Notes under the pieces: generated by a model | Seen by the model: only the letters and a program-made list of their open reading frames with translations | Told to the model about the DNA's origin: nothing | Database searches by the model: none | Position numbers and translations under genes: made by a program | In this document: in pieces, positions 1 to 64,000 of the stretch | Layout: the number at the start of each line of letters is the position of its first letter | How positions within the stretch are numbered: the stretch's first letter is position 1 | Source: Rugalucina vietnamica | Lineage: Eukaryota > Mollusca > Bivalvia > Lucinida > Lucinidae | DNA: 64,000 nucleotides | Reading direction: 5' to 3' | Assembly (NCBI GenBank): GCA_964017185.1 | Contig: OZ024874.1 | Span: forward strand, 51,612,856-51,676,855

Positions 1-430
1 TGGTTTTTGAAACATACTTCAACGCCATAGAAATACAACACTTTGTAAAATGCTTGCTGTCTCTTGTTAAGGGATTAAAGCAAAAACTTTCAGGAATTAA
101 TACGATCGGCGGAACATTTATTTGGTTTTATTCAATATGAAAATCAGAATCTGTTATCGATAGCAAAGTGAAAGGCAAAGCCAAACATGAAATTCTTATG
201 CCGCGGACGACGTGCAATGTGTCCATGTGACGCTTTATTTTTTGACGTACATCGTCATGACTGCTAAATTAGATTCTAAAACGGTGAGAATACATGTACC
301 CTTAACAAGTACATATATGTGAGTTTGGTATAAGGTTTATTCAAATACAGGCCCGCAATAAAACTTAACGTGTGATGCTATTCATTGAGCGTGACTAAAA
401 TATGTGCTTTGTATTAACTTATTATTACAA
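1..430. other. No recognisable feature
   Basis: AT-rich sequence with no convincing coding frame, RNA gene or repeat boundary. It runs into the first copy of dispersed repeat family A. Confidence 0.4.
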
Positions 431-465
431 ATATCACAAATATAACACATCATTTGTTTTCTGTC

Positions 466-1062
466 AGCCTGTTTGTCGCAAAACTGCTACTAGAGACAAC
501 GTTCAATCCCACAAAAATAGCAAACCTCTTATCTAATGAGCTGCAAAAAGGCCAATCACACTTTTCAGATCAAAATAGCTTTCCTGTGAGAAAGTGGTGT
601 TTGGAATTGCAATTACTCCTTCAAATTTGAACTGCCAGAACAACAACGTAGCCTGCGGACATTTGCATTGCTGTAAATCAAAATGGGAAATTGCCGCTTG
701 TCTGGTAAAAGAGGCTAAAGTGCTCATTTGTAATTGTCTGTTTAACATGTTTAAGGAATACATTCTATATAAACTGTAAAAGACGGACGTGACATAGATG
801 GTTACTAGTCATTAGGTTTCTTATGATGTAACACGCCTACACTAAATGATACACTTACAAACCTCAAATCGGCCGCCTTGATTGTATTACCCAACAACCT
901 CATACAAATTTGCTGCCCTCGACAATTGGCGTACACAATTTTGACGCAGCTGGTCTCGCGACCTAGATCTCGCTTACGGTCCGAAATTTATGTTTCTGCA
1001 AAATGATCATACTAGTAGTAGCTACAAACAGTTTTAAAGGGATGATGAAATGTTGAATTAAC
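466..1062 (+). repeat. Dispersed repeat family A, copy 1
   Basis: This copy shares long stretches with 1120-1450 plus 2818-3000, 7145-7775, 9285-9930 and 9950-10056. Common landmarks are CAAAATAGCTTTC-TGTGAGAAA, CGGACGTGACATAG and CACGCCTACACTAAATGATA. No conserved reading frame spans the copies; the short open frames on both strands break in other copies. It is probably a non-autonomous transposon, since no terminal structure could be fixed. Confidence 0.75.
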
Positions 1063-1119
1063 TTTTCTAATTAATGTTGAAGATTCAGCGGCAAACCTCT
1101 CCCATTGTCAGTCTACAGT

Positions 1120-3000
1120 TTGACATTTTCAGGGTTTTACATACCACAGGAGAGTTATCTCACTAATGTAAACGTCATCTTGATTCCTGCCAACGAGCTT
1201 GTCGCAATAGAAATAATGAGCAGAAAACAAGATCAATCACATTATTAAAATCAAAATAGCTTTATTGTGAGAAAGCGTCATTTGGAATTGATACTCCTTC
1301 AATTTTTGCACTACCAGAGAAATAACGTAGCTTAAGGACGATTGCGTTGCTGTAATTCAAATTAAGAAATTGTCGCTTGTCTGGTTAGAGAACTAAAAGT
1401 GCTCAATTGTGAATGTCTGTTTAAGGAAAAAATAGATAGTATTAGATGTAATTTAAGCCTAGGTTACATTTGCCCTACGATTAACTTGCGATGATCGTAC
1501 GATGCCATGTTTTGCATTTTCGTGCGGTCTCCGCAGGGTGACCCTACGATACCCCTACGATTCTACGGCTTCCTATGGCTTCCTACGACTTCCTACGATC
1601 TCCGTAGCCTCTACGATTTTGTAGTAGTCTGCACTTTTACAAATTTTAAAAATCGTAAGACCGTAGCCCGTAGACACGTCGTAGGTAGCATCATCGTACG
1701 GGCGCCTTACGGAAACCCTGCGATGATCGAGCGGTCACCGCACGGTTTTATGATAATTTGGGGACTAAACTAATAAGATATTCGTAGACCTTTAGGGTGA
1801 TCGTGCGGCATCCGTACGGTTATATCACAAGTTTATTAAAATCGTACGGACACCTAACATCGTACGGCCATCGTAGGGAGACTGCAAGAAATCGTAAGGA
1901 CTCCTCACGGCCATCGCACGGGCTCCGAACGATTTCAACTTAAAGTGTGCGGAGACCCTTTGATTTCCCTACGATCTCCAAACAGTTCCGACTCAGGACA
2001 TCGAAGGAAGCTAGAACAAGAAATCGAACGATGCCCGTATGAATTGTAAACACCTACGTCGTAGCCCATGATCACATTCGATTTTTAAAAAATCGTAGGG
2101 AAATCGCGGACCGAAAAATCGTACAATGATCGGGGCAAATGTATCCTACTAGCGGCCTCCCTACGATCACTGTACGATGTTTGTTCCCAAATTATCATAA
2201 AAAATCGTGCGGTGACCGCTCGATTATCGCAGGGTATCCGTACGGTGCCCGTATGATGCCCTACGACGTGTCTGCGGTCTACGGTCTTACGATTTTAAAA
2301 TTTGTAATAGTGCAGACTATTACAAGATCGTAGAGGCTACGGAGATCGTAGGAAGTCGTAGAATCGTAGGGACATCGTAAGGTCACCCTGCAGAGGCCGC
2401 ACGAAAATGCAAAAAATGGCATCGTACGATCATCGCAAGCTAATCGTAGGACAAATGTAACCAAGGCATCAGTCAGAAGGGACTCCATACGATATCCACT
2501 AACAGTCTGCGGAGACCCTACGACTACCGTGCGACCTCCTTGCGTTTTGTATCAAAACGTATAGGGACTCCGTACGGACAACGCACGGGATCCGTACGAT
2601 ATCTACGTACTATCTGCGGAGACATACGACTGCCGTACGATCGCCTTGCGTTTTGGTATGAGAACGTCGACAAATGGCAGATAAAAAAATCGCACGATGC
2701 CCGTATGAATTGTTAACACATACGTCGTAGCCCACGATCTCCTACGATGTCTAAAAATCCTAGAGAAAATCGCAGACCGAAAAATCGTACGATGATCGGG
2801 GCAAATGTAACCTAGGCTTAAAACACGGACGTGACATAGTGTGCTTACGAGTCATTAAGTTTCTTATGATGTAACACGCCTACACTAAATGATACAATTA
2901 TAAACCTTAAATTTGCCGCCTTGATTGTATACCAAATGACCTCATACAAGTTAACTGCCCACAATAGATGGTTTACGGAATTTGTCGCAGCTGTCTCGGG
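1120..3000 (+). repeat. Dispersed repeat family A, copy 2, split by a foldback element
   Basis: Family A sequence runs from about 1120 to 1452 and resumes at 2818 with CACGGACGTGACATAG. The 1.36 kb between is a separate inverted-repeat element. In copy 4 (near 9635) the same join is uninterrupted, which gives the approximate empty site. Confidence 0.75.
1457..2817. mobile_element. Foldback transposon I, CGTA-rich, TTAA target duplication
   Basis: The termini are inverted repeats: GCCTAGGTTACATTTGCCC at the left and its complement at the right, each flanked by TTAA (1453-1456 and 2818-2821). The left arm (about 1463-1760) is a long imperfect inverted repeat of about 2190-2460. The right end also repeats in direct orientation near 2105-2150. 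The interior is built from degenerate short words such as CGTACGAT, CCTACGA and CCGTACGG, strikingly CpG-rich against its AT-rich surroundings. No transposase frame is visible, so the element is non-autonomous. The open frame 1507-1773 is only a reading of the repeated words. Confidence 0.85.
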
Positions 3001-3600
3001 TTGATGCTTTTGCTAAACTTGATGTGATACAACAAACAGATTTAACATACTGAAGAATCTAATACATTCTACTGTAATGTGCCAAGGGGGTTAACCTATC
3101 TTCGTGACCTTATTGGTATTTGTCTCCCTTAGACTACCTGGCCAGTTCTGCTTCTAGCTTCATGGTTACACCTACGTTATTTAATCAATGTTATCCTTAC
3201 GTACTACTAGGATAACCATAAGTCGTGGTAGTGTGTCATCAACATTTTTCGAGAAAGCGAAAATAGTATTTAACTACTGGGAGACTCCAAATACATGGCA
3301 AATTTGTAATTTTGCCTAGATTTTCTTTATAAAATAAGCCATTTATGATAAAAAAAAAGAGTCACTACTTGCAAATGATGTCGAAGCAAAGCAAATGTGA
3401 TGTTAAAAGAAAATAAAAACAAACAAACAAAACACAAATAAATGGGAAAAAGGAAAACATTTTGATTTTAATGGCAATAAAAATGCACAAAAACTACGAG
3501 TCGGGCGGGTTAGTGGACAATAAACTATTTTTTAGGCCGTATTGGTCACGCGGAATGCAAACCTGATTTTAAATCTTTTTAAAAATACGTACATGTACAT
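3001..3600. other. No recognisable feature
   Basis: AT-rich spacer with A-rich runs near 3350 and 3415. It holds nothing coding until the reverse-transcriptase homology begins near 3632. Confidence 0.4.
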
Positions 3601-3631
3601 TGTATTTACTCAAATTGTAATTCTTCCCAAG

Positions 3632-4552
3632 ATGTCGCAGTTGCGCAGGGTCCCGCAGGGCTCTGTTCTCGGACCAATCCTATTCTTAGCCTACATTAAT
3701 GACCTTCCAGAACAGGTAAGGTCAAGAGTCAGACTTTTCGCAGACGACACAGCAATGTATCTATGCATCAGCTCACTCTCAGAAGCAAACATCCTTCAAG
3801 AAGACCTCCTGAAACTCGAGAAATGGGAAGAAGATTGGGATATGAACTTTAACCCAGCAAAATGTCAGGTCCTACATGTGACCAGATTCAAGACTCCCAT
3901 TCCATCCAAATACTTTCTACACAACACTGAACTTGAAAGTGTACCCACTGCCAAGTACCTTGGGGTCACAATATCAGAAGACCTCAGCTGGGGAAATCAC
4001 ATAAATAACATCACTAAAAAAGCAAATCAAACGCTGGGCTTTCTCAAACGCAATATCAAAGTTCGTAACCAAGACCTCAAATCCACAGCCTACAAAACAC
4101 TTGTCAGACCACAGCTGGAATACGCCTCCTCTGTATGGTCTCCCCACACCGACACTGACATAAAAAAGATAGAATCTGTTCAACGGAGATCGGCCAGGTG
4201 GGCTACCCATGACTACAGGTCCACCTCCAGTGTTACTGAAATGCTTAATAAACTTTCCTGGCGTCCATTAGACCAAAGGCGAATAGATACCCGACTGATC
4301 ATGCTGTACAAGATCACATATGATCTTGTAGCAATCCCCATAACTGACTATCTCACACCAAATCGCAGGCAGTCCAAATTCATCCACCCGCTGGCATACA
4401 GACAAATCAGCACTACTACCAATTACTGCAAGTATAGCTTTTTTCCAAGAACTGCAGTACATTGGAACGCTTTACCCATCAGTATTGTCATGCTCCCCAC
4501 CGTGGCACAGTTCAGTCATGCTGTTTGCCAGGTGGTGCATGTGTCTCCCTAA
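3632..4552 (+). CDS. LINE reverse transcriptase, C-terminal half (5'-truncated)
   Basis: The frame encodes the catalytic end of a non-LTR retrotransposon polymerase that copies its RNA into the genome. Visible motifs in order are PQGSVLGPILF (motif B region), LFADD (the catalytic motif C), and KYLGVTISEDLSWGNHI followed by a thumb region with RPQLEYASSVWSP. The arrangement fits the Jockey/CR1-like lineages; the clade is inferred. The fingers domain with the first catalytic aspartate and any endonuclease are absent, which is the usual result of 5' truncation at integration. The first residues of the open frame, from 3542, are flanking sequence. About 307 residues remain in frame without a stop, so it is a fairly young but dead copy. 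A MYND-finger fragment follows about 290 bp downstream. Confidence 0.9.
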   Translation: MSQLRRVPQGSVLGPILFLAYINDLPEQVRSRVRLFADDTAMYLCISSLSEANILQEDLLKLEKWEEDWDMNFNPAKCQVLHVTRFKTPIPSKYFLHNTELESVPTAKYLGVTISEDLSWGNHINNITKKANQTLGFLKRNIKVRNQDLKSTAYKTLVRPQLEYASSVWSPHTDTDIKKIESVQRRSARWATHDYRSTSSVTEMLNKLSWRPLDQRRIDTRLIMLYKITYDLVAIPITDYLTPNRRQSKFIHPLAYRQISTTTNYCKYSFFPRTAVHWNALPISIVMLPTVAQFSHAVCQVVHVSP

Positions 4553-4819
4553 TCACCAGATTCTGTTTTTTATCTTTTAAACTATACTAACACTCTTCTT
4601 TCACTGTACAAACTCATTTCACCCACTTCACTTTTCTTTTATTTCAGCTAACCCCCTTTAGCACTTGGTATACCGGAATTCCTTCTGAAGTCCTCTGATG
4701 AGGTTAAGAAGTAGTGGAAGATAGATAGATTAAGGTTTGGTACATATGACTTGAATGTACCGTCATGAAAGTGCCTGAAGGTGTGAAAGCAGAAGTGTTT
4801 GCGACGCGTACTATAAAAA

Positions 4820-5323
4820 CATATTAGGGGTATTCTAGATTTTATGACACCTGAGCTCGGGATCGTAGACGGCGCAGGGAGTACTGGAATCGAATCAAAG
4901 TCGCCAGGCAGCTTAGTGCTGAGAAGAATCTCTCTGCCCACTACGCCAAGCTTTAAGAATCAAGGGCGGTCTCCTGTGGTCAGTCATCTGGAGGATTCCG
5001 GTTGTCTATTGGATCATTCCCCCTTGAATTCAGAGTCATCCAGTCATTTAACCATTGAACCAGAAAACAGTGTTCAGTCATATTTAGATGAACTGTCTGC
5101 CGAGGAGGCAGAACTAAGCAAGTCTCTTAATCTGGATAGTGAGGATTCACAGCTCCGTCATCTCTGAGCCGGATACAGAGTCACAAACTGTGCAGAGAAA
5201 GGGAAGTTCAGAAAGTGCACCAGATGCAAATTTGCAAAATACTGCTCCAAGTCTTGTCAAGTAGCTGAATGGCCTAAACACAAGGAGTTGTGTGTAAAGC
5301 AATTCAGTCACTTCCCAGATTGA
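4820..5323 (+). pseudogene. MYND zinc-finger gene, 3' end (fragment or pseudogene)
   Basis: One frame runs from before the methionine at 4844 through a Ser/Glu-rich stretch (SYLDELSAEEAELSKSLN) to a stop at 5165-5167. The same frame downstream, from 5189, encodes a MYND finger: NCAEKGKFRKCTRC, then YCSKSCQ and EWPKHKELC, ending at a stop at 5321-5323. The first cysteine of the usual CxxC is a valine codon (GTC, 5180-5182). Between the two parts the +1 frame also reads like protein (SSVISEPDTESQTVQ). This suggests a pair of frameshifts, or an exon junction in the interval. MYND domains bind proline-rich partners in many chromatin and scaffold proteins; the parent gene cannot be named. It could be the terminal exons of a live gene whose upstream exons are out of view. 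Confidence 0.7.
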
Positions 5324-5336
5324 AAGATACTTTGTA

Positions 5337-5342
5337 AATAAA
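5337..5342 (+). terminator. Polyadenylation signal AATAAA
   Basis: AATAAA lies 14 bases after the MYND stop codon and is followed by T-rich sequence. It fits the 3' end of that transcript. Confidence 0.55.
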
Positions 5343-5696
5343 CTTTTTACAGTTTTAACTGTTTCAGTCACATGCGATTTAATTTTAATTCACCAGAACT
5401 TTGAAGTGATTAACATTGTACAGTGGAATCGTTTTAATGTCAAACTTTTACTCCAGAAAATCCCCCCTATATACCGGTTAAACCGGGTTCGCCGATAAGT
5501 CACCGGTGGGACACTACTAAACAACAACAACAATAGCGGGAATATATTACGGAAATAGCCCTGGCTATGAAAGTCTGCCATCGAAGAATGTATTGATTCT
5601 AGTCGCGAGAAAGCCTGATGATAGATTTCTTTCCCAATGTTTGAATCGCATTTTGTAGCATATAACAGTATTATGCTACTATGCTGCTTATGTTTA
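5343..5696. other. No recognisable feature
   Basis: Spacer with an ACAACAACAACAA run near 5520. The minus-strand open frame 5390-5908 passes through the tetranucleotide repeat and has no recognisable domain. Confidence 0.35.
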
Positions 5697-5700
5697 GAAA

Positions 5701-5745
<45 letters not shown>

Positions 5746-5750
5746 AAAAG
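5697..5750 (+). repeat. (GAAA)n microsatellite
   Basis: Uninterrupted GAAA units grading into poly-A. Confidence 0.97.
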
Positions 5751-6230
5751 AAAAAAAAATAATAGGTAAACACTTGCATTAGGTGCATTATCATATGACG
5801 TCGCTGTTTTCCAGTGGATAACGTCATGTCATAAAAATCGTATGACCACACGTGTAATAACACTTTTGCGGGAATACGTAACGTCATTGACGACGTCCGT
5901 AACAACAATGTAAGTTTTCATTGAAAATATGACCACTCGTGTAAGATCCTCTCTTTAACTACACCTGCATTTAGTATCACTGTAAATCATATTTTAGTTT
6001 TTCTCAAGATCTGGCGAAAATTATTACTATGATACAGATATATAGATAAATAATGAAAACAGATTCTAAAATAAATATGAGTTAAAGAAAACTAATAATG
6101 TAAGCACTATGTCTCGTTAATTCGGTTGCTTTGACTAAAAAGTATGTTTTATACGACAATTATCTACACAAAAATCTAAGAATGTTACGCGATAATTTTC
6201 TACAGCATGCAGAAAGAAACTGAAGCCAAT
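5751..6230. other. Non-coding spacer with repeated ACGTCA words
   Basis: ATGACGTCGC, AACGTCATGTCA and ACGTCATTGACGACGTC occur within about 110 bases (5795-5900). They resemble CRE half-sites but have no promoter context. Confidence 0.3.
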
Positions 6231-6232
6231 TA

Positions 6233-6436
6233 ACGCGCATCAAAGATCACAGGAATGGTGACACTGTGCTGGAACAAACTTTAATTATTGTTAATATTCA
6301 TAAACCTGCAAAAATTAATTATACATGTGCCAATTATAGCGCATCAAAGATCACAGGAATGGTGACACTGTGCAGCAACAAACTTTAATTATTGTTAATA
6401 TTCATAAACCTGCAAAAGTTAATTAAACATGTGCTT
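6233..6436 (+). repeat. Tandem duplication, two units of about 104 bp
   Basis: The unit starting GCGCATCAAAGATCACAGGA and running through TTAATATTCATAAACCTGC occurs at about 6233-6327 and again at about 6337-6436 with few differences. Confidence 0.9.
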
Positions 6437-6439
6437 AAT

Positions 6440-7080
6440 ATACATATGTTAAGTACATGTATTCATCATTCTTTTCAGTATCTTAAGTATCAAACTTCAA
6501 ACGAATACCGTAGGCCACGGCATCTTTAAACACAAGTTGAGGATGAGATAGATTTCGCTTTACACACAATGTGTAAAGGTGATTGTGCTAAATGACAAAT
6601 CGCTTGAAATATACCCACCAGAGACGAGTTTAAATGTTCTTTGATTTTCTTCATAAATATACCAATAGAAAGGTAAATAACGTACGAGGAAATAAATTCC
6701 CATTTGTAGTAAAAATGTTGAAATTGACCGCCAAATGTGCATAGCTGCATTTTTACATTAAAGATATACGGAAATAACGGTCTTGAAAGACGACTCTGAA
6801 TATAAATTAATTTACATAAAATTTACGTCAGTATAAAGGTAATAACTTTTTCTCTAACAATTTTTTATTCTATGATAATAATTATTATGGTCATTTAAAA
6901 TAATTCTCCCAAATAGCTCTTTGCATTTTCTGTCAGGCAATATTGATACAGGTAATTTCTCGATAACCGCAGAATCAAGGGACGTAAGCGTGTAGAAAAT
7001 CAGCCTTAGCGTATCGATTTCTTCCACATGAAGAGATGAATGATTTCTTCAATCAGTCTTCTTATAAATTTAACATTTTA
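6440..7080. other. No recognisable feature
   Basis: AT-rich sequence. The overlapping minus-strand open frames at 6526-6750 have no domain or conserved copy. Confidence 0.35.
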
Positions 7081-7144
7081 GGGTTTACATACACGAGAAT
7101 CATCTCACTAATGTAAGCTGTCAGTCTGCAATCTTCTAGAACGT

Positions 7145-7775
7145 TTGGATTTTTTCTGGGTTTACACACACGAGAGTATTATCACTAATGTAAACATCAT
7201 TTTGATTGACAAAAGAAATAATGAACAGAAAACAAAACCATTCACACTATTAAGACCAAAATAGCTTTCTGGTGAGAAAGCGGCAGTTTGAATTGACACT
7301 CCTTCAATTTTTGAACTACCAAAGATACAAAATAGCTTGCGGGAAATTGCGCTGCTATAATTCAAAATAAGAAATTATCGCTTGTCTGGTTAAAGAACTT
7401 AAAGTGCTCAATTGTGATTGTCTCTTTAGGAATTAATTAGTTCTAAAATTTAACATCACGGACGTAACATAGAGTGCTTACGAGTCATTAAGTTGCATGA
7501 TGTAACACGCCTACACTAAATGATACACTTATAAACGCAAAATTGACCGCCTTGATTGTATTACCCAACAACCTCATACAAGTTTGCTGCCCTGGACAAT
7601 CGGCGTTCATTGTTTTGACGCAGCTGGTCTCGCATCCTGAAGTGCTCACTTAGATTCCGCGTATTGTTGTGAAAGTTATGTTTTTTTTTTCTTTTCTTGC
7701 AAAACTTAATAGATCTATATATGATATTAGTAGTCGCTACAAACAGATTTAAAGTCACAACGAAATGTTGAACTT
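7145..7775 (+). repeat. Dispersed repeat family A, copy 3
   Basis: The same landmarks as copy 1 occur in the same order, including the CACGCCTACACTAAATGATA block and the ACTAGTAGTAGCTACAAACAG-like end. Confidence 0.8.
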
Positions 7776-7779
7776 ATCA

Positions 7780-8313
7780 AGTGTAAAGTTACACCTGATA
7801 CTCCTTGTTAAGAATTTATCAATATTGGCATGAGTGGGTGGGGTATGTAAAACAAATATCTACTGTTTTTTTCTTCAATCTGTCAATCAAATGATGATGT
7901 GCATTTATTGCTAATGGATGTCAAAGATACTAGGAATGACTCAAAATAGTTATTCTTTTAAAATTTTAAATAGCTTGGCTTAGAATTGGAAATGTAACTG
8001 GTTTTCGTGGGACCCATTTCCTGGAAAATGGAATGCATTTGAAAAAAAAAAAAAAAAAAACACACACACAAAGCCTACATGTCTAGGATACATAATCTGA
8101 CTTATTAAGGATTATTTTGGGTTCATGGATATTCATTTCTCTAAGAAAATTTAGTGTAAACATGTTTTTAGGGAAAATTCTCAAAGTGATTAACTTGGAG
8201 CGGCTCATGTTCGCTTATTGTTTGCTGAAAGATGACATGCCTTTTGTTTCAGGTTATTATATGATTGAAGTCAATGACTACATTGAAAAATCTGGCTTAT
8301 TTTTTCAAAAAGC
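7780..8313. other. No recognisable feature
   Basis: AT-rich spacer with a poly-A followed by a (CA)n run at 8041-8070. The open frame 8117-8335 has no recognisable domain and runs into the next element. Confidence 0.35.
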
Positions 8314-8316
8314 TAA

Positions 8317-8366
8317 AACAGCAGTCACGCATTAGCGTATAAGTGAAACGCGCACCGGGCGTGTTG

Positions 8367-8398
<32 letters not shown>

Positions 8399-9017
8399 CC
8401 ACATACGCGAGACGCACGTCGGAGACACGTCCAAGGCGCGTTTAGCGCGCGCCGGGTACGCTTGGTGTACGTCCGGCGCGCATCGCTAAAAGTCGGCGCG
8501 CGTTTCGTGCGCGTTTGGACTAAATAAATTTTTAAACATGCTTAAAAATTTTCTACAAGTTGGGCGTGTGTCGGGCGTGTGACCTACACGCTACAAGTAC
8601 GTTCCACGCACGTTACAGGCGCGTCGAATACGTTTCGAACACGCCCAGCACACGCCGAGCAACACGTTTCAAGCACGTCGTATACGCTACGTGCACGTTT
8701 CGATTTTGACCGGATTCTGGTTTGGGAGAGTGTGGAACGCGTCTGTAACGTGTGCCAAGCGTGCTTGGAGCGCGCATGAAACGCATACAGCGCGTCTGTA
8801 GCGCGTGCCTAGCGTGTCTGGGACGTACGACAAACGTACTCCAAAACTTTGAGATTTTTTATACGTCCGGCACACGCCTCAGTCACGCGCTAATGTGTGA
8901 CTGCAAAAGCGAGTTAAAGGAACAAATTAATTTTATACGTCCAAACTCTTCAGCGTGTTTAGATTTTTCATACGACCGGCGCGCGTTTGGGTTATACGCT
9001 ACTGTGTGACTGCTGTT
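8317..9017. mobile_element. Foldback transposon J, ACGCGC-rich, TAA target duplication
   Basis: The left end AACAGCAGTCACGCATTAGC pairs with the right end GCTACTGTGTGACTGCTGTT, and TAA flanks both sides (8314-8316, 9018-9020). A third copy of the end sequence lies inverted near 8880-8910. The interior is made of degenerate words (ACGCGC, CACGTC, GCGTGT, CGCACG) and a poly-A run at 8366-8396. A 3-bp TAA duplication would suit PIF/Harbinger-type transposition; that is inference. The short open frames inside are readings of the repeated words. Confidence 0.8.
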
Positions 9018-9284
9018 TAAGAAAAATGGGTCCGACGATTTCAACGCGGAAGTGACTGAAAAATGACTCACTTGCTCTGAGCTGACCACTCATTTCACAA
9101 TTATGTATACACAAATCCATGTATTTGCAACATATTCAACAGCCCCATGATAAAGCATGCTAAAGAATGTAGCATTGTTGACAAAAATAAACAATCCTTT
9201 TTATACAGGTAAATCTTCAAACATGTATATACATTGACCATAAGTGAATATAAGTCCGTAATGTTGAAGTTTGTTAACGTCTCA

Positions 9285-9930
9285 TACGGTCAGTCTGCAA
9301 TTTTCTAGAAAATTTGACATTTTCAGGGTTTGTATACATAGCAGTTGTCTCTCTAATATATACTGATAGAGTGCTTGTCACAATTATAATTGTAGTCATA
9401 ATACTGATGAGCAGAAAACAAGAACAATCGCACTATTAAGACCAAAATAGCTTTCTTGTGAGAAAACGGCAGTTGGAATTGAAACTCCTTCAATTTTTGC
9501 ATTGCCAGGGCAATAACAGGGCAATAACATAGCTTGCGGAAAATTGCGTTTCTGAAATTCAAACTAAGAAATTATCACTTGAATAGTTTAAAAAATTAAT
9601 ATGCTCAGTTTAGGGAAAAATAGATATAAATGTAAAACACGGACGTGACATCGAATCAAGTTTCTTATGATGGTACGAGCCTAAGCTTAATGGTACACTT
9701 ATAAACCTTAAATTGGCCGCCTTGATTGTATACCAAATAACATCATACAAATTTTCTGCCATCGAGAATAGGCGTACACTTTATTGAAACAACTGGTCTC
9801 GCAACATGAACTTCTCACTTAGCTCACGTTTACGGTGGTGAAATTTATTTTTCTGCAAAACTATAGATGATACTAGTAGTAACTACAACCAGATTTAAAC
9901 ATGTTAAAGTTACAACGAAAGAACTTTTGA
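9285..9930 (+). repeat. Dispersed repeat family A, copy 4
   Basis: It runs from the TTTGACATTTTCAGGGTTT block through the CGGACGTGACAT block to the ACTAGTAGTAACTACAACCAG end. It keeps the join that is interrupted in copy 2. Confidence 0.8.
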
Positions 9931-9949
9931 ACTTCGTCTATCAGAACAA

Positions 9950-10056
9950 AAAAATAGCTTACGCAAAATTGCGTTGCTGTATTTCAAAGTAAGAAAGTTT
10001 TGTCACTTGTCTGTTAAAAATTTAAAATGCTCAATTGTATTTGTCTGTTTAAGGAA
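9950..10056 (+). repeat. Dispersed repeat family A, copy 5 (partial), ending at a LINE
   Basis: Family A sequence up to CTGTTTAAGGAA is followed directly by the 3' end of the minus-strand LINE, which marks the insertion junction. Confidence 0.65.
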
Positions 10057-10092
10057 TGATAGTTCGTCTCTCACTAATGAGAAAGACCATCA

Positions 10093-13000
10093 TTATTTCT
10101 TGAATAGTGCTGATGTGTGCTGGTGAGTTCTTTGATGGCTGACTAGGCCAATTCTGGCTCTAAACTGTCGGTTGCAAGTAGAGCAAGTCAATGTCATAGA
10201 GTCTGCTGGTGGCACATTTGTTTTGGCTTTGCGCTCTCTTCGCTTTCTTTCAGCTTCACAGATTCTCTTCTTTTCATAGAGAGCTGCTCCTTTGTTGATG
10301 AGACCTCGCCACTTTGATCGCTCCTGTGCAGTCTGTTCCCAGGACCCCATTGGTATTTCGAAATCCTTCAGAGAGGCTTTGAGGGTGTCTTTGTAGCGTT
10401 TCTTCTGGCCACCTTGAGAGCGCTTTCCCTCCTGTAGTTCTCCATAGAAAACTTTCTTTGGAAGTCGCGCATCAGGCATTCTTATAACATGGCCAGTCCA
10501 TTTTAGCTGTGCTAGCTTTAAGACTGTATGCATGCTTTGCATCCCTGCTTTCCTCAGGACCTCTGTGTCTGGAATCTTGTCCTGCCACTTGATTTTTAAC
10601 AACTTTCTCAAACAGCTTAAGTGGAAATGGTTAAGTCTCTTTGCATGGCGTTGGTATACTGTCCAGGTCTCACATGCATACGAGAGGGTTGGCAGTACCA
10701 CAGCCTTGTAGACTTTAAGCTTGGTGTCAAGCTTGATTCCATTTCGCTCCCAGACATTTGCACGGAGTCTTCTGAATGCCACACTAGCTTTTGCAATTCT
10801 GGCAGTGATCTCATCATCAATACGCACTGCTCTGGAGAGAGTGCTTCCCAGGTAGGTGAACTTGTCAACGACTTTCAGTTTTTGCCCATTCACAGTGATG
10901 GTTGGTTCATTATATGGTTTTCCGGGGGCTGGTTGGTGTACAACCTCTGTCTTTTTTGTGCTGATTGTGAGATCATAGTTATCACATGACTGTGAGACTT
11001 GATCCATGGCTCTTTGCATTTTTGCCTCTGTGTTGGCATTCTTATCCATATCATCTGCATAGAGGAGCTCATCTAGCACATCAGTCCGGACCTTAGTTTT
11101 GGCTTGCAACCTTCTGAGGTTGAATATGTTGCCATCAAAACGGTACCTGATTGGAAAACCAGTGTCACTGTCCTGAAAAGCATCCATAAGCATGGCAGAA
11201 AACATCATGCTGAACAGTGTTGGTGCCAGAACACAGCCTTGTTTGACCCCATTTGTTACTTCAAATGGTTCAGAGAACTCTCCATCATTTTGCACACGTG
11301 CCTGCATGCCATCATGAAACTGCCGCACCATAGCTATGAATCTGGGTGGACAGCCAAACTTGGCCATGATTTTCAAGAGTCCATCACGACTAACAGTGTC
11401 AAAAGCTTTGGTGAGGTCAACAAACGTCATGTATAGATCTACATTCTGTTCTTGGCATTTCTCCTGAAGCTGTCTTGCTGTGAAGATCATGTCTATTGTC
11501 CCTCTGTCTTTTCTGAATCCACATTGACTTTCTGGGATAAGTCCCGTCTGATCAAGATGAGCATTCAGACGATTTAACAGAATTTTTGCAAGTATCTTCC
11601 CAGCAATTGATAGGAGGGAGATGCCTCTGTGATTGTCACAGACTTGAGGATTTCCTTTCCGCTTGTATAGGTGGATTATGGATGCATCCTTCAATTCTTG
11701 TGGGAAAGCCTCCTTCCTCCACATACAGTGAAACAACTCTGTCAGTTTCTCTGCCATGGGTAGCCCCCCAGCCTTGTAAACTTCGGCAGGAATTGCATCT
11801 GCACCTGGGGCTTTGCCAGATGATAGTTGTTGAACTGCTTTTCTTGTTTCCGTAACGGTAGGAAATTCATCTACCAGAACGTTGCACTCTATCTGTGGAA
11901 GTCTGTCGATTGCATCCTGATTGATGCTTGATGGTCGATTAAGCACACTATTGAAGTGTTCTGCCCACCTTTCCAAGATAGCTTCTTTATCTGTGAGAAG
12001 AGTGTTTCCATCTGCATTGAGCAATGTGGTGGCTCCAGAACTCTTTGGACCATAAATGGTTTTCAGTGCATCATGAAATTTCTTCATGTCCTTTCTATCC
12101 GCAAAAGACTGAATTTCTTCTGTTTTCTTCCTCAGCCAGGAATCTTGCATGTCCCTAAGCTTGGTCTGGACTGTCTTACAAATGTTGCTGTAGGCTGCTT
12201 TCTTTGATACTGAGCTAGTATCATCTTGATGTGCCTTGAGCAAACGGTGCTTTTCTTCAAGAAGCCTCTGAATTTCATCATCATTCTCATCAAACCAGTC
12301 TTGATGTTTGCGAGATGGATGGCCTAAGGTGCTTGCAGCTGAAGAAAGAACTGTTTTATGGAAAACTGTCCAGTTTTCTTCGGGGTCCTCTGAACTGAGA
12401 TTCATTGCATCCAGTTGGTTGCAAATGTCTGTTAAGAAATCTTGTCTCATGCTGTCTTTATTCAGCTTTGAGACATCCAGTCTCTTAGGAGCTTTCTTGC
12501 CTTGAGGTCGCCTCGCAGGCTGTATTCTTAGGTTGAGTTTGCTGACAACCAGTCTATGATCTGTCCAGCAGTCTGCACCACACATAGTCTTTGTCACTTT
12601 AACATCCTGCCTGTCTGTTCTCCGCACTATGACATAGTCTATGAGATGCCAGTGTTTGGAACGGGGATGCATCCAGGATGTTTTGTTCCTATTAGGTAGA
12701 CGGAAGACTGTGTTGGTGATTAGAAGATCATGTTCAGCACACTTCCTGAGAAGCAAGAGACCATTGCTGTTGCACTTTCCAACCCCTTCTGGACCTATAA
12801 CTCCTTCCCAGGTCTGGTGGTCTGTACCCACTCTGGCATTAAAGTCGCCAAGAAGGATAAGCTTGTCTGTGCGGGGTGTTGCAGAAATAACATTGTCTAG
12901 GTCATCATAGAACTTGTCCTTGACCTCATCTGGATTGGTCAGTGTGGGTGCATAAGCACTGACAATAGTTGCATGTTTATTGTCTGACAGAGGAAGTCTC

Positions 13001-13251
13001 AATGTCATTAGACGGTCATTAATGCCTTTTGGCAATCCTGACAGCTTACCAACAAGTTCTGTTTTGATGGCAAAGCCAACTCCTGCTTCACGCCTCTCTT
13101 CACTTTTGCGTCCACTCCAGAAGAAGGTGTATCCAGCACCAACTCCTTTGATCTCCCCAACATCTGCGAACCGAGTCTCACTCAATGCAGCTATCTGTAT
13201 ATCATACCTTCCAAGTTCTCTGCCCACAAGGGCCGGGACGTTGCCTCCATT
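10093..13251 (-). CDS. LINE ORF: endonuclease plus reverse transcriptase plus C2H2 finger
   Basis: A single open frame of about 1050 residues encodes, in order, an exonuclease-endonuclease-phosphatase type endonuclease (ALSETRF near residue 14, LLGDFNARVG near 125, IDYV and TDHRLVVSK), a reverse transcriptase (NHRGISLLSIAGKI, FVDLTKAFDTVSRDGL, GVKQGCVLAPTLFSMMF, LLYADDM), and a C-terminal CSTCNRQF...HQRTH zinc finger. It nicks target DNA and copies its own RNA. The first GTG codon is at 13225-13227, but homology reads upstream as NVPALVGREL to a stop at 13252-13254. The N-terminal strand with the first catalytic asparagine (usually WNVR) is therefore missing. This is 5' truncation with no internal stop or frameshift, so the copy is young but unlikely to be active. 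The clade (RTE-, I- or Nimb-like) is uncertain. Confidence 0.93.
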   Translation of the reverse strand, partial: NGGNVPALVGRELGRYDIQIAALSETRFADVGEIKGVGAGYTFFWSGRKSEERREAGVGFAIKTELVGKLSGLPKGINDRLMTLRLPLSDNKHATIVSAYAPTLTNPDEVKDKFYDDLDNVISATPRTDKLILLGDFNARVGTDHQTWEGVIGPEGVGKCNSNGLLLLRKCAEHDLLITNTVFRLPNRNKTSWMHPRSKHWHLIDYVIVRRTDRQDVKVTKTMCGADCWTDHRLVVSKLNLRIQPARRPQGKKAPKRLDVSKLNKDSMRQDFLTDICNQLDAMNLSSEDPEENWTVFHKTVLSSAASTLGHPSRKHQDWFDENDDEIQRLLEEKHRLLKAHQDDTSSVSKKAAYSNICKTVQTKLRDMQDSWLRKKTEEIQSFADRKDMKKFHDALKTIYGPKSSGATTLLNADGNTLLTDKEAILERWAEHFNSVLNRPSSINQDAIDRLPQIECNVLVDEFPTVTETRKAVQQLSSGKAPGADAIPAEVYKAGGLPMAEKLTELFHCMWRKEAFPQELKDASIIHLYKRKGNPQVCDNHRGISLLSIAGKILAKILLNRLNAHLDQTGLIPESQCGFRKDRGTIDMIFTARQLQEKCQEQNVDLYMTFVDLTKAFDTVSRDGLLKIMAKFGCPPRFIAMVRQFHDGMQARVQNDGEFSEPFEVTNGVKQGCVLAPTLFSMMFSAMLMDAFQDSDTGFPIRYRFDGNIFNLRRLQAKTKVRTDVLDELLYADDMDKNANTEAKMQRAMDQVSQSCDNYDLTISTKKTEVVHQPAPGKPYNEPTITVNGQKLKVVDKFTYLGSTLSRAVRIDDEITARIAKASVAFRRLRANVWERNGIKLDTKLKVYKAVVLPTLSYACETWTVYQRHAKRLNHFHLSCLRKLLKIKWQDKIPDTEVLRKAGMQSMHTVLKLAQLKWTGHVIRMPDARLPKKVFYGELQEGKRSQGGQKKRYKDTLKASLKDFEIPMGSWEQTAQERSKWRGLINKGAALYEKKRICEAERKRRERKAKTNVPPADSMTLTCSTCNRQFRARIGLVSHQRTHQHTSALFKK

Positions 13252-13294
13252 TTATAGCATGATCTCTCTACTTGTTACAGTCGAAATTTAAACC

Positions 13295-13345
13295 TAGCTT
13301 TTTCATGTGTCTGTGTCGGACCTGATCGGAAACTTCGACGACCAG
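13295..13345 (+). repeat. Fragment of MITE family K
   Basis: CTAGCTTTTTC...TGTGTCGGACCTGATCGGAAA matches the inner right part of family K (for example near 18633-18685). Confidence 0.45.
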
Positions 13346-13548
13346 TTTACTCGCGTAGCGGCTCATATGTGTTCGAAAACGTGACCTACTTTTCGACGTT
13401 TCTGTAAGCGTCCAAGGCAGCTGTCATATCGTCATCTGGCTCGTGTATACTTTGCCATTCTGAAACATATGAATAGAAATGTTAGGGCTTATCAGCTTCA
13501 TACGTGTATGCCTGTTGTGTACACACGTCTTTCACCATTTAAATGGTG

Positions 13549-13935
13549 GGTCACACTAGCACCCACGCATGCTGCGGATAGTTGCTGATACTATACGTAG
13601 CAATGCGCCGAAAATTGTGGGCAGGGCTAACTGTTATTATGTATAATAATTACCTAGATCAATGCGAATACATACGGGATAAGTTACGGATATATTCGGA
13701 TCCCATGTGTTACGTTTAGGTACGGACAGATACCTTCAGATTCGCAATGTTACGCCCTCTTGCGTATAAAACGGTGCAATGTGATATTTATTGTCAAAGT
13801 ATAGTCATACTAGCACATGCGGATGAGACGGACGCTGCGAACAAGTCTTCCGTATCTATGCGTTATTTCCGTAACAATTCCTATCTAATCCGTATATGAC
13901 CGTAGCTTTACGTGTTGTATCCACAGTGTCATACC
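13549..13935 (-). mobile_element. Solo arm of foldback family G
   Basis: GGTCACACTAGC and ATACTATACGTAGC match the reverse complement of the right arm of the large foldback element near 24080-24170, including GTGGGC-GGGCTAAC. No second arm or GGATATCC array is present, so it is a truncated or related shorter element. Confidence 0.7.
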
Positions 13936-14300
13936 TGTAAACCCTAAAACGCGGATGAGTCGATTTTCTTTGTTTGTGACGATTTTCTTAGATCTCTGTA
14001 AGATCTATAGCCTAACCATTTGCTTAACAAGAGCAAAAAAAACTGTAAATCTGTTCTGGATGAGTGAGAAATACGAAAATGTATCTGGTGAGGAAAATAC
14101 CCATTAACATGACGTGGAACTGCATATCGTAAATGAAATAAAATGTTTTGATGAAATTGGAATAACGCCTACTTTTGGCAAAGGTTCTAGCCTCTCCTTC
14201 GTGAGATTTGAGAGGCGCGGCTGTGAAAACTGGGATATGTCACATCATGTAACATTTCATCGAGATTTACAGTTTCGCGAGCACTTCGCAATTAAGTAGC
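13936..14300. other. No recognisable feature
   Basis: Spacer between the solo foldback arm and segment copy alpha. The 61-residue frame at 14114 has no domain. Confidence 0.3.
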
Positions 14301-14644
14301 TGATCAACATACTATATTTTCATGTGAAGGTTCGGTGTTGATGTGTGTTATCATGGGGCGGATTAAGGGGTTCAAATTGAAAGAGGCCATTGCTTCATTA
14401 CACGTCATGTACCGCCTGATCCCTGCAAATCTGCTAGAGCCTCACATCGTGAATCTTCTGTTTTTCCTGGTCGTACTGTGAGTCGGTGCTTATGGATTAT
14501 GCTCCCCACCCCCAGTAATTCCCCCCACCCCCAGTAATTTTATATAACTGATCGTTCCAAGGCGATACTTCTGTTTTGGTTCTAATTGTGTTTTGATGTC
14601 GGATTTTTTCTGCTGTTTGAGCCTTATGTACCTTTTCATATTTT

Positions 14645-14836
14645 TAGTTCAGTTCGGGTAACTGAGTGGCCGCCTATTGGGGAATAGCTGCTCACTCGGC
14701 TTACGATGTTTTATGTTTTCTTGGTATAAGTTCCTAAGAGTAATTTTAGTTTTTTCCCACCCTTTGGTTTATGGAGTGGGAATTTCTTTCTGTTTGCTCC
14801 ATTTCCTGATCATTGCCTACTTGTACCTTTTTAAAG
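14645..14836 (+). mobile_element. 3'-end fragment of retroelement V
   Basis: AACTGAGTGGCCGCCTATTG, CACTCGGCTTACGA and CCTACTTGTACCTTTTT match the 3' region of the element at 62735-62893. It is 5'-truncated. Confidence 0.7.
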
Positions 14837-14990
14837 TAAACTAATCCTGTAAGAAGTATGGTATGAAAGTTAATCTTTTGAGCCGGAACTATATCAGACG
14901 TATACATAAGGCAGAGGAGGCCATATCTGTATCTTCTCAACCCACATCACGCAATTGACTAATTAGGAAATCTCTTCAAGACTTAAAAAT

Positions 14991-15226
14991 TGAGCCGCCT
15001 CGTGGGAAAACCATCAATGTGGTTTCTGACCAGGTCCGACACAAACTGGCCTGTACAAGCACAGAAAAGAGCTAGAAGCTTGAAATTTCGGATTTAAGTT
15101 GAAGAGGAATTGTACTATCCGAGTAGCGAAAACAAAGGCGCTGATCAGCTTCGCGGTTGCCGCGAAGCTGATCTGCGCCTTTGGTTTCGCCTATGCAGAT
15201 TGTTGGTTTTCCCATGGGGCGGCTCA
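14991..15226. mobile_element. MITE K, copy 1, with internal hairpin
   Basis: The inverted termini are TGAGCCGCCTCGTGGGAAAA at the left and its near-complement at the right. Inside, 15126-15190 forms a hairpin around TTCGCGGTTGCCGCGAA. The segment copy at 20305-20335 lacks the insert and reads straight through GACTTAAAATGGTAAAA, which fixes the boundaries. Short open frames here are readings of the palindrome and not genes. Confidence 0.9.
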
Positions 15227-15773
15227 AATGGTAAAAAGGAAAGCTGTGGACAAATATGGATGGCATATGAAAATCCGACTGCAGAGAAATTACAAAATAC
15301 ATATTTATCATCTATTGAAATGTGAACCAATGCCAAAATTATGTTCCCTGTGGAAAAAGAAAACGCGGGAGATTTTATTTCATTTCAATTATTTCTAACT
15401 GTCCGCTCCTGATTTGTTTTCATTTTTGTGGAAGACAACAGTATAAACGGAACATTGAATACCATTTTTCTATTCGCTGCTCTCTGCAAGCTTTTCATTG
15501 ACGGATTGTATATAATACAGATAATGAATCGGAAACAGACTTAATATAAACAAAAAGTTTTCGTGCCCCCTAATTGCAAAATGATCAATATGTTTGCCTT
15601 TTTGATTTTATAGCCATGTCAGATAGTCTTGGATTCTTGACACATTAATAGTCAAATATTTCTGAGCTTCATGTCAAAAGGCCTTGTTTTACTGCATGAA
15701 CAAGGAGAACAAATGAATTGCAATGCAACCCTGTCAGCGGGCTATATATGGCGTCATGAGTAACTGCTAAGTA

Positions 15774-16272
15774 CAGAAGGTGGACAAAAGTATTCGTCGC
15801 GTTTGTAAAACTCCATTGACTACAATGTATTTTCATGTTTGCGAGAAAAATTATCCTGCTTCTCCCAGTTAACGTATTTTAATATCTTTGGTGTCATTTG
15901 AAAGGTAAATGAATAAAGCAATAAACAAGGTATTTTCATTTAATTCCATGCAAGCGTTTTCAAGCTACAAATTTTTTTGAAAGTTGTGAAATATTTTTTG
16001 ACAATTTTTGGGCGACGTCACCATTGACGTCAATGGGAAAATGACTTTTTCAAAATTTCCTGAAACTTTAAACTGTTGTTTTGGAAAAATGAAATGTCGG
16101 AACTTCGTCAAATGACCTTTATTTATTGCTTTATTTATTTAACTTTCAAATGACTCCAAAATCATGAAAATATGTTGACCAGAAGAGGCAGGACAATGTT
16201 TCTTGTAAACATGAAAATACATTGAAGTCTATGGAGTTTTCAAAAGTGACGAATACTTTTGTCCACCTTCTG
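15774..16272. mobile_element. Tc1/mariner-like MITE M
   Basis: CAGAAGGTGGACAAAAGTAT at the left and its complement at the right are flanked by TA dinucleotides (15772-15773, 16273-16274). The termini resemble Tc1-type ends. The two halves are imperfect inverted copies of each other (for example AAAGCAATAAACAAGG against TTTATTGCTTT), with no transposase frame. Confidence 0.92.
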
Positions 16273-17060
16273 TACTAGCGCCATTGTAGGTGCCCAGCCT
16301 AGCCTGTATACATTTCATTTACAATTGATAATCATTATGGCTTGTCAGGCAAAGTTTGTCCTAATGGTCCAAACTTGTATCATAGAGTTAAGCTCAACTT
16401 GGATTCTCAAAAAGAATAAATAAAAACATATTTATTAAAAAAAACAACAACAACAAACAGCAACTTAAAACCCTCTTTACTTACTGATCATGAAGCAATG
16501 GGTATAAATAAAAGCACATTGATTGTTTGGGCATGGTGCTGCTAAGACTTGTACATCAGGATGATACATTCAGTGTCATTAATATTGATAAATCTGGATC
16601 ATGTATGCGTGTAATAGATTTCTTACGCTCTTGACAAAATGTGTCCCATGTGAATCAAATCCATTTAATGTACCACATATAGAAACAGTTTTATCAGTAC
16701 AACATAAAACATAAGAGATACGCTCTTAGAATCAGCGAATTATTACCCACATTACATAATGTCCGATTTATAGCTGCATGAAAGTGAACATCAAGTTGAA
16801 AGTGATTTTACGACACATTGGCATGCAGTGTGTGTCATCAGTATATGGAATAATATGTTCTCTTGTTATTTTGTTATGACCATTTAGAATAAATCTAATT
16901 TTGAACAGTTTTATTTGTTGTTTTTCTTTTCGACATGAACAATGGTTTCAATTTTATTGCTTGCCCATCATTTAAAAAAAATCATGAATTCACCATACCC
17001 GTTTAGTTTCAGGTACATGGGGCCAAAAGACACTTTTGACACATTAAACCTTACATAGAA

Positions 17061-17204
17061 CTATTATGATCGTAGTAGACTCGCGTTACAAATTTACCGT
17101 CATATATCTGAAAGACAAGCCTGTTCCTACTGGTCAAATAAATTCATTTCATTCAAAATTTTAACGGTTAATATGTGACGTGAATCTACTACGATCGTTA
17201 TAGG
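17061..17204. mobile_element. Short palindromic MITE E, copy 1
   Basis: CTATTATGATCGTAGTAGAC pairs with CTACTACGATCGTTATAG about 140 bases on, with further pairing of ACAAATTTACCGT against ACGGTTAATATGT. Confidence 0.75.
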
Positions 17205-17210
17205 TTTATA

Positions 17211-17547
17211 TAATTGGGCAAATAGGTTACTGTATAGGCGGCAACTTTAATATACACATCTTGGCGTGGTCGGCTAGTCCATCTTTTCAAGTAGAAAGAT
17301 TATAGACAGGTCGAACTCAGTCATCCTGGATCGCTGTCACATATTTACCGTTAGAAATCAGCTACCTGTATTCTGTCCAATCCAATGAAGACAAACTCGT
17401 ATTTCTTTCGTATTTTCTAACGGAAAACATGTAGGTTGAATAATCTTTTAACTGTATACCTTTACCGTTTTTCTAAGTCAAAAGTAGACCATACCCAATA
17501 ATGTATTCATGAGGTAACGCCCATACAGTAACCTATTTGCCGAATTA
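17211..17547. mobile_element. MITE F, copy 1
   Basis: The inverted ends are TAATTGGGCAAATAGGTTAC and GTAACCTATTTGCCGAATTA, flanked by TA. The block copy at 25128-25150 reads GGTTTATACATCC without the insert, which confirms a TA target duplication. Confidence 0.9.
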
Positions 17548-17576
17548 TACATCCTATACTTTTCATTGTTATAGAT

Positions 17577-17718
17577 CCCGGACGATCGTGGTAGACTTTC
17601 GTCACATATATACCGTTATCAATAAGAATGACACTCCTGTTCCTATTGGGCAAATAAATATCATATGTATAACGGTAAATCTGTGACGTACAATGTAAGT
17701 CTACTACGATCGTCCGGG
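17577..17718. mobile_element. Short palindromic MITE E, copy 2
   Basis: CCCGGACGATCGTGGTAGAC pairs with GTCTACTACGATCGTCCGGG, and internal ACCGTTAT with ATAACGGT. Confidence 0.8.
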
Positions 17719-17929
17719 AACCAAATAATACATCACGCCATGCTGCAAACTGAAAACATGTCTTTCTGATAGCTTACAACAACGTGATATCTAAGAGCTG
17801 TTAGAATAATTTTAGAAGTATTCCTTTCAAAAACATACTCAGACAGGATTTGAGTTTATATTTACACCTATAGCAAGGCTTCTGATATCAGGAACTCGCA
17901 GATGGACACCTACTTATTGATACATGTTA

Positions 17930-18200
17930 TTACGAAAACACGCATATGAAATACACAGACATTTTTTTCAGATGAAATATTAAAAACAAATCATCAATAA
18001 AAATTGATATGTTTATTATTTTTGCTGAAAACAATCTAATTTTCGGAGCAAAAATAAGAAAAAATGTATACCCCTGTTTACCCCCTTTTTTCAATATAAA
18101 AGTGGGATATAAGGGGCATCAAGTAGCACATTAGACGTCTGATAAGCTCTTGGGGGCATTCATTGCAAGGGCTTATTTTCATAATGTTAATGCTTGCCCA
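17930..18200. mobile_element. MITE C, diverged copy
   Basis: The landmarks are TTACGAAAACACGCATATGAA, CAAAAATAAGAAAAAATGTATACCCCTG and AAAGTGGGATATAAGGGG. The central hairpin is deleted here but partly present in the block copy at 25640-25690. Confidence 0.65.
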
Positions 18201-18481
18201 CCATGTATGCAGCCTCTTATGATTCAACGGCTCACGCTAACCAAACGGAATAGAAAATAAATAAATATAGCATATGTTCGTCTCTGTTGTCACAATGGAA
18301 ACTTACTCTTAGTAAATTCGAACGAAATCAAAGTAAAATAGTGTCTGCAGTATTTCTTTTATCTTAACAGATGAGAAAATAATATCATTAAGTCATTGTT
18401 GCACTTGCGCTTCTTTTCATCTATCTCAGATATAATGAAGTTAATCAGATAGAGACAATTTTTGAAACAATGTTTATTATT

Positions 18482-18718
18482 TGAGCCTGTGCATGAGAAA
18501 ACCAACAATTTGCATAGGCGAAAACAAAGACGCAGATCAGCTTCGCGGTGACCGCGAAGCTGATCAGCGCCTTTGTTTTCGCTACAAGGATAGTACACTT
18601 CCTCTTCTTTTTAAATCCGAAATTTCAAGCTTCTAGCTTTATTGTGTGACTGTGCAGCCTTGTTTGTGTCAGACCTGGTCGGAACCCCAAATTGTTGGTT
18701 TTCTCATGCACAGGCTCA
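18482..18718. mobile_element. MITE K, copy 2
   Basis: The ends are TGAGCCTGTGCATGAGAAAA and its complement. The hairpin is at 18519-18581 with loop region CGCGGTGACCGCG. The block copy at 28500-28515 (TTTATTATTTCAAGG) is the empty site. Confidence 0.9.
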
Positions 18719-18976
18719 TTTCAAGGTCTTATCTCTCATAACGATCTTTGCTATCACACAGCAACTGCCAGTGCATTATATTAATGGTATTCTGGGCTTT
18801 TTTAATCTACAGATAACGAATTCAGTTATATTTTGTCTTAAGAAGCGATGATATTCTAACCATAGCTGTCGATTTATATACCTGATGATCGCGAATAACG
18901 CGGGATGTTGGTTGATAGAATGCAATGCATTGCATTTTGGGTGCTGCATTACAGGTTGGAGAGAAAGTACATGCAT

Positions 18977-19200
18977 TTCGAAAACACGCCCATGCAATTA
19001 ACAGAGATTTTTCGAGCTTAAAATATTGAAAATTTTCAGCTGAAAAATTTTGATAGTTTTCTTACTTTTCCTCAAAATATAGATTGTGGGTACACGTTAG
19101 CAAAAATAAGAAAAATAGGTATACCCCTGCAAACCCCAGTTTTACTATATTAAAGTGTGGTTTAAGGGGGTATTCATTGCACGGACATGTTTTCCTGATG
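18977..19200. mobile_element. MITE C, copy
   Basis: CGAAAACACGCCCATGCAAT at the left, then ATAGATTGTGGGTACACGTTAG without its complementary half, then AGGTATACCCCTGCAAACCCC and a TGCACGGACATGTTTTC end. Confidence 0.7.
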
Positions 19201-19260
19201 TATACTCTCTAAGAATGGTTTACGGGAATACATGTTTATGAAAATTATGTTCTTGCGTCA

Positions 19261-19860
19261 ACTGTTCATCGCAACTGTGAAGCTTCTAGCTTTTCAGTGC
19301 AAGACCATCTTATAACAAGTAATTTAATTAGAAAAAAATCATGTGGTCAACCGAAAGGAAAAAAAAACAATACATACAACTATGTAACCCCGCCCCCTTT
19401 GATTCTGCTTACGGTTTTCGAGATTTTTGTACGTGTTCAAATTGCACTGTAGATTGTAGACCATAGTGTTATACCTGAATGTATAGAACAATGTTTCTTA
19501 GTTGATATTCAGTAAAAGTTGAGAGCATACTGCTTGCTTGTATAATTATACATGCAGTTTTAATCAGCCCAGTGTCGCAAAGTTCAAAGTCATGGCGCAA
19601 AAAAAACGTCGCACGAAATAGATCTAAATGCAACGTAACGTCGACTTTATTATTACGTCATTGACATCATTCCTATTCAAAAATTTCATTTAGTTGTACA
19701 GACGCTATTTAGACAATTATTAAGTAAATTTGTTTCACATAAATCCTGCATTTTCAAAATCCGAAGATGAGTTGAAGCTGCGCACTCGTGAAAATTCTGA
19801 TGTTTTCAACTCACTCGATGAAATATATTTGGTATTCACCTCAAAAAAGCAAATATCCTC
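19261..19860. other. No recognisable feature
   Basis: Junction between block copies alpha and beta. AT-rich and non-coding, with a short ACGT-rich patch near 19600-19640. Confidence 0.35.
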
Positions 19861-20008
19861 TATATATTTTCATGTGAAGGTTCGGAGTTGATGTGTGTTA
19901 TCATGGGGGCGGATTAAGGCTTTCTGGGATGGCGGTTCAAGTTGATAGAGGTCATTGTTTTATTACACGTCATTTTTCTCACAATAACATAAAATAACTT
20001 TGTTATAT

Positions 20009-20185
20009 TGGTCGTGTAACTGAGTGGCCGCCTATTGGGGAATAGCTGCTCACTCGGCTTACGATATGTTTTCTTGGTATAAGTACCTAAGTGTCATTTT
20101 AGTATTTTTCCCACGCATCGGTTTATGCAGTGGGAATTTCCTTCTGATTGCGCCATTTCCTGATCATTGCCTACTTGTACCTAAT
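20009..20185 (+). mobile_element. 3'-end fragment of retroelement V
   Basis: Same AACTGAGTGGCCGCCTATTG to CTACTTGTACC sequence as at 14645-14836, present in the equivalent place of both blocks, so it predates the duplication. Confidence 0.65.
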
Positions 20186-20875
20186 CCTGTAAGAAGTATG
20201 GTATGAAAGTTATTCTTTAAAGCCGGAACTATACTAGACGTATACATAACGCAGAGGTTGTCGTTTCTGTATTCTCAACCCACATCACGCAATTGACTAA
20301 TTAGGACTCTCTTCAAGACTTAAAATGGTAAAAAGGAAAGATGTGGACAAATACGGCTGGCATATGAAAATCCGACTGTAGAGAAATAAAAAAATACATA
20401 TTTATCATCCATTGAAAGGTGAACCAATGCCAAAGTTATATCCCCTATAAAAAGAAAACACGGAGGACTTTTCATTTCAATCATTTCTATATGTCCGCTC
20501 CCGATGTGTTGCATGTTTGTGGAGGACAACAGTATAAACGAAACCATGAATACCATTTTTCTTTTCGCTGCTCTCTGTAAGCTTTTCATTGACGGGTTGT
20601 ATATAATACAGATAATGAATCGGAAACATACTTAATATAAAAAGACAGTTTTCGTGTCCCCTAATTGCAAAATAATCAATATGTTTGCCTTTTTGATTTT
20701 ATAGCCATATCAGATAGTTTTGGATTCTTGACACATTAATAGTCAAAGATTTCTGAGCTTCGTGTCAAAAGGCCTAGTTTTTCTGCATGAACAAGGAGAA
20801 CAAATATACAGGCGCAAATGAATTGCAATGCAACTCTATCAGCTGGCTATATGGCGTCAATGAGTAACTTGCTAA

Positions 20876-23800
20876 TGCCTAGGTCACACTAGGGCTTACG
20901 TACTCTGCGGACGCTGCGGATAGGTGTTCCGTATCTGTCCGTCCTATCCGTAACGATCCGTATCTCATCCGTAATGTCCGTAACTGTACGTATCGTATCC
21001 TCAGGGCGCGGTAGATCCGCGGGCAAATTTTCATAACTGTCAAAAATGCATGCGCGGATGGACGATCGGTAATGGTAGGCAATGGTACGTAACTGAAGGC
21101 ATTTATTCGAATCTGTCCGTATCTAATCGCATCTAAACGTATCATTCCGCGATCAAGCATTTGTTGCGGATCGATACTGTTACATACGTGTTGTTTCTTT
21201 CGGTTGCGGTCTTTGTCGTTTATACACACTTTTTCGATACAATTTAATACGTTCAGATACGAACACGTAATGTTACGGTTTTCCTAAAGTTTACACAGCA
21301 TGCCACACGTATGAAAACGGAATCAAACCAGGATGCAACTTGAACAATGCTAATAAGCGTGTGGCTGAGCCCTCTAGAGCTGAGTGTTTGGGCATAACAT
21401 AATCTGTATCCAATGCTTGAATGAATCATACAAGAACGTTTCTGGAATATATAGTCTCCTTGACAAAAATGTCCGTCATTTTTCTATTATACAGGTAATT
21501 TATTTATTTAAGGATATCCATAATTCATTTATGGATATCCATAATTCATTTATGGATATCCTTAATTCATTTATGGATATACTTAAATAATTAAAGATAT
21601 CCATCAATATTTTTGGATATCCTAAAATGAATTATGGATATCCATAAATGAATTATGGATATCCATAAATGAATTATGGATATCCTTAAATGAATTATGG
21701 ATATCCATAATTGAATTATGGATATCCTGAAATACATTTTTGGATATCCAAAAATCCCGATGAATTATGGATATCCATAATTCGATTTTTGGATATCCAA
21801 AAATCGAATTATGTATATCCATAAATCAGCTCATTTAAGGATATCCTTAAATGTGTTTTAGGATATCCAAAAATAAGCTTGAATTTAGGATATCCATAAT
21901 TCGATTTTTGGATATCCATGATTCTTTTTTTGGATATCCATAATGATCTGATTTAAGGATATCCATAATTCGATTTTAGGATATCCATAATTCATTTTAA
22001 AAATATTTCTTTTCCATAATGATTTTTTCCGTGTAATACGCATACGCTAACTTAAACTGCTCGAAACGGAAGCCAACGTAAATTCAACCACACCGGATGC
22101 CTCCATTCTCTGACTAGGGAGAAATCATTATATCCCATAGGCACGTATGGGGTGCCGTTTTACTATTTATTTCCTATTTATGGATATCCATAATTCAGTT
22201 TTGGATGTCCAAAATTCATTTTTGGATATCCATAACATATTTTTGGATACCCATAATTCTTTTTTGGATATCCTAAAATTGATTTATGGATATCCTTAAT
22301 TCGGCTGAATATTGGATATCCATAAATTGATTTTAGGATATCCTATAATCGAATTATGGATATCCTTAAATACAATCCTATTTTTGGATATCCATAATTC
22401 GATTATAGGATATCCTAAAATCGGGCTAATATTGGATATCCATAATTCGATTTATCCTTAATTATTGTAGGATATCCATAAATGAATTAAGGATATCCAT
22501 AAATACATTATGAATATCCTTTAATAAATTATGGATATCCAAAAATAGGGAATAAATAGTAAAACGGCACTCCATAGGCACGTACATCATTTTTTTGTGA
22601 TTTAAGGATATCCTTAAATGAATTATGGATATCCTTAAATACAGTCCTATTGAAGGAAATCCATAACTCATTTATGGATATCCATAAATCGAATTATGGA
22701 TATCCAATATTAGCCCGATTTTAGGATATCCTTAAATCGAATTATGGATATCCAAAAATAGGATTGTATTTTAGGATATCCATAGTTCGGTTTTAGGATA
22801 TGCTAAATCTATTTATGGATATCCAATATTTAGACGAATTTAGGATATCCTTAAATTGATTTTAGGATATCCAAAATGAATTATGGATATCCAAAAAAGA
22901 ATTATGGATGTCCAAAAATAAATTTTGGATATCGAAAAAAAATAAGGATATCCATAATTCATTTCAGGATATCCATAATTATTATGGATATCCATAATTC
23001 ATTTATGGATATCCATAATTCATTTTAAGATATCCAGAAATGTTAATGGATATCCTTAATTATTTAAGGATATCCATAAATGAATGAAGGATATCCATAA
23101 ATAAATTATGGATATCCTTAAATGAATTATGGATATCCAAAAATAGGGAATAAATAGAAAATGGCACCCATAGGCACGTACATCATTTTTTGTGATTTAA
23201 GGATATCCTTAAATTATGGGTATCCTAAAATACAGTTCTATTGAAGTACATCCATAACTCATTTATGGATATCCATAAATCGAATTATGGATATCCAATA
23301 TTAGCCCGATTTTATAATATCCTTAAATCGAATTATGGATATCCAAAAATAGGATTGTATTTTAGGATATCCATAGTTCGATTTTAGGATATCCTAAAAT
23401 CAATTTATGGATATCCAATATTCAGAAGAATTAAGAATATCCATAAATCGATTTTAAGTATCCAGAAATGAATTTTGGATATCCAAAATGAATTATGGAT
23501 ATCCATAAATAGGGAATAAATAGTAAAACGGCACCACATATGATTGTTGGTTGATGCGTGCATTTACGGTGTAGATACGTTTGTGTTACGGTTTAGATAC
23601 GGAAAGATTCGAATCAACGCCTTCATTTACATGTCATTACGTACTATTACGGATGTTTCATCCGTGCCCAATTTTTGACTTTTTTCAAAATTTGGGCGCG
23701 GATGGAATCGGACTTGCATATACAATACGTTAAGATACGAACATATACGGAAAAGATACGAATTGTTACGGATATGACGGATAGATACGAAAGGTCAGTC

Positions 23801-24174
23801 CGCAGCGTCCGCAGCATCCGGATGTGCTAGTGTGACTGTAGTTTGACTAAAACCTGCGTTTTCTTGCATCAAATTTCACCGTTATATACGCAAGAAAACG
23901 CAACATTACGTATCTGAAGGTGTATGTCTGTATCTAAAAGTAACAGATGGTATCGAAAGGTATGTAGTCAAGTATCTTAACCGTATGTATTCGAATTTAT
24001 CCGTAACTATCTTCGAACGTACCCGTATCTTTCCTGAACTACCCGTATTTATTCGTATTTAAAGGTAATAAATTCATTAAGAACCGTTAGCCCCGCCCAC
24101 AAAATTCTGCGGATCGCTACGTATAGTATTCGCAACTATCCGCGGCATCCGTAAGCGCTAGTGTGACCTAGGCA
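20876..24174. mobile_element. Foldback transposon G with a central GGATATCC array
   Basis: The inverted ends TGCCTAGGTCACACTAG and CTAGTGTGACCTAGGCA are flanked by TAA and TTA. The arms (about 20876-21300 and 23540-24174) are made of words such as TCCGTATCTG, CGTAAC and GATACG, and pair imperfectly. Between them lies a 2-kb array of GGATATCC-centred units. Block copy alpha lacks the element at the equivalent position (near 15770). There is no transposase frame. At 3.3 kb it is large for a non-autonomous foldback element, and all open frames inside are readings of the array. Confidence 0.88.
21505..23515. repeat. Array of GGATATCC palindromes
   Basis: Dozens of copies of the 8-bp palindrome GGATATCC, mostly as TTATGGATATCCATAA or TTTAGGATATCCTAAA, recur every 20-25 bases. 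A higher order is visible: the block ATTAGCCCGATTTTA...TAGGATTGTATT occurs near 22700-22770 and again near 23300-23360. The linker with TAGGGAATAAATAG and CATAGGCACGTA recurs near 22545, 23150 and 23505, and inverted near 22135-22170. Confidence 0.97.
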
Positions 24175-24990
24175 TTAGTACTTGAAGATTTATCCGCCCA
24201 GCCTAGCCTGTATACATTTCATTTACGAATGATAATCATCATGGCTTGTTAGGCAAAATTTGTCCTGCCGGTCCAAACTTGTATTATAGAGTTAAGCTCA
24301 ACTTGGATTCTCAAACAGAATAAATAAAAACCTAAAAAACAACAAACAACAACTTAAAACCCTCTTTACTATCTGATCATGAAGCAATACCCGGGTATGA
24401 ATAAAAGCACATTGATTGTTTAGACATGGTGCTGCTTAGTATTTGTCCGTTAGACTTGTAGATAAGGATGGTTCATTCAGTGACATTAATATTGATAAAT
24501 CTGGATCATGCATGCGTCTAATAGATTTAATTCTTACGCTCTTGACAAAATGTGTCCCATGTGAATCAAATCCATTTAATGTACCACATATAGAAACAGT
24601 TTTATCAGTACAACATAAAACAAAAGAGATACGCTCCTAGAAAATGTTTTGATAAATCAGCGAATTATTACCCACATTACATAATGTACCATTTATTATA
24701 TCAGCATAAAGGTGAACATCAAATTGAAAGTGATTTTACGACACATTGGCATGCAGTGCGTGTCATCAGTGTATGGAATAATATGTTCTTTTGCTATTTT
24801 GTTATGACCATTTAGAATAAATCCAGTTTTTGAACAGTTTTATTATTATTTTTTTTTATTTTTCGACATGAACAATGGTTTCAATGTTATTGCTTGCCCA
24901 TCATTAAAAAAAAATCACGAATTCACCATACCCGTTTAGTTTACGGTACATGGAATCAAAAGACACTTTTGACACAATAAGCCTTACATA

Positions 24991-25138
24991 GACCTATTAT
25001 GATCGTGGTAGACTCACGTCACAGATTTACCGTCATATATCTGAATGACAAGCCTGTTCCGACTGGTCAAATACATTCATTTCATTCAAAATTTTAACGG
25101 TTAATATGTGACGTGAATCTTCTACGATCGCAATAGGT
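24991..25138. mobile_element. Short palindromic MITE E, copy 3
   Basis: Block-beta counterpart of the copy at 17061: TATTATGATCGTGGTAGACT pairs with CTTCTACGATCGCAATAG. Confidence 0.7.
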
Positions 25139-25171
25139 TTATACATCCTATATTTTTCATTGTTATAGATC

Positions 25172-25315
25172 CCGGACGATCGTATATATAGTAGACTCGT
25201 TATCAGCAAGAATGACACATGAACGTAAAGTTAGTTGACAGTTGACAGTTATGACACGCCTATTCATATGTATAATGGTAAATTTGTGACGTGAGTCCCC
25301 TACGATCGTACGGGA
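25172..25315. mobile_element. Short palindromic MITE E, copy 4 (rearranged)
   Basis: Counterpart of 17577-17718, with an internal replacement near 25200-25255. Confidence 0.65.
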
Positions 25316-25526
25316 ACCATATAATAAAACCCAGTGATGACATCACGTCATGCTGCAAACTGAAAACATGTCTTTCTGATAGATTACAACAGCGTGAAAT
25401 CTCAGAGCTATTCATCGAAGATGTATCCCTTTCAAGAACATACTCAGACAGGATTTGGGTTTATATTTAGACCCATTGCGAGGCTTCTGATATCAAGAAC
25501 TCGCAGATGGACACCTACTTATTGAT

Positions 25527-25755
25527 ACATGTCATTACGAAAACACGCATATGAAATAAATAGAGATTTTTTTCAGTTTTCAGATGTAAACTAATTAAAA
25601 ATTTTCATCAGAAAAAAATACGTTCAATATTTTTGCTGAAAACATAGATTGTGGTGAGGCGGTTCTGACGAGTACCCAAAATCTAATTTTCAGAGCAAAA
25701 ATAAGAAAAAAAATGTATACCCCTGTATACCCCAGTTTTGCGATATAAAAGTGGG
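25527..25755. mobile_element. MITE C, copy
   Basis: It carries ATTACGAAAACACGCATATG, a partial central hairpin (ATAGATTGTGGTGAGGCGGT) and AATGTATACCCCTGTATACC. Its right end is displaced to about 27806-27850 by a 2-kb insertion. Confidence 0.7.
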
Positions 25756-27806
25756 GTATTTATATGTAATTGAATGACTATCGTTAAATATTCGGAACTA
25801 GTTCATATGGCAAGTTCCGAATATTCATTCAATAACCTTTTTATTATATTCCCTTCAATAAGCAATGAGGGATTTCAAATGCTTATTCGTGGCATCTCCA
25901 GGCCTGGTCGACCTTTAATTTGGCCACAATTTATGTAAAAAGTATCGTTTCTAACGACTGATCACCATATTACTACACACGAAAAGCTCCGCCTTTCGCA
26001 GTAAATGTTGACCAACGTTAACGCGAGAAACGTGACGTTGCATCAAAATTGATGACGTCGACGTGACTTTCGGACAACGTTGCGGTCGAAAATTTCATGA
26101 ACATGCTAGAAAATTGGAGTGCCAAAGCTGTATATTTTGTTCAAAAATACAGGCATTTGTTTTTAGATGAAGTTTTGTGTATTTATTGTGCGACGCATTC
26201 TGTAAGTTTTCTAGTTTCGCCGTTTGTTCAGCTGAAGGGGAAAAGCAAAATGGCTGCCAGATATTTTTCAATGGCGACCAACTTGCGAAAGTAGTCCGCC
26301 GGGAACGTGCTTCCTTGGACCCGTGCAATATGATAGAACGTTCCTTGGACCCGTGCAATATGACAGAAAGCACCATGAAAAACATTCTAAACTATTGAAT
26401 ATGGAAAACAATTCAATGTTTTCAGCAATGCAAAGTGAACGGGGCAATTTCTTCGGTATATAATACCAGAGGACCAATGGTCCTGTAAACGTTCACCTGA
26501 GATCTGTGGTATGCGACATTAGTTGACCTTGCCATAAAATAGGTCACGGTCATCCCTGGGTCATGATTTATATAAACTTTGTAGAGTTCCATTCCCTGAT
26601 GCTTCATGCCAAGTTTCAAAATCGTAGGCCTTCCGGTTCTGAAGAAGAAGATTTCTAAATGTTTTTGCTATTCATAGCCATGGCGGCTATCTTGGTCATG
26701 TGACCTTGACCTCCTCCTACCTAATGATGCTCCACATAAAGTTTGGCTTTTATTGGCCAAGCGGTTTCAGAGAAGAAGATGTTTGAATATTATGGTCATA
26801 TACGTATGTATATAGCCCTGGGGCAGGGGCAGACAACACCCTGGGGTCAAAATTATTTTCATAAACATTAATCTTCTGTCCATTTGCATACTCCCAGCAA
26901 GTTTTCCCCCATTTAATTACATTTGACTTATTTTCCCCATTCAAATGCATTAGCGACCTAGGTTGACCTTGCCATAAAATAGGTCAAGGTCATCCTAGGG
27001 TCATGATTTATATTAAATTTGTAGAGCTCTATTGCTTGATGCTTCGTGCCAAGTTTCAAAATCATAGGCCGTCTGGTTCTGGAGAAGAAGATTTTTAAAG
27101 ATTTTTGCTATTTATAGCCATGGCGGCCATTTTTGTCATGTGACCATGACCATTAATACAAACTTTCATTCCCCCTTGCTAACGATGCTCCACATAAAGT
27201 TTGACTTTAATTGGCCAAATGCTTTCAGAGGAGAAGATGTTTGAATATTATGGTCATATACATGAATATAGCCCCGGGGCAGGGGCAGGCAACCCCCTGG
27301 AGTCAAAATCTTTTTCACAGACATAAATCTTCTGTCCATTTGCATAATCCCAGCAAGTTTACCCCCATTTAATTACATTTTACTAATTTTCACCATTTAA
27401 ATGCATTAGCGACCTAAGTTGACCTTACTGTAAAATAGGCCAAGGTCATCCCAGGGTCATGATTTATATAAAATTTGTAGAGCTCTATTGCCTAATGCGT
27501 CATGCCAAGTTTCAAAATAATAGGCCTTCTGGTTCTGGAGAAGAAGATTTTTAAAAGTTTTTACTATTTATAGCCATGGCGGCTATTTTGGTCATGTGTC
27601 CTCGACCATTTATACAAACTTTGGTTCCCCTTCCTAAGGATGCTTCACATGAAATTTGAATTTGATTGGCCAAGCGGTTTCAGGGGAGAAGATCTTTGAA
27701 AAGTGTGAACAACGACAACGACTACGACGACGACGACCACGACGGACATCGGAGCATTGGTGTACTATAAGCTCACCTTGTGAGCCTAACGGCTCAGGTG
27801 AGCTAA
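25756..27806. mobile_element. 2-kb insertion with three tandem units of about 450 bp
   Basis: Block alpha lacks this interval (near 18110). It opens with a hairpin (ATATTCGGAACT against AGTTCCGAATAT, 25785-25825). It then holds three tandem units starting near 26519, 26961 and 27413, each with GTTGACCTTGCCATAAAATAGG, GGTCATGATTTATAT, CTATAGCCATGGCGGC-like and GATGCTCCACATAAAGTTTG landmarks. It ends in a hairpin AGCTCACC...GGTGAGCT followed by A's (27767-27806). I recall such AGCTCACC hairpin repeats as common in bivalves. The transposon class is not settled; a Helitron-like end was considered. Confidence 0.7.
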
Positions 27807-27865
27807 AAAGGGGGTATTCATTGCAAGGGTATGTTTTCATGATGTTATCGCTTGCCCACCATGTA

Positions 27866-28240
27866 TCACTGGGTGCTTCCTTCGTCCCGATATAAAAAGG
27901 TTTTGTTTGACTTTTACTATAGGTCCCGATAGGATTTGGTTTTGTTTGATTTCGGTATCAGATTTTTTTCTACAATAATTCCGAGAATTTGGTCAAAGAT
28001 TTGATTTGATTCTAATTTATGACGTCATTGAACGAATTTCAAGTCATAATATAGTGCTTTGAATGCAATTTTATAGTAAGATTTTATTCGATTCGTTAAA
28101 AAGTGATATTAATTAAGCAATGTATGTTACTGTTGACTCTGTTTTGTGGAGATTGACTATGTTAAAGAAGCAGAACAAAATCCGTTACCAAAAAGTCAAA
28201 CAAAACCTTTTTATATCGGGACCAAGGAAGCACCCAGTGA
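27866..28240. mobile_element. MITE U with 4-bp TGTA duplication
   Basis: The ends TCACTGGGTGCTTCCTTCGT and its complement begin an inverted repeat of about 50 bp, which continues through CCCGATATAAAAAGG and TTTTGTTTGACTTTT. TGTA flanks both sides (27862-27865, 28241-28244). Block alpha at 18197-18215 reads CCACCATGTATGCAGC, the empty site. Confidence 0.93.
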
Positions 28241-28689
28241 TGTATGCAGCTCCCTATGATTCAACAGCTCACGTCAAGCCAAACGAGATAAATATAGCTT
28301 CTCTGTTCTTCTCTGTTGTCACAATGGAAACTTCCACTCAGTACTTTCGAACCAAATTATAGTGAAAAAGTGTATGTAGTATTTTTTATCTTTACAGATG
28401 AGAAAATAATATCATTAAGCCATTGTTGCACTTGCGCTTCCTTTCATCTATCTTAGATATAATGAAAGTAATCAGATAGAGACATTTTTGAAACAAAGTT
28501 TATTATTTCAAGGTTTTATCTCTCGAAACGATCTTTGCTATCAAAAGAAACTGCCATGGCATTATATTAAATGATATTCTGGGCTTTTGTAATCTACAAA
28601 ACGAATTCAGTTATATTTTGTCTTTAGAAGCGATATGTTTTGTCTTAAGAAGCAATGAATTTTCTTCATAGTTGTCGACTTGGACGTAA

Positions 28690-29070
28690 AGCAACAAATC
28701 AAACAAAACATACCGGGATCAAATCTAAATAATATTGTTTTCATCATCAACTGACAATTCCACGTTCAATCTTGTGAAATCTCCGAAAAATGAATGTCTT
28801 TAATAAACAGGGACCTTGTTAAATATTCGTGCACACACACGACATCACTAAATAAGCGAATCTATTATCCATACTCAGCCAATAAAATCCGGGATTGAGA
28901 CACTAGTCTTAAATTCTTGTTGGGTTTGGGAAGAAGACGGTGTAGCTTATATCGGTATACGCGTAGTACTAAGCACAGAATTACTGAGAATCGTGTTCTT
29001 TGAGATACACATACAAACCAATCACCGGGAAGGGGTTTACCTGTAACGTCACATGTTAGGGAGAATCCCA
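28690..29070. other. No recognisable feature
   Basis: Beta-specific sequence between aligned parts of the block. The minus-strand open frame 28865-29203 has no domain and its 3' half overlaps the repeat. Confidence 0.3.
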
Positions 29071-29689
29071 TTCCGATATTCCTGATGGTCGCGAATAGCA
29101 CGGGATGTAGGTTGGTAGCATGCAATATGCGTTTTGGGTGCTGCATTACAGGTTGGAAAGAAAGTACATGTATACTCTCTAAGAATGGTTTATAGGGATA
29201 CATGTTTATGAAAATTATGTTCTTGCGTCAAGTGTTCATCGCAACTGTGAAGCTTCTAGATATTACTTTCTGATGATGAACTTACCAAAGTTTAGAATAA
29301 AGAAACCCAAATCGGCAAAAAAGCTGTTATATTCGTAGACAATTTGATATGTCACGAAACAAATTGCCAGTTTAGGCAATAGATCTAAAGACCCTGATTT
29401 TGTCAGCTAATACTTCTATGCCGACAAATGGTATTTAAGAGGCTATAATGTGGATGCATTGTTGGTCGACTTAAATTTTCATATTTACGTGTTACAATCG
29501 CTTTTACCAACGTGTTCAGCTGCATTTTCGGTGCCTACCGCAACGTGATATTAAATTATCAAACATAACTACAAAGAACATTTCCTTTCCAGTGTACACT
29601 TTAGGTTAAATTCAGCCATTATCGAAAGTCACAGGGTTAATAAATAATACCATTTTTTTTTCCAAATTTTATTAGACCATTTGAATATT

Positions 29690-29870
29690 ATGAAAGTATT
29701 CCTTAATCCAATGTGGACGGCTCACTCGATCACCGCTGTGTCTGGTGTGGATTCGAGCCCCGAACTGGCCACATGTGAAACAAGCCAAGTTCTGCTTGCG
29801 GGTGTGCCAGGTGGCTTTTCTCGGGGTTTTCCCGTTTTCGCCCCACTTACTGATTGGCCCGCTTCGTAGA
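29690..29870 (+). repeat. Possible tRNA-derived SINE fragment
   Basis: GGATTCGAGCCCCG resembles a B box, and GGGGTTTTCCCGTTTTCGCCC resembles the G/C-rich body of some invertebrate SINEs. A convincing A box is missing. Confidence 0.3.
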
Positions 29871-29933
29871 GCAAAAATAATCTTGAAAGGGACATATGAC
29901 TGAATTAAAAAACCCAGTGTGTTTAATTCGGCA

Positions 29934-31194
29934 AATAGGTTACTGTATGGGCGTTACCTCGTGAATACGTTAATGGGTATGGTCTACTTTTGAAAAAGCT
30001 AAAGGCATACAGTTGAAACATTCAACTCACATGTTTCCGTTAGAAAATACGAATGAAATACGACTTTGTCTAATTCACTGGATTGGGCAAAATACAGGTA
30101 GCTGATCTCTTACGGTAAATATACACATGGAAATAAGTTAGGGAACACTTTGAGCCCTTGGGGAGAGTTTGAAAAAATCCATTTTCCTTTTTTCTGGCGA
30201 TACTGAAATTTTTATCACATATATTTCATACCTTGGCCTAGCTACAGCCCAATTTATGGAAATTCACAACATTTCATCTTTGTGCTACGGAGGATACAAT
30301 ATGCCATATGCGAAAAACTCCACTTGTACTGAATACAAGTTTGCCTTTTTGCTTCTGTCTGCACTCCGCAAAACTCAACTTTTGAAAGCAAAACAGGAAT
30401 AAAATGTGAAATCTGATCGTTCTGAATGAATAAACGACTTCGGACCTAAAACTTCATGCTTCATATCCAAACAAACTAATCATACAAAATCTACAGTTTG
30501 CATTGATTTCTACGGAATGCCAAATTCTTGGATATTTTGCAAATAAAGCCGTAAAAGAATAATTCCGCTAGGACACTATAACCAGAACTTACATGTTTAG
30601 ATTCCTAAAGGGTCATGTCGAATATCTGGCCCAACTTTTACAACCTGCAAAATGTATACCCAAAGAATAAAACGTAGGCATGAAACCTACCCCCGGAAAA
30701 GTATGGGCCTACCGCCGACGGTCGGTCAGAAAATAAAGAATTTATGATAAAAGTTCCACAAGCAATGTCTCAGCAATGTAATGTCTTACTCTTACGAAAA
30801 ATTACGACAACGTGAGTTCAAATAATGAAGTTATCGCAAAGACTGGCAGTGCGTTTCTTAAATTTAGCAAACATTTTCTGAATCAAAGATGGCCGCTCTC
30901 CGCCGCAGTTTATGTTTGATGCTAACCATTTTCATATAGAAGCAACTTTGGAGTCTGCAGATTCTGACAAATTGTCAAAACATTCTTCATAATTTTTACA
31001 AAGAAGGATATATACAGTCCAAAGTTGGTAGTCACATTATGACAGGTGTTCCCTAACTTATTTCCATGTGTATATGTAACCAGCACTCTAGGCTTGCGTC
31101 TAAAATCCCCCCACTTGAATAGATGGACTGGCCGACCACGCCCAGATATGAATATTAAAGTTGCCGCCTATACAGTGACCTATTTGCCAAATTA
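29934..31194. mobile_element. MITE F, copy 2, carrying a nested element
   Basis: The ends match copy 1 (TAATTCGGCAAATAGGTTAC and complement), and its internal sequence is the reverse of copy 1. It is split at the ACGGTAAATAT motif by the element at 30124-31070. Confidence 0.88.
30124..31070. mobile_element. Tc1/mariner-like element N nested in MITE F
   Basis: CACATGGAAATAAGTTAGGG and its perfect complement form the termini (about 27 bp) with TA on both sides (30122-30123, 31071-31072). No transposase is readable; the 77-residue frame at 30169 has no DDE motif. Confidence 0.92.
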
Positions 31195-31510
31195 TATTTC
31201 ACTCAAATTTCACTGGCAGTATGCAACAAAGAAATAGGGCACTTAGATGCATCTATAGCTCGATTTTGACTACTGGCGCGTCAAAAGTCAGACTAGTCAA
31301 TGAAGGAGCATGTGAAAGGGTATTCAAATTGTAACAGCACAAAACCTTCTGTGCAACCAAAGTTTCACTGTAAACTTGTTGCATTTAATCCTGATTTTCC
31401 TTTCACGTGCTACTTCATGGAATCACCTGACTTTTCACGCGCCAGAGGGCAAAATCGAGCTTTATCATGACAACCCGCAGCAATACGCAGTGCAGAAGTA
31501 AGACAGTTAT
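31195..31510. other. Palindromic non-coding segment
   Basis: CTCGATTTTGACTACTGGCGCG (31258) is roughly inverted at CGCGCCAGAGGGCAAAATCGAG (31438-31459), so this may be a further small inverted-repeat element of about 200 bp. No coding content. Confidence 0.45.
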
Positions 31511-31659
31511 ATACGCCAGTTGGAAAATTTGATTAGTCGCGAGACAAACAACGCATTAGCTCTGATTTAATCAGCGATAAATGTACGCAACGGCACAGAA
31601 CTGGAATAACTGTATGCGACAGCGTTATGAATAAGTTGAACCACCTCATTAGAAAACCA

Positions 31660-31780
31660 AAATGTGGGTTTTGAACAGGTCTGACACAAACCAAGCTGTA
31701 CAAGCACAGAAGATGGCTAGATGCTGGAAAATTTAGATTTAGAAAGTAGAGGAATTGTACTATCAGTGTAGCGAAAAAAA
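31660..31780 (+). mobile_element. MITE K, left-half fragment
   Basis: CAGGTCTGACACAAACCAAGCTG through AGAGGAATTGTACTATC-GTGTAGCGAAAA matches the left half of family K up to the hairpin. Confidence 0.6.
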
Positions 31781-31916
31781 ATATTAACTTTAATTTGCTA
31801 TTCGCAAATTTGAATTCTTTGCCCTCCTGTAAGTGCCGGAATAGACCACAGTTAGGACTTCCGCACTTTTGAACAGCTTTTTTTTTCAGTACAACTGTTT
31901 TCAAACCTAGCTTTTG

Positions 31917-32970
31917 TTAAAGAACACAATAAATTATGAGGTTGTCTATAACTAAAATTGATTTTATCACTTTGCTCTTCTCAAGTATACGTCTATTTTG
32001 ATTGATGATTCCAAACAATTCTGGATTAAACGTTGTCACAAACGGAATATTTCTTTGTTGTTTTTTTTCTGTTACATTCCTCAATTCTTTTTTCGTCTTC
32101 TGGAGAGCTTTGCCGATGCCATCCTGAATAACTTGAGTAGCATCAGGAAAACATGTCCATGAAAAGTATACCCCCTTGAACCCCACTTTTATAAAGAAAA
32201 ACTGGGGTTTGCAGGGGTATACCTATTCTTCTTATTTTTGCTCCAAAACATAGATTGTGGGTACTCGTTAGAACCGCCTCGGCGGTTCTAACGTGTACTC
32301 ACAATCTATGTTTTGAGCAAAAATAAGAAAAATATTGAAAAATTCCTACTGAAACTTTCATTTTTTACAACTTTAAAAATCTCTGTATATTGTACATGTT
32401 TTCGTAATGAGTAATGGGTATGTCCGTTCTATCAAATCATGTTTTAGTTCTTCCATCCTTTTCATCAGTTGATCATTTTCGGATACTATAGATATTATTG
32501 CCAAACAGTAAGAAACATTGCTTTAATGTGTCGAGGATGGCAAGAAGTTTAGAGGAGATACTGTTTACTGTCTGTCTGTTTGAAATAAATATCCGCTTCA
32601 ATTTTGGTCTCTTTTTTCATGACCATAATATCGAGAAATGGTAATGCAGTGCCACTATATTCCACAGTGAATTTTAATGAGAGATGGAGGGAATTGAGGA
32701 TGGTGTGTATTTTATCTAGTTCATTTTATTTTCCGCAAAAATAAATAACTAAATAAATAAATAAATAAAAAAAAAAATAAATAAATAAACAATCGTCCAA
32801 GTATCTTTTCCACATTTTTTTCGAAGTATGCTTTGAAATGTTCGTCGTTTTCTGCAATTTTGGTATAAAGTTTGTCTTATAAATAACCAGGAACAAGTGT
32901 TGCGTATGTAGGGGCAAACTTAGTACCCATTGCAGTTCCTTTAGAAGTTTGATTGTAATAAGCCCCATTG
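31917..32970 (-). pseudogene. Penelope-like element reverse transcriptase, degenerate
   Basis: On the minus strand, in several frames, are KGTAMGTKFAPTYATLVPGYL (32870-32945), a YLDDC catalytic motif (near 32790-32820), LNSLHLSLKFTVEYSG then LPFLDIMVMKKETKIEAD and KQTDSKQYLL (about 32560-32720), and after a MITE insertion NIPFVTTFNPELFGIINQ (about 31960-32060). This order (palm, FLD motif, thumb) is that of Penelope-like retroelements. Stops, frameshifts, a TAAA-repeat expansion at 32745-32790 and the MITE C insertion at 32144-32408 inactivate it. No GIY-YIG domain is seen downstream. Confidence 0.85.
32144..32408. mobile_element. MITE C, full copy with central hairpin
   Basis: It runs from GGAAAACATGTCCATG to CATGTTTTCGTAATG. 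The centre (about 32228-32325) is a near-perfect hairpin: AACATAGATTGTGGGTACTC, GTTAGAACCGCC, then GGCGGTTCTAAC, GTGTACTCACAATCTATGTT. It sits inside the Penelope-like pseudogene. Confidence 0.9.
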
Positions 32971-33195
32971 AAAAAGAAAGTTATTTTTAGGATAAAATTT
33001 ATTCCTTTTTTGATAAATTCTTAATCACATTCAACACTAGAATATAACTGAATATTACTGCCAAACAAAGCTCACTCTATTTCGCCGGAAACTCTTAATA
33101 CCCATAAAAATGGTTACTAAAATCTTCGCAGTGTAAATTAACCTTCCAGGCTAAGCCAGGGTAAATAAATAAAACATAACAAAACAATAACTCAC

Positions 33196-33265
33196 CTGAA
33201 TATAAATCTGCCGTAATTAGTATAACTGAACATATTAAAATCCATGGCATTAATGTCCAAGCCAT
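33196..33265 (-). CDS. Signal-peptide exon, paralogue beta
   Basis: The reading MAWTLMPWILICSVILITAD ending at LYS is a short n-region, a hydrophobic core and a small-residue end, typical of a secretory signal. It stops at a consensus donor TTCAG|GTGAGT (33196/33195). It is 70 nt long, phase 1. A second in-frame ATG lies 15 nt upstream (33278-33280). Equivalent exons at 47259-47328 and 55838-55907 keep length, phase, donor and mostly conservative residues. Later exons were not found. It looks like the first exon of a small tandem family of secreted or membrane proteins; function unknown. Confidence 0.55.
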
Positions 33266-33392
33266 ATTATGAGTACCCATTGTAAAAAATAATACTATCT
33301 TTTTCCTGGTCTAGAGTTCTTCCGAATATGATTATTTCTCACAGTTTCATATATGATACTAAAATAATTTTCAATATCGAGGATATTCTTAA

Positions 33393-33613
33393 CTCATATA
33401 AGCCTGGCGTCCTTTTTGTGGGATATTGGCAAACAGAATAGCCCCAGATGTGACACCGCAAAACGCGGCGTCCCATCTTGGGCTATTCTGTTTGCTTAGA
33501 GAATTTTCATCGAAAAATGAGATAAAAAATAAAAATCACTCCTAACACCCCTAAAAATGAAAATGGAATCATTCAAATGATAATGATGGGAGAAACCATT
33601 CGTCAAATATGGG
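33393..33613. mobile_element. piggyBac-like MITE D, copy 1
   Basis: CTCATATAAGCC at the left and ATATGGG at the right are flanked by TTAA (33389-33392, 33614-33617). The paralogous empty site at 56035-56060 reads ATATTCTTAACAGCAGTTC. Internal hairpin CCCCAGATG...CATCTTGGG near 33443-33483. Confidence 0.92.
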
Positions 33614-33764
33614 TTAACAGCAATTCATTTAAAGTAACGCTGTCTCCAATGTCCAATGATAGTTCCAGGAAACAATATCTGTTGACAGTTAAGTAAAATT
33701 GTAATTTCAAACCCAAGCACGTGCATCGATCTCGCATTATGGAGAGCAATATATTCAATTGTCG

Positions 33765-34128
33765 TAGTATTTTTTTTTTTTCTGTCTTATCCTGCTGCAG
33801 AATATTTTAGGATGTTGAGGCATGACAAATGTTGCCGTCTTATACTTCAGCTTTCATTCCTTACCTTCTTTAGACATTTTGAAGGCGGTAATAGTTGGCA
33901 CATACATACCTGTACAAATGCAATTTTACATGTATGGTCAGTGAGTGTGACGTCATACATAGACATAGACATGATGTTGAAATATAGATCTATAATATTT
34001 TTAAATTATGCTTACTGTGTATAAAATTAAGTCACTCTACAGACATAGTAAGATAGCAATTATTGAAATGGCGATGTTTTTAACGCTTAAAATTGTAATA
34101 TGGGCCACTTGTATATGTTCCGTTGTAC
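33765..34128. other. No recognisable feature
   Basis: Spacer before the miniature LTR element, with a T-run at 33770-33781. No domain in the short frames. Confidence 0.35.
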
Positions 34129-34133
34129 ACCCT

Positions 34134-34388
34134 TGTTATGTCCCATCGCACCACTCATTCATTCGAGATCACATGATGCGTAGCTTCTATAAATAGCACA
34201 GCTATTCGATACAATGTATCATATATGTACAATCTCTGACATGCTGCGTCAGGGAGTCGACTCTTTGGCTCAGTGGTTAGAGCATTGGATTTCTACCCCG
34301 GCGGTACGGGTTCGAATCCCATCTGGGACGTGGGATTTTTTTCAAACTATGCATCATTTCTTAGTTACGAATTTTCATATTCGTAATA
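34134..34388 (+). repeat. 5' LTR of the miniature element
   Basis: Starts TGTTATGTCCCATCGCACC and ends TTCGTAATA. Contains TATAAATA at 34188-34195 and the tRNA-like unit at 34259-34330. Confidence 0.95.
34259..34330 (+). ncRNA. tRNA-like Pol III unit within the 5' LTR
   Basis: The A box TGGCTCAGTGG (34266-34276) and B box GGTTCGAATCC (34309-34319) match consensus. A cloverleaf can be drawn: a perfect 4-bp D stem (GCTC/GAGC), an anticodon stem TTGGA/CCCGG with wobbles and one mismatch, loop TTTCTAC (anticodon position TCT, Arg-like), and a T stem ACGGG/CCCAT with one mismatch. The acceptor stem is weak, so it is tRNA-derived rather than a functional tRNA. A seven-T terminator follows at 34336-34342. 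Confidence 0.8.
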
Positions 34389-34406
34389 TGGGGGCTCGTC
34401 CGGGAT
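34389..34406 (+). promoter_or_regulatory. Primer binding site for tRNA-Pro
   Basis: TGGGGGCTCGTCCGGGAT is the exact complement of the conserved 3' end of tRNA-Pro with CCA, the same site used by gammaretroviruses. It starts directly after the 5' LTR. Confidence 0.95.
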
Positions 34407-34483
34407 AAGGACCATTTGAGTCATTTAGTCATTATCATGACATTCTCGTAATCATAAATGATTACTTTCTCGAAATGGGGGTG

Positions 34484-34738
34484 TGTTATGTCCCATTGCA
34501 CCACTCATTCATTCGAGATCACATGATGCGTAGCTTCTATAAATAGCACAGCTATTCGATACAATGTATCATATATGTACAATCTCTGACATACTGCGTC
34601 AGGGAGTCGACTCTTTGGATCAGTGGTTAGAGCATTGGATTTCTATCCCGGCGGTACGGGTTCGAATCCCATCTGGGACGTGGGATTTTTTTCAAACTAT
34701 GCATCATTTCTTAGTTACGAATTTTCATATTCGTAAGA
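34484..34738 (+). repeat. 3' LTR of the miniature element
   Basis: 255 bp, ends TTCGTAAGA. Its tRNA-like unit (34609-34680) has the A box changed to TGGATCAGTGG, while the B box and the T7 run (34686-34692) are intact. Confidence 0.95.
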
Positions 34739-35027
34739 ACCCTGGGTGTTGTAGCAGCGAAATTTCATTACCACTGATCGATTGCAGTTTTGTGAGCCAT
34801 TGAAAATGACATTTCAAATGCACTTTTGTAACAGATAGTTAGTGTGCAGAAACTGTGCGAATGGACACATAACCAATTATCTGACAGTGAATATTTGCTA
34901 AATATGTTCGGTAGCGAACTAATGATTAAACATACCATTGATTTGTTAAGCCAACAACAAACACTTTTGATTATCAGTTCGGCATGGATGTATTGAGTTG
35001 CGTCAGCGTCGCGTTTCCGCCGCTATC

Positions 35028-35279
35028 AGAAAAACATGTCCGTGTCATGTATACCCCCTTGAACCCCACTTTTATATAGTGAAACTGGGGTGTACAGGGG
35101 TAAACCTATTTTTCTTATGTTTGATACAAACCATAGATTGTGGGTACTCGTTAGAAACGTGTACCCACAATCAATGTTTTGAGCAAAAATATTAAAAATA
35201 TCAAAATTTTTCAAATGAATTTTTCAATTTATTTTCTGAAACAAATCTTTGTCTATTGCATCGGCACGCTTTCGTAATA
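35028..35279. mobile_element. MITE C, copy
   Basis: GAAAAACATGTCCGTGTCATG to GCACGCTTTCGTAAT. The central hairpin is shortened to GGGTACTCGTTAGAAACGTGTACCC. Confidence 0.85.
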
Positions 35280-35489
35280 GTTTCCGACGATTTCACTGGT
35301 ATGGACACTTCCGTAAGCTATTGCAATGTTCTGAACAATAGGAACGCCCGGACATTTCGCGAACCAATTGAATAGATGATGCCATGCCACCACACAAGTT
35401 GTCTTTGCAGATTCAAATTTTCAGTTTGTGCTCATTTGTGTTGTTGTCATTGGTTGTCATTTGGTTTGAAAACCCCAAATGCAAAGTTA

Positions 35490-38140
35490 GTTAGCTCTTC
35501 GGTCCTCGTGGTGAATCTCTAACTAGCCAATGAATCAGCAAGGACAAACAATTAAATCATGATAAACATCCCGATGAATCAAAAACGAGGACTACAGATT
35601 CAGTGAGCTGCCCGAGATGGAGATCCCTGGGTGCCGAATAACCTACTGAAACCCGGAACAAAAGAAAAACACCAGTTGAACCCCGGAGAAAAAATTCCCA
35701 CTCCAAAAACCGAGGTAGGAAAAACCAAACTAACAATCAGGTACTAATACTAAGAAAACATGAAGCAAAAGGAGTGAGCAGCTATTTTCCCAACAGGTGG
35801 CCATTAAGTCACCCACACTTAACTAAAAATATGAAAACAAACATAAGCACAAAAATTCATCACCAAGACATAAACAATAAGAACCACCGCAGAAGTATCG
35901 CATTGGAACAATCAGTAATATAAAATTACTGGCGGGCTTAAATCGATTTTACATGCGCCTAACCTAATCCACAGCTTCTGTAGTGGTTCACAACATTTAG
36001 TAACATGTACGAGGGAAAATCCAAAATAACGTGAACTTTTGCTGTAGCGTCAACATACGTAGATAAAGTTTAGAAAAAATGCCTATGGCGATAAATCAGA
36101 ACATTCGTATATCAAGATAAGATGAAACAATTACGTATCACAAACACACTGCGCCATTTTAAACCATGGTGACGCATAGGCGGCGCACGCGAATTTTCGG
36201 TCGTGTCCTGTGTAATACATGTCTCGATGAAATGTAAAATAGGCATGCGAATCGCGCCAAACTTAGTCCAGTCAAAGCTTGGTGTTTAGATAATGCTTAG
36301 CATCAGTTTCAACAAATTTGAGTCATGCGTTTTTGAAATACTAATAACAAGTGTGCGCGTTTCAACCTGCATTTAACGATAAAAACGTTGTCGCCACACA
36401 AAGCTTAAATCTTTGCGATTACTAAACTAGCCGCGAATTTTTAAAGCGCCAACACAAAGACCGAAAATAACTAAATGACAAAAAATAAGAACATTCAATG
36501 TATAAATTAGTTGTGTAAAATATTCCCCTTGTGATTCTGACGATAAAATAGCATAACAAAGATGGAAAAAGAAACAAAAATAACGCGCGTCACTGGTGAC
36601 GTAAATGCGTAATGCGCAGACCGCATGCAGAAGGCTGATGATGAGGCAATTTTGAAGCAATTTAAAGTTAGAATTTGTTTCGAGTTTTGGATACTGACGG
36701 AAAAGTACAAAGCACAATTAGTAAAAATTCTTTTATCTATGGTACACGTTGAATAGATGGCCACAAGTTCAATTCAAAATGAATAAAAACGCCAACGACG
36801 TTACGAAATCAAAGCTGACGTGCGCCAGGTAGACCATGACGACATTTTTGTTTTGACTGTAGATTTTTAACGGGTAGTTATTTTTGCCTGATATTTTGCC
36901 ACGGTATTATTGACACATTCCTATTTATGTTCATGCTATTTTCTAAGCATTAGATTGAGCTGTATAGAAGCTACAGCAAAAGTCTACGTTATTTTGGATA
37001 ATCCCCCGTAGTTGTTCGGTCCTCGTGGTGAATCTCTAACTAGTCAATGAATCACCAAGGACAAAGAAATAAGTCACGAAAACCACCATGATGAATCAAA
37101 AACGAGGACTCTCAGATTCAGTAAAAAGGTACAAGTAGGCAAAGATCAGGAAAAGGCGCAATCAGAAAAAGATTCCCACTCCAATAACCGAGTTGGGGAA
37201 AAAACAAACTGACAATCAGGTACTTATACCATGAAACAAATCGTAAGCCGAATGAGCAGCTATTTTCCAAATAGGCGGCCACTCAGTTACCTTAACTTAA
37301 CTAAAAATATGAAAACATACATAAGGCGCCAACAGCACAAAAAATTTTAAACACCAAGACATATACAAAAAGAACCACCACAGAAGTATCGCCTTGGAAC
37401 GATCAGTAACACAAAAATACTGGCGGGCTTAAACCGGTTTTACATGGCCATAACCCTCACCCTCAGCTTCTGCAGTGGTTCATAACATTTAGTTAGTTCT
37501 TCGGTCCTCGTGGTGAATCTCTAACTAGTCAATGAATCATCAAGAACAAACAAATAAATCAGGATAAACATCCTGATGAATCAAAAACCAGGACTCACAG
37601 ATTGACTAAGCTGCCCGACGATGGAGATCCCTGGGCGCCGAATAACCTACTAATTCCGGAGCAAAAGAAAAACACCAGTTGGACCCCGGTGGGGTCCAAG
37701 ACAAGAAGCTCTGTTGTCTGTTGTCTGTTGTCAGACCCCGGTGGGGTCCAAGACAACAGACAAGAAGCTCCGGCCCCAACCAACTAAAATGAATGGCTTT
37801 AAGTCGGGGCCACCATAAGAGTCTGACGCCCGACCCACCGGCGTGCAATTAAAGAAGGCAGCATAGTTATCAACCATGATTGGGTTAAAAACTAAGCATG
37901 CAGACTGTCGCATAACATTCAAGTTATAACCTATACGTCTGTAACGTGTTATGATTTTTCTGAACTGAAAAGAAAAATCATTAATTCCTATAAATTTTTT
38001 TAAATTTGTAAACCAAGTCACCATAAAATTCAGGTTCCGAAAGGCCCTCACTTACAAGCGTCTTTAACCCAACATTATGTTTGGAAATCAATTCATAGTA
38101 AGCTGCCTGACGATGGAGATCCATGGGCGCCAAATAACTT
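35490..38140 (-). mobile_element. Tandem array of retroelement V with a C-terminal ORF remnant
   Basis: On the minus strand, 38130-37731 encodes the C-terminal end of a reverse transcriptase (NDFSFQF, TRYRRIGYNLNVMRQSAC, YAAFFNCTPVGRASDS) that matches the copy at 61571-62272. It is followed by repeated 3' units near 37850-37500, 37500-37011 and 36000-35490. Each unit has the order TTCACCACGAGGACC, AACATTTAG or its complement, CACTTACGGC-like, and CTACTTGTACC in its own orientation. Such head-to-tail units are typical of pseudo-LTR arrangements in Penelope-like elements; assignment to that group is inference. A 999-bp DNA element sits in one unit. Confidence 0.75.
36010..37008. mobile_element. 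Mariner-like non-autonomous element P
   Basis: The termini CGAGGGAAAATCCAAAATAA and TTATTTTGGATAATCCCCCG are flanked by TA (36008-36009, 37009-37010) and extend as an inverted repeat to GCTGTAGC/GCTACAGC. The ACGAGGG start is mariner-like. The overlapping minus-strand frames at 36427-36764 have no transposase motif. Confidence 0.88.
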
Positions 38141-38721
38141 ACTGAGTAGAAAACTTGAACAAATGACACAGATTATACGTCCCTCATGAACACGCGGAAG
38201 AATTCATCTCATTTTTTGTCCGTTTCTTCCTTGTTCTTCATTATTGTTGAACGGAACACTGTCTATAATTTTGCAATTCGCTGCTCTCTGTAAGCCTTTC
38301 TTCGGCGGATTGAAGATAATACATATAATGAATTGGAAACATGCCTAATACAAACAGGCAGTTTTTGTGTCCCCTAATTGCAAAATGATCGATATGTTTG
38401 CCTTGTTAAGAAAAATCAGATTGCTGTTGGCATAAAAGCAAAGTGTTGACATTTTATAAGGTGTAAGTGTGAGCGAAACACACTGATGCATTATCCGCCT
38501 ATCGATGACTATATAATTTAGTACTTAGACTAAGCTCTGCTCTGATTCCTACAGTGAATCAGGGAAATCATACTCTTACATCTTTACTTACTAATGGTGC
38601 AAAGTGCATCAATGGTTGCTAAGACATGGTGCTGCTCAATTAGAATTGCACCTCGGGTTATTATACGTCAGTGACATTGGTAAATCTTGGTTACGCTGGC
38701 GCCTAATAAATTCGACGAAAT

Positions 38722-40108
38722 GGCTGTGTTTTTTGGTCTCGCCGGGCGTACGCCGGTAGTGCCCCGCAACCGGCGAGACACTCGATTGATTTTGATCACA
38801 TGACCGGTGAACGACGAGCGCGTTTTATTGGGTCAGGTCACGTGACCGGCGGATCAATTCGGCTTAATACCGGCGTACGCCGATCACGCCGAATTTTGAC
38901 CAAGGCGTGGAATAGGCGAAGCGGCGAAGAAAAATGGCCTGGTAAATTTATGAAGTTTATTTTCAGCAATTTGTTGAACTCTTGATTATGTATGGAGTAA
39001 ACATTGTTGCCCAACTAATCTTCATGTCTCAGTATATGATAAATGACCATTCCTGTGCTTTGAAACACTTACTGAAACTGATTAGACCTTGTTTTATTTT
39101 TTGTCTCAACAAGATATCGCTTTTTCAAAAAGTGTTAATGTCTGGAAATGAGATAAAACGTATTAAAAGTCGTTTCAATTTAGTTTAAGTTTGGCTGTTT
39201 TAGCCAGTTTGTTTCATTTAATGGGTAGAAACTTAATAGGCAGATGAGTTATATTTTATGTTGGCTGTCCTTGCCACAGGGTTATGCACAAAAATATGTA
39301 TGAAAGTAACCAATTATATAACAGATCTCAGGTGAGCGTCTACACGACCATTGGTCCTAGCCTCTGGTTATTTTTCAGGGAAATTTGCTGATAAACACTC
39401 ATGTCACTTTTACGTCAAACTGAACAGTGTGACCATTGTCGATTACAGCAAATCATTGTCGTACTAGAAAATTAATTGTTATCACAAATATATTCTAAAA
39501 TCAACCACTTTGGGCAAAACATCAAAGTTAAAGGGGATACGCCGTTTTTAAGGTTCAGTTTACAGTATTTGTAATGATTTTTAATATTTCTTATACTGAA
39601 GCAGTGACGCAGCCGGCCGTGAGCACAGCAGCGATAGGAAGTATCTATCTTCTGATACTGAGTCCATCACCTCAGGTGAACATCGTCCTTTTCAAAAACC
39701 TCTATAAGTTACAGAAACTATAGACATAGACATAGGAACTATATTTAACGTCGAATATGATTAACATTACAACATAAGCCCAGTAGGGCTTTTATTTCGA
39801 CATTGTCACAAACATATGTAAAATAATTAAAAGTAACAGAATATATCACAGCATGCACATGTATATAAACACGATTATTTACAAGATGAATCACAGAAAC
39901 TATCGTTGCTATACATGTACTGGCTGTTATGGTGATGAGGGTCGCCGTTTTCTTTATTCGCCGGTGGCATTCTTTTCACTCCGAATACGGCGTTTAACCG
40001 GTCACGTGATCGGCTTAAACCGGCGTAGGCCGGTACAAAATCGCCCGGCGTGAAGGAGGCGCCGGCGAGACAGCGGCGTACGCCGTTTTGGTGCCAAAAA
40101 ACACAGCC
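38722..40108. mobile_element. Foldback transposon H, GGCGTACGCC-rich, AAT duplication
   Basis: The inverted ends GGCTGTGTTTTTTGG and CCAAAAAACACAGCC have AAT on both sides (38719-38721, 40109-40111). Empty relatives in blocks alpha and beta read GACAAAATGTGTCCC (16635, 24545). The arms (38722-38945 and about 39940-40108) are strongly CpG-rich, with words such as GGCGTACGCCG, ACCGGCG and CACGTGACCGG. The AT-rich centre has no transposase. Confidence 0.9.
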
Positions 40109-40191
40109 AATGTGTCCCAGGTGAAAAGATTCCATTAAACATCTGAGCCACATAAAGAAAATGTGTTTCCGCTTGGACAGTTACCATTTCG

Positions 40192-40430
40192 AACGAAAAC
40201 ATGCCCATGCATACAGAGATTGATTAAGCTGAAAAACAAAAACAAAAGCAAAACAAATTATCGTTCATTTATATTTTTCTATTTTTGCTCAAAACATAAC
40301 AACCAGGCGGTTCTAACGTGTACCCACAATTTATGTTTTGAAGCAAAAATAAGATAAATAGGTATTCCCCTGTTATCTGTTACCGTCCAGTTTTACTACA
40401 TTAAAGTAAGGTTTAAGGGGTCTTATGAAG
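40192..40430. mobile_element. MITE C, copy
   Basis: CGAACGAAAACATGCCCATGC at the left, then CAAAACATAACAACCAGGCGGTTCTAACGTGTACCC and GGTATTCCCCTGTTATCTGT. The right end is eroded. Confidence 0.75.
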
Positions 40431-41640
40431 GGTTTCGCCATCTGTGGACTGGTTTTGTTTCAACTTATATTTTTGAATAACAACAAATATTTTAAGCCAT
40501 TCAGATCTGCATGGAGGCGAACTTACGCTTGAAAGTACCTTTTTAGGCACAAATCATCGTGTGGCATCAGTTAAGAACTTCCAGATAATCTGGAGAGGTG
40601 GTAAAAACGCTATGTTGTTTTGTTACGACGATTCAAAATAAATCATATTGTTCAACCTTTTTAAAAAATTAAAAACCTAAATTTCAAAATAGGCCAATTA
40701 AAAACATAAGACTTTCATAAGGTATGAGCTTAGAAAGCCCCACCAGCCTTATACATGTATGCTAAGATACATACAACTGTAGTTATAGGTAATTGTAAGT
40801 AGAAGATAATTACATGTATAAAGGTATACGACAATAAATATCACAAGAACTATATATACTTAGAAAAATAATTGAAGGATATTTGACTTTGATCGGATTT
40901 TTTACATTTAATAAGAAATTAATTATTGTGTAGATAGTTGCAGTCGACAGTTCCATAATACTGCTGTCGAACTGTGTGTTTACTTTTAGTCACACGTCAA
41001 TGGTCCATGTACAGTTCAGTCCCAAATGACATAACCCTCCATACCCAAATTTCGCAAACGTTTGATGATTATAACCCCACTTTCGGAGATTGTTTACCAA
41101 ACGTTTTTGTGTGCAAAATCATGAGTGCCTCTCGTAGTCGAGTTTGATATCAAAATTTCACGCCAGTGTCAATTTATTGCCATCATTTTTGTAATTTTGA
41201 CTGAAGGGTGCCATCTGAGCGCATATATGCAGTCATTGTATCGCATATGTTTTTACTCATGAGTGAAACTGGGTCATGGAAACTTTTCCATGGCCGGTTT
41301 AAAAAGGTAGGCAGTAGACTGAAAAGGATTTCATCAATCTGAATCCAGTAGAAAAAATGACCATGTGACTTTTGGGTTTGAGGGTTGCTACATTTGGCGC
41401 TTTACTGTATTGGAACCAGTGATCTGTGAAACTTTGTTTGCATCTTGATCGATTGCAAACTGGCTGCTCTATCATATTTACAACCTATTTTGGTAAATGG
41501 AATTATATTAATTACAGTGAAATGGAAATAAGTTCAATATCCCTCAATTGTTTTTCTAAGTATACTATACAAGAACTAAACACTATATATTATTCATTGT
41601 TTGTCTCCTGTCTCACATTGTACACTTCTACATGAGTTGC
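40431..41640. other. No recognisable feature
   Basis: AT-rich spacer in block gamma with no domain, RNA gene or repeat boundary visible. Confidence 0.35.
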
Positions 41641-41848
41641 ACAGCTCAATAATGTTCAAGTAAAATGCAAGTCTGTCTGGAAAGTAAAATCATTGATGGC
41701 ATCACGCCATGCTCCAACTAAAGTCATGTTTTTTCTGATTGATAACAATAGCGTGATTTTTCAGAATTATATTATGTAGGAGTATCTGTTTCAAGTACAT
41801 GCTCAGACATAATTTGGTTATATTCCTGGACAGATGCCTACGTATTCA

Positions 41849-42056
41849 TATAAAATATGTCCGCGAAATATTCCCCCCCTTAAATCCCACATATATGGGA
41901 TGAAAATGGGATTTACAGGGGTATATCTATTTTCATATAAAATATGTCCGCGAAATATTCCACCCTTAAATCCCACATTTATACGATGAAAATGGGATTT
42001 ATAGGGGCATATCTATTTTCCTTATCTTTGGTCCAAAACATAGATTGTGCGTACTC

Positions 42057-42092
<36 letters not shown>

Positions 42093-42165
42093 ACTTTTCT
42101 TTTTTTCTCTTTCGTCTGAAAAAAAATCTGTATAAAACATGGGCTAGTTTTCGTTATGCAACTGG
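41849..42165. mobile_element. MITE C, copy with an 87-bp internal tandem duplication and poly-A
   Basis: ATAAAATATGTCCGCGAAAT...ATCTATTTTC is repeated twice (about 41849-41935 and 41936-42022). The rest includes ACATAGATTGTGCGTACTCG and a poly-A tract at 42060-42089 in place of the second hairpin arm. Confidence 0.8.
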
Positions 42166-42433
42166 ATAGAAATAAAGCAGTAAATAGCGTCTATCCACCT
42201 CCATCGTCTTATGACAAATGAACCTTCCAGACATTAAGATTGTTGCTCCTTTAATTAATCTAAAAGATTAGAAAATAATGTCATCAAAACATTGTTGTAT
42301 TTGCACTTCCTTTATGTTATCTTACACGTAGATAAATAACGGCAAAAACTTTAAAACCATATTAATTATTACAATGTCTATAATGTTGAGACATCTTTTG
42401 AAAAGATAGATCCTATCACAAAGACATTTATGG

Positions 42434-42570
42434 ATTGAAATTCAGATTTTTAGCTCTGACTAGATGATGAAAAACAATAGGCTGTTTTATTGTCGGTGAA
42501 GCCATTCGGGGACATTAAAACGACTAATGTTTTTCATCATTCAGTGAAAGCTAAAAATCTGATTTTCAAT
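42434..42570. mobile_element. Small palindromic MITE T
   Basis: ATTGAAATTCAGATTTTTAG and GATGATGAAAAACA pair with TGTTTTTCATCATTC-like and CTAAAAATCTGATTTTCAAT 70-130 bases on. Confidence 0.75.
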
Positions 42571-42754
42571 ACTTATATTTACATTTTAAATTATCAATCA
42601 AGTAACAGATTTTTATTTGCAAAACGCATCGCTAATTTTCAGGTTATTTGACATTAAAAAGGTACAAGTAGACATTAAAAAGGTACAAGTAAATCCGACT
42701 TAACGTAATTTTGTAACTGTTACAACCAAACCGTTAAAGGCCTGCGGTGTTTAA

Positions 42755-43299
42755 GGCCTGTTTTATGCCTCAGATTTTGCTAAAAACTAAATTTTGGAAT
42801 TAAGATGAGTTAACTATTCCTAAAATTAGCCATATGTCTCCTCTTTTTAAAACAAGAAAAAGTACTACATTTATCCTACAAGCGTTGCAATGGCAACGCA
42901 CAGAAGTACCATAGATATCGCACATTTTGCTTTTCCGGGCTATTTTTGACTATTTCTGAACATTTGTTTTTAATTTTTGAGTGCTGACCCACACGACGAA
43001 CAAAATAATATTATACTTTGCATACATTATCTCTGGATGATACTTTATAAGAATAAGAAATTGTTCGTTGCGTGGGCCGGAAGTTGAAAATGATGTTAAA
43101 TAGTGAAAAATAGACCCAAAATTGCAAAAAGTGGTATTTCGATGCTTTTCGGAGCGTTGCCGTGGCAGCATGTGTAATTTGAATGTAAAAGTTGTACTAG
43201 AATTTTCAAGCAGGGACATATACCTGCTATTTGCAATACTTTTCTCCTCAAAATTCCAAAAATTCATCTTTTACCAACGCATGAGGCCGAAATCAGGCC
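42755..43299. mobile_element. piggyBac-like element W with TTAA duplication
   Basis: The termini GGCCTGTTTTATGCCTCA and TGAGGCCGAAATCAGGCC are inverted with a few mismatches and flanked by TTAA (42751-42754, 43300-43303). The overlapping open frames of 92 and 105 residues on opposite strands have no DDD/DDE motif. Confidence 0.78.
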
Positions 43300-43643
43300 T
43301 TAAATCCCCCCATGCCTTTTTGCACTTAAACGTCATGGCGATACGCGACCGAGGTTACGTGAACAAGGGTAAACAAACAACGTCACTGGCTGGATTTTGA
43401 CGTCGCTCCGCCCATAGGCATGGTCTCAAGATCATGTGACTTAATGTTTTATCGTAAAATGAAGAACCTAAGGAAATACACTTTCATCCATTATGAGCGC
43501 AATGGAAATGTAAATATTTAATAATGTTCTGGGCTTTTGACATCCCGATAAATGTATTCATTATCATGGCCCGGAGTCTTCATACATGTGCAAATCTAAG
43601 CTTTAATAATTCAGCATCATCTACTGTCGTATTGCATATAAAA

Positions 43644-43869
43644 TGAGCCGCCACATGGGAAAACCAACAATCTGCCTAAGCGAAAACAAAGGCGCAGATC
43701 AGCTTCGCAGTAACTGCGAAGCTGATCAGCGCCTTTGTTTTCGCTACTCGGATAGTACAGTTCCTCTTCTACTTGAATCCGAAATTTCAAATTTCTAGCT
43801 CTTTTCTGTGCGTGTACAGGCCGGTTTGTGTCGGAAACCACATTGTTGGTTTTCCCACGAGGCGGCTCA
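43644..43869. mobile_element. MITE K, copy 3
   Basis: TGAGCCGCCACATGGGAAAA and complement at the ends. The hairpin is at 43680-43744 with CTTCGCAGTAACTGCGAAG at its tip. Confidence 0.9.
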
Positions 43870-44139
43870 AATATGACAACTTTCTGCCAATTCCGCGAAG
43901 CAGCTAGTTTACGAAATACAATTAAGTGTAAATAATATAATTAACGTGGGATTTTAGTCTGTAGATTGCGATGTATTCCGTTTTCGGTGCTGCGACAGTA
44001 TTTAGCAGAATATCTGGCCTATGTGCAAAATATTGTGCATATCATTATTAAAACTTGACCATGCAGTATACATATAAACTTTTTGAGCAGCAGCAGCACA
44101 AACAAAAATAAAAAATGAAATAAATAAATAAATAAAAAA

Positions 44140-44330
44140 AAAGAATGTTTAATTGGAAAATTTTTGATGTTTTTACCTAGGCGGTTCTAACGAGTACCCA
44201 CAATCTATGTTTTGGAGCAAATAAAAAGAAAATTAGGTATTTCCCAGTTTTGCTATATAAAAGTGGGGTATAAGGGATAAAAATAAAACTGAGATATACT
44301 GCGATATAAGGGAGTATACATTACATGAAA
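44140..44330. mobile_element. MITE C, right-half copy
   Basis: CTAGGCGGTTCTAACGAGTACCC, ACAATCTATGTTTTGGAGC and AAAAGTGGGGTATAAGGG are present. The left half is replaced by an A/AAAT-rich stretch near 44100-44145. Confidence 0.7.
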
Positions 44331-44679
44331 TTTTTTTCTTGATGTAAGCTGTTTTCGGAATTGTGAAACTCCTAGATAAAACGTCATTAAGCCTAACGAA
44401 AAACCAAACCACGCAAATCGGCAGTTAAGATGTTATATTCTTAGACAATTGGATTTGTCACGAAACAAATTGGCAGTTTAAGCAATGAATCTTTTGAGCC
44501 ACCAATTTTCTCAATTGAGCAAGTGTATTTGAGAGATAGCAAGTGTAAAGGAGACAGTGCTGGTCGACTATCAGTTGCCTGGTATATAGTGCATAGTTAC
44601 ATGTATGTAGAACGCGTACATTAACGTATTTTGACTGATGTGTCACAAAAATACTTTATGAGTATTTTTTGTGAGTCCC

Positions 44680-45854
44680 CGTTTTTGATTCATCATGGTG
44701 GTCATCATTATTTATTTGTTTGTCCTTGATGATTCATTGACTAGTTAGAGATTCACCACGAGGACCGAACAACTAACTAAATGTTGTGAACCACTACAGA
44801 GGGTGAGGTTAGGCGCCTGTAAAATTGAATTAAGCCCCAAGAAATTTTATATTACTGATCGTTCCAAGGCGATACTTCTGTTGTGGTTCCATTTGTTTTA
44901 TGTTTTGGAGTCGAATTTTTGTGCTGTTTGAACCTTATGTACGTTTTCATATACTGACGTCAACAAAAACGCCTCAGTCAATTTTGACACGTCATACTGC
45001 CAAGATTAACAACTTTAATTATTTTAAACATTTATAATATTTTTGCTAACCCTTTACGCATTCGGAAATGCTGAAATGGAATTTTTCAGACGGCTGCTTG
45101 AAAAATGACATGCTGAAAACATACACCCCTCGCAAAATCCCTATTCTGTTCATGAACCGGTCTATCAGGCATCGCATCTTTCGATTACCGAAAGTCTCCT
45201 TAGCAATACCAACACATAAGCCATAGAGTGGGATATCCATAAGTGAGCATATGTTGTTGAAACACATTTTTTGAAAACCGAATTTCGTTCTCTATCGTTA
45301 TTGACGTCACTGCAGCTAATGACCAATGCTTAAATGGTAATCGCATTCAAAATGGTCAAAAGGTTTTCAAATGCTATCCTGGCATGGCTATTTGACAAAG
45401 AATAGTTTCTATTGTTGTTTCTCCTGCCTATCAGCGTGAAACGAACGTCCTTATGGATAACGTGTACTTGACGTCTAGTGAAATAAGCGTCAGAACACCA
45501 TTACTCCATTCATGGCTATTCATTTGAAATAATGCGACTACGTTATGAAAATTAACTCGCGGTGTGCATCAGAATATAACGGCATCGTTTCTGAAATGTT
45601 TCATTATTAGAATTCGTAAGCATACGAGACGTCGAAGTCAAAATGATTTTGCTACAGAATCGTCGGCGAAAGAGCTACGGTAACAAAAATCGATAGAGGG
45701 AATCTTATGCCGAAGCAAACAATGGTCCCGGACTATGGAGTCGCTTCGAATGCCTGAAACCGAACAGTATCATTTTTTCTTTTCCTCTTAATCTTTTCTT
45801 GTGATAGGTCCCTATGTTATTTTCAGTATTTCAAATTCACGTAGTCCAGTAATG

Positions 45855-45888
<34 letters not shown>

Positions 45889-46360
45889 GATATTCCTCAG
45901 TTTGTAAAACGACATTGCACGGCCTTCAAGAATTTTTACGTCAAAAACGTCTATATAATGACGTCAGGGTGCATTTTAAAATATGGTGCACCCGATGCAA
46001 CTGTTGAGAAAAGTGCGCATCTTAACCGTCCGAATTCGATTTATGCTATACAATGAGAGAGAACTTAAAAATAAACAAATTATAAATCAAATTTCGTTCA
46101 TATTGTATATCTGTTGCCCAAGTTATGCAACATTTTCGATGAGGCGTTTGTTATTGACGTCAGTATATTTTATTTAAGTTCGGGCAACTGAGTGGCCGCC
46201 TATTGAGAAATAGCTGCTCGGCTTACGGTGTGTTTCTAAGTATAAGTACCTAATTGTCAATTTAGTTTTCCCACCTCGTTTTTTTTCTGGAGTGGGAATT
46301 TCCTTCTGACTGCGCCTTTTCTTGATCATTACCTACTTGTACCTTTTTATACGTTTACTT
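44680..46360 (+). mobile_element. Retroelement V 3' region, split by element Q
   Basis: GTGAGTCCCCGTTTTTGATTC, TTCACCACGAGGACCG and CGATACTTCTGTTGTGG (44680-44950) resume at 46170 with AACTGAGTGGCCGCCTATTG to CCTACTTGTACC (46345). It matches 62410-62893. Confidence 0.8.
44952..46165. mobile_element. TA-flanked DNA element Q
   Basis: TACTGACGTCAACAAAAACG at the left and CGTTTGTTATTGACGTCAGTA at the right are inverted, with TA duplications (44950-44951, 46166-46167). It interrupts retroelement V. A long T tract lies at 45856-45881. No transposase motif appears in its short frames. Confidence 0.88.
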
Positions 46361-46389
46361 TGATCGCCGAGTGCGATGTTTTTGCTGTT

Positions 46390-46560
46390 TCGATTATCAA
46401 TGCAGAATGTTGTACATGTTTTGCTGGAATAGAATTACGAAGACTCGGGGTATAGCTCGACTCTGACCCCTAGCGAGTCAGGCAAGTCTAGAAAAGGTTG
46501 CACACACAGTATGTATTAAAACATACAGTGCTCACTGTTACAATCTGAATAACCTTTCAC
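46390..46560. other. No recognisable feature
   Basis: Spacer leading into sequence shared with block delta (46560-46830 matches 52975-53250). Confidence 0.3.
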
Positions 46561-47258
46561 GTGCTGTAAAGTGAAAAATTATATAAAAAGATTTGAACAT
46601 TCTGAAATAAATCTTGATCTTGATGTGTAGTACATACATGTAAATAACAGTGGTGGAACACACTCAAGTCTTTCTTGACAATCCATAGAACACGCAACGC
46701 GGAAATAAAACTGATATAAATTTCAGTTGGTCAATTTGATTAAGCACGAGACAAACAACACATTAGCTGTGATTTAATCGCCCATAAATGTCCGCAAATC
46801 CCGAGACTGGAATTGCAATGGAGTGTTGTTATGCGGAAACAGCGATAAGTAAAAAAAAGCGGAAACAAACAGAATCATGACTATATAACTATGTGCACTG
46901 AAATACCAATAAACTGTCATTCAGCGAGCGAAAACAAGATTCCATTTTAAATTGATGACAGAGTTTATGTTATGTTCGTGAGAATTCAAACGTTATATCA
47001 AAAATAAATTTTAAACTGTTGTTTCATAGTTAGTTTCCACGTTTTAACAATATAATATTTCTGATTATGTGGTCAGGTACATTCAAGTATAATTTGCGAC
47101 AATCAGTCTGCGCCAAAAAGGAGCGAACGTTCGTTATTGTCGTGAATATTTGTCATCTCGTAAAACTATCATTTCAGCCTAGAAACACAATTTAAGCTAA
47201 TAAAGCATTAATTAATGAATTATAACTTAACAGTGAAACAAGAATACAAATGTATTAC

Positions 47259-47328
47259 CTGTATACAAATGTGCCGAAATTAGCATAATGGAACAAGTTA
47301 AAATCCAAAACGTGAAGGTGCAAGACAT
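47259..47328 (-). CDS. Signal-peptide exon, paralogue gamma
   Basis: Reads MSCTFTFWILTCSIMLISAH ending at LYT, then donor TACAG|GTAATA (47259/47258). Same 70-nt length and phase as its paralogues at 33196 and 55838. The donor is weaker (GTAATA). No downstream exon was recognised. Confidence 0.5.
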
Positions 47329-47639
47329 ATTGTGAGCACCGTGATGAATAAATACAATCCGTTTCCTAATGTTTCATGTACTAAGTTTCTTCCACTTATG
47401 GATATTTCTGACAGTATCATGTGCGAAACTCATATCATCTTCAGTATCGAAGATCTTTCTAACAGCAGCTCATTGAATTGACATTGTCACCGATATCCAA
47501 AGAAAGTTCCAGGAAACATTTTTAGTTGACAATGAATTCTAACATACATCGTCTATAATACCCAATGGTTAAAACGTATTATATCGTTCAAATATTCACT
47601 TAGTGAACTTGATTAGCATGACGTTACTTAAGAAATAGA

Positions 47640-48250
47640 TCAGCTCTAGTAGTGATTTGGAGGTCAATGGCAAAGAAGATCAAATCACGAGCGCGTAGCG
47701 AGTGTGATTTTAAATATTCTTACAAATGACCGACAAAATGAATTACGATTACTCATCAATTCACCCACTTGATCTGATCCATTTCGATTCTAATACACAA
47801 TAAACGGAATAAAAATCGTTGAAACTGTCGATATCGTTCAGCTTTCCGCCATTGCATTGTAGATCTCCCGCCAAATTTTTGACTGTAATGCAGGTATTTA
47901 CACACATTTATTACGTTTGTTTTGCGCTAAAACGACGTTACACCAACTAACTTTGCTTGATGGGATAGCTGATGTCACAAATGGCGCAAGTAACGTCGCG
48001 CTTATTCGCCAAGTGAAATTGTTGCACAATATAACACAGTTTTTACCATTGGCTTTATAGGCGAATTCAGTTTTTACCATAAAATTAGATTTGATGAAAG
48101 GTTTTTCTAAATGAAAAAACACTAATCAAGAATTTTGACACTATAATTATGTATTGACTGTTCAGTTCGTAATTTCATAATGTAAAAATGTTGTAAGGTT
48201 ATATTTTTCCTCCACTGTTGAGGGAAGTACTGGTTTCTTAATTGCTCATA
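47640..48250. other. No recognisable feature
   Basis: Non-coding spacer. The minus-strand frame at 47898-48122 has no domain. Confidence 0.3.
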
Positions 48251-48254
48251 TTAA

Positions 48255-48412
48255 GCTGGACATAGCAAAAAGAAATGAAACTCGTCCTCTGCTGTATAAA
48301 CATTACGCCCTAGACAAAAAGGGCAAAACCTGAATTCTCTTCCAACATCTGTATGCCTGTCTTTTTCGATCATAAGTTTATGACCTGAACAACGAACGTT
48401 TGCTAACGTTTT
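48255..48412 (-). mobile_element. Retroelement C-terminal zinc-binding fragment
   Basis: The minus strand reads VRCSGHKLMIEKDRHTDVGR then FRFCPFCLGRNVYTAEDEFH and FFLLCPA. This CxxC...H...C arrangement is the knuckle near the end of many LINE-type proteins (RxCxxC, EDExHFLLxCP). It is a short relic with no polymerase next to it. Confidence 0.7.
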
Positions 48413-48423
48413 ATTTTTCTGGC

Positions 48424-48530
48424 TATACGAGGGGCGTTCGGAAAGTTCGGAAAATTCTGTCCTAACTCACAATGTTGTATTTATATACCAACACCTGAGT
48501 TTCCCAATTCCTTTAACCAGACAGAAAAAA
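48424..48530 (+). mobile_element. Mariner-type terminus, partial
   Basis: TACGAGGGGCGTTCGGAAAG is a characteristic mariner end. The opposite terminus was not found in the window. Confidence 0.5.
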
Positions 48531-49226
48531 CAACAACATCAGGTGAGAAACCACGTTTTGCGGCGTCACATCCAGGACTATCTAAGTCCATTATGGCGGA
48601 CACCAAGCTCATATGGGTTTCAATTTCATGAATTCTCCTGAATTCATGAATTTTCCTGATCTTTGCCTACTAGTACCTTTTTTTGAACTGTAATGAACCG
48701 TCTATACCGATTTCATTGCACATTATATGTATTGTTGACGAAGGCGTCTTCATTTGCGTGATTTAATTTCCATCGATCTGTGCCTTATGGGATTGCAGTT
48801 CTCCCAGATATTGCAAATGATTCACTTTAATTTCCGAGAAATGTTTGTAATAGGTAGATAAGTGCAGGAACCTACATGCGAATAATAAAATATGTAAGAA
48901 ATTAGCTCTTTTTCAGAGCAGCGAAAGCATGGCTTAGTCATGTGTTTATAAATAATTTTATGACCGTCCAATGACCTTGACCAAATCCACAGTCAACGTA
49001 GGTCGCCTATGCATTTGGATGGAGGAAAATGGTTAAAATGGCATTTTAAGGGCAACGCTTACAGGAAATAGGCAAATAGACTGAAGATTTTATATGAAAA
49101 AAGGACCTCTGGTTACAGTTCTGAATATATGCTTTTATTTCTTAAACAATTTTTACCTGTGTTGGTCTGTTGATCGACGTTTTGCTCCAATTTTCATTTA
49201 CACTGTTGTTTTAAAAAGTACTTGAC

Positions 49227-49228
<2 letters not shown>
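48531..49228. other. No recognisable gene
   Basis: CTGATCTTTGCCTACTAGTACC at 48657 is a short retroelement V 3' terminus. The rest is featureless. Confidence 0.35.

Positions 49229-49287
<59 letters not shown>
49229..49287. repeat. (AT)n microsatellite
   Basis: Uninterrupted AT dinucleotides. Confidence 0.98.
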
Positions 49288-49290
<3 letters not shown>

Positions 49291-49324
49291 GGATTAAACC
49301 ATTAACAGTGCAAGAATAAATCAA

Positions 49325-49368
49325 ACTAAGCGCGCTTTCGGCTTTCGCCTTCTTCAGAGTCAATATGT
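49325..49368 (-). ncRNA. Hammerhead-like motif, imperfect
   Basis: On the minus strand, CTGAAGA, a GGC/GCC stem with GAAA loop, GAAA, and the short stem AGC-GC-GCT are followed by T, with a four-pair stem I (GACT/AGTT). An extra A sits between CTGAAGA and stem II, so activity is doubtful. Such motifs occur in Penelope-like pseudo-LTRs. Confidence 0.45.
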
Positions 49369-49534
49369 ATTTACAGGTAAAAGCTGGAAAAAAAATGAAA
49401 ATAGGTAAATAAACAAAAAAAAAAAAAAAAAAAAAAAATTAAATGAAAAACAATGCAAAAATACACAAATACACAAAAATCACATGAAATGTGACAAAGT
49501 TGACACCACTGTATGTTCGGCAGTGGGTAAACGA

Positions 49535-49624
49535 CTTAAAATTAATTCATGAACGCCCTTTGAAAGGGCCCAGAAAGGGCAGATACTGGGCCCTTTCAAA
49601 GGGCGTTCATGAATTAATTTTAAG
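49535..49624. repeat. Perfect 39-bp inverted repeat with 12-nt loop
   Basis: Positions 49535-49573 and 49586-49624 are exact complements, from CTTAAAATTAATTCATG to GAAAGGGCCCAG on the left arm. The loop is AAAGGGCAGATA. No open frame or element could be assigned. Confidence 0.97.
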
Positions 49625-49637
49625 TTTTTAAGGAGTT

Positions 49638-51023
<1,386 letters not shown>

Positions 51024-51482
51024 TACATACGTATATGTAAAAAGTACCTTTGTTCGAATGAACAAATCTGGATTATTTAGATTATCTAGCAAGTGCGATC
51101 CCTTGTGTGGCATTGCTGTTATAGTAATACTTGGGCGGCCGCGAAAACTAAAGACCCTGATGCATATAAGCTTTTATATATTCTCAGCTGATATAAACTC
51201 TATAATTCATGAGACGTGATCGATCATAAAACCAATGTCTGTCTGACTTTTTCTTCTAATGCCGGAAAGCGTTCTGCTAATATGATAATATATTATAGGT
51301 TGAAAACATCTCAGTGACAAAAGTCCATAGAAGATTTCGAATTATCGTTAATTTGATCATGAGAAGATTACTACTTAATGGCTAATGACACGATAAAGTG
51401 TCTATGTAAATTTCCGCTTGAGCGTCGACATGAGAATACATGTAGATGTCATCTGAGTTTCCAACAAGTCAATGTTAAACTA

Positions 51483-52267
51483 TACTCCTGGCCAAAAATT
51501 TAGCATATTCTAGTTTTACAGTGCTAAAGTAACCTGGCCTGATAAATATTCCCAGAGAATATTGCGACTTTAGCATTCATTGATTTGGAAAGGGATCATG
51601 TCGTAGCAAAGACCAAATGACAGCTTTGTCTCTGCATATCAGATTTTGTAAATTTTTGGATATGTTGATAATGCATTATTTTAATGATAAGCCGTATTTC
51701 TGAAAGCTGAATTTTGCACACTATACGCTACGTCAGAACAAAATTGACCCCATGTCAAGGAAGAGTATCCTGGAGCAATTTAATACAGACAAAACGTGCA
51801 GACCTGACATTAAACACTGACATTTCTGGAAGGAGCCAAAATGTTAATAAAGTATAGCAAAATTTCAATGTATAACATTTTGAAAACAAGTTTGTCTTTA
51901 AAGATGTCTAATGCCTACATCTCAAATGACATGATAATAATGTTATAACACATTATTACTCTATTTATCGCCTAAGGATTTTAATAACTTTTGCTAGAAA
52001 ATTCCGAAACTAAGTACTTTTTGGACAAGATTTTAAACAAAGGTAGAATGAAACTTTTTCAAACTTGTGACCTTATCTTTTGTCATACAGTATCAAGCTA
52101 AGTGTCGGTTTTGAATCCTTAAAAGTCGTGATTGTTTCCACCGTAACCACGACATTGAATAGGGACAATTGTCACGGTCGAAATATTTATTCACTTGGAT
52201 TGGTTCAAACCAGTTATTTTTGCCTCCTTTTACACAAGTAATTATGCTAAACTTTTGACGAAGAGTA
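51483..52267. mobile_element. Tc1-like MITE S
   Basis: TACTCCTGGCCAAAAATTTA and TAAACTTTTGACGAAGAGTA are inverted ends flanked by TA (51481-51482, 52268-52269). The GGCCAAAA-TTTAG terminus is typical of Tc1 relatives. No transposase frame remains. Confidence 0.88.
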
Positions 52268-52299
52268 TATATAAAAGAAGGATTACTAGCCAGGATCTT

Positions 52300-55200
52300 A
52301 AATAATTACATATATAGTCACGACATGCTGACATAGGGGGGCGAACTACACCAGCCGTCATATAAAACATTACGACTTGGAAAAATAAAAGTAATGATAA
52401 AAGACACAGTAACTGATGCATTTAAAATTTACACCTCCACGTCGAACCTTTTTGTGCAGGTTTAAATAAAATTAGTGTAGGTACTTTAATTAACGTTGGG
52501 TTTACAAAATATAATGTTTTTTTTTTTGTTAAAAATTACACTAAATTCATTTGATTTGAAAAGTAAAAATTCCCCTTTGCATTATGCACATCTTTTGGCG
52601 ATATGTTTTTGCATTAGCTGTTTCTCACAATTATTAACCCCTCATGTTGATCATTCCACAAACCTAAGTATAATATAAAAAGAAACGCGCAAATTGGCAG
52701 TTAAGCTCTTATATTCTTAGAAAATTAGATTTGTCACGAAACAAAGAATATCTATGGATAAGATGGGAAAAGTCCCTAAAAAGCCTAAAACGCGTATTTT
52801 AAGCAAACTTTTAAATTGTTATATTTGGTTTATATGTAAATTGTATAAAAATGGATTTGGCAGCAGTCCTAAATGCAAATAGGTGGAGATAACTCTTGGT
52901 TTTGGTGCACCAGAGATCAAAATCGACGAGCCATACCAAAACGTACCGTGTTGAAAAGTTGTATGTACATAATAAGAAGATTTGAACATTTTGAAATAAA
53001 TCTTGAACTTGATGTGTAGTTCACAAATAAGAGTCACGGAACCGTCATAAAAAGTGGAACCCACTCAATAAAAATTAACGTCTTTCTTGACAATCCACAG
53101 AACACGCAATGAGGAAATAAAGCAATCATATACTCCAGTTGGACAATTTGATTAAGCACAAGACAAACAACACATTTCAATATCTATGATGTAATCTACC
53201 ATAAATGTCCGCACATTCCAGGTCTGGAATTGCAATGGAGTGTTGTTATGCGGATAAGTAGAATAAGCGGAAACAAACAGAATCATAACTAAAGTGTGCA
53301 TTGAAATACTAATGTCCGCAAATTCCAGGACTGGAATTACGAGACAGCGATAAGTAGAACAATTTGGCTTCTTTAAAAAGAAACAGATGAAAAGGTCAGC
53401 AAGCTTGTTTGTTCTAGATTTTCAGTGGTGATGTTTCCCTAATTTGCCATTATTTCGATTCTCGTATGTTTCAGTTTCGTTTAATATACGCGAATTCCGT
53501 TTCATTTTATGAAAGATAGACCAGTGTGTGTATCTTTGAAACCCTAGTGTCCCGAAAGGCATTGATCAAGATTTCTGGTGTTACGGAATCAAAGCCAATT
53601 CTAAAGGGAACATAGTTTTAGTCAACCTGTTGATTTGTAGAAAACTATAATAATTTGCAGTACGGTGAATCTGTTACAGAGTTCTGAATTTTAACATGCA
53701 GCCCCACTCTCGGAGACCCAAGAATTTGATGTGATGAACTAAAAACCAGTCCTATAAAGTACCCCACGCTATGACACAAGATTATACCCTGTATGATAAG
53801 AAGTCGTCACACTCGAGACTGCTACATGACAATAGTCATATACTGCAATTGACGGAGATAAATTAAGGGGTGTCAATAGTAATAAATAAGACAACTGTAA
53901 TGAGCTCAAAAAGCAAGAGTTATCGTTATTTAATTCTTGTGAAATTTGGATAATCTCATATAGACAGCATAGATTGCGATGAAAATCATATGGTAGACAA
54001 AATTTGCATATTCCATCAATAGAAGAGTCAAGAAGAATGGAAAAATGAAAATGAACCTAAAGTGCTTGGCTTGATCTTTTTTAATTAAAATATATTAATA
54101 ATTGAACAAATTAATGTTTTAAATTCTCTAACTAGAAGGCATCTTCCGACTCCAGCCAGTATTGAAAGGGAAATAACAATTTTAAGATTGAAGTTCAAGC
54201 TTTTAAAAATGTTACTAGCATACTAATTGTCGGGACTATATGATCGCGATGTACGGCAAGTGGTGGTTTGGGACTTATAAATCATTTTAGTATCATCAGA
54301 TTGGCAATTTTCTAATCTAAACATCCATACATCACATGCGTTTAAATATTATTTTTTAAAAAAAGTATTCTTGAGGTTTGATTATATACGCCGGGATATG
54401 CATCTTTGTAAGAGGTGGATGTGGTAAAATGCATACAGCAGCTTAAAAAGCGTGGAAAGACCTATAAATCTATATATTATCTTATTTTATAATCATTTCC
54501 CTTTTCAAAAAGGTTTTTTGTCATTCTAAGTATATTCTCGGAGATGCACTAGACAATTATGTTCAAAAAATATGAAAAAATATTTTTTTGCAAAAAGATG
54601 TATTTTTGCCCTAGAATGCATATGTTCTTTTTTCAATAAGCGGAAACAAACAGAATATCATAACTTAAGTGTGCATTGAAATACTATTCAGGCAGCACAG
54701 ACAAAAATCCAGTTGTTCAAAATTGGCGCCGGAATTATGCGAGGTTCGTGAAAAATTAAAAGTTTCTATCACAAATACAATACAAGCCATCTCTAGAGAT
54801 TCTCACGTTTTAACAAAACTAAGTTGTCAGCGAAAAATCAAGTACAATTCGCGACAATCAGTCTGTGACGAAAACGAGTGGCGGGGATAATTCATGTTGC
54901 CTATTTAACGTCCATAATTATAATAGGTCAAAGAAGTTGCTATACCAGAAATTTTGTGCAGTGCCATGTCAACTCTTGGAGATTTTGACATTAATGATTT
55001 ATGAATCACGCAAGTGTAATCCCTCATATATTGAACAGGCGAATTAGTTTTTGATATTGTTTTTCATATTTACAGAGTAACACTCTTGAGTCTGTATATG
55101 ATCAATCTCATTTAAAATTGATATGCAAACGGTGATTCTCGGATTGTTTGCAGTAGAGCAAGGCTTACATCATGCTAATTTGTCTTACGGTGGAAAAAAT

Positions 55201-56180
55201 GAGCCAAACATACGGCTTCTGCGATTCCTGAAAAATGTTTAAAGGCCAGTTGGCATTTTTAGTTCAAATGTTAACAACATATTGCACATATGGCCATTTC
55301 ATATAACATTTTGCGCAAAAAATGGCTCATTTAATGAATGTCACCACTCTACAAACAGTTTTACCCTTGTAAAACTAACCACACTGAAGTTTGCCTATGA
55401 CCATACTGTAATGGTGGTTAAGATGCGAGTTTTACTAAGTGATACTTGCTAAGACATTTTTGATGTTTTTGTTTTTCATTTGTTAGCTGTGTTATTGTAC
55501 ACTCTCGTAAATAATTTATTGCGGCAAAAGCAGAAACAGAGACAATTTTCTACACAATAAAATGTTTGTCAAAGAGAGTTCCCTGCTTCATATGATTACT
55601 TAGGATAGCCAACGGCAATTATTTTTAAAGTAGCCTTCGTTGGCTTTCCATTCACCTAATCATTAATGATACCGTTCCTCCAATACGTTCGGTCTCTTTT
55701 GCCTGAAACATGTAACACTATTCCATTTCATCTCGTTATATTTTGTAAAAGAATCGTTGCAGCCTAAAGCCACGTTTCAGGCTAAAACAGGATAAATTAA
55801 TGAAGTAAAATCACATAAAATAAAAATAATAACTCACCTGAATATAAATTTGCCGTAATTAATATAACCGAACATGTTAAAATCCAAAACGTTAATGTCC
55901 AAGACATATTGTAAGCACCGTTTTGAATAAATACTATCCCTTTCTTATAAGTGTTTCATGCTCTAGAGTTCTTACGGATATGAATATTTCTGACAGTATC
56001 ATGTATGGTACTCACAGCATCTTCAATATCGAAGATATTCTTAACAGCAGTTCATTTAAAGTAACACTGTCTCCAATGTTGAATGATAGTGCCAGGAAAC
56101 AATATCAGTTGACAGTGAAGTAAACTTGTAATTTCAAACCAAAGCACGTGCATCGATTCTACAATAGGTGTTGCAAAATG
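52300..56180 (+). repeat. Segmental block, copy delta (short)
   Basis: 52680-52745 matches 29310-29370 and 44410-44465. 52975-53250 matches 46590-46830. 54650-54890 loosely matches 46860-47130. 55830-56150 matches 33160-33720. Confidence 0.65.
55838..55907 (-). CDS. Signal-peptide exon, paralogue delta
   Basis: Reads MSWTLTFWILTCSVILITAN ending at LYS, then consensus donor TTCAG|GTGAGT (55838/55837). It is the best preserved of three copies; compare 33196-33265 and 47259-47328. Upstream sequence (55908-56150), which would be 5' UTR and promoter, is also shared with the other copies. The mature protein and later exons are not identified. Confidence 0.55.
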
Positions 56181-56398
56181 GTAGGTATAAGAAAACCAAC
56201 AACACAAACACAATAGGCGAAACCAAAGCCGCAGAGCAGCTGTTCAGTGCCTTTGTTTTTGCTTCATGGATAGTACAATCCCTTTTCATATTGAATCCGA
56301 AATTTCAAGCTTCTAGCCGGCTTCTGTGACTGTACAGCCTGGTTTGTGTCGGACCTGGTCGGAAACACATATTGTTGGGTTTCTCATGCAAAGGCTCA
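56180..56398. mobile_element. MITE K, copy 4, decayed
   Basis: GAAAACCAACAACA...CAATAGGCGAAACCAAAGC, a collapsed hairpin (GCAGAGCAGCTGTTCAGTGCC), then GTGTCGGACCTGGTCGGAAA and TTTCTCATGCAAAGGCTCA. Confidence 0.8.
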
Positions 56399-56466
56399 TT
56401 TATGTGACTATTGTGTTGCGTCGAGACCCATACACCCTGAAGACAATAAATGGAAAACATTACCCT

Positions 56467-56521
56467 GTTTTTTTTTTCTTTCTCTCTTTCTTTCTTTCTT
56501 TCTTTCTTTCTTGTTCTTTCT
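56467..56521 (+). repeat. (TTTC)n microsatellite
   Basis: T-run followed by TTTC units. It explains the phenylalanine-rich frames here. Confidence 0.95.
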
Positions 56522-56718
56522 ACTTCTTCTGTAAAATGTGCTTCTTCTTTAACTTTGGTAAAATATGTGATCGCAAATAAGCTGCAATTTGCAGTTTTCT
56601 CAACGAAACCGCGATATGCCCCTCTTCCTTCTCATTTATATGTTCACTGCTATCAAAAGAACTCATTTTTACTTACGGTACCAATTTTTTTTTTTTAGTC
56701 CCTGTCCCACGGAGACCG

Positions 56719-56791
56719 ACATTAATGAGGAACAACAAATATCCAAAGTTATTTTAATAATTTTAGGGCGTGTGTTGTTCCTCATTATTGT
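56719..56791. repeat. Inverted repeat, 20-bp arms
   Basis: GACATTAATGAGGAACAACA pairs with TGTTGTTCCTCATTATTGTC across 33 bases. Confidence 0.8.
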
Positions 56792-57288
56792 CAGTCACAC
56801 ACCTGGTAGCCTTTGGTATTAAATGAATTTAATACATGGTCTTGAAATTTTGCATACTGGAATAAAACAGCTTTGACTTGTTCTCATGAAATTAAATAAC
56901 TAGATGTGAAAATACAGCTAAATAGTTCGTGTTAATGCAAAACTATTGTCGCTAGCTAATTTTAACGTCGCGCCACCCGTAGGCGTGACCTAAGTCATGT
57001 GATTTTTCAATGTATTTATCGGGAACTGAAAAACACCAAGACTGACACTTTCATCGAAAGCTATACAAGATATTGACCACCTCAACCGATTTCATTGCAA
57101 ACCTTTTGTCTTGTAAACGTCATGTCATTATTCGCGTGATTTAATTTCCATCGATTTGTTCCTTATCAGATTGCAGTTTCGCGATATATTGAAAATGATA
57201 AACACTTCTGAGACACGTGTGTAACAGACAGGTAAAGTGCAACAATATCGAAAGGTGGAGCTATACTCATCAAATAACTCATACATGT

Positions 57289-57324
57289 ACCTACCTACCT
57301 ACCTACCTACCTACCTACCTACCT
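57289..57324 (+). repeat. (CTAC)n microsatellite
   Basis: About nine tandem CTAC units. Confidence 0.97.
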
Positions 57325-57399
57325 AATGCATGTTGTTACCATGTTTTGAGGGCCCCAATGAAAGTTTACCAGATGCATGTAGACAAACTCAATGGTAAA

Positions 57400-57500
57400 A
57401 GTAGGCAATGACCTGGTTTGGCGCGATAAGAAAGAAACTCCCACTCCGAAAACCGATGTGGGGAAAAACTAAATAACAATCAGGTACTTATTAGTCGGAA
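57400..57500 (-). mobile_element. Retroelement V 3'-end fragment
   Basis: The complement of CACATCGGTTTTCGGAGTGGG with GTACCTGATTGTTATTTAG matches 62790-62850. Confidence 0.6.
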
Positions 57501-57564
57501 AGCAACGGAGCCGCGCAAGAATATTATCAAACATTGGTAATCAAGAGAAACGTTCGAAATTTTT

Positions 57565-57993
57565 ATGGTCTTTCTTGAATCGACAGACCATCACCTTTCT
57601 TTCCACAATTCAAAGTCATGTTGTGATAGCTTTGCAAAGCTAAAAAGTATCAAAGTAACTTTACAACATATCATCGCATCTATTTATCATAATAAAACGT
57701 CGATTCAAGCCCCTAAATGCATCGAAATGCACCATTCAAAAAACTGGAAATGGCTGTCGAAACAAAGCTCATCTTTGATTGTAAATATCTCAGCGTGTGA
57801 AATTGCTCCTATTGGCTCACCCAGGTCATTAAAAAGTTCAGGGTATCTGCCTTCAAACGATACCAAGGGTTCTGGGCCAGGCTCTGGGGGATTTTTATGT
57901 TCCAGTATTTACGAAAGGACCCCTCTAAAAATGGAACTCTTTTCAAAATGGCAACGAGAGTCAGGCGAAAAACTCAACAAGCCTCCCGCTTGA
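57565..57993 (+). other. 142-codon open frame of unknown status
   Basis: Unrecognised. It is Ser/Lys-rich with a GSGPGSGGF patch near residue 105 and no signal, membrane segment or domain. The opposite strand is also partly open, and it abuts a retroelement end, so a chance frame in a repeat is likely. Confidence 0.15.
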
Positions 57994-57999
57994 GTACAG

Positions 58000-59344
58000 C
58001 TATTTCCCTCCCTGCAAACAGAAAGGCAATAAATCAAAACACTTTAAAATGATGTGTTACCTTATTTGTTTTACTTTAATCCAAATGTACAACACGTTTG
58101 CTGTTTAAAACACCATTAAATCCACACAGTTCCATGTTTTGTTTTTGGTTTCATTTCTTGGAATTGACTGACGTAATCAATAAACGTCACAGGTTTTGCG
58201 CCCCAGATATCGATTGTGTATTTATTCGCTTATAAGTTAGCAATTATACTAAATCCAATTGTATTTGGCGAATGTCCACCCAAAAAATCACTCAAAAGAA
58301 TCACTATACACTTCTCAGTTTCATTTAGGTATGCGCTTCACGTGGACGGGCACCTGCTAATTAATTGACAGATTAATGGGCGCGCGGACGAGGATATGTG
58401 GAAGGTGTTGTGTATATGTATGATAATTTAAAAAAAAATGGATTGAAATACTAAAGGGGCTATTGAAGGGTGTTTAGATTTACACATGGTAGAGGGATAG
58501 GCCAATGAATTTGGAGTTTCCGAGAACTTTCAAGGGAGTCTGAACCCCACCCCCATCCCCTTTCAAACATCTTGAGCAATCCCCGGAGTGTACTCCCATA
58601 TTAAAGCAGTACGGGTATGTGCCGCAAAAAAGCCCCCCTTTTTGAGATTTATTAGCTCCAAAAGCACCCACTTTTTCTGAATGCACCCATTTTTCCCACT
58701 TCGATCAGCTCTAAAGGTACAACTTTACCGTTCTTTCTTTTCAACTCTGAAAGCACCCATTTTTTTCAGTTTTATCAGCTCCGTAAGCCCCCCCCCCCTT
58801 TTTTTTGTTTAACCTAGGGCGACACATATATACCAATTTTATATGTGGGTACCCCCACCCCCGGGCCTCTATGATTGACAAGAAGGAAATCGACCGGCAT
58901 TTACACATTCGTCTCCTATGGTTAACAGTAGATAACAGAAAAAAACAGCTGTTGAATGAAGGGTGCTGGGCAAAATATGATATTTCTTGTGACTCCATTG
59001 CCATAGAAATGAGCAGATATTTTACCTTGGATTTTTCCCCAAGCATGAGTCGGGGTGAATGAAAACTTAGAAGGTTGCCTTGGGATATTAAGCAGGGATT
59101 TTACTGAAATGTGTGTCCCTGTAGTGCAGAGTTGTAAGTCGTAGGAGTGACCAAGGCTAGTTGATGCATGGGGTAGGTTGATGCAGTTTCAATAAATCGT
59201 CAACGAGGTTATCTAAGACATCAGAAGTACAAAATAAAGTTGTCCTTTGCTTAATACAATCTTTTCCGGAAGTTTGGTGGGGTTTTAAGAACAAATACGA
59301 AAATTGTATCAACCTGCTCCGATCTGATGAAATGTCTGTATAAT
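58000..59344. other. No recognisable feature
   Basis: Non-coding, with C/T-rich patches near 58545-58560 and 58790-58806. Opposed frames at 58741-59062 have no domain. Confidence 0.35.
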
Positions 59345-59465
59345 ATAATTATATTCATTAACCCCATGTTTATGTTATGAAACTGGGTTATACGGGGTAT
59401 TCAATTTTTTTTTCTAATCCAAAACATAGGTTGTGGGTACTCGGCGAGACGATTTGAACGTGTAC
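59345..59465. mobile_element. MITE C, left-half fragment
   Basis: CCCCATGTTTATGTTATGAA, GGGTTATACGGGGTATTC and AACATAGGTTGTGGGTACTC are present. The right half is missing. Confidence 0.65.
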
Positions 59466-59612
59466 ACTATACTAAGAAAATATATCGTAAGCTGAGAGAG
59501 CAGCTAATTCACTGTAGGCGGCCGCTCAGCTACCCAAACTTAACTGAAAATATGAAATGAAAATAAAATTGAGATCCTTTAAGAGCAGTGAGCATATTTA
59601 TGAGAAAGTGAT

Positions 59613-59656
59613 GGGCCATACCGCGGTTTCGGCTATTCAAGCCTCTTCAGTGACCC
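59613..59656 (-). ncRNA. Hammerhead ribozyme, type I, copy 1
   Basis: Minus strand in order: stem I 5' GGGTCA, core CTGAAGA, stem II GGCT-(TGAAT)-AGCC, core GAAA, very short stem III ACC-GC-GGT, cleavage nucleotide A (GTA site, at 59619), and stem I 3' TGGCCC. Stem I has six pairs including one G-U. All invariant core positions are present (CUGANGA, GAAA, UH). The short stem III is typical of retroelement hammerheads, which work better as dimers. Confidence 0.88.
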
Positions 59657-59965
59657 TTTAGATCTGGCAACATGGAGCCAAAGAGAATTTCTGTAATTTT
59701 GTAATTTTCAACAGGGTAGTCGATTCAAAGACTAATATAATCAAAAATGGGGACGTTGGTTAGAAAACGAATCTAAACCGATAATAATTTTCTGATTTCT
59801 CAAAATACCCTCTCTGATCTCAAAGGACCAAAAGGAAAATATAATCTGCACTATGGATGAGACTTTTTCGTTCCGCCACACGGCACAACACCAGCTGCAG
59901 TAATAGCAAATAAAAATAAAACTGAGATCCTTTAAGAGCAGTGAGCATATTTATGAGAAAGTGAT

Positions 59966-60016
59966 GGGCCAAACCGCGGTTTCGGCTATTCAAGCCTCTT
60001 CAGTCTTCAGTAACCC
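59966..60016 (-). ncRNA. Hammerhead ribozyme, copy 2, with a 7-nt core duplication
   Basis: Same stems II and III, cleavage site GTT, stem I GGGTTA/TGGCCC. The core CTGAAGA is duplicated in tandem (59997-60003 and 60004-60010), which pushes stem I seven bases away and should disturb folding. Confidence 0.8.
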
Positions 60017-60111
60017 TCTAGATCTGGCAACATGGAGCCAAAGAGAATTACTGTAATTTTGTAACTTTTAACAGGGTAGTCGATTCAAAGACTAATATAA
60101 TCAAAATGGAG

Positions 60112-60246
60112 CCGAGGCGGTTCTAACGTGTACACACAATCCATATTTTGGAGCAAAAATAAGAAAAATAGGTATACCCCTACATACCCCAGTTTTGCTT
60201 TATAAAAGTGGGGTTCAAGGGGGTATATATTACACGGACATGTTTT
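60112..60246. mobile_element. MITE C, right-half fragment
   Basis: CGAGGCGGTTCTAACGTGTAC, ACAATCCATATTTTGGAGC, AGGTATACCCCTACATACCCC and CACGGACATGTTTTC. Confidence 0.7.
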
Positions 60247-61430
60247 CAGTGATTGGCGTGATGTCTTTCACTTTCAACAATGGTCAGTCCTTTACGAAGC
60301 CCGAAATGTGTTGACATACATTTGTATTGTAAAACAGAACTAATAATGTGCAAAAGAATTTTTTTAAAACTGCGAAAGAATACGAGACACTCGCACGGAA
60401 TACAGATACATGTACGTGTTTTAAAAACTTTAACTAACAACTTGAACATAAAAATTCGAAGTACATGACCTTGACCTCAGAGTCACTGATGTTGGCTCTG
60501 ATGGTACAGCATACAACGTAAGACCAATATCATGCATAGGGCTGCTAGATCCGTTTACATGGTCCATAAATATACAGTAACTGCTCTTAAACTTTTAACC
60601 AAAATCTTTAAAGAAAGTTTAGAAGTCCATGAGCTTGACCTGAATGAAACACAGGTAGGTCGGGAATATTACAACCAAAATAACATAAATTCTGGGATAC
60701 AAATGTCAATTTTAACATTGATTTCTCACACTTCAAGAAAGTTTGAAACAAAAACAGTTTATATTGTTAAATTTACATATTACCCGGTAGACTACACCTA
60801 ACATAATATTTGGTCTACCCTGTGTATATTCAAGGTTATTTAATCTTGAAATATTGCACACTTCGCACCCTCGTACACCATATGATACAATCAGTCAGCC
60901 AACGTTATGATCAGGCATTTCTATAATTGGCTTTGGTAGTGCTCATGGAACTGTTGGACAAGTTTTACTCAGCTATAGAAGCAAAATATTTCACCTTTTT
61001 GTTGTAATAGTAAACAACTCAACGTCACCAAAGTCAAAGTATCTAAGTAATATGGACAAAACAAGGAATGTGTGACTTCAAATTCAAAATGCAGCATCTG
61101 CAATGTCAATAGTTCAAAACACTCAATACTATGCTGCACGTCAATGTAATGACATCATATTTTCAAGATATATTCATACAAGACTTGTATTTCACATTTT
61201 CAAATAAGCAAATTGTGATGCTTATTGTGATGCTTATTGTGATAATAGTCGTTTTTGTCAGATATTTCTAGTTTTGTGTTTGTTGTATATATGGAGGAAC
61301 TTTTAATCTTGATGTCTACTCTGACTGTATGGGCTGTATGTTCGTACAGTTATTTAAGATAAACAGCATTGAGTGACATGTTTTACAATGGCGAGAGGAA
61401 ATCCCAAACTGTATGTATAAGCTTATTTAG
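60247..61430. other. No recognisable feature
   Basis: Non-coding. A small TGATGCTTATTG tandem occurs near 61215-61245. The 89-codon frame at 60532 has no domain. Confidence 0.35.
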
Positions 61431-61570
61431 CGTTGTAGTTCATCTCCTCTGTGGATAAGTAGGGTAGAATATTGTAGAACATAGTCCACATCAGTACAAT
61501 TTGTCTCCAGTATGGATTGGTAATAACTGGAAAGAACGCTATTCAGTGAAAGCGATTTTCCACAAGTCTC

Positions 61571-62272
61571 TTGTTGACTGAGTATCTCCAGTGGGATACT
61601 CAAATGTCTGGTAAGATAGCTTTTAATCAAATTTATCCATCTGAACTACAGTTGAACAAAGCCAATTTCTCGGATACCGAAGCCCCCTTTTTAGATCTAC
61701 ATCTTTCTGTTACAAATGGATTTGTTTCTTCTAAAATTTATGATAAGCGCGATGACTTTGATTTTGATATAGTAAATTTTCCGTTTTTGGATGGTGACGT
61801 TCCTCGTCGTGCTTCTTATGGTGTATACATTTCGCAACTTATTAGGTTTACTAGAGTCTGCAATCATGTTACAGACTTCAACGCTCGAAATAAATGTTTA
61901 ACGGCAAAACTTCTCCAACAGGGCTATCGGTATCATAAACTTCGAAAAACCTTTTCTAAATTTTATCGTAGACACTATGAATTGATTTCCAAATATAATG
62001 TTGGGTTAAAGACGCTTTTAAGTGAGGGTCTTTCGGAACCAGAATTTTATGGTGACTTGGTTTACAAATTTAAGAAACTTATAGGAAGTAATGATTTTTC
62101 TTTTCAGTTTGGAAAGATCATGACACGTTACAGACGTATAGGTTATAACTTGAATGTTATGCGACAGTCTGCATGCTTAGTTTTTAACCCAATCACGGTT
62201 GATAACTATGCTGCCTTCTTTAATTGCACGCCGGTGGGTCGGGCGTCAGACTCTATGATGGCCCCGACTTAA
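61571..62272 (+). CDS. Retroelement V, reverse-transcriptase C-terminal part
   Basis: In-frame homology begins near IYPSELQLNKANFSDTEAP. Key motifs are PFLDLHLSV, KIYDKRDDFDFDIVNFPFLD, SYGVYISQLIRFTRVCNHV and GYRYHKLRKTFSKFYRRHYE, ending FFNCTPVGRASDS. This is the region after the palm of an invertebrate reverse transcriptase family in which SKIYDKRDDF and YGVYISQLIR are hallmarks. The catalytic YxDD lies upstream and is missing, so the copy is 5'-truncated. A 600-bp 3' region follows to 62893. Placement with Penelope-like elements is inferred from the tandem 3' units elsewhere. It sits inside the zinc-finger remnants. Confidence 0.82.
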   Translation: MLTEYLQWDTQMSGKIAFNQIYPSELQLNKANFSDTEAPFLDLHLSVTNGFVSSKIYDKRDDFDFDIVNFPFLDGDVPRRASYGVYISQLIRFTRVCNHVTDFNARNKCLTAKLLQQGYRYHKLRKTFSKFYRRHYELISKYNVGLKTLLSEGLSEPEFYGDLVYKFKKLIGSNDFSFQFGKIMTRYRRIGYNLNVMRQSACLVFNPITVDNYAAFFNCTPVGRASDSMMAPT

Positions 62273-62893
62273 AGCTATTCATTTTAGTTGGTTGGGGCCG
62301 GAGCTCCTTGTCTGTTGCTTGGCCCACCGGGGTCCAACTGATGTTTTTCTTTAGCTCCGGAGTTAGTAAGTTATTTGGCGCCCAGGGATCTCCATCGTCG
62401 GGCAGCTTACTGAATCTGTGAGTCCTGGTTTTTGATTCATCAGGATGTTTATCATGATTTATTTGTTAGTTCTTGATGATTCATTTACTAGTTAGAGATT
62501 CACCACGAGGACCAAAGAACTAACTAAATGTTATGAACCACTGCAGAAGCTGAGGGTGAGGTTACGGCCGTGTAAAATCGATTAAAACCCGCCAGTAACT
62601 TTGTGTAACTGATCGTTCCAAGTCGATACTTCTGTGGTGGTTCATTTTGTTTTATGTCTTGGTGTTTAAAATATTTTTGTGCTGTTGGCGCCTTATGTAT
62701 GTTTGCATATTTTTAGTTAAGTTAAGATAACTGAGTGGCCACCTATTGGGAAAATAGCTGCTCATTCGGCTTACGAAATGTTTTCATGGTATATGTACCT
62801 GATTGTTAGTTTGGTTTTTTCCCACCTCGGTTTTTGGAGTGGGAGTCTTTTTCTGATTGCGCCTTTTCCTGATCTTTGCCTACTTGTACTTTT
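62273..62893 (+). mobile_element. Retroelement V 3' region
   Basis: It holds GGCGCCCAGGGATCTCCATC, TTCACCACGAGGACC, ACTGAGTGGCCACCTATTGG and CCTACTTGTACTTTTTT in order. Fragments of it recur at 14645, 20009, 35490-38140, 44680-46360, 48657 and 57400. Confidence 0.85.
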
Positions 62894-63165
62894 TTACGAG
62901 AATTCACCGCATCTTTCACAGCGTGAATACACATATGGCTAGTATTTTTTTTTTTCGATAAAACGAATTACATTGCGTTTCACAGTGATGAGTGTTGTAA
63001 TGAGGGTCACTTCCAATATAAATAAGCACATGTCTACTAAGGTCAGTTTTCTGTGAATATCCTTACATTTTTATTAAGTGGTTTATATGCAGTGTGTCAT
63101 ATGTCTACTTAGATGGCTTGACTTTAAAACTGATTAACTAATAGTGTGTCAACGGTAATGTTTAA

Positions 63166-63353
63166 CCCATATTTGACGATTTTTCCATCATTATCAATTG
63201 AGTGAGTCCACTTTCATTTTTAGGGGTGTTAGGAGTGATTTTTTAATTTTTATCTTATTTTTCGATGAAATTTCTATAAGCAAATAGAATAGCCCCAGAT
63301 GGGGCTATACTGTTTGCCTTTGTCCCACAAAAAGGACGCCATGCTTATATGAG
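63166..63353. mobile_element. piggyBac-like MITE D, copy 2
   Basis: CCCATATTTGACG at the left, GCTTATATGAG at the right, TTAA on both sides (63162-63165, 63354-63357). It is inverted relative to the copy at 33393. Confidence 0.92.
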
Positions 63354-63590
63354 TTAAATCCAGCCTTAACAGCCTTGTGTCTGGACAGATTGCTTATGTG
63401 GTAAAACAGTTTACCACAAATTTCACATCGATGAGATTTATCTCAAGGATGAATAAGCATATAATGTGTATATAATTATCATATGACTCTTCAATGAAAA
63501 ATGTTTCATCACAAATTTTACAGTGGTTATACAGTACATACAATCTCCCTTTGAATGTTTACTCTTCCAAAGGATCACACCTTTTTATTT

Positions 63591-63779
63591 TTATCGAACT
63601 TTGTGAACACCCATATGTCTAGAAAGAATGCTTGACTGAGTAAACGATTTACCACAAATTTCACAGTGATAAGGTTTATGTCCAGTGTGAATATTTATAT
63701 GTCTAGTAAGATCTTTTTTCTCTGAAAACGATTTATCACAAGTCTCACAGTGATGTGGTTTATGCCCAGTGTGGATTCT
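63591..63779 (-). CDS. Two C-terminal C2H2 zinc fingers
   Basis: The frame reads RIHTGHKPHHCETCDKSFSE, then DLTRHINIHTGHKPYHCEIC and GKSFTQSSILSRHMGVHKVR to a stop at 63591-63593. Both fingers have intact CxxC and HxxxH ligands and TG-KP linkers, as in DNA-binding Kruppel-type proteins. The 5' side is cut at 63780 by MITE C, so upstream fingers lie beyond it or are lost. It could still be a terminal exon. Confidence 0.8.
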   Translation of the reverse strand, partial: RIHTGHKPHHCETCDKSFSEKKDLTRHINIHTGHKPYHCEICGKSFTQSSILSRHMGVHKVR

Positions 63780-63784
63780 AAAAC

Positions 63785-63981
63785 ATTACGAAAACATGCC
63801 CATGCAATAACAGAGATTTTTTGAGCTTTAAAAATTAAAAAATTTCAGCTGAAAAATTTTGATGTTTTTCTTAATCAATGTTTTGAACAAACATATTAAA
63901 ATTATCAAAACATTTCTAATGAAATTTTCAATTTTAATGCTGAAAAAATCTCTGCATATTGCATGGGCATGTTTTCGTAAT
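63785..63981. mobile_element. MITE C, full-ended copy
   Basis: ATTACGAAAACATGCCCATG and its complement form clean inverted ends. The centre is a reduced hairpin. It interrupts the zinc-finger frame. Confidence 0.92.
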
Positions 63982-64000
63982 GATGCATTCTCTGTGTAAT

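Follow-up and report, generated by a model that had tools for sequence, protein, structure and literature searches.

Positions 34134-34738 of the 64-kb window (the whole stretch of DNA analysed) hold an LTR element that is 605 bp long and structurally complete, as established by direct reading together with computation. The element and the short duplications that flank it comprise the following features:

34129..34133, no strand: left target site duplication, ACCCT
34134..34388, + strand: 5' LTR, 255 bp, first bases TGTTA and last TAATA (near-inverted ends)
34188..34195, + strand: TATAAATA, possible Pol II TATA box of the 5' LTR
34259..34330, + strand: tRNA-like unit of the 5' LTR, Rfam RF00005 36.7 bits; its anticodon loop would read UCU
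34266..34276, + strand: A box of the 5' LTR, TGGCTCAGTGG
34309..34319, + strand: B box of the 5' LTR, GGTTCGAATCC
34336..34342, + strand: T7 run resembling a Pol III terminator, 5 nt past the tRNA-like unit of the 5' LTR
34389..34483, + strand: internal region, 95 bp, without coding capacity
34389..34406, + strand: primer binding site (PBS), 18 nt, directly abutting the 5' LTR
34448-34465, + strand: 7-bp hairpin inside the internal region
34472..34483, + strand: imperfect polypurine tract GAAATGGGGGTG, just before the 3' LTR
34484..34738, + strand: 3' LTR, 255 bp, with 5 differences from the 5' LTR
34609..34680, + strand: tRNA-like unit of the 3' LTR, RF00005 27.6 bits, below the cut-off
34659..34669, + strand: B box of the 3' LTR, GGTTCGAATCC
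34686..34692, + strand: T7 run of the 3' LTR, at the place matching that in the 5' LTR
34739..34743, no strand: right target site duplication, ACCCT

The five mismatches between the LTRs (LTR positions 14, 110, 136, 163 and 254) comprise 3 transitions and 2 transversions and yield a K2P distance of 0.020, a value that suggests a fairly recent insertion. Once the LTR alignment and the PBS have set the ends, the two flanks would agree over 5 bp by chance with a probability of 0.0016 in this window. The duplication can also be read as 4 bp (CCCT, with the right end shifted 1 base rightward), in which case the end of the 3' LTR is no longer equal to the PBS-abutting end of the 5' LTR. The 18 nt of the PBS, which we take to pair with the 3' end of tRNA-Pro, match without mismatch. 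With up to 3 mismatches allowed, they are the window's sole hit, against 0.01 expected. The two 255-bp LTRs, the ACCCT duplications, the perfect 18-nt primer site and the 95 internal bases described in a first-pass annotation of this DNA were thus all recovered. The purine tract listed there is likewise present but interrupted, with purines at 10 of its 12 positions.

Polymerase signals in the LTRs

The first-pass annotation had ascribed a tRNA-like cloverleaf to each LTR. The resemblance to RF00005 holds, exceeding the 29-bit cut-off in the 5' LTR and falling below it in the 3' LTR, but the stems are degenerate: by hand count on the RF00005 alignment, standard pairs occupy 16/21 stem positions in the 5' unit and 15/21 in the 3' unit, and the acceptor stem of the 5' unit retains four of seven. 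ARAGORN called no tRNA anywhere in the window, and the predicted minimum-energy folds of the 5' unit, alone (34259-34331) or through the T7 (34259-34343), contain no cloverleaf. In the 34100-34800 interval, Rfam at E 0.1 returned nothing but tRNA. By its look, the tRNA-like unit would be no working tRNA. The idea that the unit resembles the primer, such that the element might prime itself, was rejected: the best local score was 6, shuffles averaged 5.0, and 118 of the 500 reached 6.

The promoter boxes, said to be paired in each LTR, are so only in part. The B box is intact in both LTRs and the A box in the 5' LTR, but the A box of the 3' LTR is altered by a C to A change at 34619. Only one A box in the window is followed by a B box at a distance of 30-65 nt, and none is in 60 order-1 Markov windows; relaxing the spacing to 25-75 nt adds two further pairs, at 49710 and 50058. 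The T7 runs, terminator-like in character, were found in both LTRs as annotated.

A TATA-type box had also been noted in each LTR, and indeed TATAAATA recurs at 34538 in the 3' LTR, the 5' copy lying 71 bp upstream of the tRNA-like unit. However, counting both strands and including the two LTR copies, the 64-kb window has 11 of these octamers, so that the presence of one is weak evidence. Neither AATAAA nor ATTAAA is present on the + strand of the 605-bp element. When 12 polyadenylation hexamers were tried on that strand, just two were found, TATAAA, whose two occurrences are the TATA boxes, and CATAAA at 34453, and none of the 12 lies 3' of the tRNA-like unit inside the LTR. For the suggestion of a dual Pol II/Pol III element, a possible TATA box is in place and these two polyadenylation signals are not, so that such an element may or may not be at hand.

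Relationship to Helenus and other small elements

TRIMs with tRNA-like LTR sequence have been named Helenus (Kojima 2024; PMC10886601), and the available text of that paper places them in fungi, the plant Selaginella and six animal phyla, with 51 molluscan families from five orders of Pteriomorphia. The statement of the first-pass annotation that no animal TRIM with a tRNA-like LTR was known is hence wrong, having been overtaken by that description, whereas the anatomy it described is supported, as is its notion of a non-autonomous element whose LTRs contain a Pol III unit. As described in the same text, Helenus elements carry a PBS and a PPT, measure 311-1263 bp and, in most families, have box A motifs TRGCY and YGG and the box B motif GGTTC; the primers of some bivalve families include tRNA-Pro. 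Pol III is the published reading for both Helenus and Cassandra, and by the paper's own account Pol III transcription of Helenus is without experimental proof. Helenus-type elements are also reported to inflate predicted tRNA gene counts (PMC10886601).

The features of the element agree with this description in most respects. It is a noncoding TRIM with an LTR at either end and a length below about 1000 bp (605 bp in all, LTRs of 255 bp and an interior of 95 bp), within the published size range. Both LTRs hold tRNA-derived sequence (the 5' copy scores 36.7 bits, the 3' copy 27.6 bits against a cut-off of 29), with boxes A and B in the 5' LTR and, in the 3' LTR, an altered box A beside an intact box B. 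The 18-nt PBS from 34389, for tRNA-Pro, sits beside the 5' LTR. Less clear is the agreement in the PPT, for which the interrupted GAAATGGGGGTG, with 10 of 12 purines, is the candidate before the 3' LTR. A difference lies in the target site: duplications of animal Helenus are given as 4 bp, as a descriptive trait outside the paper's definition, whereas ACCCT, in this one copy, is 5 bp, and a 4-bp reading requires unequal LTR ends. In addition, the main text of the Helenus paper does not use 'TATA' and names terminators for Cassandra alone (PMC10886601). The element falls within the Helenus definition as described there and adds a new copy to a known kind, matched by described features. From its sequence we conclude that it is very probably a TRIM of the Helenus kind with a predicted tRNA-derived Pol III promoter in its LTRs.

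Literature searches on Helenus or TRIMp3 found nothing on the topic later than Kojima 2024. Among the papers since 2020 retrieved for molluscan LTR elements that are non-autonomous and have tRNA-derived parts, it was also the only one about such elements, judged by titles and the beginnings of abstracts. Searching published texts for letters of the LTR brought up nothing related, going by titles. Exact patterns for the tRNA-like part and the TATA region had no matches in viral contigs, and a pattern joining the B box to the tRNA-Pro PBS had none in viral contigs or in bacterial and archaeal genomes; these zeros say little, given that the collections consist of such contigs and genomes.

Several other systems share parts of this architecture. 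The plant TRIM Cassandra carries 5S rRNA in its LTRs (PMC7215508, PMC10886601) and, as far as these accounts go, resembles the element in having a small RNA-derived Pol III promoter and terminators within TRIM LTRs, but differs in host and in the parent RNA, which here is tRNA-like. No 5S rRNA match reached the cut-off in an Rfam scan of the whole window, in which just tRNA and SECIS_1 did. Ajax, a nemertean TRIM with a 5S fragment, is likewise an animal TRIM with Pol III promoter sequence in its LTR and, like the element, has a 5-bp duplication; in contrast, its promoter is 5S-derived, its primer site is for tRNA-Leu and its length is 421 or 434 bp (PMC10886601). With biv-TRIM (Satovic 2019, PMC6934838) the element shares the status of a short TRIM, as in bivalves. 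According to the available text, however, biv-TRIM has no clear PBS, TDR of 202-218 bp, an interior of 77-80 bp, a PPT that is mostly GGGGAGA and a conserved TGATCCCAAAGGAC, whereas the element has a perfect PBS, 255-bp LTRs, a 95-bp interior, another PPT and no TGATCCCAAAGGAC. None of the five window matches to TGATCCCAAAGGAC at up to 3 mismatches falls within it. Finally, tRNA-derived SINEs have a tRNA-like Pol III head and insert by target priming. The element has such a head too, but combines it with LTRs, a PBS and a 5-bp duplication, and by eye shows no LINE-like tail.

Other repeats in the window

Two direct repeats of about 200 bp (59549-59746 and 59902-60106), 92% alike, lie 353 bp apart. 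Each holds CTGAAGAGGCTTGAATAGCCGAAACC on the minus strand, by eye a hammerhead-like core that we would liken to the hammerhead CUGANGA...GAAA; Rfam at E 1 gave no match for these repeats. Between them, TGATCTCAAAGGAC (59815-59828) is one mismatch away from the conserved interior motif of biv-TRIM (PMC6934838), and matches to that motif at up to 3 mismatches in the window number 5 against 4.83 expected, no more than chance. The near-match of TGATCTCAAAGGAC would be a weak pointer to a bivalve host. The pair is a poor fit to biv-TRIM, its spacer being 155 bp against the 77-80 bp given in the available text, and a scan of the spacer gave no inverted repeats. A link between biv-TRIM and animal retrozymes through such repeats is possible.

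At 49637-50169, two 185-bp copies, 99.5% alike with a period of 348, each carry an A box TAGCGCAGTCGG and a B box GGTTCGAAACC, and the second copy runs into a (TA)n tract. This locus was considered as a second Helenus and rejected by eye, as it is without a PBS and TG/CA ends. Rfam at E 1 gave no tRNA match there, and the locus would be a tandem tRNA-derived repeat rather than a TRIM. Nearby, at 49534-49625, a 92-bp inverted repeat, 91% self-complementary, forms a strong hairpin.

The SECIS_1 match at 62247-62314 (39.3 bits; cut-off 35) sits in a dispersed repeat, of which a 93% copy lies at 37745-37835, and for this reason is probably no selenoprotein signal. The window further includes a diverged satellite of about 2 kb (21498-23540) built of palindromic GGATATCC units of about 21 bp and, on the minus strand at 10093-13251, an open frame that spans 1052 aa from stop to stop and includes domains for endonuclease and reverse transcriptase; it probably represents the greater part of a non-LTR retrotransposon ORF. 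Together, reverse-transcriptase ORFs and repeats would place the host among the eukaryotes.

Origin of the tRNA-like unit and the template RNA

The tRNA-like unit occupies the identical place in both LTRs, and two of the five LTR differences fall inside it. The differences are unclustered, the longest difference-free stretch being 96 (P 0.56), and there is no target-site scar around the unit, the longest word shared across it measuring 6 nt against a null mean of 5.8. Most simply, the unit was already in the LTR when this copy was made. The first-pass annotation had alternatively envisaged a SINE captured by an LTR, which agrees with the published guess, in the available text, that Helenus-type elements began with a SINE insertion (PMC10886601); with no scar found, such a capture may or may not have taken place. 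A late version of such a capture, in which a tRNA-derived SINE entered one LTR of an ordinary TRIM and was copied to the other by in-place conversion, leaving the unit outside the mobile family, could draw on the same guess for how these elements start. It is disfavoured by the shared placement of the unit, the ordinary spread of the differences and the two that fall within the unit; flanking duplications do not exceed chance, and by eye the T7 alone follows the unit, with no SINE body or tail. We regard this late capture as highly improbable. Likewise improbable, if less extremely so, is that the LTR of a plain TRIM by chance contains a decayed tRNA pseudogene devoid of promoter activity: the decayed cloverleaf, the negative ARAGORN result, the non-cloverleaf minimum-energy fold and the altered A box of the 3' LTR would all suit it, but the A and B boxes of the 5' LTR are intact, the T7 stands where a Pol III gene would have it, and published Helenus families are reported to conserve the boxes (PMC10886601).

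The explanation that we prefer, and consider quite probable as a whole, is a TRIM of the Helenus kind, mobilised in trans and inserted whole by LTR-retrotransposon integration, as seen in one copy. The LTRs, PBS, purine tract and duplication point to reverse transcription of the LTR-retrotransposon type. The tRNA-like unit would act as a promoter and not as a tRNA, with Pol III initiating near 34255, at times passing the first T7 and ending at the second, in the 3' LTR, which would produce a template RNA with repeated ends (R) of about 85 nt. Host tRNA-Pro would prime reverse transcription, and the enzymes and integrase would be supplied in trans by an autonomous LTR retrotransposon with a tRNA-Pro PBS and 5-bp duplications. 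Counting against this explanation are the sub-cut-off score of the 3' unit (27.6 versus 29 bits) with its altered A box, the negative ARAGORN search and the non-cloverleaf fold, as well as the 5-bp duplication, compared to 4 bp in animal Helenus, and the single copy seen.

For the template itself, we lean towards Pol III, acting through read-through, as the likelier option. In its favour are the A and B boxes, the T7 as a possible 3' end and the absence of AATAAA and ATTAAA; against it, the T7 of the 5' LTR sits between the promoter and the PBS, so that read-through is needed, and termination, were it efficient, would leave the RNA too short for a template. Alternatively, and in our view with a rather lower probability, Pol II would make the template of the same element from TATAAATA, and the tRNA-like unit with its T7 would give a separate Pol III RNA of ~85-90 nt. 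The position of TATAAATA at 34188, 71 bp ahead of the unit, is compatible with this division, as is the T7 just past the unit, which would keep a Pol III RNA short. Foamy virus LTR microRNAs are made by Pol III and, as far as the accounts available go, provide a precedent for such a transcript. The two missing polyadenylation signals on the + strand of the 605 bp and the frequency of TATAAATA, with 11 occurrences over the two strands of the 64 kb, speak against a Pol II template. A still bolder scenario, which we consider unlikely, would have a two-polymerase TRIM in which Pol II makes the template from the TATA box and the short, T7-closed Pol III RNA benefits the element, for instance by acting as a decoy, shielding it from silencing or opening chromatin, in an animal lineage whose 5-bp integrase is unlike that of other animal Helenus.

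Overall, the element is a good new example of the kind described in 2024 as Helenus, as presented in the available text of that paper, and not something unknown to the literature. Too small to code, it looks to have been copied by borrowed retrotransposon machinery and bears a tRNA-like start in both of its ends. As a structurally complete and probably animal example, it sharpens the question of the Helenus template: either Pol III passes the T7 of the 5' LTR and stops at that of the 3' LTR, or the template comes from Pol II. As a hint from one copy, the 5-bp duplication suggests that helper integrases of more than one type may serve animal Helenus.
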